From NCBI RefSeq assembly GCF_900188185.1, contig NZ_FZPA01000011.1, positions 1-64,000 of the forward strand: a stretch of 64,000 nt of DNA, in the 5' to 3' direction. A program made the translations under genes and the position numbers. The stretch comes from Sphingopyxis indica. Its GTDB lineage: Bacteria > Pseudomonadota > Alphaproteobacteria > Sphingomonadales > Sphingomonadaceae. Shown piece by piece: positions 1-64,000 of the stretch. How positions within the stretch are numbered: position 1 is the first letter of the stretch; each line of letters begins with the position of its first letter. Below the pieces are notes generated by a model. The model saw only the letters and a program-made list of their open reading frames with translations, searched no databases and was not told the DNA's origin.

Positions 1-113
1 TCGAACAGCGCTCCTCAAGCGATAAATGACGGTATCTCGACATGGCACCACCTGCTTGAGGTGTTGCACTTCGTTTGTGAACTCAGGGGGGTCCATGATT
101 TCGGCGCTGCCAT

Positions 114-141
114 GGATCCCGGATCAAGTCCGGGATGACGA
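114..141. repeat. Single copy of a short palindromic repeat (REP-like)
   Basis: A short palindrome with arms CCCGGA and TCCGGG around a TCAAG loop, followed by GATGACGAA. The same unit forms half of the element at 11352-11422. It lies downstream of the lipoprotein gene that ends at 224. Positions 1-113 show nothing else I can support. Confidence 0.7.
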
Positions 142-223
142 AAGAGAGTGAATGGCCGCTCCCCACCCCAAAGCCGTCAACCGGCTTCAGGCTCGCAAAT
201 GACCGGGAGTGGAGGCGCGCGGA

Positions 224-643
224 TCAGGCGCCGGGGATCGAAGCGCTCGCGTCGCGGCCGTCGCCTTCGGGGGCGGCGAGGATGTCACGGGTGACGAGGC
301 CCTTGTCGACGACCTGCGTGTCGGCGCTGCCGACCTCGCTGCGGATGCCGGGGTCGGCGCGTGCGCCGTCGGCTTCATCGAGTATTTCGGTTTCGCTCGG
401 GCTGCGCGGCGCGGCGCCGCCGAACAGCGCGCGCAGCGTCTGCTCGGCTGCGGTCTCTCCGCCGCTGCGCGCGGCGCCGGGGGCGGGCGGGACGAGCGCG
501 AAGTCGGGCGGCACGACGAGCGGCGCCTGACGCGACACGGCGAATTCGTCGGGACGGTCGCGGCTGAACAGGCTGTTCGAGCCGCACGCCGACAGGGTCG
601 TCGCGGTCAGGGCGCTGGCGAGGATGAGGATGGTCCGGTTCAC
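224..643 (-). CDS. DUF3035 (BamF-like) outer-membrane lipoprotein
   Basis: A protein of about 139 residues with a short hydrophobic N-terminus ending in a lipobox (LSAC), so it should be lipidated and placed in the outer membrane. The middle is Pro/Ala-rich (VPPDFALVPPAPG), typical of the DUF3035 family, which Pfam connects to the beta-barrel assembly machine subunit BamF of alphaproteobacteria. I chose a GTG start at 643 because AGGAGAG lies a few bases upstream. The gene follows lspA after 26 nt on the same strand, so it is probably the last gene of the ileS-lspA transcription unit. LspA is the peptidase that would process its signal peptide. The family call rests on overall resemblance; the lipobox is directly visible. 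Confidence 0.75.
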   Translation of the reverse strand: MNRTILILASALTATTLSACGSNSLFSRDRPDEFAVSRQAPLVVPPDFALVPPAPGAARSGGETAAEQTLRALFGGAAPRSPSETEILDEADGARADPGIRSEVGSADTQVVDKGLVTRDILAAPEGDGRDASASIPGA

Positions 644-669
644 TGAAAAATCTCTCCTGATACGCCCCG

Positions 670-1209
670 TTAGTCGGTGGCGGCCCCGTCCGTCGAACGT
701 TCGGCCGCCGAAGGGGCCTTTTCGCGCAAGAGCAGCGCGCGCGCAACCAGCAAAAGCACCCCGATCGTGATGCACGCGTCGGCGACGTTGAAGATGAGGA
801 AGGGGCGAAATGTCCCGAAATGCAGGTCGGCGAAATCGACGACATAGCCGAAACGGATGCGGTCGAGAATATTGCCGATCGCGCCGCCGAGGATCAGCGC
901 GAGCGCGATCACGTCGCCCTTCGCCTTCTCGCGCGTCATCCAGAAGGCGACCGCGGCCGCGACGATCGCGGTGACCGCGACGAGGATCCAGCGCACCGTT
1001 TCGCCCCCGTCGGCGAACATCGACAACGAGATGCCGGTGTTTTCGGCCCATTGCAGGTTGAAGATCGGCAACAGCTCGATCCGCGCGCCGGGCTGCGTCT
1101 CCAGCGACAGCGGCACGGTGACGACCCATTTGGTCGCCTGGTCGAGCAGGAAGGCGGCGGCCGCGAGCAGCAGGCCGAAGCGCAGGTGCGGGGAACGGGT
1201 GGCGGTCAT
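670..1209 (-). CDS. lspA: Lipoprotein signal peptidase (signal peptidase II)
   Basis: A 179-residue inner-membrane aspartyl protease that removes the signal peptide from prolipoproteins after diacylglyceryl transfer. It has the usual four membrane segments and the conserved blocks NTGISLSMF, GNILDRIRFGYVVDF and FNVADACITIG, which carry the two catalytic aspartates. The length is normal for LspA. The ATG overlaps the ileS stop codon (ATGA), so translation is probably coupled to ileS. The ileS-lspA pairing is widely conserved in proteobacteria. Confidence 0.97.
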   Translation of the reverse strand: MTATRSPHLRFGLLLAAAAFLLDQATKWVVTVPLSLETQPGARIELLPIFNLQWAENTGISLSMFADGGETVRWILVAVTAIVAAAVAFWMTREKAKGDVIALALILGGAIGNILDRIRFGYVVDFADLHFGTFRPFLIFNVADACITIGVLLLVARALLLREKAPSAAERSTDGAATD

Positions 1210-4200
1210 GTCGCGTCCAATACCGTCTCGCAGCGATTGCACAAGGCGCCGTCTTCGGCGACCTCGGGCAGATGGCGCCAGCAGCGGCCGCATTTGTGGT
1301 TGGCGGTGCGCTTCACGTCCCAGTCGCCGTGATGGACAGTTGAGGTGATGAAAATCTCCTCGAAATCGACGTCGCCGCGGTCGTTCGGCAGCCAGACCTC
1401 GGCTTCGAGGCTGGAACGGATGACCTTCTCGCGGCGCAGCGGTTCGATGCGTTCGGTGACGAGCGCGCGCGTGTCGCGAATCCCTGCCCATTTCTCCTTC
1501 AGCCCGTCATTCCCGCGAAAGCGGGAATCCAGGGTGGAGTCGGCCGACGCACGCTCTGGATCCCCGCTTTCGCGGGGATGACGAATATCGGGAAGCGTGG
1601 GCCACTCGAGCAGATGCACACTGCCGCCGCCGGGATAGCGCGTGCCCCACACTTCCTCGGCGGTGAACACCAGCACCGGCGCCGCGTAGCGGACGAGCGC
1701 ATGGAAGAGGATATCGAGCACGGTGCGGTACGCGGCGCGCTCTGCCGTCTGATACCCGCTCGCCGGATTGACGTCGCAATAGAGCCGGTCCTTGCGGATA
1801 TCGAAGTAAAAGGCCGACAGATCCTCATTACAGAAGTCCGCAAGCGCGCGCGTATAGGCGTTGAAGTCGAAATCGTCGACCGCGCGCGCGAGCTTTGCGT
1901 CGAGGTCGGCAAGCAGCGCCAGCATATAACGCTCGAGCTCGGGCATCGCCGCGACATCGGCGACACGCTCGTCCTCGGTGAAACCTTCGAGCGCGCCGAG
2001 CAGGTAGCGGAAGGTGTTGCGCAGCTTGCGATACTGGTCGGCGACCCCGGCGAGGATTTCCTTGCCGATGCGGTGGTCCTCGGTGAAGTCGACCGACAGC
2101 GCCCACAGCCGCAGAATGTCGGCGCCATAGTCGCGCATCAGGTCGATCGGGCTGATCGTGTTGCCGAGCGACTTCGACATCTTCATGCCCTTGGCATCCA
2201 TGGTGAAGCCGTGGGTGAGGACGGCCTTATAGGGCGCGCGGCCGCGCGTGCCGCAGCTTTCGAGCAGCGACGACTGGAACCAGCCGCGATGCTGGTCCGA
2301 CCCTTCGAGATAGAGGTCGGCGCTGTGCGCCCCCCCGTCGCGGCGGACGAGCGCGGGCCATTTGCCGCTTTCGAGCACGAAGGCGTGGGTGCAGCCCGAA
2401 TCGAACCACACGTCGAGGATGTCGGTGACGCGCTCATAATCGGCGGCGTCATAGGCATCGCCCAGATATTCCTGCGCGCGCGCGTCGCTCCACGCATCGA
2501 CGCCGCCTTCCTTTACCGCAGCGACGATGCGGTCGTTGACTTGCCCGTCGATCAGATACTGGCCGGTCTTGCGGTTCACGAACAAAGTGATCGGCACGCC
2601 CCACGCGCGCTGGCGCGACAGCACCCAGTCGGGGCGCGTTTCGACCATGCTGCCGATGCGGTTGCGGCCCTTGGCAGGGACGAAGCGCGTGTCGGCGATC
2701 GCCTGCATCGCGAGCTCGCGCAGCGTCTCGCCGTCGCCTTGCGCGGCGCGGATGTTTGCTTCGTCGGCACAGCGCGGGGTGTCGCGGTCGATGACCTTGT
2801 CCATCGGCACGAACCATTGCGGCGTGCAGCGAAAGATCACCTTCGCCTTCGAGCGCCAGCTGTGCGGATAGCTGTGCGTGTAATCGGCGCTGGCAGCGAG
2901 CAGCGCGCCGGCGTCGCGCAGGTCGGTGCAGATCGGCCCGTCGGGGGCGTTGAACTTGGGATTGATGACGCTGCCAAGGCCGCCGAGCCACGCCCAGTCT
3001 TCGCGATATTTGCCGTCGCCCTCGACCGCGAAAACGGGGTGGATGTCATACTGCTTGCACAGCTCGAAATCATCCTCGCCATGGTCGGGCGACATATGGA
3101 CGAGCCCGGTGCCGCTGTCGGTGGTGACGAAATCGCCGGGCAGGAAGGGGCGGGGGCGGGCGAAGAAGTCCAGCGCGCGTTCCCAATCCTCGTCATTCCC
3201 GCGAAAGCGGGAATCCAGCGTGGGGTTGGCCGACGCACGCTCTGGATCCCCGCTTTCGCGGGGATGACGAAGATAATTATAGATCGGGTGGCGCGCGATG
3301 GTGCCGGCGAGGTCGGCGCCTTTGATGCTCGTGGCGTGGCCGCGTGAGACGAATGGCTCGATCACGACGGAACGTCCGTCGATGCTATCAGCATAGGGCG
3401 CAGGAAAGTTCCAGCGCTTCAGGACAGATTCAACAAGATCGCACGCGACGAGCAACATGAGATTGCGGTCGTTCCAAACGATATTGAGCAGGGAATATTC
3501 CACCTCCGGCCCATAGGCCAAGGCCTGGTTGACCGGGATCGTCCACGGCGTCGTCGTCCAGATCACCGCATAAGCGCCGACCAGCTCCGCGATCGGGCTC
3601 TCCACAATCTCGAACGCGACGTCGATCTGCGTCGAGACGATGTCCTCATATTCGACCTCGGCTTCGGCGAGGGCGGTCTTTTCGACCGGCGACCACATCA
3701 CCGGCTTGGCGCCGCGATAGAGCTGGCCCGACTCCGCAAATTTCATCAACTCGCGGACGATGGTGGCCTCGGCCTCATAATCCATCGTCAGGTACGGATG
3801 ATCCCAGTCGCCGCCGATGCCGAGCCGCTTCAGCTGCTCGCGCTGGACATCGACCCAATGCTGCGCATAGGCGCGGCATTCGGCGCGGAATTCCTCGACC
3901 GGAACCTCGTCCTTGTTGAGCTTTTTCTTGCGATACTGCTCCTCGACCTTCCACTCGATCGGCAGGCCGTGGCAATCCCAGCCCGGCACATAGGGCGCGT
4001 CCTTGCCCTTCAGCGTCTGGGTGCGGACGACCATGTCCTTCAGGATATGGTTGAGCGCATGGCCGATGTGCATGTCGCCATTGGCGTAGGGCGGGCCGTC
4101 GTGGAGGATGAACTGCGCGCGGTCCTGGCGCGACGCGCGAATCTGCCCCTCGAGGTCCTGCTCGAGCCATTTGGCGAGAATCGCCGGCTCCTTCTGCGGC

Positions 4201-4289
4201 AGGCCGGCCTTCATCGGAAAGTCGGTCCTGGGCAGGAAGACGGTGTCGCGATAGTCGCGGGTTTCGGCGGGAACGGGCGTGTCGGTCAT
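1206..4289 (-). CDS. ileS: Isoleucyl-tRNA synthetase carrying two in-frame repeat insertions
   Basis: A 1027-residue cytoplasmic class I aminoacyl-tRNA synthetase that charges tRNA-Ile. HIGH is at residues 74-77, the KMSKS block near residue 705, the CP1 editing region around GTGLVHMSPDHGEDD, and the C-terminal zinc site has CGRCW and CNRC. I took the ATG at 4289, which begins MTDTPVPAET; an upstream extension of the frame has no family resemblance. Two stretches reading HPRESGDPERASA...LDSRFRGND are translations of the 80-bp palindromic elements at 3191-3270 and 1505-1584. The first sits in the editing domain before the GTG motif. The second sits between the anticodon-binding and C-terminal domains. 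The frame stays open through both, so the gene is probably functional. Confidence 0.97.
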   Translation of the reverse strand: MTDTPVPAETRDYRDTVFLPRTDFPMKAGLPQKEPAILAKWLEQDLEGQIRASRQDRAQFILHDGPPYANGDMHIGHALNHILKDMVVRTQTLKGKDAPYVPGWDCHGLPIEWKVEEQYRKKKLNKDEVPVEEFRAECRAYAQHWVDVQREQLKRLGIGGDWDHPYLTMDYEAEATIVRELMKFAESGQLYRGAKPVMWSPVEKTALAEAEVEYEDIVSTQIDVAFEIVESPIAELVGAYAVIWTTTPWTIPVNQALAYGPEVEYSLLNIVWNDRNLMLLVACDLVESVLKRWNFPAPYADSIDGRSVVIEPFVSRGHATSIKGADLAGTIARHPIYNYLRHPRESGDPERASANPTLDSRFRGNDEDWERALDFFARPRPFLPGDFVTTDSGTGLVHMSPDHGEDDFELCKQYDIHPVFAVEGDGKYREDWAWLGGLGSVINPKFNAPDGPICTDLRDAGALLAASADYTHSYPHSWRSKAKVIFRCTPQWFVPMDKVIDRDTPRCADEANIRAAQGDGETLRELAMQAIADTRFVPAKGRNRIGSMVETRPDWVLSRQRAWGVPITLFVNRKTGQYLIDGQVNDRIVAAVKEGGVDAWSDARAQEYLGDAYDAADYERVTDILDVWFDSGCTHAFVLESGKWPALVRRDGGAHSADLYLEGSDQHRGWFQSSLLESCGTRGRAPYKAVLTHGFTMDAKGMKMSKSLGNTISPIDLMRDYGADILRLWALSVDFTEDHRIGKEILAGVADQYRKLRNTFRYLLGALEGFTEDERVADVAAMPELERYMLALLADLDAKLARAVDDFDFNAYTRALADFCNEDLSAFYFDIRKDRLYCDVNPASGYQTAERAAYRTVLDILFHALVRYAAPVLVFTAEEVWGTRYPGGGSVHLLEWPTLPDIRHPRESGDPERASADSTLDSRFRGNDGLKEKWAGIRDTRALVTERIEPLRREKVIRSSLEAEVWLPNDRGDVDFEEIFITSTVHHGDWDVKRTANHKCGRCWRHLPEVAEDGALCNRCETVLDAT
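1505..1584. repeat. 80-bp palindromic element inside ileS (copy 2)
   Basis: The left half has the hairpin CCCGCGAAAGCGGG and the right half has CCCCGCTTTCGCGGGG, separated by a GC-rich spacer. It is nearly identical to the copy at 3191-3270 and in the same orientation. Read with the gene it encodes RHPRESGDPERASAD and LDSRFRGND. Confidence 0.9.
3191..3270. repeat. 80-bp palindromic element inside ileS (copy 1)
   Basis: Same structure as the copy at 1505-1584, with hairpin arms CCCGCGAAAGCGGG and CCCCGCTTTCGCGGGG. It interrupts the editing domain of IleRS without breaking the frame. Confidence 0.9.
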
Positions 4290-4387
4290 GGTGCGCGCGC
4301 TTAGCGCAGTTTTGCTGCGGCGCAAAGAAGCGCGAGCAGCAGGTTCCAAAAGATTCGCGCAAAGGCGCAGAGGCACGGAAATTTTGG

Positions 4388-4533
4388 TTCACGCGAAGAC
4401 GCGAAGGCGCGAAGAGGTCGGCTTGGCTGCGAAGCGGCCTTCTGATTCTCGCCGCGTCATGGCACGGCGTCGATCGGAAGAAGGGCCTTTCGGCCCGAAC
4501 CATCTTCTTCGCGCCTTCGCGTCTTCGCGTGAA
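4388..4533. repeat. Perfect 27-bp inverted repeat between ileS and ribF
   Basis: The arms at 4388-4414 and 4507-4533 are exact reverse complements built from a GCGAAG-type motif (CGCGAAGACGCGAAGGCGCG), with 92 bp between them. A diverged related motif lies at about 4350-4380. It occupies most of the 284-bp gap between ribF and ileS and has no open frame of its own that looks coding. Confidence 0.8.
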
Positions 4534-4573
4534 ACCCTTCTTCTTTCTCTTTTCTCGGCGGCCGCTGTGCGAA

Positions 4574-5509
4574 TCAAATATCCGCGAGCAGCGCCTTCGC
4601 TCGTTCGCAATCGGCCGCGATCTGCGCCGTCAGCGCGTCCATGTCGTCGAACTTCGCTTCGTCGCGCAAGAAAGCGTGGAAGGCGACGTCGATTTCCTGC
4701 CCGTAAAGATCGCCCGAAAAATCGAAGAAATGCGGCTCGAGCAATTCCTTGGGCGGGTCGAAGCTGGGGCGGATGCCGAGGTTCGCGGCTCCTTTCAGGA
4801 TGCGGCCGTCGGGCAGGCGGCCGGTGACGGCATAGATGCCGTAGCGCGGGCGCAGATAGGGCCCCATGTCGATATTCGCGGTCGGAAAGCCGAGCAGGCG
4901 GCCGTTCCTGTCGCCGTGCTGGACGGCGCCGCGCACGGTGAAGGGGCGCGTCAGGAGCCGCGTCGCGGTCGCGCAGTCGCCCGCCTGCAGCGCTTCGCGG
5001 ATGCGGCTCGACGAGATCACCTCGTCGGCGTCGTCGACGGGCGACACCATCTCGGTGAAGAAGCCGAGGCGGCGGGCATGGTCGGCGAGCGTCACGACAT
5101 TGCCGCCGCGCCCCTTGCCAAAGACGAAGTCGCTTCCGGTGACGACCCCCGCGGCGCCGAAACGATCGAGGAGCAGGCCGGTGATGAAATCCTCGGCGCT
5201 CGTGCCCGCGAGCGCGGCGTCGAAGGGCAGGACGAGCATCGCGTCGGCACCCGCCGCGCCGAACAGCTCCTGCCTTTGGTCGAGCGTGGTCAGGCGGAAG
5301 GGGGCGACGTCGGGCTTGAAGAAGCGCACCGGATGCGGGTCGAAGGTCGCGACGATCGCGGGGCGGCCGTCATCCTTCGCATGATGCACCGCGCGGCCGA
5401 CGACCGCCTGATGCCCGGCGTGGAAGCCGTCGAAATTGCCGAGCGCGATCACCCCGCCGCGCAGCGGATCGGCGATGCGATCGTGGCCGTCGAGGCGGAC
5501 CGCGGTCAC
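4574..5509 (-). CDS. ribF: Bifunctional riboflavin kinase / FAD synthetase
   Basis: A 311-residue cytoplasmic enzyme that makes FMN from riboflavin and then FAD. The N-terminal adenylyltransferase domain has the nucleotide-binding block GNFDGFHAGHQ and the ISSSRIREAL motif. The C-terminal flavokinase domain has GFPTANID and the YGIYAV stretch. The length is typical. It lies upstream of ileS on the same strand, an order conserved in many proteobacteria, although a 284-bp repeat-containing gap separates them here. Confidence 0.96.
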   Translation of the reverse strand: MTAVRLDGHDRIADPLRGGVIALGNFDGFHAGHQAVVGRAVHHAKDDGRPAIVATFDPHPVRFFKPDVAPFRLTTLDQRQELFGAAGADAMLVLPFDAALAGTSAEDFITGLLLDRFGAAGVVTGSDFVFGKGRGGNVVTLADHARRLGFFTEMVSPVDDADEVISSSRIREALQAGDCATATRLLTRPFTVRGAVQHGDRNGRLLGFPTANIDMGPYLRPRYGIYAVTGRLPDGRILKGAANLGIRPSFDPPKELLEPHFFDFSGDLYGQEIDVAFHAFLRDEAKFDDMDALTAQIAADCERAKALLADI

Positions 5510-5524
5510 GTGACAAACTTTCCC

Positions 5525-5635
5525 CGTTCGCCCTGAGGAAGCGCTGAGCGAAGTCGAAGCGCTGTCTCGAAGGGTCCTTCGAGACGGAAAAGACCCTTCG
5601 ACGGGCTCAGGGTCTTTCTCTCCTCAGGACGAACG
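5525..5635. repeat. 110-bp nested palindromic repeat
   Basis: The outer arms CGTTCGCCCTGAGGA (5525-5539) and TCCTCAGGACGAACG (5621-5635) pair with one bulged base. An inner perfect palindrome at 5564-5585 has 10-bp arms GTCTCGAAGG and CCTTCGAGAC. It fills the gap between the dipeptidase and ribF genes. Confidence 0.8.
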
Positions 5636-5651
5636 GATTTCAGAGCCGGCT

Positions 5652-6833
5652 TCATATCGCGGCGCCCATCGGCACGATCCCCGCGCGCAGCACGCGGATC
5701 GCATTGCCGCCCATCGCGGCGCGAATCTCGTCGTCGGTGAAGCCCGCGTCGATCAGCGCCTGCGTCACCTGCACCAGCTGCGACGTGTCGAAACGCACCG
5801 TCGTCGCGCCGTCATAATCGCTGCCGAGCGCGACATGCTCGATCCCGACGAGATCGCGCACATGCTTCATCGCCCTCGCGATGCTGGCGGGCGACAGGTC
5901 GCACACCGCGGCGTCCCAATAGCCGATGCCGATCAGCCCGCCGGTCGCGGCGACCCCGCGAATTTCGGCGTCGGAGAGGTTGCGGTTGACCTTGCACGTC
6001 GCCTGCACCCCGCCGTGGCTCGATACCACCGGGCGCCGCGCCATTTCGAGCAGGTCGGCGACGCCCGCGTGGCTCAAATGGGCGATGTCGACGATCATGC
6101 CCTTATCCTCCATCGCGCGCACGACCCGGCGCCCGAAGGGGGTGAGCCCGCCCTTCTTCAGCCCGTGCATCGAGCCCGCGAGGCGGTTGTCGAAGAAATG
6201 GGTGAGCCCCGCCATGCGGAAGCCTGCGGCGCGGAGCTTGTCGAGATTGGCGATGTCGCCTTCGAGGTCCTGCAGCCCCTCGATGCTGAGCAGCGCGCCG
6301 ACCGGCACCGCCTTGCCGCCGCGCCGCGCAGCGAACAGCGCATCCAGATCGACCGGGTTCGCGACGGCGCGCAATTGGCCGTTCGACGCCGCTTCGGCGC
6401 GGTGCAGCTTTTCGGCGTGCCACAGCGAGCGTTCGAGCAGCGAACCCCAGGTGCGCACCGGCTGGAGCTGGGCAATGACCAGGCCGGTGATATTGTCGCC
6501 GTCGGCGCTGTTCGCGTCGTAATTCTGCCCCTTTGGCGTCTTGCTGACGCTCGAAAAGATTTGCAGCGCGACATGCCCCTCTTCGAGCCGCGGCAGGTCG
6601 ACATGGCCGCGGTCGGCGCGGTCGAGCAGGCTGCGCTTCCACAGCAAAGTGTCGCTGTGCAGGTCGACGATGGTGAGGCTGCGGTGGAGCGCACGCGCAT
6701 GTTCGCTCACCGGCGGCAGCGCGCCGCCCTCGACCTTGTTCATGCTGCGCTCGATCATCGCGGGGCCGAGCAGGAAGAAGGCGCCGGCGGCGACCAGCAG
6801 CAGCGCGAGAAGGCCGATGATCCAGCGGCGCAT
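5652..6833 (-). CDS. Membrane-anchored zinc dipeptidase (renal dipeptidase family)
   Basis: A 393-residue metallopeptidase of the M19 family, which hydrolyses dipeptides at a binuclear zinc site. Metal-ligand blocks are visible in order: VDLHSDTLLW (HxD), SIEGL (bridging Glu), VDIAHLSH, SSHGG and LGSDYDG. One N-terminal membrane segment (IIGLLALLLVAAGAFFLL) should hold it in the inner membrane facing the periplasm. The ATG at 6833 overlaps the folA stop by one base (TGATG), so it is translationally coupled to dihydrofolate reductase. That partner is unusual; no functional link is obvious. Confidence 0.9.
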   Translation of the reverse strand: MRRWIIGLLALLLVAAGAFFLLGPAMIERSMNKVEGGALPPVSEHARALHRSLTIVDLHSDTLLWKRSLLDRADRGHVDLPRLEEGHVALQIFSSVSKTPKGQNYDANSADGDNITGLVIAQLQPVRTWGSLLERSLWHAEKLHRAEAASNGQLRAVANPVDLDALFAARRGGKAVPVGALLSIEGLQDLEGDIANLDKLRAAGFRMAGLTHFFDNRLAGSMHGLKKGGLTPFGRRVVRAMEDKGMIVDIAHLSHAGVADLLEMARRPVVSSHGGVQATCKVNRNLSDAEIRGVAATGGLIGIGYWDAAVCDLSPASIARAMKHVRDLVGIEHVALGSDYDGATTVRFDTSQLVQVTQALIDAGFTDDEIRAAMGGNAIRVLRAGIVPMGAAI

Positions 6834-7324
6834 CAGCGGCGCCGGGTCAGCGTGACGAAGGCATGCGCCGGGCGGCCCTCGGCGGCGGGATGCGCCTCGC
6901 GCGCCACCTCTTGCCATTCGGCGGGGTCGGGGGCGTCGATCACCGCGTCGCCCGCGGGTTCGATCGCCACTTCGGTCAGGTCGATGCGGTCGGCGAGCGG
7001 CAGGAAGAGGCGATAGATTTCGGCGCCGCCGATCACCATCACCTGCGGCGCATTGGCCATGCGCAGCGCCTCTTCGACGCTGTGCGCAACTTCGGCATTC
7101 TCGTCCTGCCAGCCGGTATCGCGGGTGAGGACGATGTGCCGCCGCCCCTCGAGCACCGCGGGCAGGCTGTCGAAGGTCTTGCGCCCCATGATCATCGGGC
7201 GCCCCATCGTGCGCTGCTTGAAGCGGCGCAGGTCGGCGGGAAGGTGCCACGGCAGCTTGCCGCCCGCCCCGATCACGCCATTGGCGGCGCGGGCGAGGAT
7301 CAAAGTGATCTCGGGATGATTCAT
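6833..7324 (-). CDS. folA: Dihydrofolate reductase
   Basis: A 163-residue cytoplasmic enzyme that reduces dihydrofolate to tetrahydrofolate with NADPH. Motifs seen are ARAANGVIGAGGKLPWHLPADLRRF (substrate and Met20 loop), MGRKTFDSLP (NADPH binding) and VIGGAEIYRLF. The catalytic acidic residue is the Asp in PADLRRF. The ATG overlaps the purK stop (ATGA) and its stop overlaps the dipeptidase start, so it is the middle gene of a coupled chain. One-carbon folates feed purine synthesis, consistent with the purEK neighbours. Confidence 0.95.
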   Translation of the reverse strand: MNHPEITLILARAANGVIGAGGKLPWHLPADLRRFKQRTMGRPMIMGRKTFDSLPAVLEGRRHIVLTRDTGWQDENAEVAHSVEEALRMANAPQVMVIGGAEIYRLFLPLADRIDLTEVAIEPAGDAVIDAPDPAEWQEVAREAHPAAEGRPAHAFVTLTRRR

Positions 7325-8394
7325 GCGGGAGAGATTCCGACCCAAGTGACGTGACCGAGCTTGCGACCGTCGCGCACGTCGGTCTTGCCATAGTGATGCA
7401 CATGTGCGCCCGGCTCGGCAAGCAGGCGCGGCACGCTTTCGATGCCGGCGCCTATCAGGTTGCGCATCGTCACCGGGAGCAGCGGCACTGCCGTGTCGCC
7501 GAGCGGCAGGCCGGCGACGGCGCGGATATGATTTTCAAACTGGCTCGTGGTCGCGCCCTCGATCGTCCAGTGGCCGCTGTTGTGGACGCGCGGCGCCATT
7601 TCGTTGAACACCGGCCCCGTGTCTGTCGCGAAAAATTCGCCCGTCAGGACGCCGACATAGTCGAGCGCCTCGGCGATCTTTGCCATCATCGCGCGCGCTT
7701 CTGCCTGCTGCTCGATCACGATCGGCGGCGGCGGCAGCATCGAGGCGCTGAGAATGCCGCCCGCATGGACGTTGAGCGGCGAATCCCAGAAGCGCGTCTC
7801 GCCGCCCGCCCCGCGCACCATCAGCACCGAAAATTCGTGCGCGAAGGCGACGAAGCCTTCGAGGATCGCGGGATGGCGGCCGATCGTCTCCCACGCTTCG
7901 TCGGCATCCGATGCGTCGGCAAGCCGCGCCTGCCCCTTGCCGTCATAACCCATGCGTGCCGTTTTGAGGATAGCGGGCGCGCCGATTTCGGCGATCGCGG
8001 CATCGAGCGCGGCGCGGTCGGGAACCGGCGCGAAAGGCGCGGTGCGGCCGCCGAGACCGGCGACGAAGCGCTTCTCGGCGAGGCGGTCCTGCGCGATTTC
8101 GAGTGCCGCGGCGCCGGGTCGCACCGCGACGTGGCCCGACAGGAAGCGCACGGTATCGACCGGAACATTCTCGAACTCGAGCGTGACGACATCGCACGCC
8201 GCGGCGAAGGCGGCGAGGCGCGGTTCGTCGTCCCACGCGGCCTGCACATGATGCGCCGCTACGTCCGCCGCGACGCTTTCATGCTCGGGGGCATAGATAT
8301 GCGTTCTATAGCCGAGCTGCGCCGCAGCGAGGCCCAGCATCCGGCCGAGCTGGCCGCCGCCCAATATGCCGATGGTCGAGCCCGGTGGCAGCAC
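7321..8394 (-). CDS. purK: N5-carboxyaminoimidazole ribonucleotide synthase
   Basis: A 357-residue ATP-grasp enzyme that carboxylates AIR to N5-CAIR in purine biosynthesis. It begins with a GILGGGQLGRML nucleotide-binding stretch, and later shows ILEGFVAFAHEFSVLMVRG and FNEMAPRVHNSGHWTIEG, typical of PurK. The frame is open further upstream, but I chose the GTG at 8394. It follows the purE stop by 4 nt, has GAGGG upstream and gives the normal family length. It is coupled to purE and folA. Confidence 0.95.
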   Translation of the reverse strand: MLPPGSTIGILGGGQLGRMLGLAAAQLGYRTHIYAPEHESVAADVAAHHVQAAWDDEPRLAAFAAACDVVTLEFENVPVDTVRFLSGHVAVRPGAAALEIAQDRLAEKRFVAGLGGRTAPFAPVPDRAALDAAIAEIGAPAILKTARMGYDGKGQARLADASDADEAWETIGRHPAILEGFVAFAHEFSVLMVRGAGGETRFWDSPLNVHAGGILSASMLPPPPIVIEQQAEARAMMAKIAEALDYVGVLTGEFFATDTGPVFNEMAPRVHNSGHWTIEGATTSQFENHIRAVAGLPLGDTAVPLLPVTMRNLIGAGIESVPRLLAEPGAHVHHYGKTDVRDGRKLGHVTWVGISPA

Positions 8395-8398
8395 GCGT

Positions 8399-8896
8399 TC
8401 AGCCCTCGCGCACCGGAGCGGGAGCGACGCTTTCGGTCTGCGCGGCGCGCCACGCATCGAGCTTCTGCGCGAGACCGGGATCGTCACCGGCGAGCAGCGC
8501 CGCCGCGAACAGGCCGGCGTTGGTCGCGCCGGCCTTGCCGATCGCGAAGGTCGCGACGGGGACGCCGCCGGGCATCTGGACGATCGACAGCAGGCTGTCC
8601 ATGCCGCTCAAGGCCGCCGACTGCACCGGCACGCCGAGCACCGGGACGCGCGTCATCGAAGCGACCATGCCGGGCAGGTGCGCGGCGCCGCCGGCGCCCG
8701 CGATGATCGCGCGCAGCCCGCGGCCCGCCGCGCCCTTCGCATAATCGACGAGGCGGTCGGGGGTGCGGTGCGCCGACACGATATGGACCTCGTGCGCGAT
8801 ACCGAACTCTTCGAGAATCTGGACCGCGTGCGCCATCGTCGGCCAGTCCGACTGGCTGCCCATGATGACGCCCACCTGCGGCGCGCTGTCGCCCAT
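8399..8896 (-). CDS. purE: N5-carboxyaminoimidazole ribonucleotide mutase
   Basis: A 165-residue class I PurE that converts N5-CAIR to CAIR, the step after PurK. Motifs are [30 protein letters not shown] and [20 protein letters not shown] lies 8 nt before the ATG at 8896, which makes this start better than a TTG two codons upstream. It is first in the purE-purK-folA-dipeptidase chain. The upstream region runs divergently to the GGDEF gene. Confidence 0.97.
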
Positions 8897-9081
8897 TCGC
8901 AATCCCTCCTGTCCGGCGATTCACCGCCGTGTCCGTCCCCTAGCGGCTCATAATGGGACGGGCAACGCCGTCGATTCGCCGAGCGTTTACCGATTGGTAT
9001 GAAGTCGTGGTTATCGTGGGGTGTAACGAGACCGACGGCATTCCGCCGGCGGCTATTTTCGCTACGCGCCGGGGACTAGGC

Positions 9082-9726
9082 ATGGACAGTATCGGGGGGG
9101 CACGGATCGCGGTCGACCAGCTCGGCTTCGCACCTGTCGACTCCATCGAGGATCAGCTGCGCGAAATCCGCCGCGAGCGCGACGCGCTGCGCCGCGAAAA
9201 CAGGGTTCTCAAGATCGCGGTCGCCGAGCTCGAGCGCGTGTCCGAACGCGACACGCTGACCCCGCTGTTCAACCGCCGCTATTTCCTGACCGCGATTCAT
9301 CAGCGCATCGCGCGCTTCGAGCGCCACGCCGAACGCGCCGCGGTGGTGTTCGCCGACGTCAACCAGCTCAAATATATCAACGACAGCCTCGGCCACGCCG
9401 CGGGCGATTTCGCGCTGCTCGAAATCGCCAACCGGCTGCTCGCCGCGATCCGCGCGACCGACGTCGCGGCGCGCATCGGCGGCGACGAATTCGGGCTGAT
9501 CCTCGACCAGTCGAGCGAGGCCGGTGCGCGTGCGCAGGTCGAACGCCTGTCCGAACTGCTCAGCGCCGGGCCCGCAATCTACGACGGGCAGGAGATCCCG
9601 CTGTCGGCCTGTTTCGGGGTCGCGATGCTCGAGGCCGACATGAGCGAATCGGACCTGCTCGCCGCCGCCGACCGCGATATGTATCGCAACAAACAGGCGC
9701 AGGAAGCGTCCGCCGGGCATCGCTGA
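9082..9726 (+). CDS. Diguanylate cyclase with N-terminal coiled coil
   Basis: A 214-residue protein with a short N-terminal segment, a charged helical coiled coil (about residues 22-55) and one GGDEF domain. The intact GGDEF signature is at residues 133-137. RATD, an inhibitory-site RxxD, lies exactly five residues before it, so product feedback is expected. It should make cyclic di-GMP from two GTP and is cytoplasmic, since no membrane segment is seen. The ATG at 9082 is preceded by GGGGACTAGG; the frame is open to 8953, but that extension looks non-coding. The input signal is unknown; dimerisation through the coiled coil is likely. Confidence 0.93.
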   Translation: MDSIGGARIAVDQLGFAPVDSIEDQLREIRRERDALRRENRVLKIAVAELERVSERDTLTPLFNRRYFLTAIHQRIARFERHAERAAVVFADVNQLKYINDSLGHAAGDFALLEIANRLLAAIRATDVAARIGGDEFGLILDQSSEAGARAQVERLSELLSAGPAIYDGQEIPLSACFGVAMLEADMSESDLLAAADRDMYRNKQAQEASAGHR

Positions 9727-9801
9727 GCCCGTTAGTTTTCAAACTAAACCGCCCGTTAACCAAAATCCGCCATGCTTGCCCGCACCGATGGGGGGTGTGG
9801 G

Positions 9802-10116
9802 ATGATGGGTTGCAACAATCCGGTCGACGAAATTCGCGGCCATATCGACGCGCTGGTCGAAAGGCTGCCGCGCGCGGCGCCGGTTCAAATCGCCGAGGGG
9901 GTCGAGGCGATTCGCCGCCTGGCGCGCGAGAGCGGCTTCGACGCGGTCGAGGTGCTGGCGCGGCAATGCGAGTCGGCGGTCGGCGCGGGACGCGATCGCG
10001 CCGCGATCCGCGTCTATCTCGACGCGATGCACGACGCGGCCTTCGTGCCCGGCCTGCTTTCGGCCTTTGCCGCCGAGGCGTGGCTTGCGTCGGTGGCAAC
10101 GCGGCTGGCGAATTAG
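9802..10116 (+). CDS. Hypothetical small helical protein
   Basis: About 104 residues, acidic and Ala-rich, predicted all-helical with no membrane segment or known motif. The ATG at 9802 follows a G-rich stretch; an ATG at 9772 is in the same frame. It lies between the diguanylate cyclase and a membrane-protein gene on the same strand. I do not recognise the family. Base composition and codon bias match its neighbours, which supports a real gene. Confidence 0.6.
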   Translation: MMGCNNPVDEIRGHIDALVERLPRAAPVQIAEGVEAIRRLARESGFDAVEVLARQCESAVGAGRDRAAIRVYLDAMHDAAFVPGLLSAFAAEAWLASVATRLAN

Positions 10117-10148
10117 CGCAGCAGCTCCAATTCGGTTAGGGCGCCCGC

Positions 10149-10715
10149 ATGGACGCGATCATGATCACGCTGGTGGCGGTGCTGCTCGCCAACGCCGACG
10201 GGCGGAGCGGCGTCTTTCTCGCGCGCCTGGCCGCCGCGCGCAACGACGCCCGCACGGTCATGGCGATCGCCCTCGCCGGCTTCGCCGCCAATGCGCTGGT
10301 CGCTGCGTCGATCGGCACGCTCGCCAACCGCACGATCGGCCAAGGAGCGATCGCGCTGATCGTCGCGGTTGCGCTGGTCGCCGCTGCGGTCGCCTTGCTC
10401 TGGTCGCGGCGGCCGCATGACGACGCCCGGCTCGTCGCCGCGCCCCTGCCGCTGCTCGCGCTGCGGATGCTGGCCGCGCAGTTCGGCGATCGCGGTTCTT
10501 TCCTGATCGCGGCGCTCGCCGCGACGAGCGGCGCGGGGCTGTGGGCGGCAGCGGGCGGGACGATCGGCTGGCTCCTCGCGCTGCTGCCCTTTCTGGCGCT
10601 CGGCCCGGCGCTCGCCGATCGGCCGCCCGCGCGGCTGCTGTGCTGGGCGAGCGCAGCGATCCTGCTGTTGTGGGGCCTGCGTTCGGCGCTGGGTGCATTC
10701 GGCCTGTTCGCATAG
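10149..10715 (+). CDS. TMEM165/Gdt1-like small membrane protein
   Basis: A 188-residue integral membrane protein with about six hydrophobic segments arranged as two similar halves. Each half carries a Gly-Asp motif near its start (ANADGRSGVFLA and AQFGDRGSFL), placed like the ExGD(K/R)(S/T) motifs of the UPF0016/TMEM165 cation transporter family. In the first half the Glu of the motif is missing and GD is replaced by ADG, so transport of manganese or calcium is only a suggestion. It starts 33 nt after the preceding small gene. Confidence 0.55.
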   Translation: MDAIMITLVAVLLANADGRSGVFLARLAAARNDARTVMAIALAGFAANALVAASIGTLANRTIGQGAIALIVAVALVAAAVALLWSRRPHDDARLVAAPLPLLALRMLAAQFGDRGSFLIAALAATSGAGLWAAAGGTIGWLLALLPFLALGPALADRPPARLLCWASAAILLLWGLRSALGAFGLFA

Positions 10716-10821
10716 GCGACTTCGTTTCATCGAATTTATCAATGATAGCGACCAAGAGCCTCCATGGGCGTTCGGCTTGGTGTCCCCCCATATGGGCGCT
10801 GCCAACGAAAGGAGTTCACCC

Positions 10822-11271
10822 ATGTCCAAGAACCAGCCCGCCGTCGCCGATGCGCTCAACGCCCTGCTCGCCGACAGCTATGCACTTTACCTCAAGACCA
10901 AAAATTATCACTGGCACGTCGAGGGGCCGCGTTTCCGCCAGCTTCACCTGCTGTTCGACGAACATGCGTCGCAGATCCTCGCGACCACCGATCTGATCGC
11001 CGAACGCGTGCGCAAGAATGGCGCGGCGACGCTGCGCTCGATCGGCGACATCGCGCGGCGCCAGTCGATCAAGGACGATGATGCGGCCAAGGTCGACGCC
11101 GACGCGATGGTCCGCAACCTCGCCGACGACAATGAAGCGCTGCTCGCGCAGATCAAGGAAACCAAGGCGGCGGCCGAAGCCGCCGGCGACATTGCGACGA
11201 GCGGCCTCGTCGACGGCTGGGCCGACGAAACCGAACAGCGCATCTGGTTCCTGAAGGCGACACTGGCGTAA
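10822..11271 (+). CDS. dps: Dps-family DNA-protecting ferritin
   Basis: A 149-residue four-helix miniferritin that binds iron, oxidises it with peroxide and protects DNA in starvation or oxidative stress. The intersubunit ferroxidase pattern is visible in NYHWHVEGPRFRQLHLLFDEHA, with the His and Asp/Glu ligands. A strong AAAGGAG precedes the ATG at 10822; the frame is open upstream, but this start fits the family. The upstream 100 bp are AT-richer than the surroundings, which fits a regulated promoter, though I see no clear operator. Confidence 0.94.
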   Translation: MSKNQPAVADALNALLADSYALYLKTKNYHWHVEGPRFRQLHLLFDEHASQILATTDLIAERVRKNGAATLRSIGDIARRQSIKDDDAAKVDADAMVRNLADDNEALLAQIKETKAAAEAAGDIATSGLVDGWADETEQRIWFLKATLA

Positions 11272-11351
11272 AGCGCGGTCGTTGCCGGTTGCGGGTGGAA
11301 GTTGCCACAATTCTCCCCTCCCGCAAGCGGGAAGGGAAGCCTATCCTTCCT

Positions 11352-11422
11352 CGTCACCCCGGACTTGATCCGGGGTCCATCGCGGCTGAAGTCGTGGATC
11401 CCGGATCAAGTCCGGGATGACG
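11352..11422. repeat. 71-bp paired palindromic repeat
   Basis: Two inverted copies of the unit seen at 114-141. The left hairpin is CCCCGGACTTGATCCGGGG and the right is CCCGGATCAAGTCCGGG, bounded by CGTCA and TGACG. It lies between the convergent dps and GST genes. Confidence 0.85.
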
Positions 11423-11471
11423 AAGAAGCGAATGATGGCTTCCCATCCCGAAGCCGCCAACCGACGCCCGC

Positions 11472-12110
11472 TCAGCCCGCCGGGTTTGCCGCTTGCATTT
11501 CGGCGATCAGCGCGCCGTCGATCGCCTTCGCACGCTTATAGGCGGCGCGCTCGCGCAGCGGTTCGACATAGGCTTCGAAGGCCGGGCGCGGAGCGATCGT
11601 GCCGAACTGCAGCCCCCAGTCGATCTGGCTGCCGACATAGACGTCGGCGGCACTGAAGCGGTCGCCCGCGACAAACGCCTTGCCGGCGACCGCGCTTTCG
11701 AGCGTGTCGAGCGCGGCGGCGAGCGAGCCGAAGCCCGCCATCCGTTGCTGGTCGATGTCGGGCTCGATGCCGAAATGCTTCGCGGTAATCGCCTGTTCGA
11801 CCGGTCCCGCGGTGAAGAAGAGCCAGCGGTAGTAATCGGCGCGCTCGGCGGGTGCGGGCGCGAGCCCGGCGCCGGGAAAGGCATCGGCCAGATAGGCGCA
11901 GATCGCGGCGCATTCGGTGACGACCCGGCCGTTGTGGACGATCGCGGGCACCTTGCCCATCGGGTTGATCGCCCGATAGGCGGCGTCCTTCATCGTCGTG
12001 CCGTAATCGAGCAGGCGCTGCTGATAGGGCGCGCCGACCTCTTCGAGCATCCAGCGGACGATCTGTCCGCGCGACATCGGGTTGGTATAGAAAATCAGCT
12101 CGTCGGCCAT
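11472..12110 (-). CDS. Glutathione S-transferase family protein
   Basis: A 212-residue cytosolic protein with an N-terminal thioredoxin-like domain (YTNPMSRGQIVRWMLEEVG, then NPMGKVPAIVHNG with the cis-Pro, and VVTECAAICAYLAD, the glutathione-contacting Glu-Cys block). A C-terminal all-helical domain has AGDRFSAADVYVGSQI, the N-capping box region. It should conjugate or reduce with glutathione; the substrate is unknown. GGGAGA precedes the ATG. It is divergent from the CinA-like gene. Confidence 0.9.
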   Translation of the reverse strand: MADELIFYTNPMSRGQIVRWMLEEVGAPYQQRLLDYGTTMKDAAYRAINPMGKVPAIVHNGRVVTECAAICAYLADAFPGAGLAPAPAERADYYRWLFFTAGPVEQAITAKHFGIEPDIDQQRMAGFGSLAAALDTLESAVAGKAFVAGDRFSAADVYVGSQIDWGLQFGTIAPRPAFEAYVEPLRERAAYKRAKAIDGALIAEMQAANPAG

Positions 12111-12214
12111 CGCTCGTCTCCCTTGGTTGCGAATCGCGTGATGGGAACATATCAGGAACGATCTTTGCGTTCCAGCGGGCTTGTTTTGTCATCATGGGCC
12201 GGTAAGGCAAAGCG

Positions 12215-12976
12215 ATGAGCGACGAACGCATCTGGACCGCCGCCGTGCTGGTGATCGGCGACGAGATTCTCTCGGGCCGCACGCAGGACAAGAATGTCGC
12301 GCAGATCGCGACCTGGCTCGACGTGCAGGGCATCCGCCTGCGCGAAGTGCGAATCGTCCCCGATGTCGAGCGAGAGATCATCGACGCGCTGAACGCGCTG
12401 CGCGCGCGCTACGACTATGTCTTCACCACCGGCGGCATCGGCCCGACGCACGACGACATCACCGTCGATGCGGTCGCGAAGGCGCTCGGCGTCGGCGTGG
12501 TGATCCATCCCGACGCGCGCGCGATCCTCGAGCGCTATTACCGCGCGCGCGGCAGCGAGCTCACCGAGGCGCGGCTGCGCATGGCGCGCGTCCCCGACGG
12601 CGCCGAGCTGATTCCCAACCGCATGTCGGGCGCGCCGGGCATCCGGCTCGGCAATCTCTTCCTGATGGCGGGGGTGCCGCACATTACAGCCGGGATGCTC
12701 GACGCGCTGACCGGTCAGCTCGAGGGCGGGGCGCCGCTCGTCGCGCGCACGATCGGCGCCTGGGCGCCCGAAAGCGAGATCGCCGACCTGCTACGCCAGG
12801 CCGAAAAGGATCACGCGGGGGTCGCGATCGGCAGCTATCCCTTTTTCCGCGACGGGCGCACCGGCGCCAATTTCGTCTTTCGCTCGACCGAGGCGGCAGC
12901 AGTCGAGGCCTGCGTCGCGGCGGTTTCGGCGGGGCTCGAGGCCGCGGGCTATGCAGTGACCGACGGCGGCATCTGA
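12215..12976 (+). CDS. CinA N-terminal type molybdopterin-binding-fold protein
   Basis: A 253-residue protein matching the N-terminal (COG1058) half of CinA: VLVIGDEILSGRTQDKN, FTTGGIGPTHDDITVDA and LFLMAGVPHI. This half has a molybdopterin-binding fold; in full-length CinA it acts as a nucleotide pyrophosphatase. The C-terminal PncC deamidase half is absent, as is common in alphaproteobacteria where it is a separate gene. Its last 28 bp overlap the 3' end of the convergent MFS gene. Confidence 0.9.
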   Translation: MSDERIWTAAVLVIGDEILSGRTQDKNVAQIATWLDVQGIRLREVRIVPDVEREIIDALNALRARYDYVFTTGGIGPTHDDITVDAVAKALGVGVVIHPDARAILERYYRARGSELTEARLRMARVPDGAELIPNRMSGAPGIRLGNLFLMAGVPHITAGMLDALTGQLEGGAPLVARTIGAWAPESEIADLLRQAEKDHAGVAIGSYPFFRDGRTGANFVFRSTEAAAVEACVAAVSAGLEAAGYAVTDGGI

Positions 12977-14202
12977 TCGGGCAGGTCGTCGCCCGCCGAG
13001 CGCGTGACGCGCGGCAGGCGGCGCAGGAACGCCATCGCGAGCAGCCCGAAGAGCGCAGCAACGATGAAGGCGGCCCCTGGGAAATGCACCGGCGCGCGCG
13101 TGCCGGTGAACCACGCCATCGTACCGGTGAGCAGTGCGGGCGCGGCGATCTGTCCCAGTCCCATCGTCATCGCGGTGATCCCCTGCACCTCGCCCTGCAT
13201 GTCGGCGCCCGCGCGGCGCGACATCATCGCCATCAGCGACGGCTGCACCGGCGACTGGAAGGCGACGGGGATCAGCAACAGGAAAGCGCCCCACGTCGTG
13301 CGCACGAAGGCGAAGCCGACGAAAATCGCGACCGCGACCGCAAGCCCGATCGTCGCCGCATCACGCTCGCCGAAGCGCGCGACCATCGGCCCGACGACAA
13401 AGGTCTGGCCGAGCGCGATCGCCACGCCGACGAAAGCGAGGCTCGCGCCGATCATCGCCGGCGACCAGCCGAGCTGCGCAATGCAGTAAAAGCTCCACGT
13501 CATCGGATAGACAAGGCTCGCGATCTGCCACAGCAGCAGCACCCCCGCGACCCCGCCCATACCCGGCAACCGCCGCATCGTCGCCCACGCGCCGAGCGGG
13601 TTGGCGCGCCGCCAGTCGAAGGCGCGGCGCTTCGCCGCGGGCAGCGTTTCGGGAAAGACGAAGGCGCCATAGGCCATGTTCGCCGCCGCGAGCAGCGCCG
13701 CCGCGACGAAAGGCGCGCGCGGCCCGACCTCACCCAGAAAGCCGCCGATCGCCGGGCCGACGACGAAACCCACGCCAAAAGCCGCGCCGACGAAGCCGAA
13801 GTTGCGCGCGCGCTCCGCAGGCCGCGTGACGTCGGCGATGGCGGCCTGCGCCGCAGCAAAGCTGCCGCCGAACAGGCCCGACAGCGCTCTCGCAATGAAC
13901 AGCCAGGGCACGGTGTCGACGACGACGAGCAGCGCATAGTCCGCGGCGAGTCCGGCGAGCGAGAGCAGCAGCACGCGGCGGCGCCCGATATGGTCGGAGA
14001 GATTGCCGAGCAACGGCGAGGCGAGGAAGGTCGCGAGCGCCATCACCAGCCCGATCCACGCGCCGACCTCGATCGCGGGAGCGAGCGCGATGCGCCCGAC
14101 CTCCATCACCAGCTGCGGCAGCACCGGCATGATGATGCCGAAGCCGATGGCGTCGATGAAAATCGTCGCAACGATGAAGGGGATGGTGCGCGATGCGGTC
14201 AT
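12949..14202 (-). CDS. TetA-like MFS drug/proton antiporter
   Basis: A 417-residue inner-membrane transporter with about 12 membrane segments. The cytoplasmic loop motif [15 protein letters not shown], and motif C-like glycines in [22 protein letters not shown] are those of the TetA/DHA1 exporters. It probably exports a drug or metabolite by proton antiport. The chromosomal setting without a tetR neighbour argues against a dedicated tetracycline resistance gene. It is convergent with, and overlaps, the CinA-like gene. Confidence 0.88.
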
Positions 14203-14314
14203 GCTGCGGCCCGTTCGGCCGAAATCGGGCAGGCTGCAAGATGTTTCGGCGGTTTCAAGATTTTCCCTTTCTTCGCGCGACCGATACGCGGTCCATGCGC
14301 TATGGAGGATGACG

Positions 14315-15079
14315 ATGCGGATCAGTGCTTTCCTCGACTATCGTTTCCCCGAACCCGCCGACGTCATGGTGCAGGTCGAAGCCGCAACGCTTGCCGACCA
14401 GCGGGTGCGCGATGCGTCGCTCGATACGGGCGAAACGCCCGTGCTCGCCCGTATCGCGGCGCTCGAAGGCGTCGGCGAACGCATCTGGCTGCGCCCCGCC
14501 GACCGGCTGACGCTGCGTTATGCCGCGACGGTCGAGGTGGCGCGCGGGCGCCCCGACTATCGCGCCCGCGCCGCGGTGCCGCTGCCGCGGCTGCCCGCCG
14601 ATGCCGTGCCCTATCTCAACGAATCGCGCTACTGCCCGTCGAATCGGCTCGACGCCTTTGCAACGGAGCGCTTCGGCGCACTGACCGGCGGCGCGAAGGT
14701 TGCGGCGATGGCCGACTGGATCGCGGCGCATTTCACCTATGCCGCGGGCATCAGCGATGCCGGCACGACGGCGCTCGACAGCCTAGCACTGCGCAGCGGC
14801 GTGTGCCGCGACTATGCGCATGTGCTGATCGCGCTCGCCCGCGCCGCCGAAATCCCGGCGCGCATCGCCAGCGCCTATGCGCCGCACGTCGAGCCGCAGG
14901 ATTTCCACGCGGTCGCTGAGGTCTATCTGGAGGGCGGCTGGCACCTCGTCGACCCGACGGGCATGGCGCGCGCGAACGAGATGGCGCTGATCGGCGTCGG
15001 CCGCGACGCGACCGACATCAGCTTCCTGACCGCCTATGGCACGGCGGAGCTGATTGATCAGCGCGTGACGGTGGAATAG
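14315..15079 (+). CDS. Transglutaminase-like cysteine protease-fold protein
   Basis: A 254-residue protein with a transglutaminase-like core. The catalytic triad is visible: Cys164 in SGVCRDYAH, His198 in DFHAVAEVYL and Asp213 in HLVDPTG. The N-terminal 100 residues are a beta-rich domain typical of bacterial transglutaminase-like proteins. I chose the ATG at 14315 because GGAGG lies 6 nt before it; the ATG at 14309 directly abuts that ribosome-binding site. It probably acts as a peptidase or peptide cross-linker. It is the last core gene before the integrated element. Confidence 0.88.
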   Translation: MRISAFLDYRFPEPADVMVQVEAATLADQRVRDASLDTGETPVLARIAALEGVGERIWLRPADRLTLRYAATVEVARGRPDYRARAAVPLPRLPADAVPYLNESRYCPSNRLDAFATERFGALTGGAKVAAMADWIAAHFTYAAGISDAGTTALDSLALRSGVCRDYAHVLIALARAAEIPARIASAYAPHVEPQDFHAVAEVYLEGGWHLVDPTGMARANEMALIGVGRDATDISFLTAYGTAELIDQRVTVE

Positions 15080-15084
15080 AAAAC

Positions 15085-15106
15085 TGGAGCGGGTGAAGGT
15101 ATTCCA
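15085..15106 (-). other. Left attachment-site remnant (tRNA-Gly 3' end)
   Basis: On the minus strand this reads GAATACCTTCACCCGCTCCA, identical at 18 of 20 positions to the 3' end of the tRNA-Gly(GCC) fragment at 39926-39970, including CCA. It lies six bases after the transglutaminase stop and just before the integrase region, so it is the likely attL of the first element, slightly decayed. Confidence 0.7.
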
Positions 15107-15138
15107 ATAAACCACTACAATTGTTCACTATTTTTTGT

Positions 15139-15144
15139 TATAAT
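15139..15144 (+). promoter_or_regulatory. Candidate -10 element for the first integrase
   Basis: A perfect TATAAT in an AT-rich patch about 87 nt upstream of the integrase ATG. The best -35 at 17-18 nt spacing (TACAAT or CTACAA) is weak. The paired integrase-site repeats lie between it and the gene, which would allow autoregulation. Confidence 0.35.
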
Positions 15145-15147
15145 AGC

Positions 15148-15216
15148 CTACACAGAACCTGCACAGGCACGGGGAATCAATCACTTACCCTGCTATTCTG
15201 CACAGTTTCTGCACAG
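15148..15216 (+). promoter_or_regulatory. Paired CTRCACAG direct repeats (integrase arm sites, left)
   Basis: CTACACAG at 15148 and CTGCACAG at 15159, then CTGCACAG at 15198 and again at 15209. Within each pair the spacing is 11 bp, about one helical turn, and all share one orientation. The same pair recurs at 39850 and 39861 at the far end of the element. This layout fits arm-type binding sites of a tyrosine integrase. Confidence 0.65.
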
Positions 15217-15230
15217 TAGGAAGCAGGGAA

Positions 15231-16526
15231 ATGAGTTTCATCCTCGATAAAGAGCAGGTCAAGCCGGGCCTCATTATCTTCCGACGTGGCGATGTCGGGC
15301 ACGACAACTACTATTGCCGGGTCAGAATCCAGAACGAGGACCGCTACAAGACAATCTCGCTCCGCACGGCTGACAGGCAGGCGGCGCGTGACCGAGCACT
15401 GGACGAATATGCTGATATCCGGTTTCGGGTGAAACACGACGTTCCAGTATTCAATCGCCCCTTCTCGCAGGTGGCGGAGGAATACGCCGATGCCCAGCAG
15501 CGTCGCGCCAACGCAGGGGAAGTCAGTAAAGCCCGCTCACGAAATATCAGAAGCAAGATCGACGGCCCGCTCAAGGCTTATGTCGGCAGCACACAGATTC
15601 ATCTGGTGACGCAGGAGCGCTGGGCCGACTATCCGCTGTGGCGACGGGAAAACGGCGAAGGCCGTCGCAAAGGCGTCATCAGCGATTCAACCATCCGTAT
15701 TGAGATGACCATTTTCGCTGCGATTATGAATTTCGCTATCAGCAAGCGGTATGTGCCCGCGCACCACCGCTTTGAAGGTATGCCAAAGCTGAAATCCAAC
15801 CGGCGCGACGAGTTCACGCTTGAGGAATACCGCAAGCTGCACACGAAGGGGCGCAAATGGATGAAAGAGGCGACCACGCCGCAGGGCGTCTGGTATCGTC
15901 AAATCTGCTACAATTTCATCCTCATCATGTGCAACACAGGGATGCGCCCGCCCGAGGCAAAGAACCTGCGCTGGCGGGACATCACCACTGCCAAGGACAA
16001 GGACGGGCAGGAAATCCTTGTCCTCTACGTTCAGGGCAAGGGTAAAACCCGCAAACTGATCGCTCCAATCAGCGTCGGAAAGTATCTTGATCGCGTCCGG
16101 GAGCTATCCAAGGCGACCAAGCAGGACGATCATGTATTCACCATCATCAACGGCAAACCTGCCAAATGGCTCTACCGTGATACTGTCGAAGAACTGCTTA
16201 AATGCACTGACCTTCGCGAGGGGCCGAGCGGCATTCCCCGCACGACCTATTGTTTCCGTCATACCTACGCCACCCTGCGACTGTCCGCAGGTGTCGATGT
16301 TTATATCCTCGCCCAGCAGATGGGCACGTCAGTCAAAATGATCGAACAGCACTATGGGCATGTGAACACCATCAAGCACGCCGACCGCGTGTTGATGGGC
16401 ATTGGCGGATGGGACGCCATGCACAATGAAATGAACGAGGAGATCGACAAGCTGGAAGCCAAGGCGAAAGCTGTTGAGTCCATCAAGGCCAAGCAGACGG
16501 ATAAACCGTCGCGGCCCAAACGCTAG
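15231..16526 (+). CDS. int: Tyrosine recombinase / integrase of the first element
   Basis: A 431-residue site-specific recombinase. An N-terminal arm-binding region is followed by a SAM-like core-binding domain (residues about 75-200) and the catalytic domain. That domain shows the Arg in NTGMRPPEAKNLRW (near residue 240), the RHTY block in CFRHTYATLRL and the nucleophile Tyr in IEQHYGH. It should integrate and excise the element at the tRNA-Gly 3' end 125 bp upstream. The ATG is preceded by AGGAAGCAGGG. The first residues (RRGDVGHDNYYCRVRI) resemble integrases of sphingomonad and other alphaproteobacterial islands. Confidence 0.93.
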   Translation: MSFILDKEQVKPGLIIFRRGDVGHDNYYCRVRIQNEDRYKTISLRTADRQAARDRALDEYADIRFRVKHDVPVFNRPFSQVAEEYADAQQRRANAGEVSKARSRNIRSKIDGPLKAYVGSTQIHLVTQERWADYPLWRRENGEGRRKGVISDSTIRIEMTIFAAIMNFAISKRYVPAHHRFEGMPKLKSNRRDEFTLEEYRKLHTKGRKWMKEATTPQGVWYRQICYNFILIMCNTGMRPPEAKNLRWRDITTAKDKDGQEILVLYVQGKGKTRKLIAPISVGKYLDRVRELSKATKQDDHVFTIINGKPAKWLYRDTVEELLKCTDLREGPSGIPRTTYCFRHTYATLRLSAGVDVYILAQQMGTSVKMIEQHYGHVNTIKHADRVLMGIGGWDAMHNEMNEEIDKLEAKAKAVESIKAKQTDKPSRPKR

Positions 16527-16647
16527 GCGGGTATCGAACCAGCAACCGGGTCCGGTTGCCGATGCTTCAAGCCTTGCGTTCTGCCGGATTCACAATGCGC
16601 CGCTGGCGCTTCTCGATTGTGAACCGGCTGGCGGTTTGGGGAATCAA

Positions 16648-16669
16648 GCCGTGTCGAGTTCGACACGGC
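16648..16669. repeat. Perfect 22-bp palindrome after the integrase gene
   Basis: Ten-base arms GCCGTGTCGA and TCGACACGGC around a GT centre. It lies about 120 nt past the integrase stop in a stretch (16527-16810) with no convincing gene. It could act as a hairpin terminator without a U-tract or as a protein-binding site. Confidence 0.6.
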
Positions 16670-16810
16670 CCCCATGCCGCCTTTCTGCCTGCCCGTTGCC
16701 GCTGGCAATCTTGAGGGCAGGACTGTTGCCTCAGCCGCTGGCGAAACAGAGGCAATAGGTTGAAGGTCCGCTACACGGACAAATCCTCGCTTACGTTACG
16801 CTCCGAAGAA

Positions 16811-17188
16811 TTATTGGCTGACGTGCCCACGATAATGGCCGCTACTGGTGTGAACGCAGACCCCCGGATAGCAAGCTGCCATCGAAGTTCCAGATTTAAG
16901 AACCCAAGCTGTTTCAATGGCGCATGGACGCTTTTCTGTGAGGTTTTCAATCTCGACGGTTTGCACCCTGTTGGCGGTATCGGTGAACTCGACCAATATC
17001 TCGCCCTCGTTCAAGTCGAAATGGCGATGAAGCAGGGTTATGCCAAACCGTGAAAGCTTGCCATGCTTTTCAAGAACATCCCTCAATTCTTCCATACATT
17101 TGTGATCGCTAACATTCAGGGGATCGATATCATCAATGTGCGGAAGCGCGTTGAACTCTTCTGCCGACATGGATTGTATTGACCGCAC
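16811..17188 (-). CDS. Hypothetical protein (125 residues)
   Basis: A mixed alpha/beta protein with the block RFGITLLHRHFDLNEGEILVEFTD, which I have seen in uncharacterised proteins of mobile elements but cannot name. The C-terminus is rich in Cys and His (ACYPGVCVHTSSGHYRGH). A GTG at 17188 with GGAG 8 nt upstream is the best start; an ATG at 17170 lacks a ribosome-binding site. It is divergent from the gene at 17250, so the two may share a control region. Confidence 0.6.
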   Translation of the reverse strand: MRSIQSMSAEEFNALPHIDDIDPLNVSDHKCMEELRDVLEKHGKLSRFGITLLHRHFDLNEGEILVEFTDTANRVQTVEIENLTEKRPCAIETAWVLKSGTSMAACYPGVCVHTSSGHYRGHVSQ

Positions 17189-17249
17189 GGTCTCGACTCC
17201 CGTAAATTTTGATAAGGTCTACCGTTCTTCCCAAGAAGGAGCAACACAC

Positions 17250-17600
17250 ATGACGGCATCGGGTGCACTAGCAACCATTGGACAGAGCTGGCGGGACGAA
17301 CTGCGTAAAACGACTCTCACACCGAACCAGCTACCAGCTCCTGACGAAGATGCCGGATATGCTTATTTCGAGCAACTTAAGAGCAAGGTTATTCCAGGCT
17401 GCATTCCGGGCGCGGTGAATGCCGGATCGAACGAAATCATACTGGACGCACCACTTGGAGCCATCCAATCCCAAGCCTTTGAGGGTTTCTTGGAATGGGC
17501 ACGTTCGCAAGACATGGAAGCCCGATTTGGTGGTATCGTAAGGGCAGAAAGCGATACTGCGGATTGCCGCGCCGTAATTCGACTGACCGTTGATATCTGA
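17250..17600 (+). CDS. Hypothetical protein (116 residues)
   Basis: A soluble mixed protein with no motif that I recognise; no membrane segment or signal peptide. AAGAAGGAG lies about 9 nt before the ATG at 17250, which is a convincing start although the frame is open upstream. It is divergent from the 125-residue protein gene with 61 bp between them. Confidence 0.6.
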   Translation: MTASGALATIGQSWRDELRKTTLTPNQLPAPDEDAGYAYFEQLKSKVIPGCIPGAVNAGSNEIILDAPLGAIQSQAFEGFLEWARSQDMEARFGGIVRAESDTADCRAVIRLTVDI

Positions 17601-18002
17601 ATCAGCATGTTCGCGGAAATTGCCTTCACTCTGCATCGCCGCCGTTGCTGACACAGCGCGAGGCGCTCTGAATATCTACGCAGCTTTCTCTTGAGGGCGA
17701 AAATCGTTCCATCGCCGTAGGCGCCGCATAGCCACTTTACGGTAGCATCCTCCGTCAAAGCCTTTGCTCCACAATCCGGCTGCATCCGTGACCATTGCGG
17801 AAAAAGAGTCCGCAGATCGCTCCGCTTGGAATTGATCGCCCTCACATCATTGACGCGACATTTGCGCCGGGCGCTTTGCCGTCAATGGTCTGCCCGCACC
17901 ACCCCTTCGGGCCGTGTTGGCCATGACAGCCGCAGCTCGATCCCGCCGCTTCCGGGTCCGCGTCCTTCGGGACGATCAACCCCAATCCATAGGAGCGAAA
18001 AC
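17601..18002. other. 400-bp stretch without a convincing gene
   Basis: On the minus strand a frame from 17845 reads about 70 plausible residues (MRAINSKRSDLRTLFPQW...) and then runs on antisense to the gene at 17250-17600. This may be the remnant of a broken gene. No promoter or hairpin stands out except a ribosome-binding site (AGGAG) just before 18003. Confidence 0.4.
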
Positions 18003-18365
18003 ATGGGACTCGATATGTATGCAATGGTCACAACCACGCTGCCGGACAGCCCGGTTGACTTCAAGGTGGCTGACGCCACGGAGCTACACTACTGGCGCAA
18101 ACACCCGAACCTGCATGGCTGGATGGAAACCCTTTATTTCGAGAAGGGCGGTGCCCAGGAGTTCAACTGCGTGCCCGTCGAGCTGACTGCCGACGACCTT
18201 AACCGCCTTGAGGCCGACATTCGCGCTGGCAACCTGCCGCAGACCAGTGGTTTTTTCTTCGGATCATCCGATGGCACGGAAATCGCCGACGATCTGGCCT
18301 TCGTCGCCAAGGCCCGCGAAGCCATCGCGCAAGGCAAGACCGTCTATTACGACTCTTGGTGGTGA
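18003..18365 (+). CDS. Conserved mobile-element protein (MGLDMYA family)
   Basis: A 120-residue soluble protein starting MGLDMYA and ending VYYDSWW, with YWRKHPNLHGWM in the middle. Proteins of this pattern are common on integrative elements and plasmids and are often labelled phosphoglycerate kinase in databases. I see no kinase fold or ATP site and regard that label as wrong. AGGAG lies upstream of the ATG. The function is unknown; aromatic and acidic conserved residues suggest a small enzyme or binding protein. Confidence 0.75.
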   Translation: MGLDMYAMVTTTLPDSPVDFKVADATELHYWRKHPNLHGWMETLYFEKGGAQEFNCVPVELTADDLNRLEADIRAGNLPQTSGFFFGSSDGTEIADDLAFVAKAREAIAQGKTVYYDSWW

Positions 18366-18407
18366 CGCCGCGAGCGGGGCGCGGTGCGCCCCGCTTATGG
18401 CTTATGC

Positions 18408-18779
18408 CTATTCGTCATTTGGAATGTCCGTGAATCGTGAAGTGGCGGGCTTGCTCGCCAGCACCGCCGCCCGAGCGGTCTCATCGTCCCATAGCAATCG
18501 CTCGACCTTGCCACGCAGGACGGTTTTGATTGCCCGCCGTATCTGTTCGCCTGCCTTGAGCGTCTGGACAGTCTTTCCGGCGGCCTCATCTTTTGTAACG
18601 ATGCAGCCCCGCACAAGCAGTTTTATCCAACCATCTTCACCACGTTCCAGCACTTCGGCGGCAACCTGCCGCTCGCCTATGCGAAGCGCCTTGCCTTTGC
18701 GTCGGTTGTGAAAGACGCCTTCTTTCCACCGGATCACGTCAGCGGCGATGAAGTCTTGGGCCTCTATCCATTGCTCCAT
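18408..18779 (-). CDS. Hypothetical protein (123 residues)
   Basis: A charged soluble protein with a beta-rich N-terminal half (KGKALRIGERQVAAEVLERGEDGWIKLLVRGC) and a helical C-terminal half. I do not recognise a family. It lies downstream of the HepT/MntA pair on the same strand, 42 bp after the hepT stop, and could be co-transcribed with it. Confidence 0.6.
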   Translation of the reverse strand: MEQWIEAQDFIAADVIRWKEGVFHNRRKGKALRIGERQVAAEVLERGEDGWIKLLVRGCIVTKDEAAGKTVQTLKAGEQIRRAIKTVLRGKVERLLWDDETARAAVLASKPATSRFTDIPNDE

Positions 18780-18821
18780 GCTGTCCTGTTCCGCGCCGCC
18801 ACGGGGCGCATCGGAAATCCG

Positions 18822-19196
18822 TCAGCGCCTGCGCCCACCGTCGCGCTCGCGTTGCTCCGCTTCAATGCGCGCTAGTTCCTCGCGGATCATTTGCTTGATA
18901 GGTTCGAGCGACCGTGTTCCTTCCCAAACCATATCAGGCATGATGCTGAAATAGTCGTGGCTGGCGACGTTCCTTAAACCGCGTATCTTATTCCAAGGTA
19001 TGTCTGGGTGTCGCTCTTTCACGTCGTCAGGCAGCTTGCCCGATATTTCGCCAAGCATTGACAGGCGATATGTGGTGGCATCTTGGAGGTCTTGGTCATT
19101 CAGATAGTCCTCATAGGACCTATCCTTCAAACCATCCTCTATGCGTTGAATCAGCACTTGGAGATTATCGAGGTTATCGCTTAGGTCGCGGCTCAT
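18822..19196 (-). CDS. hepT: HepT-like HEPN ribonuclease toxin
   Basis: A 124-residue all-helical protein of the HEPN/DUF86 family. The RX4HXY motif is intact: Arg75, His80 and Tyr82 in RNVASHDY. In characterised HepT proteins Arg and His form the RNase site and the Tyr is the residue AMPylated by the partner antitoxin. The ATG overlaps the mntA stop by one base (TAATG), so the two are made together. It should cleave RNA and stop growth when released; a role in element maintenance or phage defence is likely. Confidence 0.87.
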   Translation of the reverse strand: MSRDLSDNLDNLQVLIQRIEDGLKDRSYEDYLNDQDLQDATTYRLSMLGEISGKLPDDVKERHPDIPWNKIRGLRNVASHDYFSIMPDMVWEGTRSLEPIKQMIREELARIEAEQRERDGGRRR

Positions 19197-19492
19197 TAAA
19201 AAACCTGAACCATGTCAGCTTCTACGCGCTGCCTGACCCTATCGCGTAATCCTCTGCGGGGAATGAAATCCACCTTCGTGTTCAGTAGCTCTGAAAGCTC
19301 GACTTGAAGCCCAGCCTGATCGAACAAGCTGAACCCACGATCAGGCACATATTCAAAAAGCAGGTCGAGGTCCGATTTATCGTCCGCCTCGCCGCGTGCA
19401 GTGGAGCCAAAGAGATACAAGGCCGAAACGCCTTGCTGGCGCAGCCTTTGTTCCAACGGCCTCAATCGGGCCAATGCTACCTCTCGTTCCAT
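19196..19492 (-). CDS. mntA: MntA-like minimal nucleotidyltransferase antitoxin
   Basis: A 98-residue single-domain nucleotidyltransferase with the signature GS-x10-DxD (Gly29-Ser30, Asp41 and Asp43 in DLDLLFEY). In the known HepT/MntA systems this enzyme transfers AMP from ATP to the HepT tyrosine and blocks the RNase. It precedes hepT and overlaps it by one base, the usual order. Its ribosome-binding site is weak. All active-site residues of both partners are present, so the module looks functional. Confidence 0.88.
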   Translation of the reverse strand: MEREVALARLRPLEQRLRQQGVSALYLFGSTARGEADDKSDLDLLFEYVPDRGFSLFDQAGLQVELSELLNTKVDFIPRRGLRDRVRQRVEADMVQVF

Positions 19493-19615
19493 ATCTTAAT
19501 TCTGGCACAGAGTGGCTTCGGAGGCAAGGTGGCTCGCCACGCCCCTTACTCTATCTAATTGATAGTAAATGACTTTTGTTTGGATCAAGAATGCCAGCGA
19601 GGACCAGCGCACCCC

Positions 19616-19828
19616 TTAGAACCCCGGCGGCTTAGGTCCACGCGGTTTGGGCTGCTGTTGCAGACGCTGGATCGCAGCGTCGATGTTTTGCAGTGAAGCG
19701 TAGATATGCGGGTTGAGAAAGACCGACTGACCCATGCTGCGCAGATCGGCCATGATGCGGCCACGCAGCGCGCGCAGTTCTTGTTCGCTCATGCCGTGTA
19801 GCTCGTTGGGGGCGATGAATTGTGACAT
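19616..19828 (-). CDS. Small hypothetical protein (70 residues)
   Basis: A short helical protein reading MSQFIAPNELHGMSEQELRALRGRI and ending in a Pro/Lys-rich tail (QQQPKPRGPKPPGF). GGGAGA lies before the ATG at 19828. The pattern resembles small accessory proteins near mobilisation genes, but I do not know its role. A longer upstream reading to 19906 lacks a ribosome-binding site. Confidence 0.6.
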   Translation of the reverse strand: MSQFIAPNELHGMSEQELRALRGRIMADLRSMGQSVFLNPHIYASLQNIDAAIQRLQQQPKPRGPKPPGF

Positions 19829-20217
19829 GATTTTTCTCCCTGTCTGATCCGCGACCATCGCGGCCTTCATAAGCAGACAGAGGCAGGGCGTTCGCCCTTG
19901 CCGCACCGTGTGAGGTCGAAACGAAGTGGAGAAGCCGTGAAACGGCTTGCGGCGTAATGGGGCGAATCCCCTGCAAGGATGCGAATAAAGAAGGTCGAGA
20001 GTGTCGGGTTTACAGGGAAGTCAGACGCTCAACTTCTGCCCATCATCCGTGCTGAAATGAAAGAACAACACCAATCGCGCAATTACTTGTCCGCTGATGT
20101 CAGGATGCAATGCACAGTCTGCTTGATCGCATCGCTGCCCCGCTTAATATGCCGAACGGAATCATTGGCTTGTCGCGCCGTTAGTTGCAGCCGTGGCAAG
20201 CTTGGGGGAGCTTGCTT
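19829..20217. other. Intergenic stretch with two hairpins (possible transfer origin)
   Basis: It holds an inverted repeat AAGCCGT-GAA-ACGGCTT at 19932-19948 and a second hairpin GGGGCGAATCCCC at 19959-19971. These are followed by CTGCAAGGAT, whose complement ATCCTTGCAG resembles the IncP-type nick region. No gene is evident. The resemblance to an oriT is weak; the repeat block before mobC is an alternative. Confidence 0.3.
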
Positions 20218-20868
20218 GTGGAGCAGTGGGAGCAGCTTGTAACGCAAGGCCATGTGAGGGCGGCACGCTGGCGCAAGGCCGCGCCTTTCCTGTTTTGGGG
20301 CGCGGTGGCCGCGATCATTCTTGGTGTTTGGCTTGCCCTTTCATTGCCACACAGCCCGCCATCAACGCGCGTGTCCGAGGCTAAGGCGGCCTTCGCCGAC
20401 ACGCAGCGCCGCGCGGTCAGCCAGTTTATACAAGGGAGCGGTGACAGACTCAGCCAGCCGCCACAGACCGCCATTCAGGCACCCGCGCCCGATGCAGCCC
20501 ACGCCGCAGTGACCGCTGCGCTTGACGCGCTGCGCCGAGACGGGGACTTGCCTGCGACCGTCACCCGCCTGACCGCCGATGCGTTCTGGCGTGGCGATTG
20601 GCAGGCCGACCGCATTCAGGCGGTCGAGGACGGGCGCACGATCCTGATTGGCTATTACGTTGATGTCGCCAACCGCAGCTATCAGCAGCCGCCGCAGGTT
20701 CGGCGTATCTTCGGGCTGATCCGGCGCGACGATCAAGGCGCGTGGCAGCACTATTGCCTTGCCATGCAGGGTGCCTTGCCATGCGGATCGCCCGCTATCG
20801 ACCCCACCACCATCCCGGAAACCATGCGCGGATTGTTGCCCGCCGCTGCCTTGGAGGTGCAAAGATGA
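20218..20868 (+). CDS. Transfer-associated single-pass membrane protein
   Basis: About 216 residues: a cytoplasmic N-terminus, one membrane segment (FLFWGAVAAIILGVWLALSL) and a large periplasmic domain. The domain has a helical region followed by beta strands (ILIGYYVDVANRSY, RRIFGLIRR), broadly like a VirB8/TraC-type transfer protein, though I cannot assign a family. A GTG at 20218 with GGGGGAG 7 nt upstream is the preferred start; a TTG at 20185 is possible. The stop overlaps the virD4 start (ATGA), which ties it to the coupling protein. Confidence 0.6.
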   Translation: MEQWEQLVTQGHVRAARWRKAAPFLFWGAVAAIILGVWLALSLPHSPPSTRVSEAKAAFADTQRRAVSQFIQGSGDRLSQPPQTAIQAPAPDAAHAAVTAALDALRRDGDLPATVTRLTADAFWRGDWQADRIQAVEDGRTILIGYYVDVANRSYQQPPQVRRIFGLIRRDDQGAWQHYCLAMQGALPCGSPAIDPTTIPETMRGLLPAAALEVQR

Positions 20869-23459
20869 CAGGCTGGCTTATCCCTCTCGCCATCGTTGCC
20901 GCTGTCGCGATAGCCTTGCTGTTTGCGCCCATCCGCAAAATCCTGCGCAAGGCGCTCAATCTCATTCCTGCGCTCGCGCTATTTATCATCGGTCTTGCCG
21001 CCTACGTGCTGTGGAGGCCGGTCAACTGGCTTGTCGCGCGTGTGCCGTTCCTTGCCAGTGCAAGCGACCGCTTCGCGGCGGGTGTGGAGCGCATCGGCAC
21101 GCGCAAGACAGGGTTGCCCGCTGGCGATCGGGCAGCATTTGCGCGCGACCTCTGGCCCGAAGAACGCTACCCGTTCCTCTATCAAGAGGTGCCCGAGGAT
21201 ATTCGCCGTCCCTTGTGGGAGGATGGCAAACTTGTTGGCGGTCAGGATATTCCGTGGATGGCCGACCGCCATTTCAGCGCGGGACTGACGAAGGCCGCAG
21301 CACAAAGCGGCCTTGCGGCGGCGCTGATCGCCCTTTTAGCGCAACCGCTGTTGCTGCTGGCGTGGAAGGGCTTCGCCTCGCAAAGCGCAACTGCCGCGCC
21401 TGTCGTGCTCGAACAATTCCCCGGCGAAGCGCCTGCCTATGTTTCGGGCTGGGATGTATGGCAGACCGTGGCAGCGGACTTCACCGCAACGCTGTTCGGC
21501 GGTGCCATCACCATCTTGGGCCTACTGGCCGCATGGCTGTTAATTGCCGTGGGCGTTGGCATCCTCGTCGCCATCGCCGCCATTGAGCATTGGCGGCGCG
21601 AGGCATCGGCCCCCTATGAAGTTCTGTCCAAGGATGCGCATGTGCGCTGGCCATTTCGTGCCGAAGCGCGGGAGATCGCGCGCGCAGGCTATGTGCGTCA
21701 GGTCGCTCATGCGACCGACTATCTGGCAGACGCGCCGTTGTTTCACCTCGGCAAGGGCACGGGCACCTTGCGCGTGCGCGGTGACATGGCGGCTCCATGC
21801 AAAGGACAAACCCTCGCTCTCGACGGGGAGTCCCTGTTCCAGCACCTGCTGGTGTTTGGCGGCACGGGCGACGGCAAGACCACGGCGATTCTGAAACCAC
21901 TGCTGCGTCAGGTGTTCGCAGAGCCAGAGTGCGGCGCATATATCACCGACGCCAAGGGCGTGTTGTGGCACGACGCCGAGAAGATCGCCGCCGCCGCAGG
22001 GCGGTCGGGCGACGTTCTGCGTATCGGCACAGGCACGGGCGACCTTGGCGTGAACATCACCGCCAGCCTCGCACCCAGCCACGTCGCTGCCGTCCTGCGC
22101 TCGGTTCTCGCGCAGGTCGGCGGGGCGCAGGGAGATACCTTCTGGCCCGACATGGCCGCCAACCTCATGCGCCATGCGCTCACCGTTGGCCGCGCCTATG
22201 CGGCAACACCAGAGGGAGAAGCGGAGGCTTCGCGCGTTCATCCGTCAAGCCTATGGTGGGCGTATCAAACTGTGCTGGACGAAAAACGCCTGCAATCCGC
22301 CTGCGATGCAATTGGCCGCGCCAACAAAGCCTGCCTTGAGGCGATGGAGGACGCCCGCAAAGCGAGCGATCAGGAAGCCCTCTTGCGCCAGATCGACCGC
22401 ATGGGGGTATTGTCGGCATCCGATGTCGCCGCCAGCTTTTCCTATGTGACGACCACATGGAAGGACATGGCGAAGGACACCAAGACAGGTATCACCGCCA
22501 ATATCTCGCAGCTTATGGACGGCTTTGCTGGGGCGACGGCCTTGCGCGAGCGTTTTCTCTGCGGACAGGACGCCGATACCGCCAGCCTCGACGCGCCGCT
22601 CAATGGCAAGATCGCGCTCGTGACCTTGAACACGATGGAGGACGGGTTGCCCGCGCGCCTTGTTGCCATCCTGCTCAAGACGGTGCTGTATCGGGAAGCG
22701 CGTCGGCGCGAGGCTACGTTGAAAAAGCAGGGCGGCAGCCCGCAATCCAAGCCCTGCGTCGTGATGATGGACGAGGTGCAAGAACTTGCGACCGTTGACC
22801 CGGCATCGGGCTTGAGCGACGCGACGTTTTGGAACGTCGCGCGCTCGACCGGGGTTGCGGGCGTATTCGCCACGCAGACCGTCGCGGCGCTGACGCAGGC
22901 GATGGGCAAGGACGCCGCCGAAAACTTCATGCAGCAGGCCCGCAGCAAGATATTCCTGCGGAGCGAAGATCAGGCCACCGTGTCCTATGCCTGTTGGCTG
23001 GCGGGTGAGTTCGAGCGCAACCGCGTCTTTGGCGAAGGGCAGTGGGAGAGCTTAGATCAGCGGGAATTGATAAGCGGCTGGTCGCCCTTTGCGCCAGTGG
23101 ACGATGATGCACCGCCACCGGACGCGGGCGGGGCGAGGTTCTACTTCAAGGCGGCGCGCGGCTTCTTGGACAGCGCCGCTATCGGCTCGGCGACAGCCAA
23201 GCCGACCTATGCGCCGGATATGCGCTTTGTGCCCGAAGCCACCGATCAGGCCACCCAGCTTGCGGCCTTGAGCGCCCAACAACAAGCAGCATGGCGGCAG
23301 GAGGATCGGGACCGCCAATACCGCTCCGAAGGCAACGCCATGGCCCCGGCGATGACCCCCGCTGACTTCATCGCAATGGGACGCTGGCACGCCTATGCCC
23401 ATATCCAGCGTGCCGGTATAGCACGGCAGGACGTAGTGGCACTGTCGCACGAGTTCTGA
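20865..23459 (+). CDS. VirD4/TraG-type coupling protein
   Basis: An 864-residue inner-membrane ATPase that would deliver the relaxase-DNA complex to a type IV secretion channel. Four hydrophobic segments lie in the first 250 residues. Walker A is GGTGDGKT (near residue 335) and Walker B is VVMMDEVQE (near 640), followed by FATQTVAAL. The ATG at 20865 has GGAGG upstream and overlaps the preceding stop. No mating-channel genes follow it in this element, so a channel must be supplied from elsewhere. It is longer than standard VirD4 because of the extra N-terminal membrane region. Confidence 0.88.
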   Translation: MTGWLIPLAIVAAVAIALLFAPIRKILRKALNLIPALALFIIGLAAYVLWRPVNWLVARVPFLASASDRFAAGVERIGTRKTGLPAGDRAAFARDLWPEERYPFLYQEVPEDIRRPLWEDGKLVGGQDIPWMADRHFSAGLTKAAAQSGLAAALIALLAQPLLLLAWKGFASQSATAAPVVLEQFPGEAPAYVSGWDVWQTVAADFTATLFGGAITILGLLAAWLLIAVGVGILVAIAAIEHWRREASAPYEVLSKDAHVRWPFRAEAREIARAGYVRQVAHATDYLADAPLFHLGKGTGTLRVRGDMAAPCKGQTLALDGESLFQHLLVFGGTGDGKTTAILKPLLRQVFAEPECGAYITDAKGVLWHDAEKIAAAAGRSGDVLRIGTGTGDLGVNITASLAPSHVAAVLRSVLAQVGGAQGDTFWPDMAANLMRHALTVGRAYAATPEGEAEASRVHPSSLWWAYQTVLDEKRLQSACDAIGRANKACLEAMEDARKASDQEALLRQIDRMGVLSASDVAASFSYVTTTWKDMAKDTKTGITANISQLMDGFAGATALRERFLCGQDADTASLDAPLNGKIALVTLNTMEDGLPARLVAILLKTVLYREARRREATLKKQGGSPQSKPCVVMMDEVQELATVDPASGLSDATFWNVARSTGVAGVFATQTVAALTQAMGKDAAENFMQQARSKIFLRSEDQATVSYACWLAGEFERNRVFGEGQWESLDQRELISGWSPFAPVDDDAPPPDAGGARFYFKAARGFLDSAAIGSATAKPTYAPDMRFVPEATDQATQLAALSAQQQAAWRQEDRDRQYRSEGNAMAPAMTPADFIAMGRWHAYAHIQRAGIARQDVVALSHEF

Positions 23460-23639
23460 CCCGCAACCCGTGGCTGAAAGGTCTGTCTGGCGCGCGCGTC
23501 AAAGTTGCGTGAATAATTGCCGAATCGTGTTATTATGGAAATATCGGGAGGTGCAAGCCATGTGCGGACTAACCGTCCACACTGGAACCTGACGGTTCCG
23601 GCTTGGCAAGGGGTCTATTCTACCCCGTTGCATCCCCAC

Positions 23640-23885
23640 GACCAATGGGAGCCTTCGTGCCCCCCGTTGGAACCCCCAGAGCAGGAGCCTTCCCGCCCCT
23701 GCACCCTGGACAGGGCCGCTGCCATGACCCGCATATCGGGCATGTCTGCGTCCCAGCCAAAGGAGCCTTCGCGCTCCCTTGGAACCCATCGACCGCTGTT
23801 TCGGCGGCGGCATCGACCAAAGGGCTTTCATGCCCCTTGGAACCCTGACCGGAGCTTTCGCGCCCCGGACCACGAGCAGGAGCGT
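23640..23885 (+). repeat. Array of about five degenerate direct repeats upstream of mobC
   Basis: A motif like GGAGCCTTCGCGCCCC followed by TTGGAACCC recurs in diverged form near 23648, 23690, 23762, 23824 and 23852. GCCCCTGCACCCTG also occurs twice (about 23695 and 23891). The array fills most of the 514-bp gap between virD4 and mobC. Its place directly before the relaxosome genes suggests an origin of transfer or a control region. It is not CRISPR-like, since units are unequal and spacing is irregular. Confidence 0.6.
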
Positions 23886-23973
23886 GTCGGCCCCTGCACC
23901 CTGACGAAGGGAGGGTGAACCCCCTTCGATCCCCCGGCGGATTTGTTGTCGGGGGCAACGGAGAGGCCAGATT

Positions 23974-24411
23974 ATGGCCGATGACGAGCAAACACCGCCG
24001 CGCGAACCATTGCCCGGCACCCGGCGCAAGTCCGAAAAACGGCAGCGCACGGAAACCCTTTTTGCCCGTGTCACCCCCGAAGAAAAATCCGCTTTTGTCG
24101 CCCGCGCTGACCGTGCGGGCATGGCATCCGCCGCCTTCGTGCGCGCCCTCGCTTTAGGCGACGCAGGCCCACGCGCGCGTCGCCGCCGCCCCGTCGAGCA
24201 TCAGGCACTTGTGCAGGCGCTCGCCACCCTCAACCGCGTCGGCAACAACCTCAACCAGATTGCCCGCAATACCAATCGCGGGATGGATATTGACGTGCCG
24301 CAACTGCGTGACGCGCTGCACCAATACCATCAAGTGATCGCCGCCATTTACGAAGCCCTCGGCATGGAGCCAGCCCGTGATAATCAAGGGCAAGAGCCGG
24401 GCTGGCCCTAG
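23974..24411 (+). CDS. mobC: MobC-like relaxosome accessory protein
   Basis: A 145-residue basic protein with an N-terminal ribbon-helix-helix-like region (TLFARVTPEEKSAFVARADRAGMASAAFVRALAL) and a C-terminal helical part with the MobC block LNRVGNNLNQIARNTN. It should bind the transfer origin and help the relaxase to nick. GGAGAGG precedes the ATG. The end overlaps the relaxase start by 35 bp. Confidence 0.87.
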   Translation: MADDEQTPPREPLPGTRRKSEKRQRTETLFARVTPEEKSAFVARADRAGMASAAFVRALALGDAGPRARRRRPVEHQALVQALATLNRVGNNLNQIARNTNRGMDIDVPQLRDALHQYHQVIAAIYEALGMEPARDNQGQEPGWP

Positions 24412-25864
24412 TCAGCTCGCCCACCACCTTGGCCGCGCAGATACCAACGAGCGCGTCGAAATCCTGCAACTGGATTCCGCAGGCACCCCCGAGCAAGCCT
24501 TCCGCGACTGGCAGACTTACACCCTCGCCACCAAGGGCAAGCTGGGCCTCTACCACGCTAATATCGACCCCGACACCAAGTATGAAATGACGCCAGAGCA
24601 ATGGACGCGGGCAGTCGAAATCTTGGAGGAGGAGCTTGGTTTGCAGGGCCAGCCTCGCGCCGTCGTCATGCACGAAAAGAACGGGCGCGAACATATCCAT
24701 GTCGTCTGGGCGCGCACCGACATGGACACCATGACGCTGCGATCTGACAGCCAGAATTATCAGGCGCACGAGCGGGCCAGCTTGCGGATGGAGCAGGAGT
24801 TCGGGCACGAGCATGTGCCCGGTAAGCACGCCAAGCGCGACAAGGAGGCCCAGCCCGAGTTCCCGACCGCCGAAGTCAGCCACGACGAATGGCAACAGGC
24901 CGAGCGTAGCGGTATCGACCATCGGGAGCGCAAGGCGCAGGTCACGGCGCTTTATGAAGCCAGCGATTCCGGCCCCGCCTTCAAGGCCGCGCTTGAAGAT
25001 GCGGGATACGTGCTGGCGCGCGGCGACCGCCGCGATTTTGTCATCCTTGATGACGATGCCAAGGTGCATAGCCTTGGCCGCCAGCTTCCCGGCGTGAAGG
25101 CCGCAGACCTGCGCGCCTTCATGGTGGACATTGACCCGCAGAGCCTGCCGAGCGTGAAGGAAGCCCGCGACGCGATCCGCGAAGCTGGGCGCGTCGCGCC
25201 ATCGCCAGAGGCCGATCAGTCCGGTCAGCCCGACATCAGCGCAGAGCAGACGATTCAAGAGTCAAAATCCGCTGATCGCGATACACAGATGTCGCAGGAG
25301 GCAGCGGCAGAAGCCGAGCGGCAGCATATCGACGCCTTGCGCCGCGCTGTGATGGAGCTTCACGCAACCGAATTGCGGGAACAGGAGCTGCGCCACGCCC
25401 GCGAGGTGACGGAGTTGCAGGAAAGCCAGCAGGCCGCAGCCGACAAGGCGATAGAGACATTCGCCAAGGAGCAGGCGCAGCGTATAGTCGCGGATCGCTT
25501 GCCCGAGCCGGGTGGCTTTGAGCGTATCTGGCGCAATATCCGCGAGGCCGTGGACGAGGAAGCCCGGCAACAGCGCCTTGCGGACGAGGCACGACGCGCC
25601 TCCGACCTTGAAGATCGCCGCAACGATGAAATCCGCATCATGGTGTCCGGCCTTGACGCCGCACAGCGAGCCGAGATCAACGCACTCGTTGACCGTCAGG
25701 GTAAAGAGCGGGCTGACCTGCTGAAAGAGCAGGCCAACGACCTTAAACGTCGCATTGAGGATGACGAACGCGCGCGCCAGATCGCGCGTGAATATGAAGA
25801 ACGGCAACGAGAAGCCTTGGCACGCGAGCGCGAAGGGCCGGAGCGAGATCCGCGCGCACGCTGA
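24377..25864 (+). CDS. Relaxase / mobilisation nuclease
   Basis: A 495-residue relaxase. The N-terminal nuclease domain has the two-histidine metal motif REHIHVVWARTD (near residue 110) and LYHANIDP. The histidine triad differs from TraI types and fits the MobP/VirD2-related group. The C-terminal half is a long charged coiled coil (about residues 270-490). It starts with a GTG at 24377 inside the end of mobC with GGAG upstream, so it is coupled to mobC. It nicks the transfer origin and stays bound to the 5' end of the transferred strand. Confidence 0.85.
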   Translation: MIIKGKSRAGPSQLAHHLGRADTNERVEILQLDSAGTPEQAFRDWQTYTLATKGKLGLYHANIDPDTKYEMTPEQWTRAVEILEEELGLQGQPRAVVMHEKNGREHIHVVWARTDMDTMTLRSDSQNYQAHERASLRMEQEFGHEHVPGKHAKRDKEAQPEFPTAEVSHDEWQQAERSGIDHRERKAQVTALYEASDSGPAFKAALEDAGYVLARGDRRDFVILDDDAKVHSLGRQLPGVKAADLRAFMVDIDPQSLPSVKEARDAIREAGRVAPSPEADQSGQPDISAEQTIQESKSADRDTQMSQEAAAEAERQHIDALRRAVMELHATELREQELRHAREVTELQESQQAAADKAIETFAKEQAQRIVADRLPEPGGFERIWRNIREAVDEEARQQRLADEARRASDLEDRRNDEIRIMVSGLDAAQRAEINALVDRQGKERADLLKEQANDLKRRIEDDERARQIAREYEERQREALAREREGPERDPRAR

Positions 25865-25923
25865 CAGGCTCGCGTTTCCTGCAATCGCAACCGGGCCTGC
25901 TGCTAGGACAGATTGCCAGCCTT

Positions 25924-26253
25924 GTGCCTCAAGCCGCCAAATCGGTATCGCGCTTCGTGCGCAATACGGCCCTTGCACTCGTTCCGAGCCTTGTATCCCG
26001 ATTTATGGCAGTTGCCCGCCGCGCCAAGAAAACGAAGGGCGGGGCTGGTAGCGCCAGCCATTCCGAAATCACGTCGAGTTTCTTTTCGACTTCCGGCAGC
26101 ACGTCCGAGGGCGTGGGCGACGGGGCTGATTTGGGTTCGATGTTCCTTGCTCCGCCGCTGGCACCGCGACCGAAGCCGCCACGTGCGGTGCGCCGTCGCC
26201 TGCGTTCAAGATTCCGGGCGCGTCACTTCCTGAAACCGCCGTGGATGCGCTGA
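25924..26253 (+). CDS. Possible small basic protein (109 residues)
   Basis: A GTG-started frame directly after the relaxase encoding a Lys/Arg-rich protein with an amphipathic N-terminus (KSVSRFVRNTALALVPSLVSRF). It is in the relaxase direction with 59 nt between them. I do not recognise it and cannot exclude a chance frame. The rest of the gap from 25865 to 26497 shows only an inverted repeat at 26458-26481. Confidence 0.35.
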   Translation: MPQAAKSVSRFVRNTALALVPSLVSRFMAVARRAKKTKGGAGSASHSEITSSFFSTSGSTSEGVGDGADLGSMFLAPPLAPRPKPPRAVRRRLRSRFRARHFLKPPWMR

Positions 26254-26457
26254 TCGAAGCCTATTCCGGCTGGCTCATGGCATTACGGCTCAGGATTCGC
26301 GCGTGGCTGTCCGGCACATTGAAAGAAAATTACCTTTGCCGTGTGGCATGATGGCGGCCACAATGCGCAACCGGGGAGGCACTCCGTTATCGCTTTGCCG
26401 AGCATTTGCTTGGAGGGGGCAAACGGAAAATTATCCCTCTGCACTTAATAAAACAAA

Positions 26458-26481
26458 GTTGCCGATGCGTTCATGGGCAAC
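26458..26481. promoter_or_regulatory. Candidate operator before the defence operon
   Basis: An inverted repeat GTTGCC-N12-GGCAAC that ends 16 nt before the helicase ATG, in an AT-richer patch. It is well placed for a repressor of the seven-gene block, but no regulator gene lies beside it. Confidence 0.3.
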
Positions 26482-26497
26482 TATTCGGATGAATTGA

Positions 26498-29400
26498 ATG
26501 CAACTTTTACGTAACAGCGGAAATGAACGCGTCATTGACCGGCTCCGGGACTGGCTTTTACCAGACTCGGCAGTTGACCTTATGTCACCCGACTTTTCGC
26601 TTTACGCGTTTGCCGAAACACACGAGCACGTGAAAAAAGCCGGACGGTGTCGTATTCTGCTTGGCTCCGACACCGCCATTGCGAGTTCCCTTTACGGCGG
26701 GCCGGGCGACATTACCGCGCGCGGCAAGCTGCAAGGTCGCTGGCTTGCCAAGATCGCCGGTGAGTGGCTGGGCAAGCACGCCGAGGTTCGCCACGTCCCG
26801 ACTACGCCACCCCAATCCATGATCGTCGTCTCGAACAACGACAATCGCCACGTCCTGACCGGCACATGCCCGTTCACGACCGAGGGCCTAGGCGTAACGC
26901 CGGGCAATCAACTTGGCCTTGTTCAAATTTCCGATACTGACACAGAGGCAGCGGCATTTGCCGACTGGTTTCAGGCAAATTGGTCAGGCGTGAAGCCGAC
27001 TGCGAGCAATCTTGCCGTGAGCCTCGCCGATGCTGCGAGCCATCGCCCGCCGTCGCTTCTGTATTTCAAGGTGCTCTTTGAGCTGTTCAAGGATTTGGGC
27101 GACGAGCTGGACGAGGAGCGGATTATCAAATCCGCGACCGGCATCCGCAACACCACCGTCTGGCAAAAGCTGTTCAAGTTTCAGCGCGACGGCGTCGTGG
27201 GGGCAATCGACAAGCTGGAGCGCATCGGCGGCTGCATCATTGCCGACAGCGTCGGCCTCGGCAAAACCTTCGAGGCGCTGGCTGTCATCAAATATTACGA
27301 GCTGCGCAATGACCGCGTTCTGGTCCTGTGCCCCAAGCGGCTGCGCGACAACTGGACGCTCTATAAGGCCAATGATCGGCGCAATATCCTTGCATCCGAC
27401 CGCTTCAACTATGACGTGCTCAATCACACCGACCTGTCGCGGGACGGCGGCATGTCCGGCGACATCGACCTGAGCCATGTGAATTGGGGCAACTACGATC
27501 TTGTCGTGATCGACGAGTCCCACAACTTCCGCAACAAGGCGACCCATAAAGACCGCGACACCCGTTACGACCATTTGATGAAGCGGATCATCAAAGCGGG
27601 CGTCAAAACCAAGGTGCTCATGTTGTCGGCTACACCGGTCAACAACCGCCTTGCCGACCTCAAGAACCAGATCGCCTTTATGACCGAGGGCAATGACCTC
27701 GCGCTTATGGGACATGGCATCCAGAGCATTGAAGCGACCATCCGCAAGGCGCAGACGCAGTTCAACCGCTGGCTCGACCTGCCCGAAGCCGACCGCCGCC
27801 CGGCGCGGCTGATGGACATGCTCGGCTTTGATTACTTCAAATTGCTCGACCTGCTGACCATCGCCCGGTCGCGCAAACACGTCCAACGCTATTACGGCAC
27901 CGAGGAAACCGGCCAGTTCCCCGAGCGGCTGCGCCCCGTCAATATCAAGGCCGACGTGGACTTAGCCGGAGAGTTCCGGCCCATCCGCGAGATCAACAAC
28001 GAAATCCGCCGCCTCACACTCGCCGCCTACGCGCCGCTGCGCTATGTCCTGCCCCACAAGCAGGCCGTCTATGACGAAAAATACAGCACCAAGATCAGGG
28101 GCGGAGAGAGCTTCTTCCGGCAGGTGGACCGCGAGGAAAGCCTGATCCACCTGTTGCGCGTCAATATTCTCAAGCGCATGGAAAGCTCGGTTGCGTCCTT
28201 CGCGCTCACCATCAAGCGTCAGCTTGCCGACGTGAACGCGCTTTTGGCGAAGATCGACGCCCACGATGAAAGCGTGGATGAGGTTTCCATCGACGATGTC
28301 GATATAGACGATCCCGCTTTCGAGGCCCTGTTGATCGGGCGCAAGGTCAAGGTGTTGCTGCATGACGTGGACCGTGTCCGCTGGCGGCAGGATTTGATCG
28401 AGGACCGCAACCGCCTTGCCACCCTGCTATCCGCAGCGCAGGCCGTCACGCCGGAGCGCGACGCCAAGCTCGCCGCCTTGCGCGATGTGATCGCCAGCAA
28501 GATCGCCACGCCGATCAACGGCGACAACCGCAAAATCCTGCTGTTCACGGCCTTCGCGGACACGGCGGACTATCTTTACGCCCAGCTTGGCGCTTGGGCG
28601 AAGAACGAGCTTGGCCTTGAAACCGCTGTCGTCAGCGGCACCGGCGCGAACAAGACGACGCTGAGCGGGCTGCGCGGTGACATGAGTTCGATCCTCTCCG
28701 CTTTCTCGCCGCGCTCGAAAGAGCGCCCTGAGGAAATGAATGCCGAGGGCCAGATCGATCTGCTCATTGCCACCGATTGCATTTCCGAAGGCCAGAACCT
28801 TCAGGACTGCGATTTCCTCACCAATTACGATATTCACTGGAACCCCGTGCGGATCATCCAGAGGTTCGGGCGCATCGACCGTATCGGCTCGACCAACACC
28901 CGCATCCAGTTGGTCAATTTCTGGCCCAACATGGAGCTGGACGAATATCTCGACCTCGAATCCCGCGTGAGCGGGCGCATGGTGCTGCTCGACGTGTCCG
29001 CGACCGGCGAGGAAAACGTCATCGAGTTTCAGGCCGGAAACCAGATGAACGACCTCGAATATCGTCGCGCCCAACTGCAAAAATTGCAGGACGCAGTGAT
29101 CGACCTTGAAGACTTGTCGAGTGGCGTTTCCATCGCCGACCTCACCCTCAACGATTTCCGCATCGACCTCGCCGGATATATGCGCGAACACCGCGAGCGG
29201 CTGGAAAGCCTGCCGCCCGGCACCTATGCCGTGGTGCCCGCGCCCGACACAGACGCGCCCGAAAATGACCTGCCCCCCGGCGCTATTTTCTGCCTGCGCG
29301 CTGTCGGCGAGGCGGCGGAAAGCGCCGCCGAACCCGGCTATCCTCTAAGCCCCAATTTCGTCGTCCATGTCGGCGACGAGGGCGATGTGCTGTTGCCCTA

Positions 29401-29698
29401 TACTCAGGCCAAGCAGGTGCTCGACCGGCTCAAGAAGGCAGCCATCGGGCGCGACCTGCCCGATGCCGAAGCCTGCGCGCGCTTCGACAAGGCCACCCGA
29501 TACGGGCGCGACATGGAGGATTATCAGACGCTGCTGGCGCGAGCTGTCGCCTCCATCGCTGGCAAAAGCGAGGAGCGTGCCGTTGCCAGCCTGTTCAGCC
29601 CCGGCGGCACCCACGCCCTGAAAGGCGAGTTTGCCGGTATCAACGACTTCGAGGTTGTCGCCTTTCTTGTCATCCTGCCCGAAGCGGAGGCCGCATGA
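26498..29698 (+). CDS. SNF2-type helicase with degenerate PLD-like N-terminus
   Basis: A 1066-residue superfamily 2 ATPase. Residues 1-165 resemble the phospholipase D-like nuclease domain that often precedes such helicases. The region that normally carries HxK reads PPQSMIVVSN, so the catalytic His and Lys seem lost, while the later TGTCPFTTEGLG matches the GSxNFT part. Helicase motifs follow: VGLGKT (near 252), VVIDESHNF (near 338), MLSATPVNN (near 375) and IQRFGRIDRIGS (near 788). The last 200 residues are unassigned. It opens a block of seven same-strand genes. By analogy with other defence helicases it may translocate on foreign DNA. The ribosome-binding site (GGATGA) is weak. Confidence 0.85.
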   Translation: MQLLRNSGNERVIDRLRDWLLPDSAVDLMSPDFSLYAFAETHEHVKKAGRCRILLGSDTAIASSLYGGPGDITARGKLQGRWLAKIAGEWLGKHAEVRHVPTTPPQSMIVVSNNDNRHVLTGTCPFTTEGLGVTPGNQLGLVQISDTDTEAAAFADWFQANWSGVKPTASNLAVSLADAASHRPPSLLYFKVLFELFKDLGDELDEERIIKSATGIRNTTVWQKLFKFQRDGVVGAIDKLERIGGCIIADSVGLGKTFEALAVIKYYELRNDRVLVLCPKRLRDNWTLYKANDRRNILASDRFNYDVLNHTDLSRDGGMSGDIDLSHVNWGNYDLVVIDESHNFRNKATHKDRDTRYDHLMKRIIKAGVKTKVLMLSATPVNNRLADLKNQIAFMTEGNDLALMGHGIQSIEATIRKAQTQFNRWLDLPEADRRPARLMDMLGFDYFKLLDLLTIARSRKHVQRYYGTEETGQFPERLRPVNIKADVDLAGEFRPIREINNEIRRLTLAAYAPLRYVLPHKQAVYDEKYSTKIRGGESFFRQVDREESLIHLLRVNILKRMESSVASFALTIKRQLADVNALLAKIDAHDESVDEVSIDDVDIDDPAFEALLIGRKVKVLLHDVDRVRWRQDLIEDRNRLATLLSAAQAVTPERDAKLAALRDVIASKIATPINGDNRKILLFTAFADTADYLYAQLGAWAKNELGLETAVVSGTGANKTTLSGLRGDMSSILSAFSPRSKERPEEMNAEGQIDLLIATDCISEGQNLQDCDFLTNYDIHWNPVRIIQRFGRIDRIGSTNTRIQLVNFWPNMELDEYLDLESRVSGRMVLLDVSATGEENVIEFQAGNQMNDLEYRRAQLQKLQDAVIDLEDLSSGVSIADLTLNDFRIDLAGYMREHRERLESLPPGTYAVVPAPDTDAPENDLPPGAIFCLRAVGEAAESAAEPGYPLSPNFVVHVGDEGDVLLPYTQAKQVLDRLKKAAIGRDLPDAEACARFDKATRYGRDMEDYQTLLARAVASIAGKSEERAVASLFSPGGTHALKGEFAGINDFEVVAFLVILPEAEAA

Positions 29699-30465
29699 CG
29701 GCTGGCGCGGACTTTCTCGCCATCGTCAGCGCGCTGGGGCTGCCGCCCGGCGCGCGTGTCGATTCCCGCATCCCCAAGAAATTGCTGATCGAGCAGGGTG
29801 CGCCGACCGCCGCCGACAAGCGCGCCATTCAGGACGGCATCGACGAGCTGCAATGGTTCGCCGCGTGCAAGCCCACCACCATTGGCGTGCCGACATTCGC
29901 CGACGATACCCGCGAATATCTTGAGATCGCCGTTCTCGGCTGCGCTTTCCGCTCCGGTGCGAAGGCATCGCGGCTGATCGAGCTGATCCACCGCGCCATT
30001 CCCTATCCGGTGCTGCTTGTCACCGCCGACGAGAGCGGCCTCGCTGTATCGGCGGCGCACAAGCGCCATGCGCAGAACGAGGCTGGCCGCACCGTGATCG
30101 AGCAGGTTATCGTGGCCAGCGGTCTGCGGGCCGACGCCGTGGATTCCGTGCAAGTTGCGTTCCTGAAAAGCCTTGCGCTGGCGCAGCAAGCGCGCACCGA
30201 CCTGTTCGCTCTTTATGCGGGCTGGATTGCCCGGATCGAGGCCGTCAACGCGGCGCGCTTGACGGGCGCGTTCGCGGCGTCCGATAATCAGGAAATCATC
30301 GACCGCCGCCGCGAGGCGCTGGACGCGCACGCGCGGCTGACTAAAGAAATCGAAGGTCTGCGCGCCAAGGCCAGGCGCGAGAAGCAGCTCAGCCGCCGCG
30401 TGGACCTCAACCTCGAAATCCAACGGCGCGAGACCGACCTCGCCGCCTATGCGAACCATCTGTGA
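29695..30465 (+). CDS. DUF4391 protein
   Basis: A 256-residue soluble protein whose N-terminal two thirds match the DUF4391 pattern (DSRIPKKLLIEQGAPTAADKR, LQWFAACKPTTIGVP and LIHRAIPYPVLLV). The last 60 residues are a charged coiled coil. Its ATG overlaps the helicase stop (ATGA). In other genomes this family commonly sits between a helicase and a type III methyltransferase, but its biochemical role is not known to me. The coiled coil suggests a bridging subunit. It is probably needed in fixed ratio with the helicase, given the coupled translation. Confidence 0.82.
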   Translation: MTAGADFLAIVSALGLPPGARVDSRIPKKLLIEQGAPTAADKRAIQDGIDELQWFAACKPTTIGVPTFADDTREYLEIAVLGCAFRSGAKASRLIELIHRAIPYPVLLVTADESGLAVSAAHKRHAQNEAGRTVIEQVIVASGLRADAVDSVQVAFLKSLALAQQARTDLFALYAGWIARIEAVNAARLTGAFAASDNQEIIDRRREALDAHARLTKEIEGLRAKARREKQLSRRVDLNLEIQRRETDLAAYANHL

Positions 30466-30488
30466 CTCTTAGGGAGAAGCCGTCTTTC

Positions 30489-32471
30489 ATGCCTGAAATC
30501 AAAAAACTCGTTCTGGATGACCCTGCCACCAAGAGCGCCGACATCGTGACCGGGAACGTCGAGGCCCTGAAAGACCTGTTCCCCGAAGCCTTCGAGGAAG
30601 GGAAGATCGACTTCGATGTGCTCCGGCAACTGCTGGGCGCTGCCGTCGATGAAAAGGACGAGAAATACGGGCTGAACTGGCACGGCAAGCGCAAGGCGCG
30701 GCAGATCGCGCTGACGCCGTCCACCGGCACGCTGTTGCCGTGCCCGGATGAGAGTGTCGATTGGGATACGACGCAGAACCTGATGATCGAGGGCGACAAC
30801 CTTGAGGTGCTCAAGCTCTTGCAGAAGAGCTACGCGGGCAAGGTTAAGCTCATCTACATCGACCCTCCGTATAATACAGGCAAGGAATTTATTTATCCTG
30901 ATCGCTTTCAGGACAATTTAGAGACTTACCTTCAATACACTGGCCAGAAGGGTGGGGATGGTTTTCGGATAACAAGCAACACCGAGAGTCACGGACGATT
31001 TCATACCAACTGGCTGAACATGATTTACCCGCGCTTAAAGTTGTCGCGAGCATTACTTTCGGACGATGGAGTTATTGCGATTAGCGTTGATGAGAACGAA
31101 ATCGACAGGCTCCGAGCGGTGATGGCTGAAATATTCGGAGAAGAAAATTTCGCTGCGCAAATCAGTGTCCAAAGCAATCCCCGTGGTCGGCAGTCTGATA
31201 CGTTCTTTGCCACTGTTCATGAATATCTCCTAGTTTACGCTAGGAGCAGAGAAAGTGGCATTATCGGAGGCGAGGCTCTGACCGATGCACAGCGCTCCGA
31301 GTTTAAGTATTCCGATCCTGACGGTCGAGCATATCGGCTCTTAGGCCTTCGCCAGCGTGGTGCTGCATCGCTCCGCAGCGACCGGCCAGATATGTATTTC
31401 CCGATCTACGTGAACTCGAAAACATCAGAAGTATCGCTTGAGCCGAAGGAGGGTTTTGACCACGAGGTTCTCCCGCGCAAATCAACTGGCGAAGATGGAC
31501 GGTGGATGTGGGGCAAAGATAAATGCACTAAAGACATCGCTCTCCTCGTTTCCAGACTGATTGAACGTCGCGGTGAATATGACCTCTTCGTCAAGGATTA
31601 TCTGGAGAAGAACGGCGAAGAACGTTCAAGAAAATTTAAGACCATATGGGATGATAAGAAGCTAAATACCCAAAATGGAACCCAAGAAGTAAAGGAGCTA
31701 CTTGGGTCAGGTGCAATGTCATTTCCAAAACCAGTCGCTTTATTGCGTGACGTGATTCAACTTGGTGCTGACCGTCACAGCTTGATACTTGACTTCTTTG
31801 CGGGGTCAGGGACGACTGGCCACGCCGTCTTTGAGGAAAACGCGAAGGACGGTGGCAGCAGAAAGTTCATCCTTGTCCAGCTTCCTGAACCGCTCGACCC
31901 CAATAACAACGAACAGAAGGTGGCGGTCCAGCTTTGTGACACGCTTGGGAAGCCGCGCTCTATCGCGGAGGTGACGAAGGAACGTCTGCGGAGAGCTGCC
32001 AAGAAAGTTAGAGGCGATTTTCCTCTCTTCAAAGGCGACTTAGGATTCAGGAATTACAAGCTCGCTCAATCGAACATAGTCCCGTGGGAACCGGAGCCGA
32101 CCGATCTTGAAGGCAGTTTGCTCGCCAACGCCGAGCATCTTGTGCCGGGCCGCACCGAACTGGACGTGCTCTATGAGCTGCTGCTCAAGTTGGGCCTCGA
32201 TCTGTGCGTTCCCATCGAGAAGAAAGACATTGCCGGAAAGGCCGTCCATTCTATCGGCGGCGGCGCGTTGATCGTTTGTCTGTCAGATGGCCTGACCAAG
32301 GACAGCGTCGAAACCGTCGCCAACGGCATCGTCGCATGGCGGAAGGAGCTTGCCCCTGCCGTCGATACCCGTGTCGTGTTCAAGGATGCTGGCTTCGCCG
32401 ATGACGTTGCCAAAGCCAATATGGCCGCGATCCTCAATCAGAATGGCATCCTCGACGTGAGGAGCCTGTAA
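30489..32471 (+). CDS. mod: Type III DNA methyltransferase (Mod)
   Basis: A 660-residue beta-class adenine (or N4-cytosine) methyltransferase. The catalytic motif DPPYNTG (near residue 125) comes before the AdoMet motif FAGSGTTGH (near residue 436), the beta-class order. The region between them is the target-recognition part. Residues 1-80 are a typical Mod N-terminus. It should modify host DNA at an asymmetric site. I chose the ATG at 30489 with AGGGAG upstream; a GTG at 30462 overlapping the DUF4391 stop is an alternative. The middle of the gene (about 30860-32080) is clearly AT-richer than both ends. Confidence 0.92.
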   Translation: MPEIKKLVLDDPATKSADIVTGNVEALKDLFPEAFEEGKIDFDVLRQLLGAAVDEKDEKYGLNWHGKRKARQIALTPSTGTLLPCPDESVDWDTTQNLMIEGDNLEVLKLLQKSYAGKVKLIYIDPPYNTGKEFIYPDRFQDNLETYLQYTGQKGGDGFRITSNTESHGRFHTNWLNMIYPRLKLSRALLSDDGVIAISVDENEIDRLRAVMAEIFGEENFAAQISVQSNPRGRQSDTFFATVHEYLLVYARSRESGIIGGEALTDAQRSEFKYSDPDGRAYRLLGLRQRGAASLRSDRPDMYFPIYVNSKTSEVSLEPKEGFDHEVLPRKSTGEDGRWMWGKDKCTKDIALLVSRLIERRGEYDLFVKDYLEKNGEERSRKFKTIWDDKKLNTQNGTQEVKELLGSGAMSFPKPVALLRDVIQLGADRHSLILDFFAGSGTTGHAVFEENAKDGGSRKFILVQLPEPLDPNNNEQKVAVQLCDTLGKPRSIAEVTKERLRRAAKKVRGDFPLFKGDLGFRNYKLAQSNIVPWEPEPTDLEGSLLANAEHLVPGRTELDVLYELLLKLGLDLCVPIEKKDIAGKAVHSIGGGALIVCLSDGLTKDSVETVANGIVAWRKELAPAVDTRVVFKDAGFADDVAKANMAAILNQNGILDVRSL

Positions 32472-32980
32472 TGAGCGCGGATCGTTTCGTCACCTTTGCC
32501 TATGGCTCGAATATGCTTGCCGCACGCCTACGGGAGCGTTGCCCCTCCGCGCGCGCAATCGGCATCGCAGAATTGCCCGGCCACGAACTACGCTGGCACA
32601 AGCGGAGCAACCAAAAGTCGGGCAAGTGCGATATTGTCGCCAGCGACACTGCTTCCGTGTTTGGCGTGCTCTACGAGATCAATGCGCAGGAAAAGGGCGC
32701 GTTGGATCGCGCCGAGGGCCTTGGTGCGGGCTATGAAGAAATTGAGATCGAGGTTCTTTGCGGCAGCGAGCGAGTTAATGCAAAGGCATACAGGGCGACC
32801 AATACCGATCCCACGCTTCGCCCTTTCACTTGGTATCGCGCCTTGGTCATCGCGGGCGCGAAGGAGCATGGCTTGCCGGCGTCCTATATCGCCGGGCTGG
32901 AATCTGTGCCTGCTGATCAAGACGCCGACCGTGCCCGCCACGACACAAACATGGCGTTGATCGAAGGAGTGCAGGAATGA
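32471..32980 (+). CDS. Gamma-glutamylcyclotransferase-like protein inside the operon
   Basis: A 169-residue protein with the GGCT fold: the substrate loop YGSN at residues 11-14 and the probable catalytic Glu82 in LDRAEGLGAGYEE. Family members cyclise gamma-glutamyl groups of glutathione or related peptides to 5-oxoproline. The ATG overlaps the mod stop (TAATG) and its own stop overlaps the res start (ATGA), so it is locked between the two restriction-modification subunits. Its role there is unknown. It may act on a peptide or nucleotide conjugate, or serve as a fold-only partner. The active-site residues are kept, which favours enzymatic function. Confidence 0.87.
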   Translation: MSADRFVTFAYGSNMLAARLRERCPSARAIGIAELPGHELRWHKRSNQKSGKCDIVASDTASVFGVLYEINAQEKGALDRAEGLGAGYEEIEIEVLCGSERVNAKAYRATNTDPTLRPFTWYRALVIAGAKEHGLPASYIAGLESVPADQDADRARHDTNMALIEGVQE

Positions 32981-35958
32981 AACTGCATTTCGAGCCGGAC
33001 CTCGATTACCAGCACACCGCCATCGAAGCGGTCTGCGACCTGTTTCGCGGACAGGAGATCAATCGCACCGAGTTTACCGTCACCCGTCAAGCCGCCGGTG
33101 GCGCGCAACAGGAGCTTGGCCTTGTCGAAAACGCCCTAGGCATCGGCAACCGGCTGACCCTGCTGGACGATGAGATTATCTCCAACCTCAACGAGATTCA
33201 GCTTCGCAATGGCCTGCCGCCATCCGCCAGCCTCGCGTCCGGCGACTTCACCGTGGAGATGGAGACGGGCACCGGCAAAACCTATGTCTATCTGCGCACC
33301 ATCTTTGAGATGAACAAACGCTTCGGCTTCACCAAATTCGTGATCGTGGTGCCGTCCGTCGCCATCAAGGAAGGCGTCTACAAGACTCTCCAGATCACCG
33401 AGGACCATTTCAAGGGCCTCTATTCCGGCCAGCCCTTCGATTATTTCCTCTACGATTCATCGAAGCTGGGGCAGGTGCGCAATTTCGCCACCAGCCCGAC
33501 CATTCAGATCATGGTCGTGACCGTTGGCGCGATCAACAAGAAGGACGTGAACAACCTCTACAAGGACAGCGAGAAAACGGGGGGCGAAGCGCCCATCGAC
33601 CTGATCCGCGCCACGCGCCCCGTCATTATCGTGGACGAACCGCAAAGCGTGGACGGCGGCCTTGAAGGCCGGGGCAAGCAGGCCCTTGGCGAAATGCACC
33701 CGCTTTGCACGCTACGCTATTCGGCGACCCATGCGGACAAGCACCACATGGTTTACCGGCTGGACGCGGTGGACGCCTACGAGCGCAAGCTGGTCAAGCA
33801 GATCGAAGTGGCCTCGCTCGAAGTCGAGGGCGGGCACAACAAAGCCTATCTGCGTTTCCTCTCCGCCAGCAACAAGGGCGGCGCCGTGACCGCCAAGGTC
33901 GAGATCGACGTGCAGCAGGGCGGGCAGGTTCGCCGAAAGGAAGTCAATGTGCAGGACGGTGACGACCTTGAGGACACCACGGGCCGCGCCATCTACAAGG
34001 ATTGCCGCATCGGCGAAATCCGCGTAGCGGGCGGCGACTCCCTGCTCGAAGTGAAAACCGCAGGGTCGGAATCCTTCCTTGCCGTAGGACAGGCCATCGG
34101 CGACGTGAACGCCGACGCCGTCCGGCGGTTGATGATCCGCCGCACCATCACCGAGCACCTAGAGAAGGAACGCCGCCTTGCTCCGCTGGGGGTCAAGGTG
34201 CTCAGCCTGTTCTTCATCGACGCCGTGGAGCACTATCGGTCCTACGACGAGGACGGCAACGCCGTGAAAGGCAAATACGCGACGATCTTCGAGGAAGAAT
34301 ATCGCCGCGCCGCCAAGCTCCCCGAATATGCCAGCCTGTTCAAGGAAGTGGACCTCGCCACCGACGCAGAGGAGGTCCACGACGGCTATTTCTCCATCGA
34401 CAAGAACAAGCGATGGACAGACACCGCCGAGAACAATCAGGCCAACCGCGACAGCGCCGAACGCGCCTACAACCTCATTATGAAGGACAAGGAGAAGCTC
34501 TTGAGCTTCGATACGAAGCTCAAGTTCATCTTCTCCCACTCCGCGCTGAAAGAGGGTTGGGACAATCCCAACGTGTTCCAGATTTGCGCGCTGCGCGAAA
34601 TCGGCACCGAGCGCGAACGCCGCCAGACCATCGGGCGCGGCCTGCGCCTTTGCGTCAACCAGCAGGGCGAACGCCTGCGCGGCTTCGAGATCAACACCCT
34701 CACAGTGATCGCCACCGAGAGCTACGAAGCCTTCGCCGAAAATCTCCAGAAGGAGATCGAGGCCGATACCGGAATCCGTTTCGGCATTGTCGAGAAACAC
34801 CAGTTCGCGGCCATACCCGTCCAGCAGGAGGACGGCACCCTCACCATGCTGGGATTCGAGGAATCCGCTGCGATCCACGAATATCTCAAGAACGCCGACT
34901 TCATCGACGCCAAGGGCAAGGTGCAGGACAAGCTGCGCACGGTCCTGAAAGAGGGGACACTGACGCTCCCCGACGAACATGCCGCGCTCCTTCCGCAGAT
35001 CAAGGAAGTCCTGCGTAAGATCGCGGGTAGGCTCGACATCAAAAACGCCGACGACCGCAAGCCAGTGCGTGTGCGCAAGGAAGTCCTGCATAGCACCGAG
35101 TTTCAGGCGCTATGGGATCGCATCAAGCACCAGACGACCTATCGCGTTCACTTCGACAACGCCAAGCTGATCGAGGATTGCACCAACGCTATTTCCAATG
35201 CGCCGCCGATCACCAAGGCGAAGGCCGTCATCCGCAAGGCTGACCTTGCCATCGGCCAGGGCGGCGTGATCGCCACCGAAACCGCGACCTCCGGCCCCGT
35301 CACCATCGAGGAGGGCGATATTGTTCTCCCCGACGTGCTGACCGATTTGCAGGACCGCACGCACCTGACGCGCCGCAGCCTTGTCACTATCCTGACTGAC
35401 AGCGGCAGGCTTGGCGATTTCAAGCGCAATCCCCAAGCCTTCATCGAGCTAGCGGCGGAAACCATCAACCGCACCAAGCGGCTCGCACTCGTGGACGGCA
35501 TCAAATACCAGCGGATCGGCGGCGATCATTTCTACGCGCAGGAGCTGTTCGAGCAGGAGGAGCTGACCGGCTACCTGAAGAATATGCTTCAGGATGCGCA
35601 GAAATCCGTTTTCGAGCACGTCATCTATGATTCCGGCGGCGTCGAGCGCACCTTTGCCGAACAGCTCGAAAAGAACGAAGCGGTAAAGGTTTACGCCAAG
35701 CTGCCCGGCTGGTTCAAAGTCCCCACGCCGCTCGGCACCTACAATCCCGATTGGGCGGTGCTGGTGCAGGTGGACGGGGAAGAACGTCTTTATTTCGTGG
35801 TCGAAACCAAGGGCAGCCTGTTTACCGACGACCTGCGCGACAACGAGGCCGCGAAGATTGCCTGCGGCGAAGCGCACTTTAAGGCGCTCGCGGTCGGCGA
35901 AAATCCGGCGCGCTACGTCAAGGCGACCAAGCTGGACGACCTCATGGAGCATTGCTGA
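32977..35958 (+). CDS. res: Type III restriction subunit (Res)
   Basis: A 993-residue helicase-nuclease. Motif I is ETGTGKTYV (near residue 97), motif II IIVDEPQSV (near 219), motif III RYSATH, and motif VI QTIGRGLRL (near 550). The C-terminal PD-(D/E)xK nuclease has NPDWAV (near 921) and VVETKG (near 942). With Mod it should form the type III complex that cuts unmodified DNA. All catalytic motifs are intact. The start overlaps the GGCT-like gene. Confidence 0.93.
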   Translation: MKLHFEPDLDYQHTAIEAVCDLFRGQEINRTEFTVTRQAAGGAQQELGLVENALGIGNRLTLLDDEIISNLNEIQLRNGLPPSASLASGDFTVEMETGTGKTYVYLRTIFEMNKRFGFTKFVIVVPSVAIKEGVYKTLQITEDHFKGLYSGQPFDYFLYDSSKLGQVRNFATSPTIQIMVVTVGAINKKDVNNLYKDSEKTGGEAPIDLIRATRPVIIVDEPQSVDGGLEGRGKQALGEMHPLCTLRYSATHADKHHMVYRLDAVDAYERKLVKQIEVASLEVEGGHNKAYLRFLSASNKGGAVTAKVEIDVQQGGQVRRKEVNVQDGDDLEDTTGRAIYKDCRIGEIRVAGGDSLLEVKTAGSESFLAVGQAIGDVNADAVRRLMIRRTITEHLEKERRLAPLGVKVLSLFFIDAVEHYRSYDEDGNAVKGKYATIFEEEYRRAAKLPEYASLFKEVDLATDAEEVHDGYFSIDKNKRWTDTAENNQANRDSAERAYNLIMKDKEKLLSFDTKLKFIFSHSALKEGWDNPNVFQICALREIGTERERRQTIGRGLRLCVNQQGERLRGFEINTLTVIATESYEAFAENLQKEIEADTGIRFGIVEKHQFAAIPVQQEDGTLTMLGFEESAAIHEYLKNADFIDAKGKVQDKLRTVLKEGTLTLPDEHAALLPQIKEVLRKIAGRLDIKNADDRKPVRVRKEVLHSTEFQALWDRIKHQTTYRVHFDNAKLIEDCTNAISNAPPITKAKAVIRKADLAIGQGGVIATETATSGPVTIEEGDIVLPDVLTDLQDRTHLTRRSLVTILTDSGRLGDFKRNPQAFIELAAETINRTKRLALVDGIKYQRIGGDHFYAQELFEQEELTGYLKNMLQDAQKSVFEHVIYDSGGVERTFAEQLEKNEAVKVYAKLPGWFKVPTPLGTYNPDWAVLVQVDGEERLYFVVETKGSLFTDDLRDNEAAKIACGEAHFKALAVGENPARYVKATKLDDLMEHC

Positions 35959-36006
35959 CATGGGCAATGATCCCGCTGACAGGACGCAGGAGAAGGGAGG
36001 CCGGGC

Positions 36007-36624
36007 ATGGAACTGCTAGACCTCGAAAAGGCGCGGCTTTTCCTTGTGTTGGCCGTGCCGGGCATCGTGATACTGTATATGCGGAGCCAGTTTCTGACAG
36101 GGCGGATGCTCTCCTTGATGGAGGGGTTGATCGCTTACGTCACGGTCTCACTGGTGTATTATGCCCTCGTATTGCCAGCCTTTGCGTGGCTTGAGCAACG
36201 CACGGGCATCGCCGCTGCGGCGCTCTGGTTCCTGATCGTTCTAGCCGGTCCCGCCATCGTCGGGGCTTTGCTGGGCCTGAATGTCCGTAAAGGCTGGTCA
36301 CAAAAGGTGCTGAGGCGACTTGGCATCAGCACTGTCCATCCGATCAGCGCCGCATGGGATTGGCGGTTTTCGGGTGGCGAAGCCTGTTGGGTGCTGGCGA
36401 TCCTGAAGAACGGCACCCGATGGGCCGGTTATCTCGGCACCAATTCCTTCATGTCGTCCGACCCGTCAGAACGCGACATCTATATCCAGCAAGTTTACGA
36501 GTTGGATTCCAAGAGCCAGTGGACGCCCCGCGACAGCAGCGTTTGGATCGCCCACGGCGAAATTCAGTCGCTGGAGTTCTGGCCGGACGGGAAAACCCAA
36601 CAACAGGAGAAAGCACAACCATGA
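36007..36624 (+). CDS. DUF6338 membrane protein
   Basis: A 205-residue protein with three membrane segments in the first 95 residues (LFLVLAVPGIVILYM, LIAYVTVSLVYYALVLPAFAW and LWFLIVLAGPAIVGALLGL) and a cytoplasmic domain of about 110 residues. That domain has WDWRFSGGEACWVLAILKNGTRWAGYLG, an SH3-like beta region typical of DUF6338. GGGAGG lies before the ATG, 48 nt after the res stop. Its stop overlaps the next gene. A membrane effector or sensor for the defence block is possible but unproven. Confidence 0.78.
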   Translation: MELLDLEKARLFLVLAVPGIVILYMRSQFLTGRMLSLMEGLIAYVTVSLVYYALVLPAFAWLEQRTGIAAAALWFLIVLAGPAIVGALLGLNVRKGWSQKVLRRLGISTVHPISAAWDWRFSGGEACWVLAILKNGTRWAGYLGTNSFMSSDPSERDIYIQQVYELDSKSQWTPRDSSVWIAHGEIQSLEFWPDGKTQQQEKAQP

Positions 36625-36815
36625 GCGACAAGAAATCGCCGCCACCGAAACCGCCCGCCCGTCCTTTGCATGATGGGTATCGCCCGACTGACAACCGAGG
36701 CTACAAACCTGTAGGCACCGTTCAAAATGGGCATCAGCCTACCACGAGTCAGCAGGGGCCAAAAGGACCGCCGCCGAACCAAGGCAGCGGTGGCCAAAGC
36801 AGCGACAAGAAATAG
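36621..36815 (+). CDS. Small Pro/Gly-rich protein coupled to DUF6338
   Basis: A 64-residue disordered-looking protein with SPPPKPPARP near the start, repeats of GYRPT and GYKPV, and a Gln/Gly/Ser tail ending SSDKK. The ATG overlaps the DUF6338 stop (ATGA) with AGGAGA upstream. The Pro-rich stretch could bind the SH3-like beta domain predicted in the neighbour, so the two may be partners. I know no characterised homologue. Confidence 0.75.
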   Translation: MSDKKSPPPKPPARPLHDGYRPTDNRGYKPVGTVQNGHQPTTSQQGPKGPPPNQGSGGQSSDKK

Positions 36816-37063
36816 CAGCGGCGGAAGTTGCCGCTTCCGATAGCCACGTTCCCCTTATCAGCAGCCGCGAACGGCATGGCCTCATTCGTGGATTCACTGG
36901 CTTGGCCAGCTCGGGCGTCAATCGCGTGCGCTTCCGCATTTCATTTGTGCAGCTTCCCCTGACGGGTTCCCTACGGTCAGCATGACCCCGCGACCCTTTG
37001 GCCGCGCCTTGTTCTCCACATCGGCCGCAACGGTTGCGGCTCATAGCCACAAGGAGAACTGAC

Positions 37064-37318
37064 ATGACCACCGAAACCAACAGCCCCGCCTTCATGCTCT
37101 ATCGCGTGGACGGCAACGGTCCCGACGCCCGCTGGACCAAGATCGGTGCAGCATGGCCGAACCGCGACGGCAAGGGCTTCAACATTCTGTGCGATGCTGT
37201 TCCACTGCAAGGTCGTATCGTCATGCGGGCTTACACCCCGAAGCCGAAGGCCGAAGGCGCAATGGATGCCGAAGCTCCGAAGGCGCGGGCGACCACCAAA
37301 AAGGCCGGTGGGCGCTAA
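37064..37318 (+). CDS. Small conserved mobile-element protein (84 residues)
   Basis: A soluble beta-rich protein (FMLYRVDGNGPDARWTKIGAAWPNRDGKGFNILCDAVPLQGRIVMR) with a Lys/Arg/Ala-rich tail. AAGGAG lies 7 nt before the ATG. Proteins of this pattern are frequent on alphaproteobacterial plasmids and islands, often near antirestriction genes; the function is unknown. The stop overlaps the convergent HEPN-like gene by 3 bp. Confidence 0.75.
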   Translation: MTTETNSPAFMLYRVDGNGPDARWTKIGAAWPNRDGKGFNILCDAVPLQGRIVMRAYTPKPKAEGAMDAEAPKARATTKKAGGR

Positions 37319-38322
37319 CGCGCCCCCGGCTGTCCGGCTTCATCAACCGTGATCTCCTCGACAGCATATTTCTTAAGCTGACTGACAAGGTGGAATATAA
37401 AGTCCGCCATGATGATGGTGTTCAGGCTCGTTTGCTGCGTCTTGTAGCAGATGATGCCGTGCAGAGCGCCGTGTCGATTGGGAACGGGGTCGGTGCGGTA
37501 TTTCTCGCGCGCCGCTTCATCATCGCCAACTTCGTCATACAGGTGTTCTTCCACCTTCCTGAACAACTGCCATGAATATTCATACGCCGCTAGATCGCCG
37601 AGCGGCATTTCGCGGACCATTTCCCAGACCTCTTTCAGCCGGGTAATCCGCAGGCGGGATTGCTTGCCGTTCTTTGTTGGGACGGTGATCGTTCGCTTGC
37701 CGTCAAAGAACGCATCGCTGCATACCCGTTCAATCTCTGGGAACAGGAGCCGGGGCGCGACACGGAACATGCCCTGCTGGTGCGCCATCAATGCTTCGCT
37801 CATCGTTTCCTTCGCTTCCTCGTCAACGTCATAGTCGGCGAGTTTTGCAAGGAACGCTTGTTCTACCGCGGCCCATTCCTTCGCGTAATATTCTGCGATC
37901 AGGTCAGCGACCTGACCCTGCTCCATGCCATCGCTTTCGAGAAGATCGAAAGGTGTAGTGTGATGCGGAAGCCAGCCCGACTTTTCGACCATCGCCGCCT
38001 TGCGGCCTTCCTCGATGAGCCAATCGAATGCGCTGAATACCCGTTTGAAGTTGAATGCCTCAAACCGCTTTACGAAGTCGGAAAACACGTTCCCAAGTTC
38101 GCTTTGAGCCTTGGTCCACGCCGATAGGTCAGGGATGATCGGAGGCTTTAGCTTGAGAGGCTCCATGATACGCGCCCAGCGTTCGCTGTGCTCTTTGAGC
38201 GCGTTGGTCGCGCTGCCAAAGACGTTATCCCGAAAGACAGGGTTAAGCAGGCCAGCGTTTCTCATGGCTTCCGATAGCTTCTGCAATCCTTGATTTTTGG
38301 TCGGATGGCCGTCGTCACTCAC
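37315..38322 (-). CDS. Orphan helical protein with a HEPN-like RNase motif
   Basis: A 335-residue mostly helical soluble protein. Near the C-terminus Arg283-x4-His288 in NRHGALHGI, followed by a helix (NTIIMADFIFHLV), matches the Rx4-6H active site and placement of HEPN ribonucleases found in abortive-infection proteins. A GTG at 38322 with AGGAGC 7 nt upstream is preferred over a TTG at 38343. It is alone on the minus strand, convergent with the small gene at 37064. No nucleotidyltransferase or other antitoxin is adjacent. An RNase defence role is inferred from the motif and neighbours. Confidence 0.6.
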   Translation of the reverse strand: MSDDGHPTKNQGLQKLSEAMRNAGLLNPVFRDNVFGSATNALKEHSERWARIMEPLKLKPPIIPDLSAWTKAQSELGNVFSDFVKRFEAFNFKRVFSAFDWLIEEGRKAAMVEKSGWLPHHTTPFDLLESDGMEQGQVADLIAEYYAKEWAAVEQAFLAKLADYDVDEEAKETMSEALMAHQQGMFRVAPRLLFPEIERVCSDAFFDGKRTITVPTKNGKQSRLRITRLKEVWEMVREMPLGDLAAYEYSWQLFRKVEEHLYDEVGDDEAAREKYRTDPVPNRHGALHGIICYKTQQTSLNTIIMADFIFHLVSQLKKYAVEEITVDEAGQPGAR

Positions 38323-38488
38323 TTCTATGCTCCTAGGTTTCAATTATGCGAGATTGCCCGCCTGAGCGGAAGCAGTTTCGATGCCAGATTTACTTGGGCG
38401 TCCCCTTAGGGTCGGGCTTTATCGCTGGCGCGACGGAACCCGCGCTGCGGTTTCCGCCCATGGGGGTGACAATCCCTGACGCGAGATA

Positions 38489-38507
38489 GGGGCGGCAGTG
38501 CCGCCCC
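38489..38507. repeat. GC hairpin in the gap before ardC
   Basis: GGGGCGGC-AGT-GCCGCCCC in the 409-bp gap between the HEPN-like gene and ardC. No U-tract follows. The rest of the gap (38323-38731) is GC-rich leader-like sequence with no convincing gene and an AAAAGGAG site just before ardC. Confidence 0.5.
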
Positions 38508-38731
38508 CTGAATGACGCCGCCAACGGCGCAACTTTTCCTGTTTCGAGGGAGAAAGCGGCTCTGCCTCTCTCTCCCTGCAAGGTGCCGCTTTGGGGCCGT
38601 GGCTCACTTTGTTGCGCCCGCACCACCCCCGGCACCGGACCTTGCCCCCTCTCTCTCCGCCCCTCGCCGGGTCGGCAGGGGTCATGCGCGGCGCATGACC
38701 CGCTGCGCGGATCAGAAAAGGAGCAAACACC

Positions 38732-39646
38732 ATGACCAAAACAACCACCAAGCTAGACCCACACACCAGCATCACCGACCGGATTCTTGCCGAACTGGAA
38801 CAAGGCACACGCCCTTGGTTGAAACCGTGGAGCGGGGGCGACATGGCGACATCGGGCGCGACCCGCCCGCTGCGTGCCACCGGCCAGCCATATCGCGGCA
38901 TCAATGTTCTGTTGCTGTGGATCGAGGCGCAGGCATCGGGCTTTGTAAGCCCGTCATGGATGACATACCGCCAAGCCCAAGCCTTTGGCGCGCAGGTGCG
39001 CAAAGGCGAACGGGGCGCAACCATTGTCTATTACGGCGACAGCAACAAGACCGTGCGCGACGAGAACAGCGGAGAGGACAACGAACACCGATTCCGTTTC
39101 CTGAAAAGCTATACCGTGTTCAATGTGGCGCAGATCGACGGGCTTCCCGAGCGGTTTCACTATATCCCCGAACCCGCGCCAGAGGTGCAGCGCATTGCCG
39201 CTGCCGAGGCATTCTTTGATCGCATCCCCGCCACCGTGAACCACGGCGGCGACCGCGCCTATTATATCCCGTCAGCCGACCGCATCCAGCTACCGCCCTT
39301 TGCGGCTTTCCATGACGCTCACGGCTATTACACCACCAGAGGCCATGAAACCGTCCATTGGACGAACCACAAGAGCCGCCTTGATCGCTCATTCGGACGC
39401 GAGAAATGGGGCGATGAAGGTTACGCCCGCGAGGAACTGGTCGCCGAACTTGGCGCAGCCTTCCTTGCCGCCGACCTTGGCTTGTCGATTGAGCCGCGCC
39501 CCGACCATGCCAGCTATCTCGCAAGCTGGATTAGGGTCTTGCAGAACGACACCCGCGCCATCGTGCAAGCCGCTGCGCACGCGGAACGTGCCGTTGCATA
39601 TCTTCACCAACTGGCGAACCCCGACGAAGTGAGGGAGGCGGCTTGA
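38732..39646 (+). CDS. ardC: ArdC-type antirestriction protein
   Basis: A 304-residue protein with an N-terminal ssDNA-binding DUF1738 domain (ITDRILAELEQGTRPWLKPW, with TGQPYRGINVLLLW and FVSPSWMTYRQA). The C-terminal zincin-like metallopeptidase domain carries HETVHWTNHKSRLDR (HExxH). ArdC proteins protect incoming single-stranded plasmid DNA from host restriction during conjugation. AAAAGGAG precedes the ATG. Being the last gene of the element, it would enter early or late depending on the nick strand. A hairpin terminator follows. Confidence 0.92.
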   Translation: MTKTTTKLDPHTSITDRILAELEQGTRPWLKPWSGGDMATSGATRPLRATGQPYRGINVLLLWIEAQASGFVSPSWMTYRQAQAFGAQVRKGERGATIVYYGDSNKTVRDENSGEDNEHRFRFLKSYTVFNVAQIDGLPERFHYIPEPAPEVQRIAAAEAFFDRIPATVNHGGDRAYYIPSADRIQLPPFAAFHDAHGYYTTRGHETVHWTNHKSRLDRSFGREKWGDEGYAREELVAELGAAFLAADLGLSIEPRPDHASYLASWIRVLQNDTRAIVQAAAHAERAVAYLHQLANPDEVREAA

Positions 39647-39660
39647 GCCGCCGACAGAGA

Positions 39661-39686
39661 GCGCCGCCCCGAATGCGGGGCGGCGC
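39661..39686 (+). terminator. Hairpin after ardC
   Basis: A perfect hairpin with 11-bp arms GCGCCGCCCCG and CGGGGCGGCGC around an AATG loop, 15 nt after the ardC stop. No run of T follows, so it may work with Rho or as a stability hairpin. Confidence 0.5.
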
Positions 39687-39849
39687 AGGTCGTTTGACCC
39701 GCACCACCCACCCCAATGCGCGGGGCCGCTCGCAGGCGCTCGCGGCTAACGCTATTCCGCCCCGGCCCCGGAACCCCGCCCGATTCCAATTTAATCGTCC
39801 AACTGTGAAGATTGCGCACGACGCGCTGCCAACGATTCCGCAAATTTTT

Positions 39850-39868
39850 CTGCACAATACCTACACAG
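39850..39868 (+). promoter_or_regulatory. Paired CTRCACAR direct repeats (integrase arm sites, right)
   Basis: CTGCACAA at 39850 and CTACACAG at 39861, 11 bp apart and in the same orientation as the pairs at 15148 and 15198. They lie 58 bp inside the tRNA-Gly fragment, marking the right end of the first element. Confidence 0.65.
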
Positions 39869-39925
39869 GCAAAAATCGACGATTTTTGCTGTTACATTTC
39901 AGGTATTTACTGGAATCCAAAGATT

Positions 39926-39970
39926 TGGAGCGGGCGAAGGGATTCGAACCCTCGACCCCAACCTTGGCAA
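39926..39970 (-). other. tRNA-Gly(GCC) 3' fragment (shared attachment site)
   Basis: On the minus strand the 45 nt begin TTGCCAAGG (anticodon loop with GCC), continue through the variable region and an intact T arm (GGTTCGAATCC) and end CCCGCTCCA. The 5' half (acceptor, D arm and 5' anticodon stem) is missing, so it is not a working tRNA. It lies between the binding repeats of the two integrases and serves as the right end of the first element and the probable left end of the second. Confidence 0.82.
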
Positions 39971-40090
39971 AACGATTCAGGCCATTTCGCTGCTGTAGCC
40001 GAAACTACGAAATAGCACTATATTTCAGTTAGTTGTTGCAACATCGCTTACGACGCCGTAGCCTAAGAATCGCCACGAAACGGCAAAAAT

Positions 40091-40137
40091 TGGAGACAAT
40101 ATGGAGACAGAAAGCCTCGAATTGAGCTTTGTCTCCA
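40091..40137. promoter_or_regulatory. TGGAGACA repeats before the second integrase
   Basis: TGGAGACA at 40091 and 40102, 11 bp apart, and an inverted copy (GTCTCCA) at 40131-40137. They lie between the tRNA fragment and the integrase ATG at 40153, as expected for arm-type sites of that enzyme. The sequence differs from the CTRCACAG sites of the first integrase. Confidence 0.6.
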
Positions 40138-40152
40138 AATGGAGTCGTAACG

Positions 40153-41421
40153 ATGCCGACAGCCAAGATCAACAAGCGCTCGGTCGATGCCTTCAGCGCT
40201 GGTGGACAGCCGCAGGCAGTCTTATGGGATAGCGAGATCCGGGGCTTCGGCGTCCGCGCTCTGCCGTCAGGGCTCAAGACATTTATCGTTCAGTACCGCA
40301 ATGCCGAGGGTATCAAGCGGCGGATCAACCTCGGGCGCTACGGGGTCATCACGGTCGAACGCGCGCGCGATCTGGCGAAGATCAAGCTTGGTGAAGTGGC
40401 AGCGGGCGACGATCCGGCCGTGGCGGTCCACGAAGCCCGCAAGGGCATGACGGTCGCCCAGATGTGCGACTGGTATCTGGCCGAGGCTCGCGCCGGCAAT
40501 ATTCTTGGGCGCAAGAACCGGCCGATCAAGGAGTCCTCGCTCAAGATGGACGAGAGTCGGATCAACACACACATCAAGCCGCTGCTCGGCAAGCGCCACG
40601 CCAAGCACCTGACCATCGCGGAAGTCGAGCAAATGCAATCCGATGTGCGGGACGGCAAGACTGCCAAGGCGCGTGGCGGCGGGCGCGGGGGCAAGGCCGC
40701 GGGCGGCCCGGGAGTCGCAGCACGCTGCCTTGGCACGCTTCAGGCAATACTGGGCCATGCGAAGCACAAGGGGTTGCTGACCGAACATCCCACACGCGGC
40801 GCGAAGAGGCTGGCGACCAACAAGAGGACCCGGCGGCTCAGCTCAGCCGAGATCATCGCACTGGGCAAGGCAATGGCCTATGCCGAGCGCAATGGTGAAA
40901 ACCTGACCGCACTTGCGGTCGTCCGTCTTCTGGCCCTGACCGGTTTTCGGCGCGAGGAAGGCCAGGCTATGAAGCGCACGTGGGTCCATGTTGAAGGCGG
41001 TTTTGTCGCCTTTCCTGATACCAAGACCGATGCCCAGCTGCGCGCAATCGGACCGGAGGCACTGCGGGTTGTGCTGGCGCAGGCAGAAATCGCCGGCAAT
41101 CCCCATGTTTTCCCGTCATTGACCGGAGCAGGCCCCTATCAGGCCTCCAGCGCCTGCTTCATTCGCGTCTGCCGATTGGCCGGGATCGAGGGCGCGACGT
41201 TGCACACGTTGCGTCACACCTTCGCCAGCGTCGCCGGCGAACTCGGGTTCACCGAGCTGACCATCCGCGCCATGCTGGGCCACGCGTCGCAGAACGTAAC
41301 GCAGGACTACATCCACATCGACGAGGCATTGAAACTCGCTGTCAGGCGCACCTCGGACGAGATTGCCCGTCTGCTCGATCAAGGGGCGGCGAGCTTGCGG
41401 CGCCCCAGCCTCGCCGCCTGA
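40153..41421 (+). CDS. int: P4-type tyrosine integrase of the second element
   Basis: A 422-residue integrase with the N-terminal DUF4102 arm-binding domain (LWDSEIRGFGVRALPSGLKTF and RRINLGRYG), a core-binding domain and a catalytic domain. That domain shows TGFRREEGQAMKR (Arg), LHTLRHTFASVA (HxxR) and LGHASQNVTQDYIH (Tyr). GGAG lies before the ATG at 40153, and a TTG at 40129 lies inside the repeat sites, so I reject it. Its position 180 bp from the tRNA fragment fits insertion at the tRNA-Gly 3' end. Confidence 0.93.
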   Translation: MPTAKINKRSVDAFSAGGQPQAVLWDSEIRGFGVRALPSGLKTFIVQYRNAEGIKRRINLGRYGVITVERARDLAKIKLGEVAAGDDPAVAVHEARKGMTVAQMCDWYLAEARAGNILGRKNRPIKESSLKMDESRINTHIKPLLGKRHAKHLTIAEVEQMQSDVRDGKTAKARGGGRGGKAAGGPGVAARCLGTLQAILGHAKHKGLLTEHPTRGAKRLATNKRTRRLSSAEIIALGKAMAYAERNGENLTALAVVRLLALTGFRREEGQAMKRTWVHVEGGFVAFPDTKTDAQLRAIGPEALRVVLAQAEIAGNPHVFPSLTGAGPYQASSACFIRVCRLAGIEGATLHTLRHTFASVAGELGFTELTIRAMLGHASQNVTQDYIHIDEALKLAVRRTSDEIARLLDQGAASLRRPSLAA

Positions 41422-41432
41422 TCGTGCCAGAA

Positions 41433-41468
41433 TTGACTCCCTCGACACAAGGTAACGAATATGTTACC
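41433..41468 (+). promoter_or_regulatory. Promoter and palindromic operator of the toxin-antitoxin pair
   Basis: TTGACT at 41433-41438 is a good -35. The inverted repeat GGTAAC-GAATAT-GTTACC at 41451-41468 covers the expected -10 (GAATAT, spacing 18). It ends 14 nt before the toxin start, the usual place for autorepression by a toxin-antitoxin complex. Confidence 0.6.
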
Positions 41469-41482
41469 AATGGCGGTGCAAT

Positions 41483-41821
41483 GTGATTGTTGAGGAATAT
41501 GTTCTCGAGGATGGTTCCTGCCCGTTCCGGGGCTGGTTCGACGATCTCGATGTCCAGGCTGCAGCCAAAGTGGCAACCGCCATCGTCCGCATGGAACTGG
41601 GCAACCTGTCGAACGTCAAATGGATTGGCGGCGGGCTTGGCGAGTATCGGATCGATTGGGGGCCAGGATACCGGCTCTATCTGACGCAGGACGGCGATCA
41701 GCTGATCATCCTCTTCGTGGGCGGGACCAAGAAGCGGCAACAGTCGGACGTCAGGCAGGCGAGCGCACTGCTCGACGAGTACAAGGGCCGCAAGGCCAAG
41801 GCGAAGAAGACAAGGAACTAG
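41483..41821 (+). CDS. RelE/HigB-type toxin
   Basis: A 112-residue basic protein of the phage-derived Gp49-like/HigB group, as judged from CPFRGWFDDL near the start, GGGLGEYRIDWGPGYRLYLTQ and LIILFVGGTKKRQQSDV. Such toxins cleave mRNA at the ribosome. It starts with a GTG at 41483. The toxin precedes the antitoxin, the HigBA order. The pair probably stabilises the second element. Confidence 0.85.
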   Translation: MIVEEYVLEDGSCPFRGWFDDLDVQAAAKVATAIVRMELGNLSNVKWIGGGLGEYRIDWGPGYRLYLTQDGDQLIILFVGGTKKRQQSDVRQASALLDEYKGRKAKAKKTRN

Positions 41822-41826
41822 GCAAG

Positions 41827-42156
41827 GTGGCACTGACACGCGATTTCAAGGAGACGGTGAAGGAACGCGCCGCGCGCGATCCTGCCTTTGCCAAGGCCAT
41901 GCTCGACGAGGCCGCCACCGCCTTTCTCAACGGCGAGCCGCATGTCGCGCGCCTGATTCTGCGCGATCTGGTCAATGCCTCGGTCGGGTTCGAGGAACTG
42001 GCCAGTGAGACCAAACGGCCGAGCAAGAGCCTGCACCGGATGCTGTCCGAAAAGGGCAATCCGAGCATGGACAATCTCGCCGCGATCTTCGGCGCCGTCC
42101 GTAAGCGGCTTGGCGTGGCCTTCGAGGCTCATGCCGTCGAGGCAGCGTCGATATGA
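41827..42156 (+). CDS. HTH antitoxin of the HigA-like type
   Basis: A 109-residue protein with an N-terminal toxin-binding stretch (DFKETVKERAARDPAFAKAMLDEAATAFL) and a C-terminal helix-turn-helix (VGFEELASETKRPSKSLHRMLSEKGNPSMDNLAAIFGAVRKRLG). It should neutralise the toxin and repress from the palindrome at 41451-41468. A GTG at 41827, five bases after the toxin stop, is the best start. Confidence 0.85.
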   Translation: MALTRDFKETVKERAARDPAFAKAMLDEAATAFLNGEPHVARLILRDLVNASVGFEELASETKRPSKSLHRMLSEKGNPSMDNLAAIFGAVRKRLGVAFEAHAVEAASI

Positions 42157-42214
42157 AATATTCACACTGTCCGAAAGGCTGATAATCTACGTCCGAGCTT
42201 CGTCGTCCTTGTCC

Positions 42215-42475
42215 GTGAAACTTTCGTTCCAGGAGCAACCGATCCGGCCCGAAAGCCAAGAGCGCGGTGTAGGAGCAGCGTCAGCTGCCATCGACCGCGT
42301 GCCGGATCGCACCTTCGACCTTATTGCCGGGACTGCGGCGAGGGGCTTCGTCTTGCCGCTGCGCAAGACAGGCGAAGCCCGACCCAGTGAATTCGACCGG
42401 CGGAGCGAGGGAAGGAATGCGCTCGCGATCTTGATGGAAGGCGATTGCCGATGGCCCCACTCCCTCAGGCTATAG
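42215..42475 (+). CDS. Possible small protein between the toxin-antitoxin pair and the trb operon
   Basis: A GTG-started frame of 86 codons (VKLSFQEQPIRPESQ...) ending in EGDCRWPHS. The CxWP element recalls GcrA-type C-termini, but the match is too short to use. The surrounding gap (42157-42624) otherwise shows nothing clear. It may be a remnant or a chance frame. Confidence 0.3.
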   Translation: MKLSFQEQPIRPESQERGVGAASAAIDRVPDRTFDLIAGTAARGFVLPLRKTGEARPSEFDRRSEGRNALAILMEGDCRWPHSLRL

Positions 42476-42624
42476 TTCGGGAAAAATGGCGCGACTGGTT
42501 ACAGGCATGCAAGCGCCTTGTTCGGGCTAGCCGATGGGACGCTTCATTGGCCGGAAGCCCAAAGAGCGAGGCGACCCCGACGGGCGCAGCGCCGAACGAA
42601 GATGGATCCTGAGCAACAGGGGCG

Positions 42625-42846
42625 TTACGCCTTGCGGCGCCATTTGCCAAAGGCGCGGTCGCTGGCAATAAAGCGATCGATGATGGGGGGAGCGATGCGC
42701 TCGGGCGGAAGCGGCTTTGCCAGTCCCGTTTCGCTGGCATGCGCGGCTGCGTAATCCGACAATTCCCGATATAGCCGACCCGAAAGTTCCAATGTCAGTT
42801 TCACCGGCTTCTCGTCGGCGACGGGCCCCAAACGAAGTTTTGTCAT
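42625..42846 (-). CDS. DUF2274 protein at the end of the trb operon
   Basis: A 73-residue protein that starts TKLRLGPVADEKPVKLTLEL and ends RFIASDRAFGKW, the DUF2274 pattern found directly after trbI in many integrative elements. The ATG overlaps the trbI stop (ATGA). The beta-strand and helix layout resembles a ribbon-helix-helix regulator, so it may control the operon; this is inference. Confidence 0.85.
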   Translation of the reverse strand: MTKLRLGPVADEKPVKLTLELSGRLYRELSDYAAAHASETGLAKPLPPERIAPPIIDRFIASDRAFGKWRRKA

Positions 42847-44054
42847 CGTCCGCCTCCATCCAGCGGTTCCATGATGAGGTCGCGGGTCACCATGACCCGC
42901 AGCGCGAAACCCGGCCGGACCGTAATCGTCGGCGGGATCCGGAGCTGCCGCTCTACAAGCTGCCGGCCTGTATCGTCGATGCTGTCCTGCGTCCCGCGCC
43001 GCAGGGCCCGAACGAGACGGTCGTCGTCGCTCGCCCCGAGCTCGGCACCGGCGCCAAGCAGCGCCGAAATCAGCGCGCCCTTCAGCATATGTCCCCAATG
43101 ATGATCGCTCCGATCGGCAAGCCCGGCCATACCGGCCGTATCGGCTCCGGGCAGACGGTCGAGAGAAATCGAGCGCCCACCCGGCAGGATGAGCCGGTCC
43201 CACGCGAGCATCACCCTATTCTGTCCGTCGGCGATTTCGCTGTCATACGCGCCGATCAGCCGGGAACCCTGCGGAATGAGCAGGATGCGCCCGGTGGGGC
43301 TGTCATAGACATTCTGCGTCACCTGCGCCGTGATCTGGCCGGGAAGGTCGGACCTGATTCCGGTGATGAGCGCTGCCGGGATCACGCTGCCCGCCTGGAT
43401 CACATATCGCGATGAGGGGTCGGCAAGCCGCGCCATGCTTTCGGTCGGCCGGGCCCGGACGTCGCCCAAAAGGCCTCGTCGTGGGTCCGCGCCAGCCTGG
43501 CTCGGCTGCGGATCGGCGGGCGGCGTTCGCACCAAGCTATCGCCAATGGGCGAGGCCTGCCGATGCGATGAATTTCCGCCGCCGAGAAAGATCCCGCTCG
43601 CGCGCGCGCCTTCGCGTTCCTGCGCCGCCCGCGCGCGGGCCTGGCCGGCGGCCGTGATATGCGGATCGGCACGCGGAGGCGCACCGATCGGCGGCACCGC
43701 CTCGCCATTGTCGCGCGGGGCGGGGTTCGGTCGCCCGAGATCATCGGGTAGCGGCGCGCCGGGCCCAGGAATCTTGCCATAATCGCCCGGCCCGCCCGTC
43801 ACGAGCTCAGACCGGTTCGGCCGGTCGCTGTCATAGAGATTTTCGGATACCTTGGGCTTCGACGGCTGCAACGCGTAGAGAAGCGCGCCGCCGATCGCGA
43901 TACCCGAGGCGCCGCCGAGGATCGCAAGGGCCTTGCGCGACAGCCTCATCACCTTCGGGGGCTCGGCACCCAGCCGGAGCGGCTCCGCATCCGTGGGAGG
44001 CGCCGCGGCAGGTTCCAAATCCGCCTCCTCCGCCTCGCGTTCCGGCGCGCTCAC
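42843..44054 (-). CDS. trbI: TrbI (VirB10-like) channel protein
   Basis: A 403-residue envelope-spanning protein of the Trb type IV secretion core. It has a cytoplasmic acidic N-terminus, one membrane segment (ALAILGGASGIAIGGALLYAL), a Pro-rich periplasmic linker and a C-terminal beta-barrel domain (VIQAGSVIPAALITGIRSDLPGQ, LIPQGSRLIGAYDS and LRVMVTRDLIMEPL). It should link inner- and outer-membrane parts with TrbG and TrbF. The start overlaps the trbG stop. Confidence 0.94.
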   Translation of the reverse strand: MSAPEREAEEADLEPAAAPPTDAEPLRLGAEPPKVMRLSRKALAILGGASGIAIGGALLYALQPSKPKVSENLYDSDRPNRSELVTGGPGDYGKIPGPGAPLPDDLGRPNPAPRDNGEAVPPIGAPPRADPHITAAGQARARAAQEREGARASGIFLGGGNSSHRQASPIGDSLVRTPPADPQPSQAGADPRRGLLGDVRARPTESMARLADPSSRYVIQAGSVIPAALITGIRSDLPGQITAQVTQNVYDSPTGRILLIPQGSRLIGAYDSEIADGQNRVMLAWDRLILPGGRSISLDRLPGADTAGMAGLADRSDHHWGHMLKGALISALLGAGAELGASDDDRLVRALRRGTQDSIDDTGRQLVERQLRIPPTITVRPGFALRVMVTRDLIMEPLDGGGR

Positions 44055-44902
44055 GAGCGCCCCCGCACGCGCCCGGCGCGCTCGATGATCACTTTGCGCG
44101 CCGAGCGGCCGGCACCCATGCGAAGTTCGCCGCGCTCGAACAGCCGATCGACGATCATGAAGCGACCATGGACGCGGTAGTTCAGAAGCTCGGCTTCACC
44201 CTTTTCGTCCGCCGCGAACAGCGGAGGCATATCGCCCGTGGCGATTCCCTCGCCGAATTCGATGAAGATCTGCCGTCCGTCGTCAAACACACGGACCGGG
44301 CGCCAGTCCGGCTTGTCGCCCGAAAGCCGGTAACGGAAGTTGAGCGCGGTAAGATCGAGGCCGGCGGCCACCGGTGCGATCCGCTCGCGTTCCGCTTCGG
44401 CGGCACGCAGCGCGATCAGTTCGGCTTCCGGATAGGACCAGGAAACCGAGGCCATGTATGTGGCGGGCGTCGCGCGCAGCTCGAGGTGATAGGTCCGGCG
44501 GCTCGTGTTGATGACGATATTCGTCATGATGTCGGGCCGCGTTGGCTTAACGAGGATATGCACGCGGCGGTTCGCGCCGTTGCCGCCCACCGTATCGCCG
44601 ATAATCCAGCGTACCGTGTCGCCAGCGGCGACCGGCCCTGGGCCGACAAGCTCTTCGCCATCCTGCAGCACGATGTCCGTGACCCGCCCCGGTGCGGTAT
44701 AGACCTGGAACAATGCGCCCTCTTCCCACGCATATTTCTGGATCGCGCCCTGAAAGGTCGCGCGCTCGGGCTGGACGCGAGCGGCGTCGTTGGCGCGGCC
44801 GACGCTCGACTTCGGATCACGGCTCTCCGCGGCGATCGTTGGCGAGGACATGCCGAGCGCGACGGCGCCCGCCACTAGCGAAATATGGAAAACGGCGTTC
44901 AT
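44051..44902 (-). CDS. trbG: TrbG (VirB9-like) outer-membrane complex protein
   Basis: A 283-residue periplasmic protein with a signal peptide (ISLVAGAVALGMSSPTIAAES). The VirB9 core includes IVINTSRRTYHLELRATPATYMASVSW and a C-terminal beta domain (NYRVHGRFMIVDRLFERGELRMG). It forms the outer ring with TrbI. The start overlaps the trbF stop and its stop overlaps the trbI start. Confidence 0.94.
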   Translation of the reverse strand: MNAVFHISLVAGAVALGMSSPTIAAESRDPKSSVGRANDAARVQPERATFQGAIQKYAWEEGALFQVYTAPGRVTDIVLQDGEELVGPGPVAAGDTVRWIIGDTVGGNGANRRVHILVKPTRPDIMTNIVINTSRRTYHLELRATPATYMASVSWSYPEAELIALRAAEAERERIAPVAAGLDLTALNFRYRLSGDKPDWRPVRVFDDGRQIFIEFGEGIATGDMPPLFAADEKGEAELLNYRVHGRFMIVDRLFERGELRMGAGRSARKVIIERAGRVRGRS

Positions 44903-45582
44903 TGATTGAGCTCCTTCGACCAGGAAATAGCCGACACGAACACGCCGAGCGGATTGCGGCGGAGCGCGTCGGGCGTGCGCGGCGGCACGTGGGTGACGGT
45001 GACGATGGACGACCAGCGCGAGGTCTCGATCAGGCTCCCGTCCTGATAACGCCGCTCGGTCCAGGCGATACGGAAGCTGTCCTTCGATGCCCGGATCACG
45101 CTCGAGACGTCCACGGCCACCTGGACTTTGCCGACCTCGGCGAAGGGGTCGTTGTTGCGGGCATAGTCGTTGAGCGCTTGCGCGCCCGCCGCGGTCGTGA
45201 AGTCGTAGGCCGACAGCCAGGCTTTACGCAGCACGACCGGATCGGCGGGGATCGAGCGCACATGCTCGATGAAGCGCGCGAGGTGGAAGGCGGTCTGCGG
45301 ATCGGTCGGCTGATAATCCTCGTCCGCCGGTGCCACGGCCCGGACCTCGCCGAGCTTGTCGACCTCGACAACCCAGGGCGTGATCGTGCCGCGCGCCGAG
45401 TGCCAGATGAGCCCGCCCGCAAGAGCGCCCGAGAGGAGCAGCGAGCCGAAGCAGGCGAGCCGCCAGTTCTTCGCCTGGACACGCGCCGAGCCGATGCGGT
45501 CGTCCCAGACCTGTGCGGCGCGCTGATACGGCGTTACCGGCTCGGGCGCGCGCGCATAATGGGTGGAGGGTCTCTTGAACAT
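44899..45582 (-). CDS. trbF: TrbF (VirB8-like) assembly protein
   Basis: A 227-residue bitopic inner-membrane protein: N-terminus with TPYQRAAQVWDDRIGSARVQAKNW, one membrane segment (LACFGSLLLSGALAGGLIWH) and a periplasmic NTF2-like domain (FRIAWTERRYQDGSL and SIVTVTHVPPR). It nucleates the channel. The gene starts six bases after the trbL stop. Confidence 0.94.
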   Translation of the reverse strand: MFKRPSTHYARAPEPVTPYQRAAQVWDDRIGSARVQAKNWRLACFGSLLLSGALAGGLIWHSARGTITPWVVEVDKLGEVRAVAPADEDYQPTDPQTAFHLARFIEHVRSIPADPVVLRKAWLSAYDFTTAAGAQALNDYARNNDPFAEVGKVQVAVDVSSVIRASKDSFRIAWTERRYQDGSLIETSRWSSIVTVTHVPPRTPDALRRNPLGVFVSAISWSKELNQ

Positions 45583-45588
45583 GATCGG

Positions 45589-46869
45589 TCAGTCCTTCTC
45601 GCTGATGTCGGGCGCCGCGCCGCCGCCGTGGCTGTCGCCCGCCTTGAGGCTATGGGCGCCGATAGTGGCGCCCTGTGTCACCATCTGGCGGCGGCGCATC
45701 GCGGCAGCCCAGGCGGGCGGCGCATCGGCCGCCCGCGCAGGCGCCGCGCTGTCGGCCGGGCCGTCGCGCCCCGCCTCGAAGTTCGCCTTCATTTTCGCAC
45801 CGGCGCTGCGGAGCGGGGACGAGGCGCCGCTCGCCGCGGTGCGCGCGACATTGGCGAGGCCCGAACCGACCGCCCTCGCCCCGCTCTTTCCGGCCGCGCC
45901 TGCGGAATAAGCCCCCGAAGCGCTTCCGGCGCCCCGGGCGCCCGCCGCGGCCGCCCCGCGCGCCGCCGTTGCGGCGGCGCCGGCCGCGAGCGTCGCACCG
46001 GCGGCACCGGCAGCGAGAGTTGCGCCCGCCGCGACAGTAGTCCCGGCAGCAGCGCCGGCACCAAGCTGGGGTCCGCCAGCGACGATACCATTGGCGATGC
46101 CGGGTCCGAAGATGCCGAGGCCGAGCAAGGTGAGTGCGCCGAGCGCGATCGCCATCGCCTGCTCGATATCGGGCTCGGGACCGATGCCTGCATCGAGAAA
46201 GCGATCGAACAGCGTGGTGCCGATGCCGGTGATCACGGCGAGGACCAGCACCTTGATGCCAGAGGATATGATATGCCCGAGCACACGCTCGGCCATGAAC
46301 GCGGTCCGCCCGAAAAAGGCGAAGGGGATAAGGACGAAGCCCGCGAGGGTGACGAGCTTGAACTCGAGAATCGTCACGAAGACCTGCACCGCGAGAATGA
46401 AGAAGGCGAGCACGACGATGATCCAGGCGACGAGCAGGATCATGATCTGGACAAAGTTGGTGAAGAGCCCGACGGGTCCGAGAAGATCGGCGCTGGCGTC
46501 GAGCAAAGGTTCGGCGGCATCGAGCCCGGTTGCCGCAATCACGCCGGGACGCATGAAGTCGCCGATCGCCATCGCCCCGCCGCTCGCTTCCAGACCGAGG
46601 CCCGCAAAGCTTTCGAGCATGATCGTGGCCAGCCCCGAGAAGTTGCCGATGATGAAGGCGAAGACACCGATATAGAGCGTCTTCTTGACGAGCCGCTGCA
46701 GGACATCCTCATCGGCGCCCCACGCCCAAAAGAGCGCCGCGATCGTCACGTCGATCACGATCAGCGTCGATGACAGGAAGCCGACCTCGCCGCCGAGCAG
46801 ACCGAAACCGCTGTCGATATAGGCCTGGAAGACCGAAAGAAATTGGTCGATTACGCCCGTGTCGTTCAT
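45589..46869 (-). CDS. trbL: TrbL (VirB6-like) polytopic channel protein
   Basis: A 426-residue inner-membrane protein with six or seven membrane segments in the first 250 residues, such as LIVIDVTIAALFWAWG and IMILLVAWIIVVLAFFILAV. The long C-terminal part is Ala/Gly-rich and low-complexity and ends hydrophilic. It should form the inner-membrane part of the DNA path. I chose the ATG at 46869, which overlaps the end of the preceding trbK-like gene, because AGGAAG lies upstream. Confidence 0.92.
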   Translation of the reverse strand: MNDTGVIDQFLSVFQAYIDSGFGLLGGEVGFLSSTLIVIDVTIAALFWAWGADEDVLQRLVKKTLYIGVFAFIIGNFSGLATIMLESFAGLGLEASGGAMAIGDFMRPGVIAATGLDAAEPLLDASADLLGPVGLFTNFVQIMILLVAWIIVVLAFFILAVQVFVTILEFKLVTLAGFVLIPFAFFGRTAFMAERVLGHIISSGIKVLVLAVITGIGTTLFDRFLDAGIGPEPDIEQAMAIALGALTLLGLGIFGPGIANGIVAGGPQLGAGAAAGTTVAAGATLAAGAAGATLAAGAAATAARGAAAAGARGAGSASGAYSAGAAGKSGARAVGSGLANVARTAASGASSPLRSAGAKMKANFEAGRDGPADSAAPARAADAPPAWAAAMRRRQMVTQGATIGAHSLKAGDSHGGGAAPDISEKD

Positions 46870-47120
46870 CTCTCTTCCTCTCCCTGGCCGAAGAAACGAC
46901 GCCGCTTCGCCTCCCACGCCGCCTCGCACTCGGGATGGGCGACGGTGACGGTGCGACAGCGGCGCAGCGTGTCGCCATAATCGGGCCCAGCGTCCGCTCC
47001 GGAGATCTGCGCGGGAGCGGACGCACGGGGCGCGGGCGGGTCCGACGGCGCGACGAACGCGAGGGTCAAGACGAGACCGGCGAGCACTGCGATGCTCGCG
47101 ATCCTTCCCGCCCGGCCCAT
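46866..47120 (-). CDS. TrbK-alt-like entry exclusion protein
   Basis: An 84-residue protein with a hydrophobic N-terminus (IASIAVLAGLVLTLAFVA) and a conserved end, LRRCRTVTVAHPECEAAWEAKRRRFFG, the pattern of the putative entry exclusion protein TrbK-alt. Its position between trbJ and trbL is standard. It may reduce redundant transfer into cells already carrying the element. The stop overlaps the trbL start. Confidence 0.8.
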   Translation of the reverse strand: MGRAGRIASIAVLAGLVLTLAFVAPSDPPAPRASAPAQISGADAGPDYGDTLRRCRTVTVAHPECEAAWEAKRRRFFGQGEEER

Positions 47121-47121
47121 C

Positions 47122-47841
47122 TCAGTTGCCCTTGCGGAAGCGGCGGAAGCGTTCGCGCCCTTCGGCCTCCGCAGCCGCGGCGCGCGCGGCACCCAGCATT
47201 TCGGCGCGGCCCTGCGCCGCGATCGCCGCCGCGAGATCGCCGAGCTGCTGCGACTGGAGCGCGAGCAGCTGATTGCCCGCCTGCGCCGCCTGCAGTGCGC
47301 CTGTCGCCGACTGGCTGGCGCCCACCAGCGTGCCGATCGACTGGCGCGCGGCGCCCATATTGGTGACGACACCGGCCTGCACCTTCATCGCATCCTGAAA
47401 GGCGCCGACGCTGTCGTTCCAGCGCGCCTCGGCATTGGCGACGAGGGCCGCCTGCGGCCCCGTCAGCGCCGCACCCCTGTAGCGCGCATCGAATGTCTTC
47501 TGGATATCGCCGACGTCGAAGGCGACGCGCTGCGCCTCGCCCAGCAATTCGCGGGTGCGGTCGATCTGTCCTTGCAACTCCCGCAGCGTCGAGGTGGGCA
47601 GACTTTGCAGGTTGCGCGCCTCGTTGACGAGCGAGGTCGCCTGGTTCTGGAGCTGCTTGATCTGGTTGTTGATCTGCTCGAGCGTGCGCGCGGCGGTCAG
47701 CATATTCTGGGCATAGTTGCGCGGGTCGTGGACGATCCCGCCGATCTGCGCCGAGGCGGGCGCGACCACGGCGCCCGCCGGCACCATCGCGATCGCGATC
47801 AGACCGGCCAGCGCCGCACGGCGATAGAGGCTCTTCTTCAT
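47122..47841 (-). CDS. trbJ: TrbJ (VirB5-like) pilus-associated protein
   Basis: A 239-residue secreted protein with a signal peptide (LAGLIAIAMVPAGAVVAPASAQ) and long helices (LEQINNQIKQLQNQATSLVNEARNL and further), as in TrbJ/VirB5 minor pilins that sit at the pilus tip. GGAGT lies 8 nt before the ATG. The C-terminal helix is charged (EAEGRERFRRFRKGN). Confidence 0.93.
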   Translation of the reverse strand: MKKSLYRRAALAGLIAIAMVPAGAVVAPASAQIGGIVHDPRNYAQNMLTAARTLEQINNQIKQLQNQATSLVNEARNLQSLPTSTLRELQGQIDRTRELLGEAQRVAFDVGDIQKTFDARYRGAALTGPQAALVANAEARWNDSVGAFQDAMKVQAGVVTNMGAARQSIGTLVGASQSATGALQAAQAGNQLLALQSQQLGDLAAAIAAQGRAEMLGAARAAAAEAEGRERFRRFRKGN

Positions 47842-47854
47842 CAATTTCACTCCT

Positions 47855-50290
47855 TCAGGGGGCTGCGATTTCGAGATGGCCGAGCAGGTCGGCGGCCCAT
47901 GTGAGGCCACGGTGACGAAGCCAGGCGGCTGCGAACTGCTGCTGGCCATGGGCCGCCATCAGTTCGCCGATGCGGATCTGGTCGGACTTCGAGGAGGCGG
48001 CGGCAAAGGCGAGCGCGATGTCGCCGAGGCCCAGGTCGAACAGCCGGTTGCCGCGGCGCGACTGGCAATAATAATCGCGCTTCGGGGTCGCCCGGCTCAG
48101 GATTTCGATCTGGCGGTCATTGAGCCCGAACCGCTCATAAACCCGCGCGATCTGCGGCTCGGCGGCGCGCTCGTTCGGCAAGAATATCCGCGTGGGACAG
48201 CTTTCGATGATCGCGGGCGCGATCGGGGAGCTTTCGATATCGGCCAGGCTCTGCGTCGCGAAGATCACGCTCGCATTCTTCTTGCGCAGCGTCTTCAGCC
48301 ACTCGCGCAGCTGCGCCGCGAACGCTGGGCTGTCGAGGACGAGCCAGCCCTCGTCGATGATGATCAGTGTCGGCGAGCCGTCGAGGCGACCTTCGATCCG
48401 GTGGAACAGATAGGAGAGCACCGCACCCGCCGACGAGGCCCCGACCAGCCCTTCGGTTTCGAGCGCCTGCACCCGCGCGGAGCCGAGATGTTCGGCCTCG
48501 GCATCGAGCAGCCGGCCCCAGGGACCACCGACAAGATAGGGCGAAAGCGCAAGCTTTAGTCCCTGCGACTGGATGAGCACGGCAAGTCCGGTGAGCGTCC
48601 GCTCCGAAACCGGCGCGGTCGCAAGCGAGGTGAGCGCCGACCAGATATGCTCCTTGGCACCCGGATCGACCGCGACGCCTTCGCCGGCGAGCAGCGCGGC
48701 AAGCCATTCGGCCGCCCAGGCGCGTTCGGCCGCTTCGTCGATCCGCGCCAGCGGCTGCAGCGCGACCGAGCCGTCGCTGCCGGCCTCGTGCAGTGCGCCG
48801 CCAAGATCCTGCCAGTCGCCGCCCATGGCGAGCGCCGCGGCGCGGATCGAGCCGCCATAATCGAAGGCGAAGATCTGATTGCCCTCGTAGCGCCGGAACT
48901 GCATCGCCATCAGCGCGAGCAGTACCGACTTGCCGGCGCCGGTCGGGCCGACGACGAGGCAATGGCCGACGTCGCCGACGTGCAGCGAAAGGCGGAACGG
49001 GGTCGAACCTTCGGTCTTGCCGTACAGCAAGGGGGCATCACCGAAATGCTCGTCCCGTTCCGCCCCCGCCCACACCGCCGAGAGCGGGATCAGATGGGCG
49101 AGATTGAGCGTCGAGACTGGGGGCTGGCGGACATTGGCATAGACATGACCGGGCAGGCTGCCGAACCAGGCCTCGAGTGCATTCACGCCCTCGACGGTGC
49201 AAGTAAAGTCGCGGCTCTGGATGATCTTCTCGACCAGCCGGAGCTTCTCCGCCGCCAAGGCCGGATCGCGGTCCCACACGGTGATCGTCGCGGTGACATA
49301 GGCGATGCCCGCCTCGTCGGCGCCGAGCTCCTGCAGGGCCATGTCGGCGTCCGCCGCCTTGTTCGAGGCATCGCTGTCCATGAGGACCGAAGCCTCGTTC
49401 GTCATCACCTCCTTGAGGATCGCGCCGACCGACTTGCGCTTCGCGAACCATTGGCGCCGGATTTTCGTCAGCAGCCTGGTGGCGTCGCTCTTGTCGAGCA
49501 TGATCGCGCGGGTCGACCAGCGATAGCCGAAGGCCTGGCGATTGAGCTCGTCGAGCAGCCCCGGGAAGGTGACGCTCGGAAAGCCGGTGATGGTGAGCGT
49601 GCGCAAATGGTGATCGCCGAGCCGCGGCTCGAGACCGCCGACGAGCGCCTCGTCGGCGAGCAGCGCGTCGAGATAGGCGGGCGTCTCGGGGACGCGAACG
49701 CGCTGGACCTTGGTCGAGATACAGCTGTGAAGATAGGTCAGCGTTTCACCGTCATCCAGCCATTCGGCCTCGGGCATGAAGCCCTCGACGAGATGCAGGA
49801 CGCGTCCGGTCCGGTCGATGAAGCCCGCGAGCAGTTCCCTGGGATCAACCCCGGTCTTGGACCGTCCCTCATAGAGCCAGGCCTCGGCGCGCACGGCTTC
49901 CTCGGCGGGCGGCATCCAGAGCAGGGTCAGATAATAGAAGCTCTCGAAATGCGCGCCTTCCTCGCGAAACTGTTCGCGGCGCTCGACGTCGACCAGTCCG
50001 GAAACCGCGTCGGGAAACTCCGACACGGGATAGGACCGCGCCGGCACACGCTGCGCCTCGACGAACACCGCCCAGCCCGATCCGAGCCGGCGAAGCGTGT
50101 TATTGAGCCGCGCGGTGACCGCGACGAGTTCGGCGGGCGTGGCGCTGTCGAGGTCGGGTCCGCGAAAGCGCGCAGTGCGCTGGAAGGAGCCGTCCTTGTT
50201 CAGCACCACGCCCTCCGCCACCAGGCAGACCCAGGGGAGAAAATCGGCGAGGCGGGCGGATTTCGTGCGATATTCGGAGAGGTTCATCAT
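47855..50290 (-). CDS. trbE: TrbE (VirB4-like) ATPase
   Basis: An 811-residue cytoplasmic ATPase that powers pilus and channel assembly. Walker A is GPTGAGKS (near residue 447) and Walker B is LIIIDEGW (near 640), followed by SVIFATQSLADIESS. The N-terminal CagE/TrbE domain begins with SEYRTKSARLADFLPWVCL. The ATG overlaps the trbD stop (ATGA). The length is typical and no motif is lost. Confidence 0.95.
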   Translation of the reverse strand: MMNLSEYRTKSARLADFLPWVCLVAEGVVLNKDGSFQRTARFRGPDLDSATPAELVAVTARLNNTLRRLGSGWAVFVEAQRVPARSYPVSEFPDAVSGLVDVERREQFREEGAHFESFYYLTLLWMPPAEEAVRAEAWLYEGRSKTGVDPRELLAGFIDRTGRVLHLVEGFMPEAEWLDDGETLTYLHSCISTKVQRVRVPETPAYLDALLADEALVGGLEPRLGDHHLRTLTITGFPSVTFPGLLDELNRQAFGYRWSTRAIMLDKSDATRLLTKIRRQWFAKRKSVGAILKEVMTNEASVLMDSDASNKAADADMALQELGADEAGIAYVTATITVWDRDPALAAEKLRLVEKIIQSRDFTCTVEGVNALEAWFGSLPGHVYANVRQPPVSTLNLAHLIPLSAVWAGAERDEHFGDAPLLYGKTEGSTPFRLSLHVGDVGHCLVVGPTGAGKSVLLALMAMQFRRYEGNQIFAFDYGGSIRAAALAMGGDWQDLGGALHEAGSDGSVALQPLARIDEAAERAWAAEWLAALLAGEGVAVDPGAKEHIWSALTSLATAPVSERTLTGLAVLIQSQGLKLALSPYLVGGPWGRLLDAEAEHLGSARVQALETEGLVGASSAGAVLSYLFHRIEGRLDGSPTLIIIDEGWLVLDSPAFAAQLREWLKTLRKKNASVIFATQSLADIESSPIAPAIIESCPTRIFLPNERAAEPQIARVYERFGLNDRQIEILSRATPKRDYYCQSRRGNRLFDLGLGDIALAFAAASSKSDQIRIGELMAAHGQQQFAAAWLRHRGLTWAADLLGHLEIAAP

Positions 50291-50556
50291 GGGCGCATCC
50301 AGACGGGATATTTGAGGTGACGCCGGGCGACGTCGACGAATTGCGGGTCGCGGCGCGCGGCCCACACCGCGAGGGCGTGGCCGACCGCCCAGAGGACGAG
50401 GCCGACGATCCAGAGGCGGAGCCCGAGGCCCACCGCGCCCGCGAGGGTGCCGTTGACGATCGCGAGCGACCGCGGGGCGCCGCCCAGGAGGATGGGCTCG
50501 GCGAGCGCCCGGTGCACCGGAGCGAAGAAGCCCGGCACCTCCGCCTCCCGGCCCAT
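50287..50556 (-). CDS. trbD: TrbD (VirB3-like) membrane protein
   Basis: An 89-residue inner-membrane protein with GFFAPVHRALAEPILLGGAPRSLAI followed by one long or two short membrane segments (LWIVGLVLWAVGHALAVWAA). It starts one base inside the trbC stop and its stop overlaps trbE. It is a small core part of the channel, usually paired with VirB4/TrbE. Confidence 0.92.
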   Translation of the reverse strand: MGREAEVPGFFAPVHRALAEPILLGGAPRSLAIVNGTLAGAVGLGLRLWIVGLVLWAVGHALAVWAARRDPQFVDVARRHLKYPVWMRP

Positions 50557-50888
50557 CAGACAAGCGCTCCGCCGCCGAAGGAGAAGAAGGAGAGAAAGAA
50601 GCTCGAGGCCGCGAAGGCGATCGACAGGCCGAACACGATCTGGACCAGCCGGCGGAAGCCGCCCGAGGTGTCGCCGAAGGCGAGACTGAGCCCGGTCACG
50701 ATGATGATGATCACCGCGACGATCTTGGCGACCGGCCCCTCGATGCTGTCGAGGATCGACTGCAGCGGCGCTTCCCACGGCATCGAGGAACCGCCGGCCC
50801 TCGCCGGCGCCGAAACCGCGAGTGCGACAAAGAGCGCGGTCGAACAGAGCATAGCGCGGCGGGCGCCATGCCGCAGGGCATGGATCAT
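50556..50888 (-). CDS. trbC: TrbC (VirB2-like) pilin
   Basis: A 110-residue pilin precursor: a signal peptide ending PARA-GG, then two membrane helices (IVAVIIIIVTGLSLAFG and LVQIVFGLSIAFAASSFFLSFF) with a short hydrophilic turn containing GDTSGGFRR. Mature subunits should form the conjugative pilus. The ATG overlaps the trbB stop. Confidence 0.92.
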   Translation of the reverse strand: MIHALRHGARRAMLCSTALFVALAVSAPARAGGSSMPWEAPLQSILDSIEGPVAKIVAVIIIIVTGLSLAFGDTSGGFRRLVQIVFGLSIAFAASSFFLSFFSFGGGALV

Positions 50889-51868
50889 CGATTGTCTCCT
50901 TCGGGGGTGATGAGGTGGGTGAGGTGATATTCGAGGGTCAGCCGGTCGAACGCGTCGACGCGTGCGAGCTCTGCCAGCCTGCGTCCGGTTCCGTCGCGGA
51001 CGAGTACGGCGACGAGATCGATCGTCTCGGCGAGTAGCGCGCGCGGCACGGTGATCACGGCTTCCTGGATAAGCTGTTCCATCCGCCGGAGCGCGCCGAG
51101 CGCGCTGCCCGCGTGGATCGTGCCGACACCGCCGGGATGGCCGGTGCCCCAGGCTTTCAGAAGATCGAGCGCCTCGGGCCCACGCACCTCGCCGATCGGA
51201 ATGCGGTCGGGCCGAAGGCGGAGCGACGAGCGGACGAGATCGGAGAGCGACGCGACACCATCCCTGGTCCGCATCGCGACGAGGTTGGGTGCGGCGCATT
51301 GGAGTTCGCGCGTGTCCTCGATCAGGACGATGCGGTCGCTGCTCCCGGCGATCTCGGCGAGCAGTGCGTTGGTGAGCGTCGTCTTTCCGGTGCCCGTGCC
51401 TCCCGCGACGAGAATGTTGAGCCGGTCGCGCACGCCGGCTCGCAGCGTCTCGGCCGCGCCGTTCGACATGATGCCCGCAGCGACATAGTCGTCCAGCGTG
51501 AAGACGGAAATGGCCGGTTTACGTATTGCAAAGGTGGGCGCCGCGACGACAGGGGGCAGCAATCCTTCGAAGCGCTCGCCGCCGTCGGGCAGTTCGGCGG
51601 ACACGCGCGGCGCCACGCCATGGACTTCGGCGCCAACATGATGTGCAACGAGCCGGATGATCCGCTCGCCATCGGCCGCGCCCAGCCTCTCGCCGCTGTC
51701 CGAAATGCCTTCGCCGAGCCGGTCGACCCAAAGCCGGCCATCGGGATTGAGCATGACTTCGACGATTTCGGGGTCGGCGAGCCATTTCGCGATGGCAGCG
51801 CCCATCGCCGTGCGCAGCATGCGCGCGCTACGATTATGTGCCTCCAGCCGGATCGGTTCCGGGCCCAT
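50885..51868 (-). CDS. trbB: TrbB (VirB11-like) traffic ATPase
   Basis: A 327-residue hexameric ATPase of the secretion NTPase family. Walker A is GGTGTGKTT (near residue 155), the Asp box is [10 protein letters not shown], Walker B is [15 protein letters not shown], and the His box is [13 protein letters not shown] chose the ATG at 51868 with GGGGGA upstream; the open frame beyond it lacks family resemblance. It is the first gene of the trb operon. The upstream coupling-protein gene (traG) usual in such operons is absent. Confidence 0.94.
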
Positions 51869-52084
51869 CGGATCCCCCGTTTCTTGGAGCGGGCCAGGAC
51901 GCCGCTCGACGGGGAGAAGTAAGAGACGCAGGAAAGCCGTAGATTCAACAAGCATTTCCTCGCGTCGCAGCCTGGCGATGAAAGACAGGCCCTGGCGTAG
52001 GGCATTGCCCGGCGGGGAACTGATCCTGCCACGCAAGGAGGCGCGAAAACTTGCTTCGAGCACGATTTTGACAAGAGTGTAACA

Positions 52085-52576
52085 ATGACTGATTCGGGGT
52101 CGCAGCCATCAGACGAACCTGTGCGCTGGGCGCGTCTCACCGCGAAGCAACGCGCCTGTCTCGATTTGCTGCTCGAGCGCCAGACCTCCAAGCAGATCGC
52201 GCGCCGCCTGCAAATATCGAAGCAAGCGGTCGATCTCAGGATCACGACCGCCCGGCATATCCTCGGCGCCGCCAACCGCGACGAGGCCGCGCTCATCTAC
52301 GCGCGCCTCCGCCAGACCTACGACCGGATACCATGTGATCCGGTCATACTACCGCCGCGCGCCGACTTCGTGCCATCGGACTTCCCGGACGGCGAGCAGG
52401 TTCCGCTGGTGTTGAACGACAGCGTGTCCGACCCGCCGGCCAAGGGTCTGTGGAAGCACGATCATCGTCGCGCGAACCGGGGCTGGATCATGGCGGCCAT
52501 GTTGGCCTTTGTCGTTATTCTCGCCCTTGCGGCGGTGACGATCGGTGAAACACTGACGCGTCTCCTGTCCGCCTGA
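52085..52576 (+). CDS. LuxR-type HTH protein with C-terminal membrane anchor
   Basis: A 163-residue protein. Residues 15-72 form a LuxR/GerE helix-turn-helix (LTAKQRACLDLLLERQTSKQIARRLQISKQAVDLRITTARHILG). A polar linker of about 70 residues and one C-terminal membrane segment (WIMAAMLAFVVILALAAVTIG) follow. There is no autoinducer-binding or receiver domain. It is divergent from trbB across 216 bp, so it may regulate the trb operon from the membrane. Such proteins recur in sphingomonads; the signal is unknown. Confidence 0.8.
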   Translation: MTDSGSQPSDEPVRWARLTAKQRACLDLLLERQTSKQIARRLQISKQAVDLRITTARHILGAANRDEAALIYARLRQTYDRIPCDPVILPPRADFVPSDFPDGEQVPLVLNDSVSDPPAKGLWKHDHRRANRGWIMAAMLAFVVILALAAVTIGETLTRLLSA

Positions 52577-52635
52577 CCCTTTCAAACAGTCGATCAGCAA
52601 AGGCCGGAGCCCTGGCTTCCGGCAGAGGAGAAGTC

Positions 52636-52968
52636 ATGTCCAACGAAATCACCATCACGGCCGCGCGTCTCATCCGCGATGTTCCGGCTGCTGAAGTTCG
52701 CGTCGACGACGCACTCATCGCATTATCCTCGCTGATGACGAGCGTGGTAACCGCGCGGCGCGACACGGCTGGGGTGCCCGCGGCCAGGGGGCAAGCCACG
52801 ATCCGCCGGCTGATGAAGGCGCAGGTCGCGCTGGTCGGCGTCAGCGGCGATATGCTCCGCATTCATGGCGACCTCGCCGACATCGGCCGCGAGACCGCGG
52901 GCTATGACCTCCACGAATGTCCGTCGATCGCCGAGGCAGGAACAGGCTCCCAGGCCATTTGCGCCTGA
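52636..52968 (+). CDS. Hypothetical protein (110 residues)
   Basis: A helical soluble protein (TITAARLIRDVPAAEVRVDDALIALSSLM and MKAQVALVGVSGDMLRIHGDLADIGRETAG). It follows the LuxR-type gene by 59 nt on the same strand, with GGAG upstream of the ATG, so the two are probably co-transcribed. The layout hints at a partner of the regulator. I do not recognise the family. Confidence 0.65.
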   Translation: MSNEITITAARLIRDVPAAEVRVDDALIALSSLMTSVVTARRDTAGVPAARGQATIRRLMKAQVALVGVSGDMLRIHGDLADIGRETAGYDLHECPSIAEAGTGSQAICA

Positions 52969-53009
52969 CGCTGATTGACGGGCAATGGCCGCCATGAAAG
53001 TCTCGGCCC

Positions 53010-53483
53010 ATGCGTATCGCATTGTTTCTCGGCTTTCTGGCGGCTGCCATTTTCTATGCCGCCTGGCGGGGTGGCGGCCCGGAGCGGGTGATGGCTGCAA
53101 TCGCAGCGGCGATGGTGGGGCTCGATCAGCTGCTCCACGCCTTCGTTCCACCGAATTTCCTGTCGCTCGACAGCGGTCATCTCGCGATCGACCTGTTCGG
53201 AGCGGCGGCAACGATAATCCTCGCGCTTTTTGCGCATCGTTTCTGGCCCATGTGCGTCGCCGTTTTGCATATCGCTCCGCTACTGGCGCACATAAGCCGG
53301 ACAATCGACGTCAACCTTCACCCAGCAGCCTATCTCACCATGCAGGTAGCGACGTCCTGGCCCGTACCCGCGATTCTCATCTTCGCAACCTGGCGTCACC
53401 GGCGGCGGCTGGCGCGCGGCGTCAGCGAGCCGTCCTGGCAAATCTCGTCGCCGTCATCGAGCCCGACAATGGCGCGGCGCTAG
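53010..53483 (+). CDS. Small multi-pass membrane protein
   Basis: A 157-residue protein with about four membrane segments (IALFLGFLAAAIFYAAW, VMAAIAAAMVGLDQLLHAFV, IDLFGAAATIILALFAHRFW and VPAILIFATW) and a hydrophilic C-terminus. No family is recognised. Its 3' part shares DNA with the frame of the JAMM protein gene, so one of the two starts or ends must differ from what I give. The last 30 residues look less protein-like than the rest. Confidence 0.55.
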   Translation: MRIALFLGFLAAAIFYAAWRGGGPERVMAAIAAAMVGLDQLLHAFVPPNFLSLDSGHLAIDLFGAAATIILALFAHRFWPMCVAVLHIAPLLAHISRTIDVNLHPAAYLTMQVATSWPVPAILIFATWRHRRRLARGVSEPSWQISSPSSSPTMARR

Positions 53484-54421
53484 CAGAGACCCTGCTCGCC
53501 GAGCATGGCACGCTTGCCCGAATTCTTATGCAGTCGCCGGAGGCACTGGCGCGAACACTCGGCAAAGACAGCGCGGTTAGCGCATTGCTTACCGCGGCGA
53601 ACGCTGCCGCGATCGAATCGATGCGCGCCGACCTCGGCGATCGCAGCCTCGATCCCGCCAGCCCCAAGCTGCTCCGCTACCTCAAAATGTCGATGGGGGC
53701 ACTACCCCAGGAAACGCTGCGGGTGTTTTTCCTCGATCCGGCCCAGCGCCTGATTGCCGACGAGCAGTTGCAGCAGGGCACGATTGGCCATGTGGCCATC
53801 TATCCCCGCACGATATTCCGGCGCGCGATCGAGCTCGATGCCGCCGCCATCATCCTCGTCCACAACCATCCGAGCGGCGATCCGACACCGAGCGATGCCG
53901 ACGTCGCCGCGACGACCAGGCTGGCCGCTATCGGCCGTTCGCTCGACATCGAACTGCTCGAACATATCGTCGTCGCGCTTCGCGGTCACCGCCCCATCCT
54001 GAACCGCAATTCGATGCAGCGCACTCCGGCTGCCGCCGACCATCTCCTTTGCGACACATCCGCCAATTGGCGCGGCGCGCCCGACGCGGCGCGTGCGCTT
54101 GCGAACGCGCAGCGCACGGCGCGGCGGCGGCTGCTTCGCCGGCAACTCGTCGGTGCTCCCGGTCTTTTCGGCGAGCCGGCCTGGGACATGCTCATCGATC
54201 TCTTCATCCATGAGGCCGAAGCCAAACCCGTTTCGACAAGCTCGCTCTGCATCTCGTCGGGATTGCCGATGAGCAGCGCGCTGAGGCTCCTGCAGCGCCT
54301 GACCGACGCCGGCCTTGTCACGCGAGAAGCCGACCGCACCGACGGACGGCGCAACTTCATTCGCCTGGATCCCGCTCTTGGGCACCGCCTCATGGCCTAT
54401 TTTGCGGAAGGCGACGAATGA
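53252..54421 (+). CDS. RadC-like JAMM protein fused to a winged helix
   Basis: The sure part begins near 53425: a helix-hairpin-helix region (LANLVAVIEPDNGAALAETLLAEHG), then the JAMM/MPN domain with LVHNHPSGDPTPSDAD, which holds the His-x-His and Asp metal ligands. A C-terminal winged helix of MarR type (SSLCISSGLPMSSALRLLQRLTDAGLVTREADR) follows. Standard RadC has no such C-terminal domain. No ATG exists between 53252 and 53528; I list the GTG at 53252 with low trust. An ATG at 53528 would lose the helix-hairpin-helix. It may be a DNA-binding metalloprotease or nuclease-like accessory protein. Confidence 0.72.
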   Translation: MRRRFAYRSATGAHKPDNRRQPSPSSLSHHAGSDVLARTRDSHLRNLASPAAAGARRQRAVLANLVAVIEPDNGAALAETLLAEHGTLARILMQSPEALARTLGKDSAVSALLTAANAAAIESMRADLGDRSLDPASPKLLRYLKMSMGALPQETLRVFFLDPAQRLIADEQLQQGTIGHVAIYPRTIFRRAIELDAAAIILVHNHPSGDPTPSDADVAATTRLAAIGRSLDIELLEHIVVALRGHRPILNRNSMQRTPAAADHLLCDTSANWRGAPDAARALANAQRTARRRLLRRQLVGAPGLFGEPAWDMLIDLFIHEAEAKPVSTSSLCISSGLPMSSALRLLQRLTDAGLVTREADRTDGRRNFIRLDPALGHRLMAYFAEGDE

Positions 54422-54670
54422 CCGTCTCTCATGGCGGTGACCGGTTTATCCGCGGCGGCTGCCGTTCCGCAATTGGTCGACCGGCTAATGCGCCGCTTTG
54501 GCATGAGTTGAAGCCCCGTGCCGGTAAGGGAAGTCGCGACTTACGACGTGGGCAGGCGCGCGACGGATGCCCGTGATGGCGCGGACCGGATGAGCCTGGC
54601 GCGCTCATTGATCGCCGAACACCATTTCGGGGGGCATCCGGATGGCGCCCGCGGTAGGGGTGCGGCTGAA

Positions 54671-54720
54671 CTTAGGGCCGGCCGTCAGGGGAAGGCTTTC
54701 CCCCGCAGCCTGTCCCTAAG
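54671..54720 (-). terminator. Long imperfect hairpin after the porin gene
   Basis: Outer arms CTTAGGG and CCCTAAG enclose GGCC/GGCTGC segments and an inner AGGGGAA-GGC-TTTCCCC stem. It lies 11 nt past the porin stop on the operon strand. There is no clear U-tract. The rest of 54422-54731 shows only a 26-codon frame after the JAMM gene that I do not support. Confidence 0.45.
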
Positions 54721-54731
54721 CACAGTGACCG

Positions 54732-56123
54732 TCAAAAAGTCGCAGTGAGATCGGCATAGCTGTAGATCGTATCTCCGAAATCGTTGCTATTCGGAGCATT
54801 TCGCAGGAATCGCCCTTGAAACAAGACGGCGCCGCCGAAATCGAGCCGCAGAAATTTCGGAACGACCCAGTAGCGCGCACGGGCCTCGATCTGATGACCG
54901 CCGAGCCGGCTCGAGGCACCCGTCGCGTCGCGCACACCCGTCGAGGCAAAACTGTCGGTCGCGCTATCGAGCCAGGCGGCGCGATAGAAGATGAAGCCAT
55001 CCCAGCGCTTGTCCGGCTTCACCTCGAGGCGAAGCCCCGGCGAACTGATGTTGTTGCGCCCGAGCGGGCCGTAGATGCCGGTCGGGCCATAGTCGAAGCG
55101 TCGCGGACCATAGAGGCTGTCGAAGCGTCCGAACTTGCGGCCGGCATCGTCGCCGGTGGCGAGATCATATTCGACGGCGAGCCGGGGTTTCCACGCACCG
55201 TCGAACTGATAGCCAAGCTCGGCGTGCAGGAATTGCGCCGAAACGTCCAGCTTGGCCGCTCCGGCTGCGCTGCTCGCGCTGATATCGCCGAACTGATAGG
55301 CATATTCGAATTCATAATCGATCGCACCCGGCGCTGGATCGCGGAACAGGCGAACGCCTGGGGTGAACAGCTTGCGGTCGCGGGTCGCGCGCGACGGCCG
55401 GTCGTCTTCGTCGAGAGCATAGAAAAAGAGATCGAGATTCGTCGATCCGAAAAATTTCGGCTTGTTGAAGAAGCCGCCCCAGAAAATGAGATCGTCGCCT
55501 TCGTGGTCCCACTTCACCTCATTGTCGAGAATCGAAGGCTTGTCGCTCGGCAGCCGTTGCTGCGGATAGGTGTAGAAGAGTGTGAGCTGCTCCTTTCCTG
55601 CGCCGCCAAATTCGAACTTGGCACCGGTGAAGGCGTTGGTCGTGTTGCGAAAATTGTTGCGGCCCACGAGCCGGCGCGACCCGAGGTTGAGAACGAAGCG
55701 TCCCGCGTCGAGACTCGCCGTCGTTCCCCTGCCCAGCGCATCGCCGAGATCGGCGCCGAGATAGGCCTGCACCAGTTCGAGCGCATTGACTTCGCCGGTT
55801 CCGACCGAGCTGCCCGGGTCGTCATCATAGGCGCGGGCATCGATCAGTTCGCCGCCTATGCGGATCGGTCCGGTGTCATATTCGGCGAACAACGACGTGC
55901 GCAGGCTTATCAGGTCATCATTCTTGTCGAGGCCCGGCCGAAACTGGTTCGACAGGGTCTCGTACCGGATGCGGGCACTTCCCGACACGGTAAGGCCTTC
56001 GGGATCGCCGAGAGCCTGTTGCAGGGTCCAGGGTTCCGTCGAGGCCTTATCCTGGGCCGCGGCCGGCAGAGCAAAAAGCGCCGTTCCGACAAGGGCGACA
56101 CGCGCGAGTGAGCGGGCGATCAT
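54732..56123 (-). CDS. Alginate-export-type outer-membrane porin
   Basis: A 463-residue protein with a signal peptide (SLARVALVGTALFALPAAAQ) and a long beta-barrel region of alternating strands ending in ADLTATF. The pattern (SARIRYETLSNQFRPGL, RTSLFAEYDTGPIRIGGELID and GRFVLNLGSRRLVGRNNFRN) matches the alginate_exp family. Here it is the last gene of a sulfate-transport operon, so it probably passes sulfate or organosulfur compounds rather than alginate. The ATG at 56123 has GGAGG 6 nt upstream; the ATG at 56129 abuts that site. Confidence 0.87.
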   Translation of the reverse strand: MIARSLARVALVGTALFALPAAAQDKASTEPWTLQQALGDPEGLTVSGSARIRYETLSNQFRPGLDKNDDLISLRTSLFAEYDTGPIRIGGELIDARAYDDDPGSSVGTGEVNALELVQAYLGADLGDALGRGTTASLDAGRFVLNLGSRRLVGRNNFRNTTNAFTGAKFEFGGAGKEQLTLFYTYPQQRLPSDKPSILDNEVKWDHEGDDLIFWGGFFNKPKFFGSTNLDLFFYALDEDDRPSRATRDRKLFTPGVRLFRDPAPGAIDYEFEYAYQFGDISASSAAGAAKLDVSAQFLHAELGYQFDGAWKPRLAVEYDLATGDDAGRKFGRFDSLYGPRRFDYGPTGIYGPLGRNNISSPGLRLEVKPDKRWDGFIFYRAAWLDSATDSFASTGVRDATGASSRLGGHQIEARARYWVVPKFLRLDFGGAVLFQGRFLRNAPNSNDFGDTIYSYADLTATF

Positions 56124-56184
56124 AGACATCCTCCATGGCGATCGCGACGCATCCGGTCGTCCGGCAGGCATCAATTGAAAAGGG

Positions 56185-56367
56185 TCAGTTGTGTCGAAGA
56201 CGGGTCTTCTCGGTCACGTCGATCTGGACCACCCGGTCTTCGTGTACGGTGATGGCGATCGATCCGTAGCGCAGGTTGAGGAGAGCCTCGCGTATCGACG
56301 CGAGACTCTCCTCGATCTGGCGGCGCTTGTCGGGAGCCACGCGGCCGGATGTCGATTCGTCGGTCAT
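56185..56367 (-). CDS. YezD-family (DUF2292) small protein
   Basis: A 60-residue protein with a helix ([22 protein letters not shown]) and a beta hairpin ([22 protein letters not shown]), the DUF2292/YezD pattern. Members are found beside sulfate and sulfur-assimilation genes in many bacteria; the molecular role is unknown. The ATG overlaps the cysA stop (ATGA). Confidence 0.88.
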
Positions 56368-57413
56368 TGCTGTACTCCTTCTGCAAAGAGCATGCCCCTG
56401 TTAATCCTGAGCCCCAGGCGCTGGCCGATTTGCGGCGGCGACGAAGCCGCGCTCATGTCGATTTCAAGGGGCTTATCGACGCCGGCCACTTCGCCTTCGA
56501 TCCGCCAGTCGCCGCCGCGCCGATAGACGCCGGTTACCAGAACCGGCAGGCAGCCGGCACCTTCGCCGCAAACCGAAACATCGTGCGGACGAAAATCGAG
56601 GCGCGCGGGGCCATCCCCGGCGGGCGCCACCTCGACATCGATCGCCCGGTCGAAGAACTGGGGGCGACCGGCGACAACCGACACCGGAAGGCTGTTGGTC
56701 TCGCCCACGAAGTCGGAAACGAAACCGCTGCTCGGCTTCATGTAGATTTCCTCGGGCGTGCCGACCTGCTCGATCACCCCATGGTCCATGACGACAACGC
56801 GGTCGGCAAGTTCCAGCGCCTCCTCCTGATCGTGGGTCACGAAGATGGTGGTCAGCCCCATCTGCCCGTGAAGGTGCCGAAGCCATCGCCGCAGATCTTT
56901 GCGAACCTTGGCGTCGAGCGCGCCGAAGGGTTCGTCGAGGAGCAGCAATTGCGGTTCGACCGCCAGCGCCCGCGCCAGCGCGACGCGCTGGCGCTGACCG
57001 CCCGAGAGCTGTGCCGGATATCGTCCGCCGAGTCCGCCGAGCTGGACGAGCTGCAGCAACTCCTCCGCCCGCGCGCGTATCTGCGCTTTCGGCGGTCGCT
57101 GCCGGCGGCTGCGTACGCTGAGGCCGAAGGCGACATTCTGTGCCACCGTCATATGCTTGAACAGCGCATAGTGCTGAAAAACGAACCCGACCTTGCGATC
57201 GGCAACCTTGAGCCCCGTCACGTCTTCGCCGTTAAAGGACACCTGGCCCTCGTCGGGAAATTCGAGCCCGGCGATGATCCTGAGCAGAGTCGTCTTTCCC
57301 GATCCCGAGGGGCCGAGCAGCGCGAGGAACTCGCCGCTGCGTACGTCAAGGGAGATGTCATTCAGCGCCGCATAGCTGCCGAAGCGCTTGCTGATATTGT
57401 CAATGCCAATCAA
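56364..57413 (-). CDS. cysA: Sulfate/thiosulfate ABC transporter ATPase
   Basis: A 349-residue ATPase: Walker [10 protein letters not shown] (near residue 36), Q-loop FQHYALF, signature [15 protein letters not shown], Walker [13 protein letters not shown] and the switch His in [12 protein letters not shown]-terminal TOBE region of about 110 residues follows. I chose a TTG start at 57413 that overlaps the cysW stop, with GGAGG upstream; it gives the usual family length and begins (M)[11 protein letters not shown]. It drives import through CysT and CysW. Confidence 0.94.
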
Positions 57414-58243
57414 TGTCCTGCGCCTCCGCGATGATAGTCGAAACGCCATTCGACGATCGACTTGAGCACCAGCGTCACCAGGGCGAGCAACGCGAGCAAG
57501 GACGCGACCGCGAAAGCCGCGACGAAATTATATTCATTGTAGAGAATCTCGACATGGAGCGGCATCGTGTTGGTGATGCCGCGCAAATGGCCAGACACCA
57601 CCGAAACCGCGCCGAACTCGCCCATCGCCCGCGCATTGCAGAGCAGCACCCCGTAGAGGAGGCCCCAGCGGATATTGGGCAGAGTCACGCGCCAGAAGGT
57701 CTGGAAACCCGAGGCGCCAAGCGACAGGCTCGCCTCCTCATCGTCGCGGCCCTGTTCGCTCATCAACGGAATGAGTTCGCGCGCCACGAAAGGAAAGGTG
57801 ACGAAGATCGTCGCAAGCAATATGCCCGGCACCGCGAAGATGATCTCGATGTCGTGCGCGCGCAGCCATGGCCCCAGCCAGCCCTGCGCGCCGAACAACA
57901 GCACATAGATGAGGCCCGCGACAACCGGCGATACCGAAAAGGGCAGATCGATGAAAGAGATCAGCAGGCTCTTGCCGGGGAAGTCGAACTTCGCGATCGC
58001 CCACGCGGCCGCAATGCCGAAGACGATGTTGAGCGGCACACTTATGCCTGCAACAAGGAGCGTCAGCCTGATCGCCGCAAGCGCGTCGGGCTCGGTGACG
58101 GCACTGCCGAATGCGGTCGCGCCCTTGGAAAGCGCCTCGCCGAAGACCGCCGCGAGCGGCAGGACGAGGAAGAGCGCAAGAAAGAGAACGGCGACCGCGA
58201 TGAGGCCGTAGCGGGCGGCGGGACGGGAATTCTCGCGGTGCAT
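57410..58243 (-). CDS. cysW: Sulfate ABC transporter permease CysW
   Basis: A 277-residue inner-membrane permease with six membrane segments. The EAA loop reads [30 protein letters not shown], where it contacts CysA. The start overlaps the cysT stop by one base and its stop overlaps the cysA start. The C-terminus ends [12 protein letters not shown]. Confidence 0.94.
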
Positions 58244-59136
58244 CAGCCATCCATCCGCTTGCGGCTCCAGGCCTGAATCAGATTGATCAGGAGGAGCATC
58301 GCGAAAGATGCGACGAGCATCACCGTCGCGATCGCCGTGGCGGCCGCATAATTATATTGCTCAAGCTGCGTCACTATCAGAAGCGGTGCGATCTCGGACT
58401 CGAACGGCATATTGCCCGCGATAAAGATTACCGAGCCATATTCGCCGACGCCCCGGGCGAAAGCGAGGGCGAAGCCGGTCAATAACGCAGGGAGGATCGC
58501 TGGCAGGATGATTCGAAAGAATATCTGCCACGGCCGCGCCCCGAGCGAGAGCGCCGCTTCCTCGACCTCGGCGCTCATATCCTCGAGAACGGGTTCGACC
58601 GAGCGGACGATGAACGGCAACCCGATGAAGATCAGGGCCACGGTGATCCCGATCGGATTATAGGCGACCGCGATGCCGAGAGGTTCCAGATATTGTCCGA
58701 CCCAGCCATTGCCCGCATAAATCGCGGTCAGGGCGATGCCGGCGACGGCGGTCGGAAGCGCGAAGGGAAGATCGACGAGCGCATTGACAATCCGCTTGCC
58801 GGGAAACTGGTAGCGCACCAGCACCCAAGCGGTAACCAGACCGAATATGGCATTGATGATCGCGGCCACGAACGCTGTCCCGAAGCTGACCTTGTAGGCG
58901 GCGATCGCCCGCGGCGAGAGGCCCGCCGCGACGAACTCCGCCCAGCCCATTCCTGCCGACTTGATGAACACGGTGCTGAGCGGGATGAGAACGATCAGCG
59001 AAAGCCATGCGATCGTCAGGCCCATCGTCAAGCCGAAACCGGGGATGATCGATTGCGACCGGCGGCTCCCGCCTCGCGTTTCGGCCGCAAGGCCGGGGGC
59101 GGGCATCTGCAGCGGACTGCTCAATGCTATCTCCAT
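58243..59136 (-). CDS. cysT: Sulfate ABC transporter permease CysT
   Basis: A 297-residue inner-membrane permease with six membrane segments and the EAA loop [30 protein letters not shown]. It begins five bases after the binding-protein stop. The block [20 protein letters not shown] is typical of CysT/CysU. It pairs with CysW. Confidence 0.94.
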
Positions 59137-59141
59137 TGCGT

Positions 59142-60194
59142 TTATCTTTTCGTCTTGGCGAAAATCTCGTCGAACACGCCGCCGTCGTTGAAGAAGCGCT
59201 TTTGCGCCGCCTGCCAGCCGCCGAACTCGTCATCGACGGTGACGAGGTTCACCTTCGGGAATTGCGAAGCATATTTTGCCTCGGCTTCCGGGCTGATCGG
59301 ACGGTAGTAATTCTTGCCGATGATGTCCTGCGCCTCGGGCGTGTAGAGATATTTGAGATAGGCTTCGGCGAGCTGGAAATTGCCGTGGCGCTTTGCATTG
59401 CCGTCGAGAACGGCGACGGGCGGCTCGGCAAGGATCGAGATCGACGGTACGACGATATCGAACTTGCCCTTGCCGAGCTCTTTCTGCGCAAGGAAGGCTT
59501 CATTCTCCCACGCGAGCAGCACGTCGCCGATGCCGCGCTCGACGAAGGTGGTCGTCGACCCGCGGGCCCCGCTGTCGAGGACCGGGACATTGGCGAATAA
59601 TTTCGTGACATAGTCCCGTGCGGCGGCGTCAGATCCGTATTTCTTGAGCGCATAAGCCCAGGCGGCGAGGAAATTCCAGCGTGCGCCGCCGCTGGTCTTG
59701 GGGTTCGGTGTAATCACCTTGACGCCGGGCTTGATCAGATCGTCCCAATCCTTGATGCCCTTCGGATTGCCCGCGCGCACGAGGAAGACGATCGTCGAGG
59801 TATAAGGCGAGCTGTTGTTGGCGAGGCGCTTTTGCCAGCCTGGCGACAGCGCATCGGTTCGCGCGGCGATCTCGTCGATGTCATAGGCGAGCGCGAGCGT
59901 GACAACGTCGGCGTCCAGACCGTCAATCACCGCGCGCGCCTGCTTTCCGGCACCGCCATGGCTCATGGTGATCTTGACGTCCTGACCGGTCTCCGCCTTC
60001 CACTTGGCGGCGAATTTCGGATTGATCTCGGCATAAAGTTCCCGCGTCGGATCATAAGATACGTTGAGAAGTTCGGCCTTCTGCACGGCGCCGCCGCCGT
60101 CGTCGGACCCGCTCGAGCAGCTCGCCAGACCGGTAGCGGCGACGACCATGCACAGTCCTGCCACCAGCAGGCGCGGTTTCCGAAACGCTTTCAT
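59142..60194 (-). CDS. Sulfate-binding protein, predicted lipoprotein
   Basis: A 350-residue periplasmic binding protein of the Sbp/CysP family: [53 protein letters not shown] and [20 protein letters not shown]. The signal sequence ends with a lipobox (GLASC), so it should be anchored as a lipoprotein. Well-known Sbp and CysP of E. coli are soluble, so this is a variation. GGGAG precedes the ATG at 60194. It is first in the operon and lies downstream of a CCTA...TAGG palindrome. Confidence 0.92.
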
Positions 60195-60250
60195 GATAGT
60201 CTCCCTCACTCGCGTGGGGCCTCGCCCCACGCCAATCCCCATTAACTCTA

Positions 60251-60263
60251 CCTAGATAGTAGG
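60251..60263. promoter_or_regulatory. Candidate Rrf2 operator upstream of the sulfate operon
   Basis: CCTA-GATAG-TAGG in the 92-bp gap between rrf2 and the binding-protein gene. Similar CCTA...TAGG palindromes occur at 60766 and 62543. The spacing between half-sites differs among the three (5, 9 and 9 bp). Confidence 0.5.
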
Positions 60264-60286
60264 GATATTCAAGCGAGAAAATCTAT

Positions 60287-60745
60287 CTAGCCGACGAGGC
60301 GCTCTTCCTTCCCGGTGAGCGGCGTCGCGGGCGCACCCGCCAAGGCGTCGGCCAGCGTGCGATTGTCGAGGATACGGCGACTGGCATCATAGGCCCGGCC
60401 GAACTCGCGCCGGATCTCGCACAGCGCTTCGCTTTCACATTCGTCGCAGGGGCGATACGCCTGGCGAGAGAGACAGGGCAGCGGCGCGAGCGGGCCGTCG
60501 AAAAGTCGCAGTATCTCTCCGAAGCTCACGGTGTCCGAGGGGCGGAGCATGACGTAGCCCCCGCTCTTTCCCCTCCGACTCTCGAGAATCCCGGCCTTTT
60601 TCAGGTCGAGGAGTATTTGTTCAAGGAACTTGTGGGGTATCGCGTGCCGCCGGGCGATCTCCGCACTGGTGATTGTTTCGCCCTCGGGGAGCGCGGCCAC
60701 CGACAGCAAAGCCCGGAACGCATATTTGGCCTTGTTCGAAATCAT
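60287..60745 (-). CDS. Rrf2-family regulator with cysteine cluster
   Basis: A 152-residue regulator. The winged helix covers residues 1-75 (ITSAEIARRHAIPHKFLEQILLDLKKAGILESRRGKSGGYVM). Cysteines in PCLSRQAYRPCDECESEALC could hold an iron-sulfur cluster as in IscR, although an extra Cys makes the spacing different. It is the likely regulator of the flanking sulfur genes, comparable to CymR/CysB-type control in other bacteria. Its own promoter has a palindrome at 60766. Confidence 0.88.
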   Translation of the reverse strand: MISNKAKYAFRALLSVAALPEGETITSAEIARRHAIPHKFLEQILLDLKKAGILESRRGKSGGYVMLRPSDTVSFGEILRLFDGPLAPLPCLSRQAYRPCDECESEALCEIRREFGRAYDASRRILDNRTLADALAGAPATPLTGKEERLVG

Positions 60746-60765
60746 CGCCTGCTCCTAGCACATTC

Positions 60766-60782
60766 CCTATTAAATAAATAGG
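60766..60782. promoter_or_regulatory. Candidate Rrf2 operator upstream of rrf2
   Basis: CCTATT-AAATA-AATAGG, a perfect AT-rich inverted repeat 20 nt before the rrf2 ATG. It fits autoregulation. Confidence 0.55.
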
Positions 60783-60795
60783 TTTTATAAAGTCG

Positions 60796-62535
60796 TCAGA
60801 TCAGAGACATCACTGCGAGCGCAGCGATCCCGACGAGGAGACAGACCAGGAGCAACGGCCCCCCAAAGCGCGGAAAGTCCACGAAGCGATAACCGGCGGC
60901 TCCCATGACGACCGCATTGTTATGGTGCCCGAAGGGCGTCAGGAAATCGAGCGAAGCTCCCACCGCCACCGCCATGAGCAGCGGTTCGACCGGTACGCCG
61001 GTCCGCGACGCGATGCCCGCGGCAATGGGGCTGAGCACGATCGCCGTCGAGACATTGTCGATAAATGGCGTCATCGCGACAGCGATGCACAGCACGAGCG
61101 CGGAGACCACAACCGGGCCGTTCGATGGCAGTTGTTCGGCGATCCAGTTCGCGATGACGCGCGCCGCTCCCGAATCCTCGACGGCCATGCCGAGCGGGAT
61201 CATGCAGCCCAGCAAGATCACGATCGGCCAGTTGAGATCCTGCACCGCCGTTCGAAGATCGAGCGCGCGGGTTAGCGCAAGAGCGAGAACAACCGCGCCA
61301 AAGGCGAGTTCCGGCGGAGCTATGCCAAGCGCGCTCACCAGAATCCCGAGGCCGAAGATTGCGAGGCCGGGGCCGGCCGAGGATCGTCGACGCCGGGGCC
61401 GGCGACTGCTGAGCGCGAGCAGTCCGCAATCTGCGACTGCCTGACGCAGCGCGTCGCCCGCGCCCGCGAGGATCAGCACGTCGCCCATGCCGATCTTGAG
61501 GTCCGCGAACCGCCCTTCGATGCGGCGGCGACGGCTCGCGAGACCAACGACGCGCACCCCGTGGTCGGCGAAGGCCTCGACGTCTTCGACTCGCGACCCG
61601 AGGAGGAGGCTGTCGGGCATGACGACGGCCTCGAACCCGTCGCTTTCGTCGCTGTCCACCAAGGGGGCAAAGCCACCTTCGTCGGCGAGTTGAAGGAAAC
61701 GGCCATAGTCGCCTTCGGCGAGAAGCCGGTCTCCCGACGCGACGACGATATCGCTGCGTCGCGCGAACACATGGGCGCCGTGGCGAAAAATACCGTGGAT
61801 ATGGCAATCGGCCGCCGACTCGACGTCGGCGAGCGCCCGGCCGACGAAGTCCGACTGGTCGGGGACCACCAGCTCGACGACGAAGTCGGCGGGACCGGCG
61901 TCGAAATGCGCCGGGGTCGCCTGCCGCGCGCTTCGAAACGTCCGGGGCGCGGCGAGCACGATCCACGCGAGGCCGACGATGGCGACCGGCGCGCCGATCC
62001 GCGCGAGTTCGAAATAGCCGAACCCCGCCCCGGTTTCCGAAATCTTCCATTCGTTGACGATCAGGTTGGCGGGCGTGCCGGTCAGCGAGCACAGCCCGCC
62101 GAGCAGCGTCGCGAAAGACAAGGGCATCAGGACGCGCGCAGGCGGGATGTCGAGGCGGGCACACACCGACAGCGCGACCGGGAAGACGAGGGCAAGCGCC
62201 CCGACGTTGTTCATGAAAACCGATGTCAGCGCCGCCGTGCCGCACAAGGCCGCCAGAATCACCGTCTCGTTCTGGCTCCGGCCGACCAGCCGCCGCGCGA
62301 AATTGTCGATCGTTCGCGTCTGCGCGAGCGATGCGACGATTAGCAGTATTTCGATCACGGTGATGACGGCGGGGCTCGAAAAGCCCGCAAAGAGATTGGA
62401 CGGCGGCACCACGCCGAGCAGAAAGGCTGCGGCGAGCCCGGCCATCGCCACCATTTCGACGCGGAACCGCTCCGACGCGTAGACGAGCAGCATCGCTGAC
62501 AAGATTCCCACGATCGCGAACTGCTCGAACGTCAT
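60796..62535 (-). CDS. SLC13-family permease with two TrkA-C domains
   Basis: A 579-residue inner-membrane transporter. Membrane segments flank a central soluble region of about 200 residues with two TrkA-C (RCK_C) domains (FVVELVVPDQSDFVGRALADVES and VVMPDSLLLGSRVEDV). Conserved SLC13 blocks are AALTSVFMNNVGALAL and SLTGTPANLIVNEW, with MTPFIDNVSTAIVLSP in the second half. Proteins of this layout import sulfate or related anions with sodium. It lies next to the rrf2-cys genes and has a matching operator, so sulfate is the likely substrate. Confidence 0.88.
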   Translation of the reverse strand: MTFEQFAIVGILSAMLLVYASERFRVEMVAMAGLAAAFLLGVVPPSNLFAGFSSPAVITVIEILLIVASLAQTRTIDNFARRLVGRSQNETVILAALCGTAALTSVFMNNVGALALVFPVALSVCARLDIPPARVLMPLSFATLLGGLCSLTGTPANLIVNEWKISETGAGFGYFELARIGAPVAIVGLAWIVLAAPRTFRSARQATPAHFDAGPADFVVELVVPDQSDFVGRALADVESAADCHIHGIFRHGAHVFARRSDIVVASGDRLLAEGDYGRFLQLADEGGFAPLVDSDESDGFEAVVMPDSLLLGSRVEDVEAFADHGVRVVGLASRRRRIEGRFADLKIGMGDVLILAGAGDALRQAVADCGLLALSSRRPRRRRSSAGPGLAIFGLGILVSALGIAPPELAFGAVVLALALTRALDLRTAVQDLNWPIVILLGCMIPLGMAVEDSGAARVIANWIAEQLPSNGPVVVSALVLCIAVAMTPFIDNVSTAIVLSPIAAGIASRTGVPVEPLLMAVAVGASLDFLTPFGHHNNAVVMGAAGYRFVDFPRFGGPLLLVCLLVGIAALAVMSLI

Positions 62536-62542
62536 ACGGAAT

Positions 62543-62559
62543 GCCTATTGCCGATAGGC
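62543..62559. promoter_or_regulatory. Candidate Rrf2 operator upstream of the SLC13 gene
   Basis: GCCTAT-TGCCG-ATAGGC, a perfect inverted repeat ending 7 nt before the permease ATG. It shares the CCTAT...ATAGG arms with the site before rrf2. It sits where a repressor would block initiation or translation. Confidence 0.55.
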
Positions 62560-62882
62560 GGAAAGCGAAAGCCCGCGTGCAAGATTTCCCTGCCGCCCAC
62601 CGGCGGCCGGCACCGTGGCCGACCTTCCGGCAAGTCGCCGCATGCCCGGAGCGCCTCGCCGCTGAATGCCAGGGAGAGGCTTGCACCGCAATATCAACTA
62701 ATTTAGTAATCAATTGTGCCGAACCCGCTCCGACGTTGTCGTGAGGGGCGAAAGGCCGGCCGAGGCGTCGTCGTCAGGCACCACTTCCCCACCATGCGCA
62801 GGCCGAGCCGGGCCACCGCGCGCATAACCCACCGGCGGCCCTGCGCTGCCCGGCCGCAACCGACCAGCAAAGGAACTCGACG
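62560..62882. other. Divergent intergenic region
   Basis: A 320-bp stretch between the divergent permease and hydrolase genes. It holds a small AT-rich palindrome ACTAATTTAGT at 62697-62707. AAAGGAACTCGACG lies directly before the hydrolase ATG. I see no gene. Confidence 0.4.
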
Positions 62883-63554
62883 ATGCTCGACAGATCCGAT
62901 CCCCCGATCCGGCTCTATGCCATTCTGACCGTTCCCGGGCTCGAAAACAGCGGACCCGCCCACTGGCAAAGCCTCTGGGAGGATTCGGATCCCGCGTGCA
63001 CCCGCGTCGAACTCGGACAATGGGACCGTCCCCATCGCAACAGCTGGGTTCGGCGATTGAACGAAGCGATTGCCGCCTCCGATCGGCCGGTCCTGCTTGC
63101 GGCACACAGCCTCGGTTGCCATGCGGTGGCATGGTGGAGCTCCCTTGAACCTTCGGCAGGGGACGGCAAGGTCGCCGGGGCCCTGCTCGTTGCGCCGCCG
63201 GCAGTGGAATATGGCCGCCGCGATCCCCGTCTGGCGGCGTTCGCGCCCCTCGTCCGCGAACGCTTGCCCTTTCCGTCGATCCTCGCCGCCAGTCAGGATG
63301 ATCCCTATGTGTCCTTCGGCCGCGCCGCAAAGATGGCGCGCCATTGGGGAAGCCGGTTGGCCGATGCGGGCTGGGTCGGCCACATCAACGCTGACAGCGA
63401 TCTCGGCCACTGGCCCTATGGCCGGTTCCTGCTCAGCCAACTCGCGGCGGCGGGCGCGGCGCTCGGCGACCGCGCCGGCGCGGTCGCCCGCTTCCTTCCC
63501 TCACGCTCTCGGCAGACCGAAGCCGCCGCCCACGCATTCCCCGCGCACGGCTAG
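62883..63554 (+). CDS. RBBP9/YdeN-type serine hydrolase
   Basis: A 223-residue alpha/beta hydrolase. The nucleophile Ser is in AAHSLGCHAVAWW, the acid in ASQDDPYVS and the His in LGHWPYG, in the order and spacing of the RBBP9/YdeN family. The substrate is unknown. GGAAC lies upstream of the ATG. Genes of this family sometimes sit with sulfate ABC genes, and here it is divergent from the SLC13 permease. Confidence 0.88.
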   Translation: MLDRSDPPIRLYAILTVPGLENSGPAHWQSLWEDSDPACTRVELGQWDRPHRNSWVRRLNEAIAASDRPVLLAAHSLGCHAVAWWSSLEPSAGDGKVAGALLVAPPAVEYGRRDPRLAAFAPLVRERLPFPSILAASQDDPYVSFGRAAKMARHWGSRLADAGWVGHINADSDLGHWPYGRFLLSQLAAAGAALGDRAGAVARFLPSRSRQTEAAAHAFPAHG

Positions 63555-63563
63555 GACGGGGAG

Positions 63564-64000
63564 CTAAAGACCTTCGCCCGCCGTCCAGTGCGCATTGACG
63601 AGACGGCGGGCGAGCGCGCTGACCTGGACCCGAATGTCCGGAACTGCGACGACTTCCCAGAGGTCGCCGCGCGTCATCGGGCCGATCGCCAGCAGGCGCT
63701 TCGACACGAGCCCGCCGGCACCGATGACATGACCTTCGCGGTCGATATCGAGACCCAACCGGAGCTGGTCGGGCCGAATCCGCCCTGCCATCAGCATGCG
63801 CCCGACGAGCGGGTCGGCGGACCGGATGAGATCGCCCTGCGGTCCGGTGCAGTTGATGGCCCGGGCGACCTCCAATGTTGCGATATTCGACTGCCCGCGC
63901 GCACGCCAATCGAGGATCAGCGTGTCGGTGCCTGCGCGCGCGTTCAAGATCTTACCCGCGCGGAAGCGGAGCCGGCCGGACGCGATCAGGGCGTCGATGC
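63564..64000 (-). CDS. FAD/NAD(P)-binding protein, C-terminal part (runs off the window)
   Basis: The frame is open to the window edge and reads about 144 residues to the stop at 63564. Blocks ATLEVARAINCTGPQGDL and LLAIGPMTRGDLWEVVAVPDIRVQVSALARRLV match the end of the YdhS-like FAD/NAD(P)-binding family. The flavin-binding N-terminus lies beyond the window. It is convergent with the hydrolase gene, nine bases apart. These two and the sulfate genes may form one sulfur-scavenging locus. Confidence 0.8.
   Translation of the reverse strand, partial: IDALIASGRLRFRAGKILNARAGTDTLILDWRARGQSNIATLEVARAINCTGPQGDLIRSADPLVGRMLMAGRIRPDQLRLGLDIDREGHVIGAGGLVSKRLLAIGPMTRGDLWEVVAVPDIRVQVSALARRLVNAHWTAGEGL

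What the first reader, a model, noticed from the sequence alone, without database searches (positions are those of the whole stretch)
32471..32980. Gamma-glutamylcyclotransferase-like gene locked between mod and res
The gene overlaps the mod stop by one base and the res start by four bases, which implies selection for joint translation. Its YGSN loop and Glu82 are intact. A glutathione-type enzyme inside a restriction operon is unexpected; it may edit a small-molecule signal or a protein modification linked to restriction.
Basis: partly seen in the sequence, partly recalled or inferred. Interest (0 to 1): 0.7.

Follow-up and report, generated by a model that had tools for sequence, protein, structure and literature searches.

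The report
Gamma-glutamyl enzyme inside a restriction operon
A small enzyme gene of the glutathione-cycle type, with its active site intact, sits between the two genes of a bacterial DNA-restriction system, at a spot where related systems carry other, often toxin-like, genes, so it is more likely an add-on defence part than a metabolic stray.

Summary
A 169-aa protein of human-GGCT type (32471-32980) overlaps mod by 1 nt and res by 4 nt; YGSN and Glu82 (human GGCT Glu98) are intact. It recurs: of 22 relatives found in a scan of species genomes, the 10 closest (57-80% identity) all lie between mod and res, and in Gemmobacter it is fused in frame to res. It is under purifying selection.

It is not part of the core. 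Of 62 other mod-res junctions reached through Res, none holds GGCT. 17 of the 62 hold something else there: GmrSD, RhuM, Fic, TIR, Schlafen AlbA_2, Bro-N, a weak PLD match, or unnamed genes, several with the same 4-nt overlap on res. On the Res tree GGCT sits in two separate lineages and is missing from one plasmid nested in the first. So this is a slot with exchangeable contents, and the tight overlaps belong to the slot, not to GGCT.

Best reading: an accessory (guardian or effector) gene of a Type III system, comparable with prrC in Type I loci, that keeps GGCT chemistry. Substrate, trigger and any anti-phage effect are untested. New variant of a known kind; the papers searched gave no report of it.

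The parts
26498..29698 (+). SNF2-type helicase, first gene of the operon (N-terminal part may be HKD/PLD-like by analogy with PADLOC C3a139 'HKD+Snf2')
   Evidence: Pfam Helicase_C, SNF2-rel_dom; PADLOC C3a139 387 bits over residues 201-1058
29695..30465 (+). DUF4391 protein, overlaps helicase and mod by 4 nt each
   Evidence: Pfam DUF4391 2.1e-70; coordinates
30462..32471 (+). mod, Type III DNA methyltransferase
   Evidence: Pfam N6_N4_Mtase 2.3e-33; PADLOC MTase_III 677 bits
32453..32463 (+). Shine-Dalgarno stretch (GAGGAG) inside the mod 3' end serving GGCT; the same stretch precedes res directly in Acetobacter
32471..32980 (+). GGCT-type gamma-glutamylcyclotransferase gene in the mod-res slot; YGSN residues 11-14, Glu82
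32962..32976 (+). Shine-Dalgarno stretch (AAGGAG) for res inside the GGCT 3' end
32977..35958 (+). res, Type III restriction subunit (helicase plus endonuclease domain)
   Evidence: Pfam ResIII, RE_endonuc 3.3e-36; PADLOC REase_III 1310 bits

Best explanation
[quoted passage not shown] Shown: its place, its translational coupling geometry, purifying selection, an intact GGCT-type active site, one natural fusion to Res, and that other families, many known as toxins or nucleases, occupy the same slot in related operons. Inferred: the protein is made in step with Mod and Res and works beside or on the Mod-Res complex as an active cyclotransferase, as a guardian or effector that comes into play in infection or when restriction is blocked, by cleaving a gamma-glutamyl compound (or a gamma-glutamyl mark on a protein) to 5-oxoproline. 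Not known: the substrate, the trigger, and whether the outcome is growth arrest, a signal or relief of a phage-made mark.
For: 10 of the 22 genome relatives, the 10 closest (57-80% identity), lie between mod and res; 9 of these 10 overlap res by 4 nt and the tenth (L009) is one frame of 1188 aa with Res, where the res Shine-Dalgarno is the weakest of 11 (-3.0 against -5.8 to -12.3). 56 residues invariant in 11 of 11 copies, with YGSN and Glu82. dN/dS 0.13. Identity of GGCT pairs tracks Res (r 0.88, 55 pairs) and the Mod tail (r 0.90), but not the variable middle of Mod (r 0.34): the block is inherited together while target recognition changes. AF2 pLDDT 94, closest fold human GGCT, TM 0.82-0.87. 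Slot contents in 17 of 62 GGCT-less junctions: GmrSD 4, RhuM 3, Fic 2, AlbA_2 1, TIR 1, Bro-N 1, PLD-like 1 (below cut-off), unnamed 4. On the Res tree GGCT has at least 3 changes of state and its carriers are rejected as one clade (p-AU 1e-77), as expected of an exchangeable slot. Precedent: prrC embedded in a Type IC locus (passages of PMC12707154); DOC and RhuM genes in R-M operons proposed as multi-pronged defence (passages of PMC3710099).
Against: No experiment. Through Res searches GGCT is rare: besides the window 1 of 63 junctions, and 1 of 7 with Res at 71% or more. Most relatives of the GGCT family elsewhere sit beside housekeeping genes, so the family is not a defence family as such. 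GGCT evolves about three times faster than res in amino acids at similar synonymous change, which could also mean weak constraint. The fusion rests on one draft genome. GGCT activity is not a known toxin activity.
Confidence: 0.5

Rival explanations
1. Regulatory subunit: GGCT is a stoichiometric part of the Res complex whose pocket senses a gamma-glutamyl metabolite and gates restriction, with catalysis secondary.
For: Fusion to the N terminus of Res in L009; positions invariant in the slot copies but rare elsewhere (E34, W42, Y68, K75, P114, H157, M161; 10 slot rows against 23 others) could be a partner surface.
Against: Catalytic residues are invariant across slot and non-slot copies alike; the slot accepts unrelated folds, so no common docking surface is needed; res works without it in the many empty junctions (by inference).
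Confidence: 0.2
2. Eraser of phage marks: phages with amidoligase/ATP-grasp modules put gamma-glutamyl groups on host or restriction proteins, and the slot GGCT removes them.
For: 14 of 49 IMG/VR records that hold a GGCT relative also hold an amidoligase (PF12224; 49 of 80 loci sent); published phage GGCT/amidoligase modules (passages of PMC11945000 and PMC11318856).
Against: Those modules are read as cell-wall modification in the passages seen; the phages share GGCT with ligase in the same genome, which suggests a module of their own; no mark on Mod or Res is known.
Confidence: 0.1
3. Passenger: a metabolic gene caught in the operon, useful or neutral for the host but unrelated to restriction, kept because its reading frame is coupled to res.
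For: Core operon is complete without it; clean absence in Acetobacter; faster protein evolution than res; most non-slot relatives have housekeeping neighbours.
Against: Kept in 10 loci of at least four orders with invariant active site; the host genome has no other AIG2_2 gene nearby to explain by duplication (1 of 1 match); GGCT entered the slot of two Res lineages; slot neighbours in other operons are conflict genes.
Confidence: 0.2

Closest known systems
Human gamma-glutamylcyclotransferase GGCT (2pn7, 2i5t, 2rbh, 3cry)
   Same: Sequence E 3e-15; predicted fold TM 0.82-0.87; YGSN loop and catalytic Glu (Glu98, here Glu82).
   Different: About 30% identity; bacterial, encoded inside a restriction operon; substrate untested. 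ChaC2 and GGACT folds match much less well (TM about 0.5).
PrrC in Type IC loci (RM guardian), and DOC/RhuM genes in R-M operons
   Same: Accessory gene embedded among modification and restriction genes; RhuM and Fic are found in this very slot. Position of prrC and its activation when restriction is inhibited: passages of PMC12707154; DOC/RhuM: passages of PMC3710099.
   Different: GGCT is neither a nuclease nor a known toxin; Type III not Type I; no activation shown.
Type III R-M systems with an extra helicase gene 5' of mod and res
   Same: A helicase gene precedes mod and res; [quoted passage not shown]
   Different: Here DUF4391 and GGCT are added; whether the helicases are orthologous was not tested.
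Phage amidoligase / GGCT / ATP-grasp modules
   Same: GGCT family member in a phage-host conflict setting.
   Different: Distant sequences (36% identity or less in annotated phages); no amidoligase in this operon.
GGCT genes beside Hma and Ppl homologues
   Same: Same GGCT family in other defence-like operons: L014 between HmaB- and HmaC-like genes with a 4-nt overlap, L013 and L197 beside Ppl-like ATPases, L199 within 4 kb of one.
   Different: Different branches of the GGCT tree; separate associations.

Membership tests
GGCT (gamma-glutamylcyclotransferase, human type) | Family profile match | tested here: met
   Pfam AIG2_2 60.8 bits (cut-off 27), GGACT 36.3 (22.8)
GGCT (gamma-glutamylcyclotransferase, human type) | YGSN loop and catalytic glutamate | tested here: met
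   YGSN 11-14 and Glu82 in 11 of 11 slot copies; Y11, G12, N14, E82 invariant in 33 aligned sequences
GGCT (gamma-glutamylcyclotransferase, human type) | GGCT-type fold rather than ChaC or GGACT | tested here: met
   Foldseek: human GGCT TM 0.82-0.87, ChaC2 and GGACT about 0.5
GGCT (gamma-glutamylcyclotransferase, human type) | Release of 5-oxoproline from gamma-glutamyl compounds | not testable with these tools
   needs an enzyme assay
Type III restriction-modification | mod with N6/N4 methylase domain and res with helicase and endonuclease domains, side by side | tested here: met
Type III restriction-modification | Methylation of and cleavage at an asymmetric site | not testable with these tools
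   needs methylome sequencing and restriction assays
R-M guardian / embedded accessory gene (prrC kind) | Gene embedded in the R-M operon and exchangeable between operons | tested here: met
   slot survey, Res tree, slot families
R-M guardian / embedded accessory gene (prrC kind) | Toxic or arresting activity released when restriction is inhibited | not testable with these tools
   no experiment
Phage amidoligase / GGCT module | Amidoligase or ATP-grasp ligase in the same cluster | tested here: not met
   none among the operon proteins scanned; PF12224 found in 0 of 11 genomes, though that search's control rang nowhere

The most novel reading that the evidence does not exclude
Type III restriction operons have a general effector slot between mod and res, and GGCT is a new kind of metabolic effector in it: when restriction is blocked, the Res-bound cyclotransferase is released or switched on and drains gamma-glutamyl precursors of thiols (a futile cycle that costs ATP and cysteine redox balance), halting the infected cell.
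Probability: 0.15. Interest if true: 0.85.

Novelty: new variant of a known kind. Interest (0 to 1): 0.55.

Why it matters
Guardian genes inside restriction loci are best known from Type I systems. A mod-res slot that takes GmrSD, RhuM, Fic, TIR, Schlafen AlbA_2 or GGCT would give Type III systems the same second layer, and a ready list of candidate effectors to test. GGCT in that list would bring glutathione-cycle chemistry into anti-phage defence, where I found no report of it in the library searched.

Tried and rejected
Rejected: 'GGCT is part of the core Type III system' (0 of 62 other junctions). Rejected: 'one gain and one loss on the Res tree', which the first tree suggested; with IMG/VR rows added the GGCT carriers fall into two lineages and one clade is rejected. 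Rejected: 'GGCT partners Res rather than Mod': the low whole-Mod correlation (0.195) comes from the variable middle; the Mod tail tracks GGCT at 0.90. Rejected: 'the family is a defence family': most neighbours of other AIG2_2 genes look like housekeeping genes in the part of the output I saw (one search was cut). Rejected: an amidoligase partner in the host (its control rang nowhere, so this shows little).

Led nowhere: PADLOC and NCBIfam have no model matching GGCT; no family for three neighbours in L199; no tRNA in the window; the N-terminal part fused to GGCT in plasmid proteins L024/L025 got no Pfam name (L025 scanned), although it looked DUF4145-like to my eye. In one search I gave wrong GGCT starts for L007 and L008, so those two Shine-Dalgarno values are not used.

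Dropped rows: slot count leaves out L053, L064, L065, L066 (no mod upstream, other order, or res fragment), L103 (truncated), L330 and L350 (no mod found); L177 is the same contig as L001. L352's extra frame is a Mod tail, not a slot gene. Only 8 of 152 plasmid records were opened.

Full report
Observation. The frame 32471-32980 (+) codes for 169 aa. It shares one base with the mod stop and four with the res start. Pfam gives AIG2_2 and GGACT over cut-off, and the best solved relatives are human GGCT structures. The predicted structure is confident (pLDDT 94.0, pTM 0.89, 22-row alignment) and closest to human GGCT (TM 0.82-0.87), with ChaC2 and GGACT near 0.5. The operon is helicase, DUF4391, mod, GGCT, res, with 4-nt overlaps between the first three genes. 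It is the only AIG2_2 gene and the only Res of this kind in the genome.

GGCT-first survey. A scan of genome contigs with the protein gave 22 relatives among 57 pattern matches. Ten, L001-L010, have GGCT between mod and res; the other twelve show no Mod or Res of this kind in the stretch held. The ten are exactly those with 57% identity or more. They include Sphingomonadales, Rhizobiales/Hyphomicrobiales, Rhodospirillales and Rhodobacterales, and two bins named only to phylum. In 8 of 10 the ATG lies on the last base of mod; in L007 and L008 a GTG follows after 4 nt. In 9 of 10 GGCT overlaps res by 4 nt. In L009 (Gemmobacter aquaticus) GGCT and Res form one frame of 1188 aa, and the res Shine-Dalgarno there is the weakest of the eleven. 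This fusion rests on one draft assembly.

Conservation. 56 residues, among them Y11, G12, S13, N14 and E82, are invariant in the eleven slot copies; Y11, G12, N14, D79, E82 and others also across 33 wider relatives. Between the window and L001, GGCT has dN 0.128 and dS 0.98, res 0.030 and 0.65, mod 0.036 and 0.62; between L001 and L002, GGCT 0.073 and 0.25, res 0.011 and 0.19. So GGCT is constrained but changes faster than its neighbours. Pairwise identities of GGCT follow Res (r 0.88) and the last 109 residues of Mod (r 0.90) but hardly the middle of Mod (r 0.34).

Res-first survey. Searching with Res avoids the bias of the GGCT scan. I examined 17 regions from 385 alphaproteobacterial genomes, 17 from 396 genomes of the same order, 8 of 152 plasmid records and 28 IMG/VR contigs, and recounted them together. 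63 junctions have mod upstream of res. One, L177, holds GGCT and is the L001 contig. Of the other 62 none holds GGCT, 45 have at most 36 nt between the genes, and 17 hold a longer stretch: GmrSD in L059, L097, L102, L185; RhuM in L100, L333, L346; Fic, each behind an unnamed gene, in L051 and L340; SLFN_AlbA_2 in L057; TIR in L342; Bro-N in L348; a PLDc_2 match just below cut-off in L331; unnamed in L056, L327, L343, L347. Six of the 15 non-window slot rows measured overlap res by 4 nt, as GGCT does. Among the other loci with Res at 71% or more, only 1 of 7 has GGCT. Related loci were not thinned, so these are counts of loci, not of events.

Evolution. A first Res tree placed nearly all GGCT carriers together. 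With IMG/VR rows added, nine GGCT carriers including the window form a clade with the GGCT-less Acetobacter plasmid, while L007 and L008 sit in another clade with empty and PLD-like junctions; the fewest changes are three and one clade is rejected (p-AU 1e-77). In the GGCT tree the eleven slot copies lie close together but are not resolved as one clade, nor rejected (p-AU 0.19). In Acetobacter the mod end reads GAGGAGCCTGTGATG straight into res: the signal that starts GGCT in the window starts res there. I read this as a slot whose content changes by horizontal exchange.

Other settings of the family. AIG2_2 occurs in 34 of 385 alphaproteobacterial genomes; most of the neighbours I could see look like housekeeping genes. 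Some relatives sit in defence-like operons: L014 between genes matching HmaB and HmaC, overlapping the next gene by 4 nt; L013 and L197 next to Ppl-like ATPases; L199 in one strand-run with a Ppl-like gene about 3.8 kb away; L027 after a DUF6119 gene. For the phylum sample two such Ppl neighbours among 24 GGCT genomes compare with 0.006 expected under a rough Poisson estimate made after the fact. Phage relatives are distant; 97 were found in IMG/VR, and 14 of 49 records sent also hold an amidoligase.

Interpretation. Passages of PMC12707154 describe prrC embedded in a Type IC locus and name PrrC and PARIS as guardians that respond to inhibited restriction, and GmrSD as targeting modified phage DNA. 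Passages of PMC3710099 propose that DOC and RhuM genes in R-M operons form a multi-pronged defence. The slot contents found here are of these kinds, which makes an accessory defence role the best guess for GGCT. What GGCT would do there is open: effector, sensor or eraser. That draining gamma-glutamyl-cysteine would cost ATP and thiols is my inference from recalled GGCT biochemistry, not from a call.

Literature. Paper searches joining GGCT or cyclotransferase terms with restriction or phage defence listed no report of GGCT in a Type III operon; one search found one paper, on a Pyrococcus island holding both kinds of gene (passages seen), and one search listed 12 of 505. DUF4391 occurs in one held paper. 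Subscription papers are mostly not held.

Noticed in passing
L342:7342-7815: TIR-domain gene (TIR_2, weak ThsB_TIR) between mod and res of a Type III operon on an IMG/VR contig.
   Followed up: partly
L009:7998-11564: GGCT and Res are one open frame of 1188 aa in Gemmobacter aquaticus.
   Followed up: partly
L014:2006-2470: GGCT gene inside an operon with HmaB-like and HmaC-like genes, overlapping the next gene by 4 nt.
   Followed up: partly
L013:5176-8546, L197:3164-6746, L199:101-6759: GGCT beside or near Ppl-like (PADLOC) ATPase genes; L213:2944-9222 looks alike by eye.
   Followed up: partly
L005:4113-6050: GmrSD-type gene between DUF4391 and mod, a second insertion point in the same operon.
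   Followed up: no
window 38732-39646: ArdC-like anti-restriction gene (ArdcN, MPTase-PolyVal) 2.8 kb after res, on what looks like a mobile element with a relaxase-like gene at 24377 and a tyrosine-integrase-like gene at 40129 (the last two by eye).
   Followed up: no
window 36007-36624: DUF6338 gene 48 nt after res.
   Followed up: no
L001 and L002: Res nearly identical (dN 0.011) while Mod differs greatly from each other relative to the window (93% against 48% identity), suggesting swapped target recognition.
   Followed up: no
L330:4777-11033: Helicase gene directly abutting res with no mod found by blastp between them.
   Followed up: no
L327:7612-8000: 389 nt between mod and res coding for a very basic low-complexity stretch in frame with Res.
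   Followed up: no
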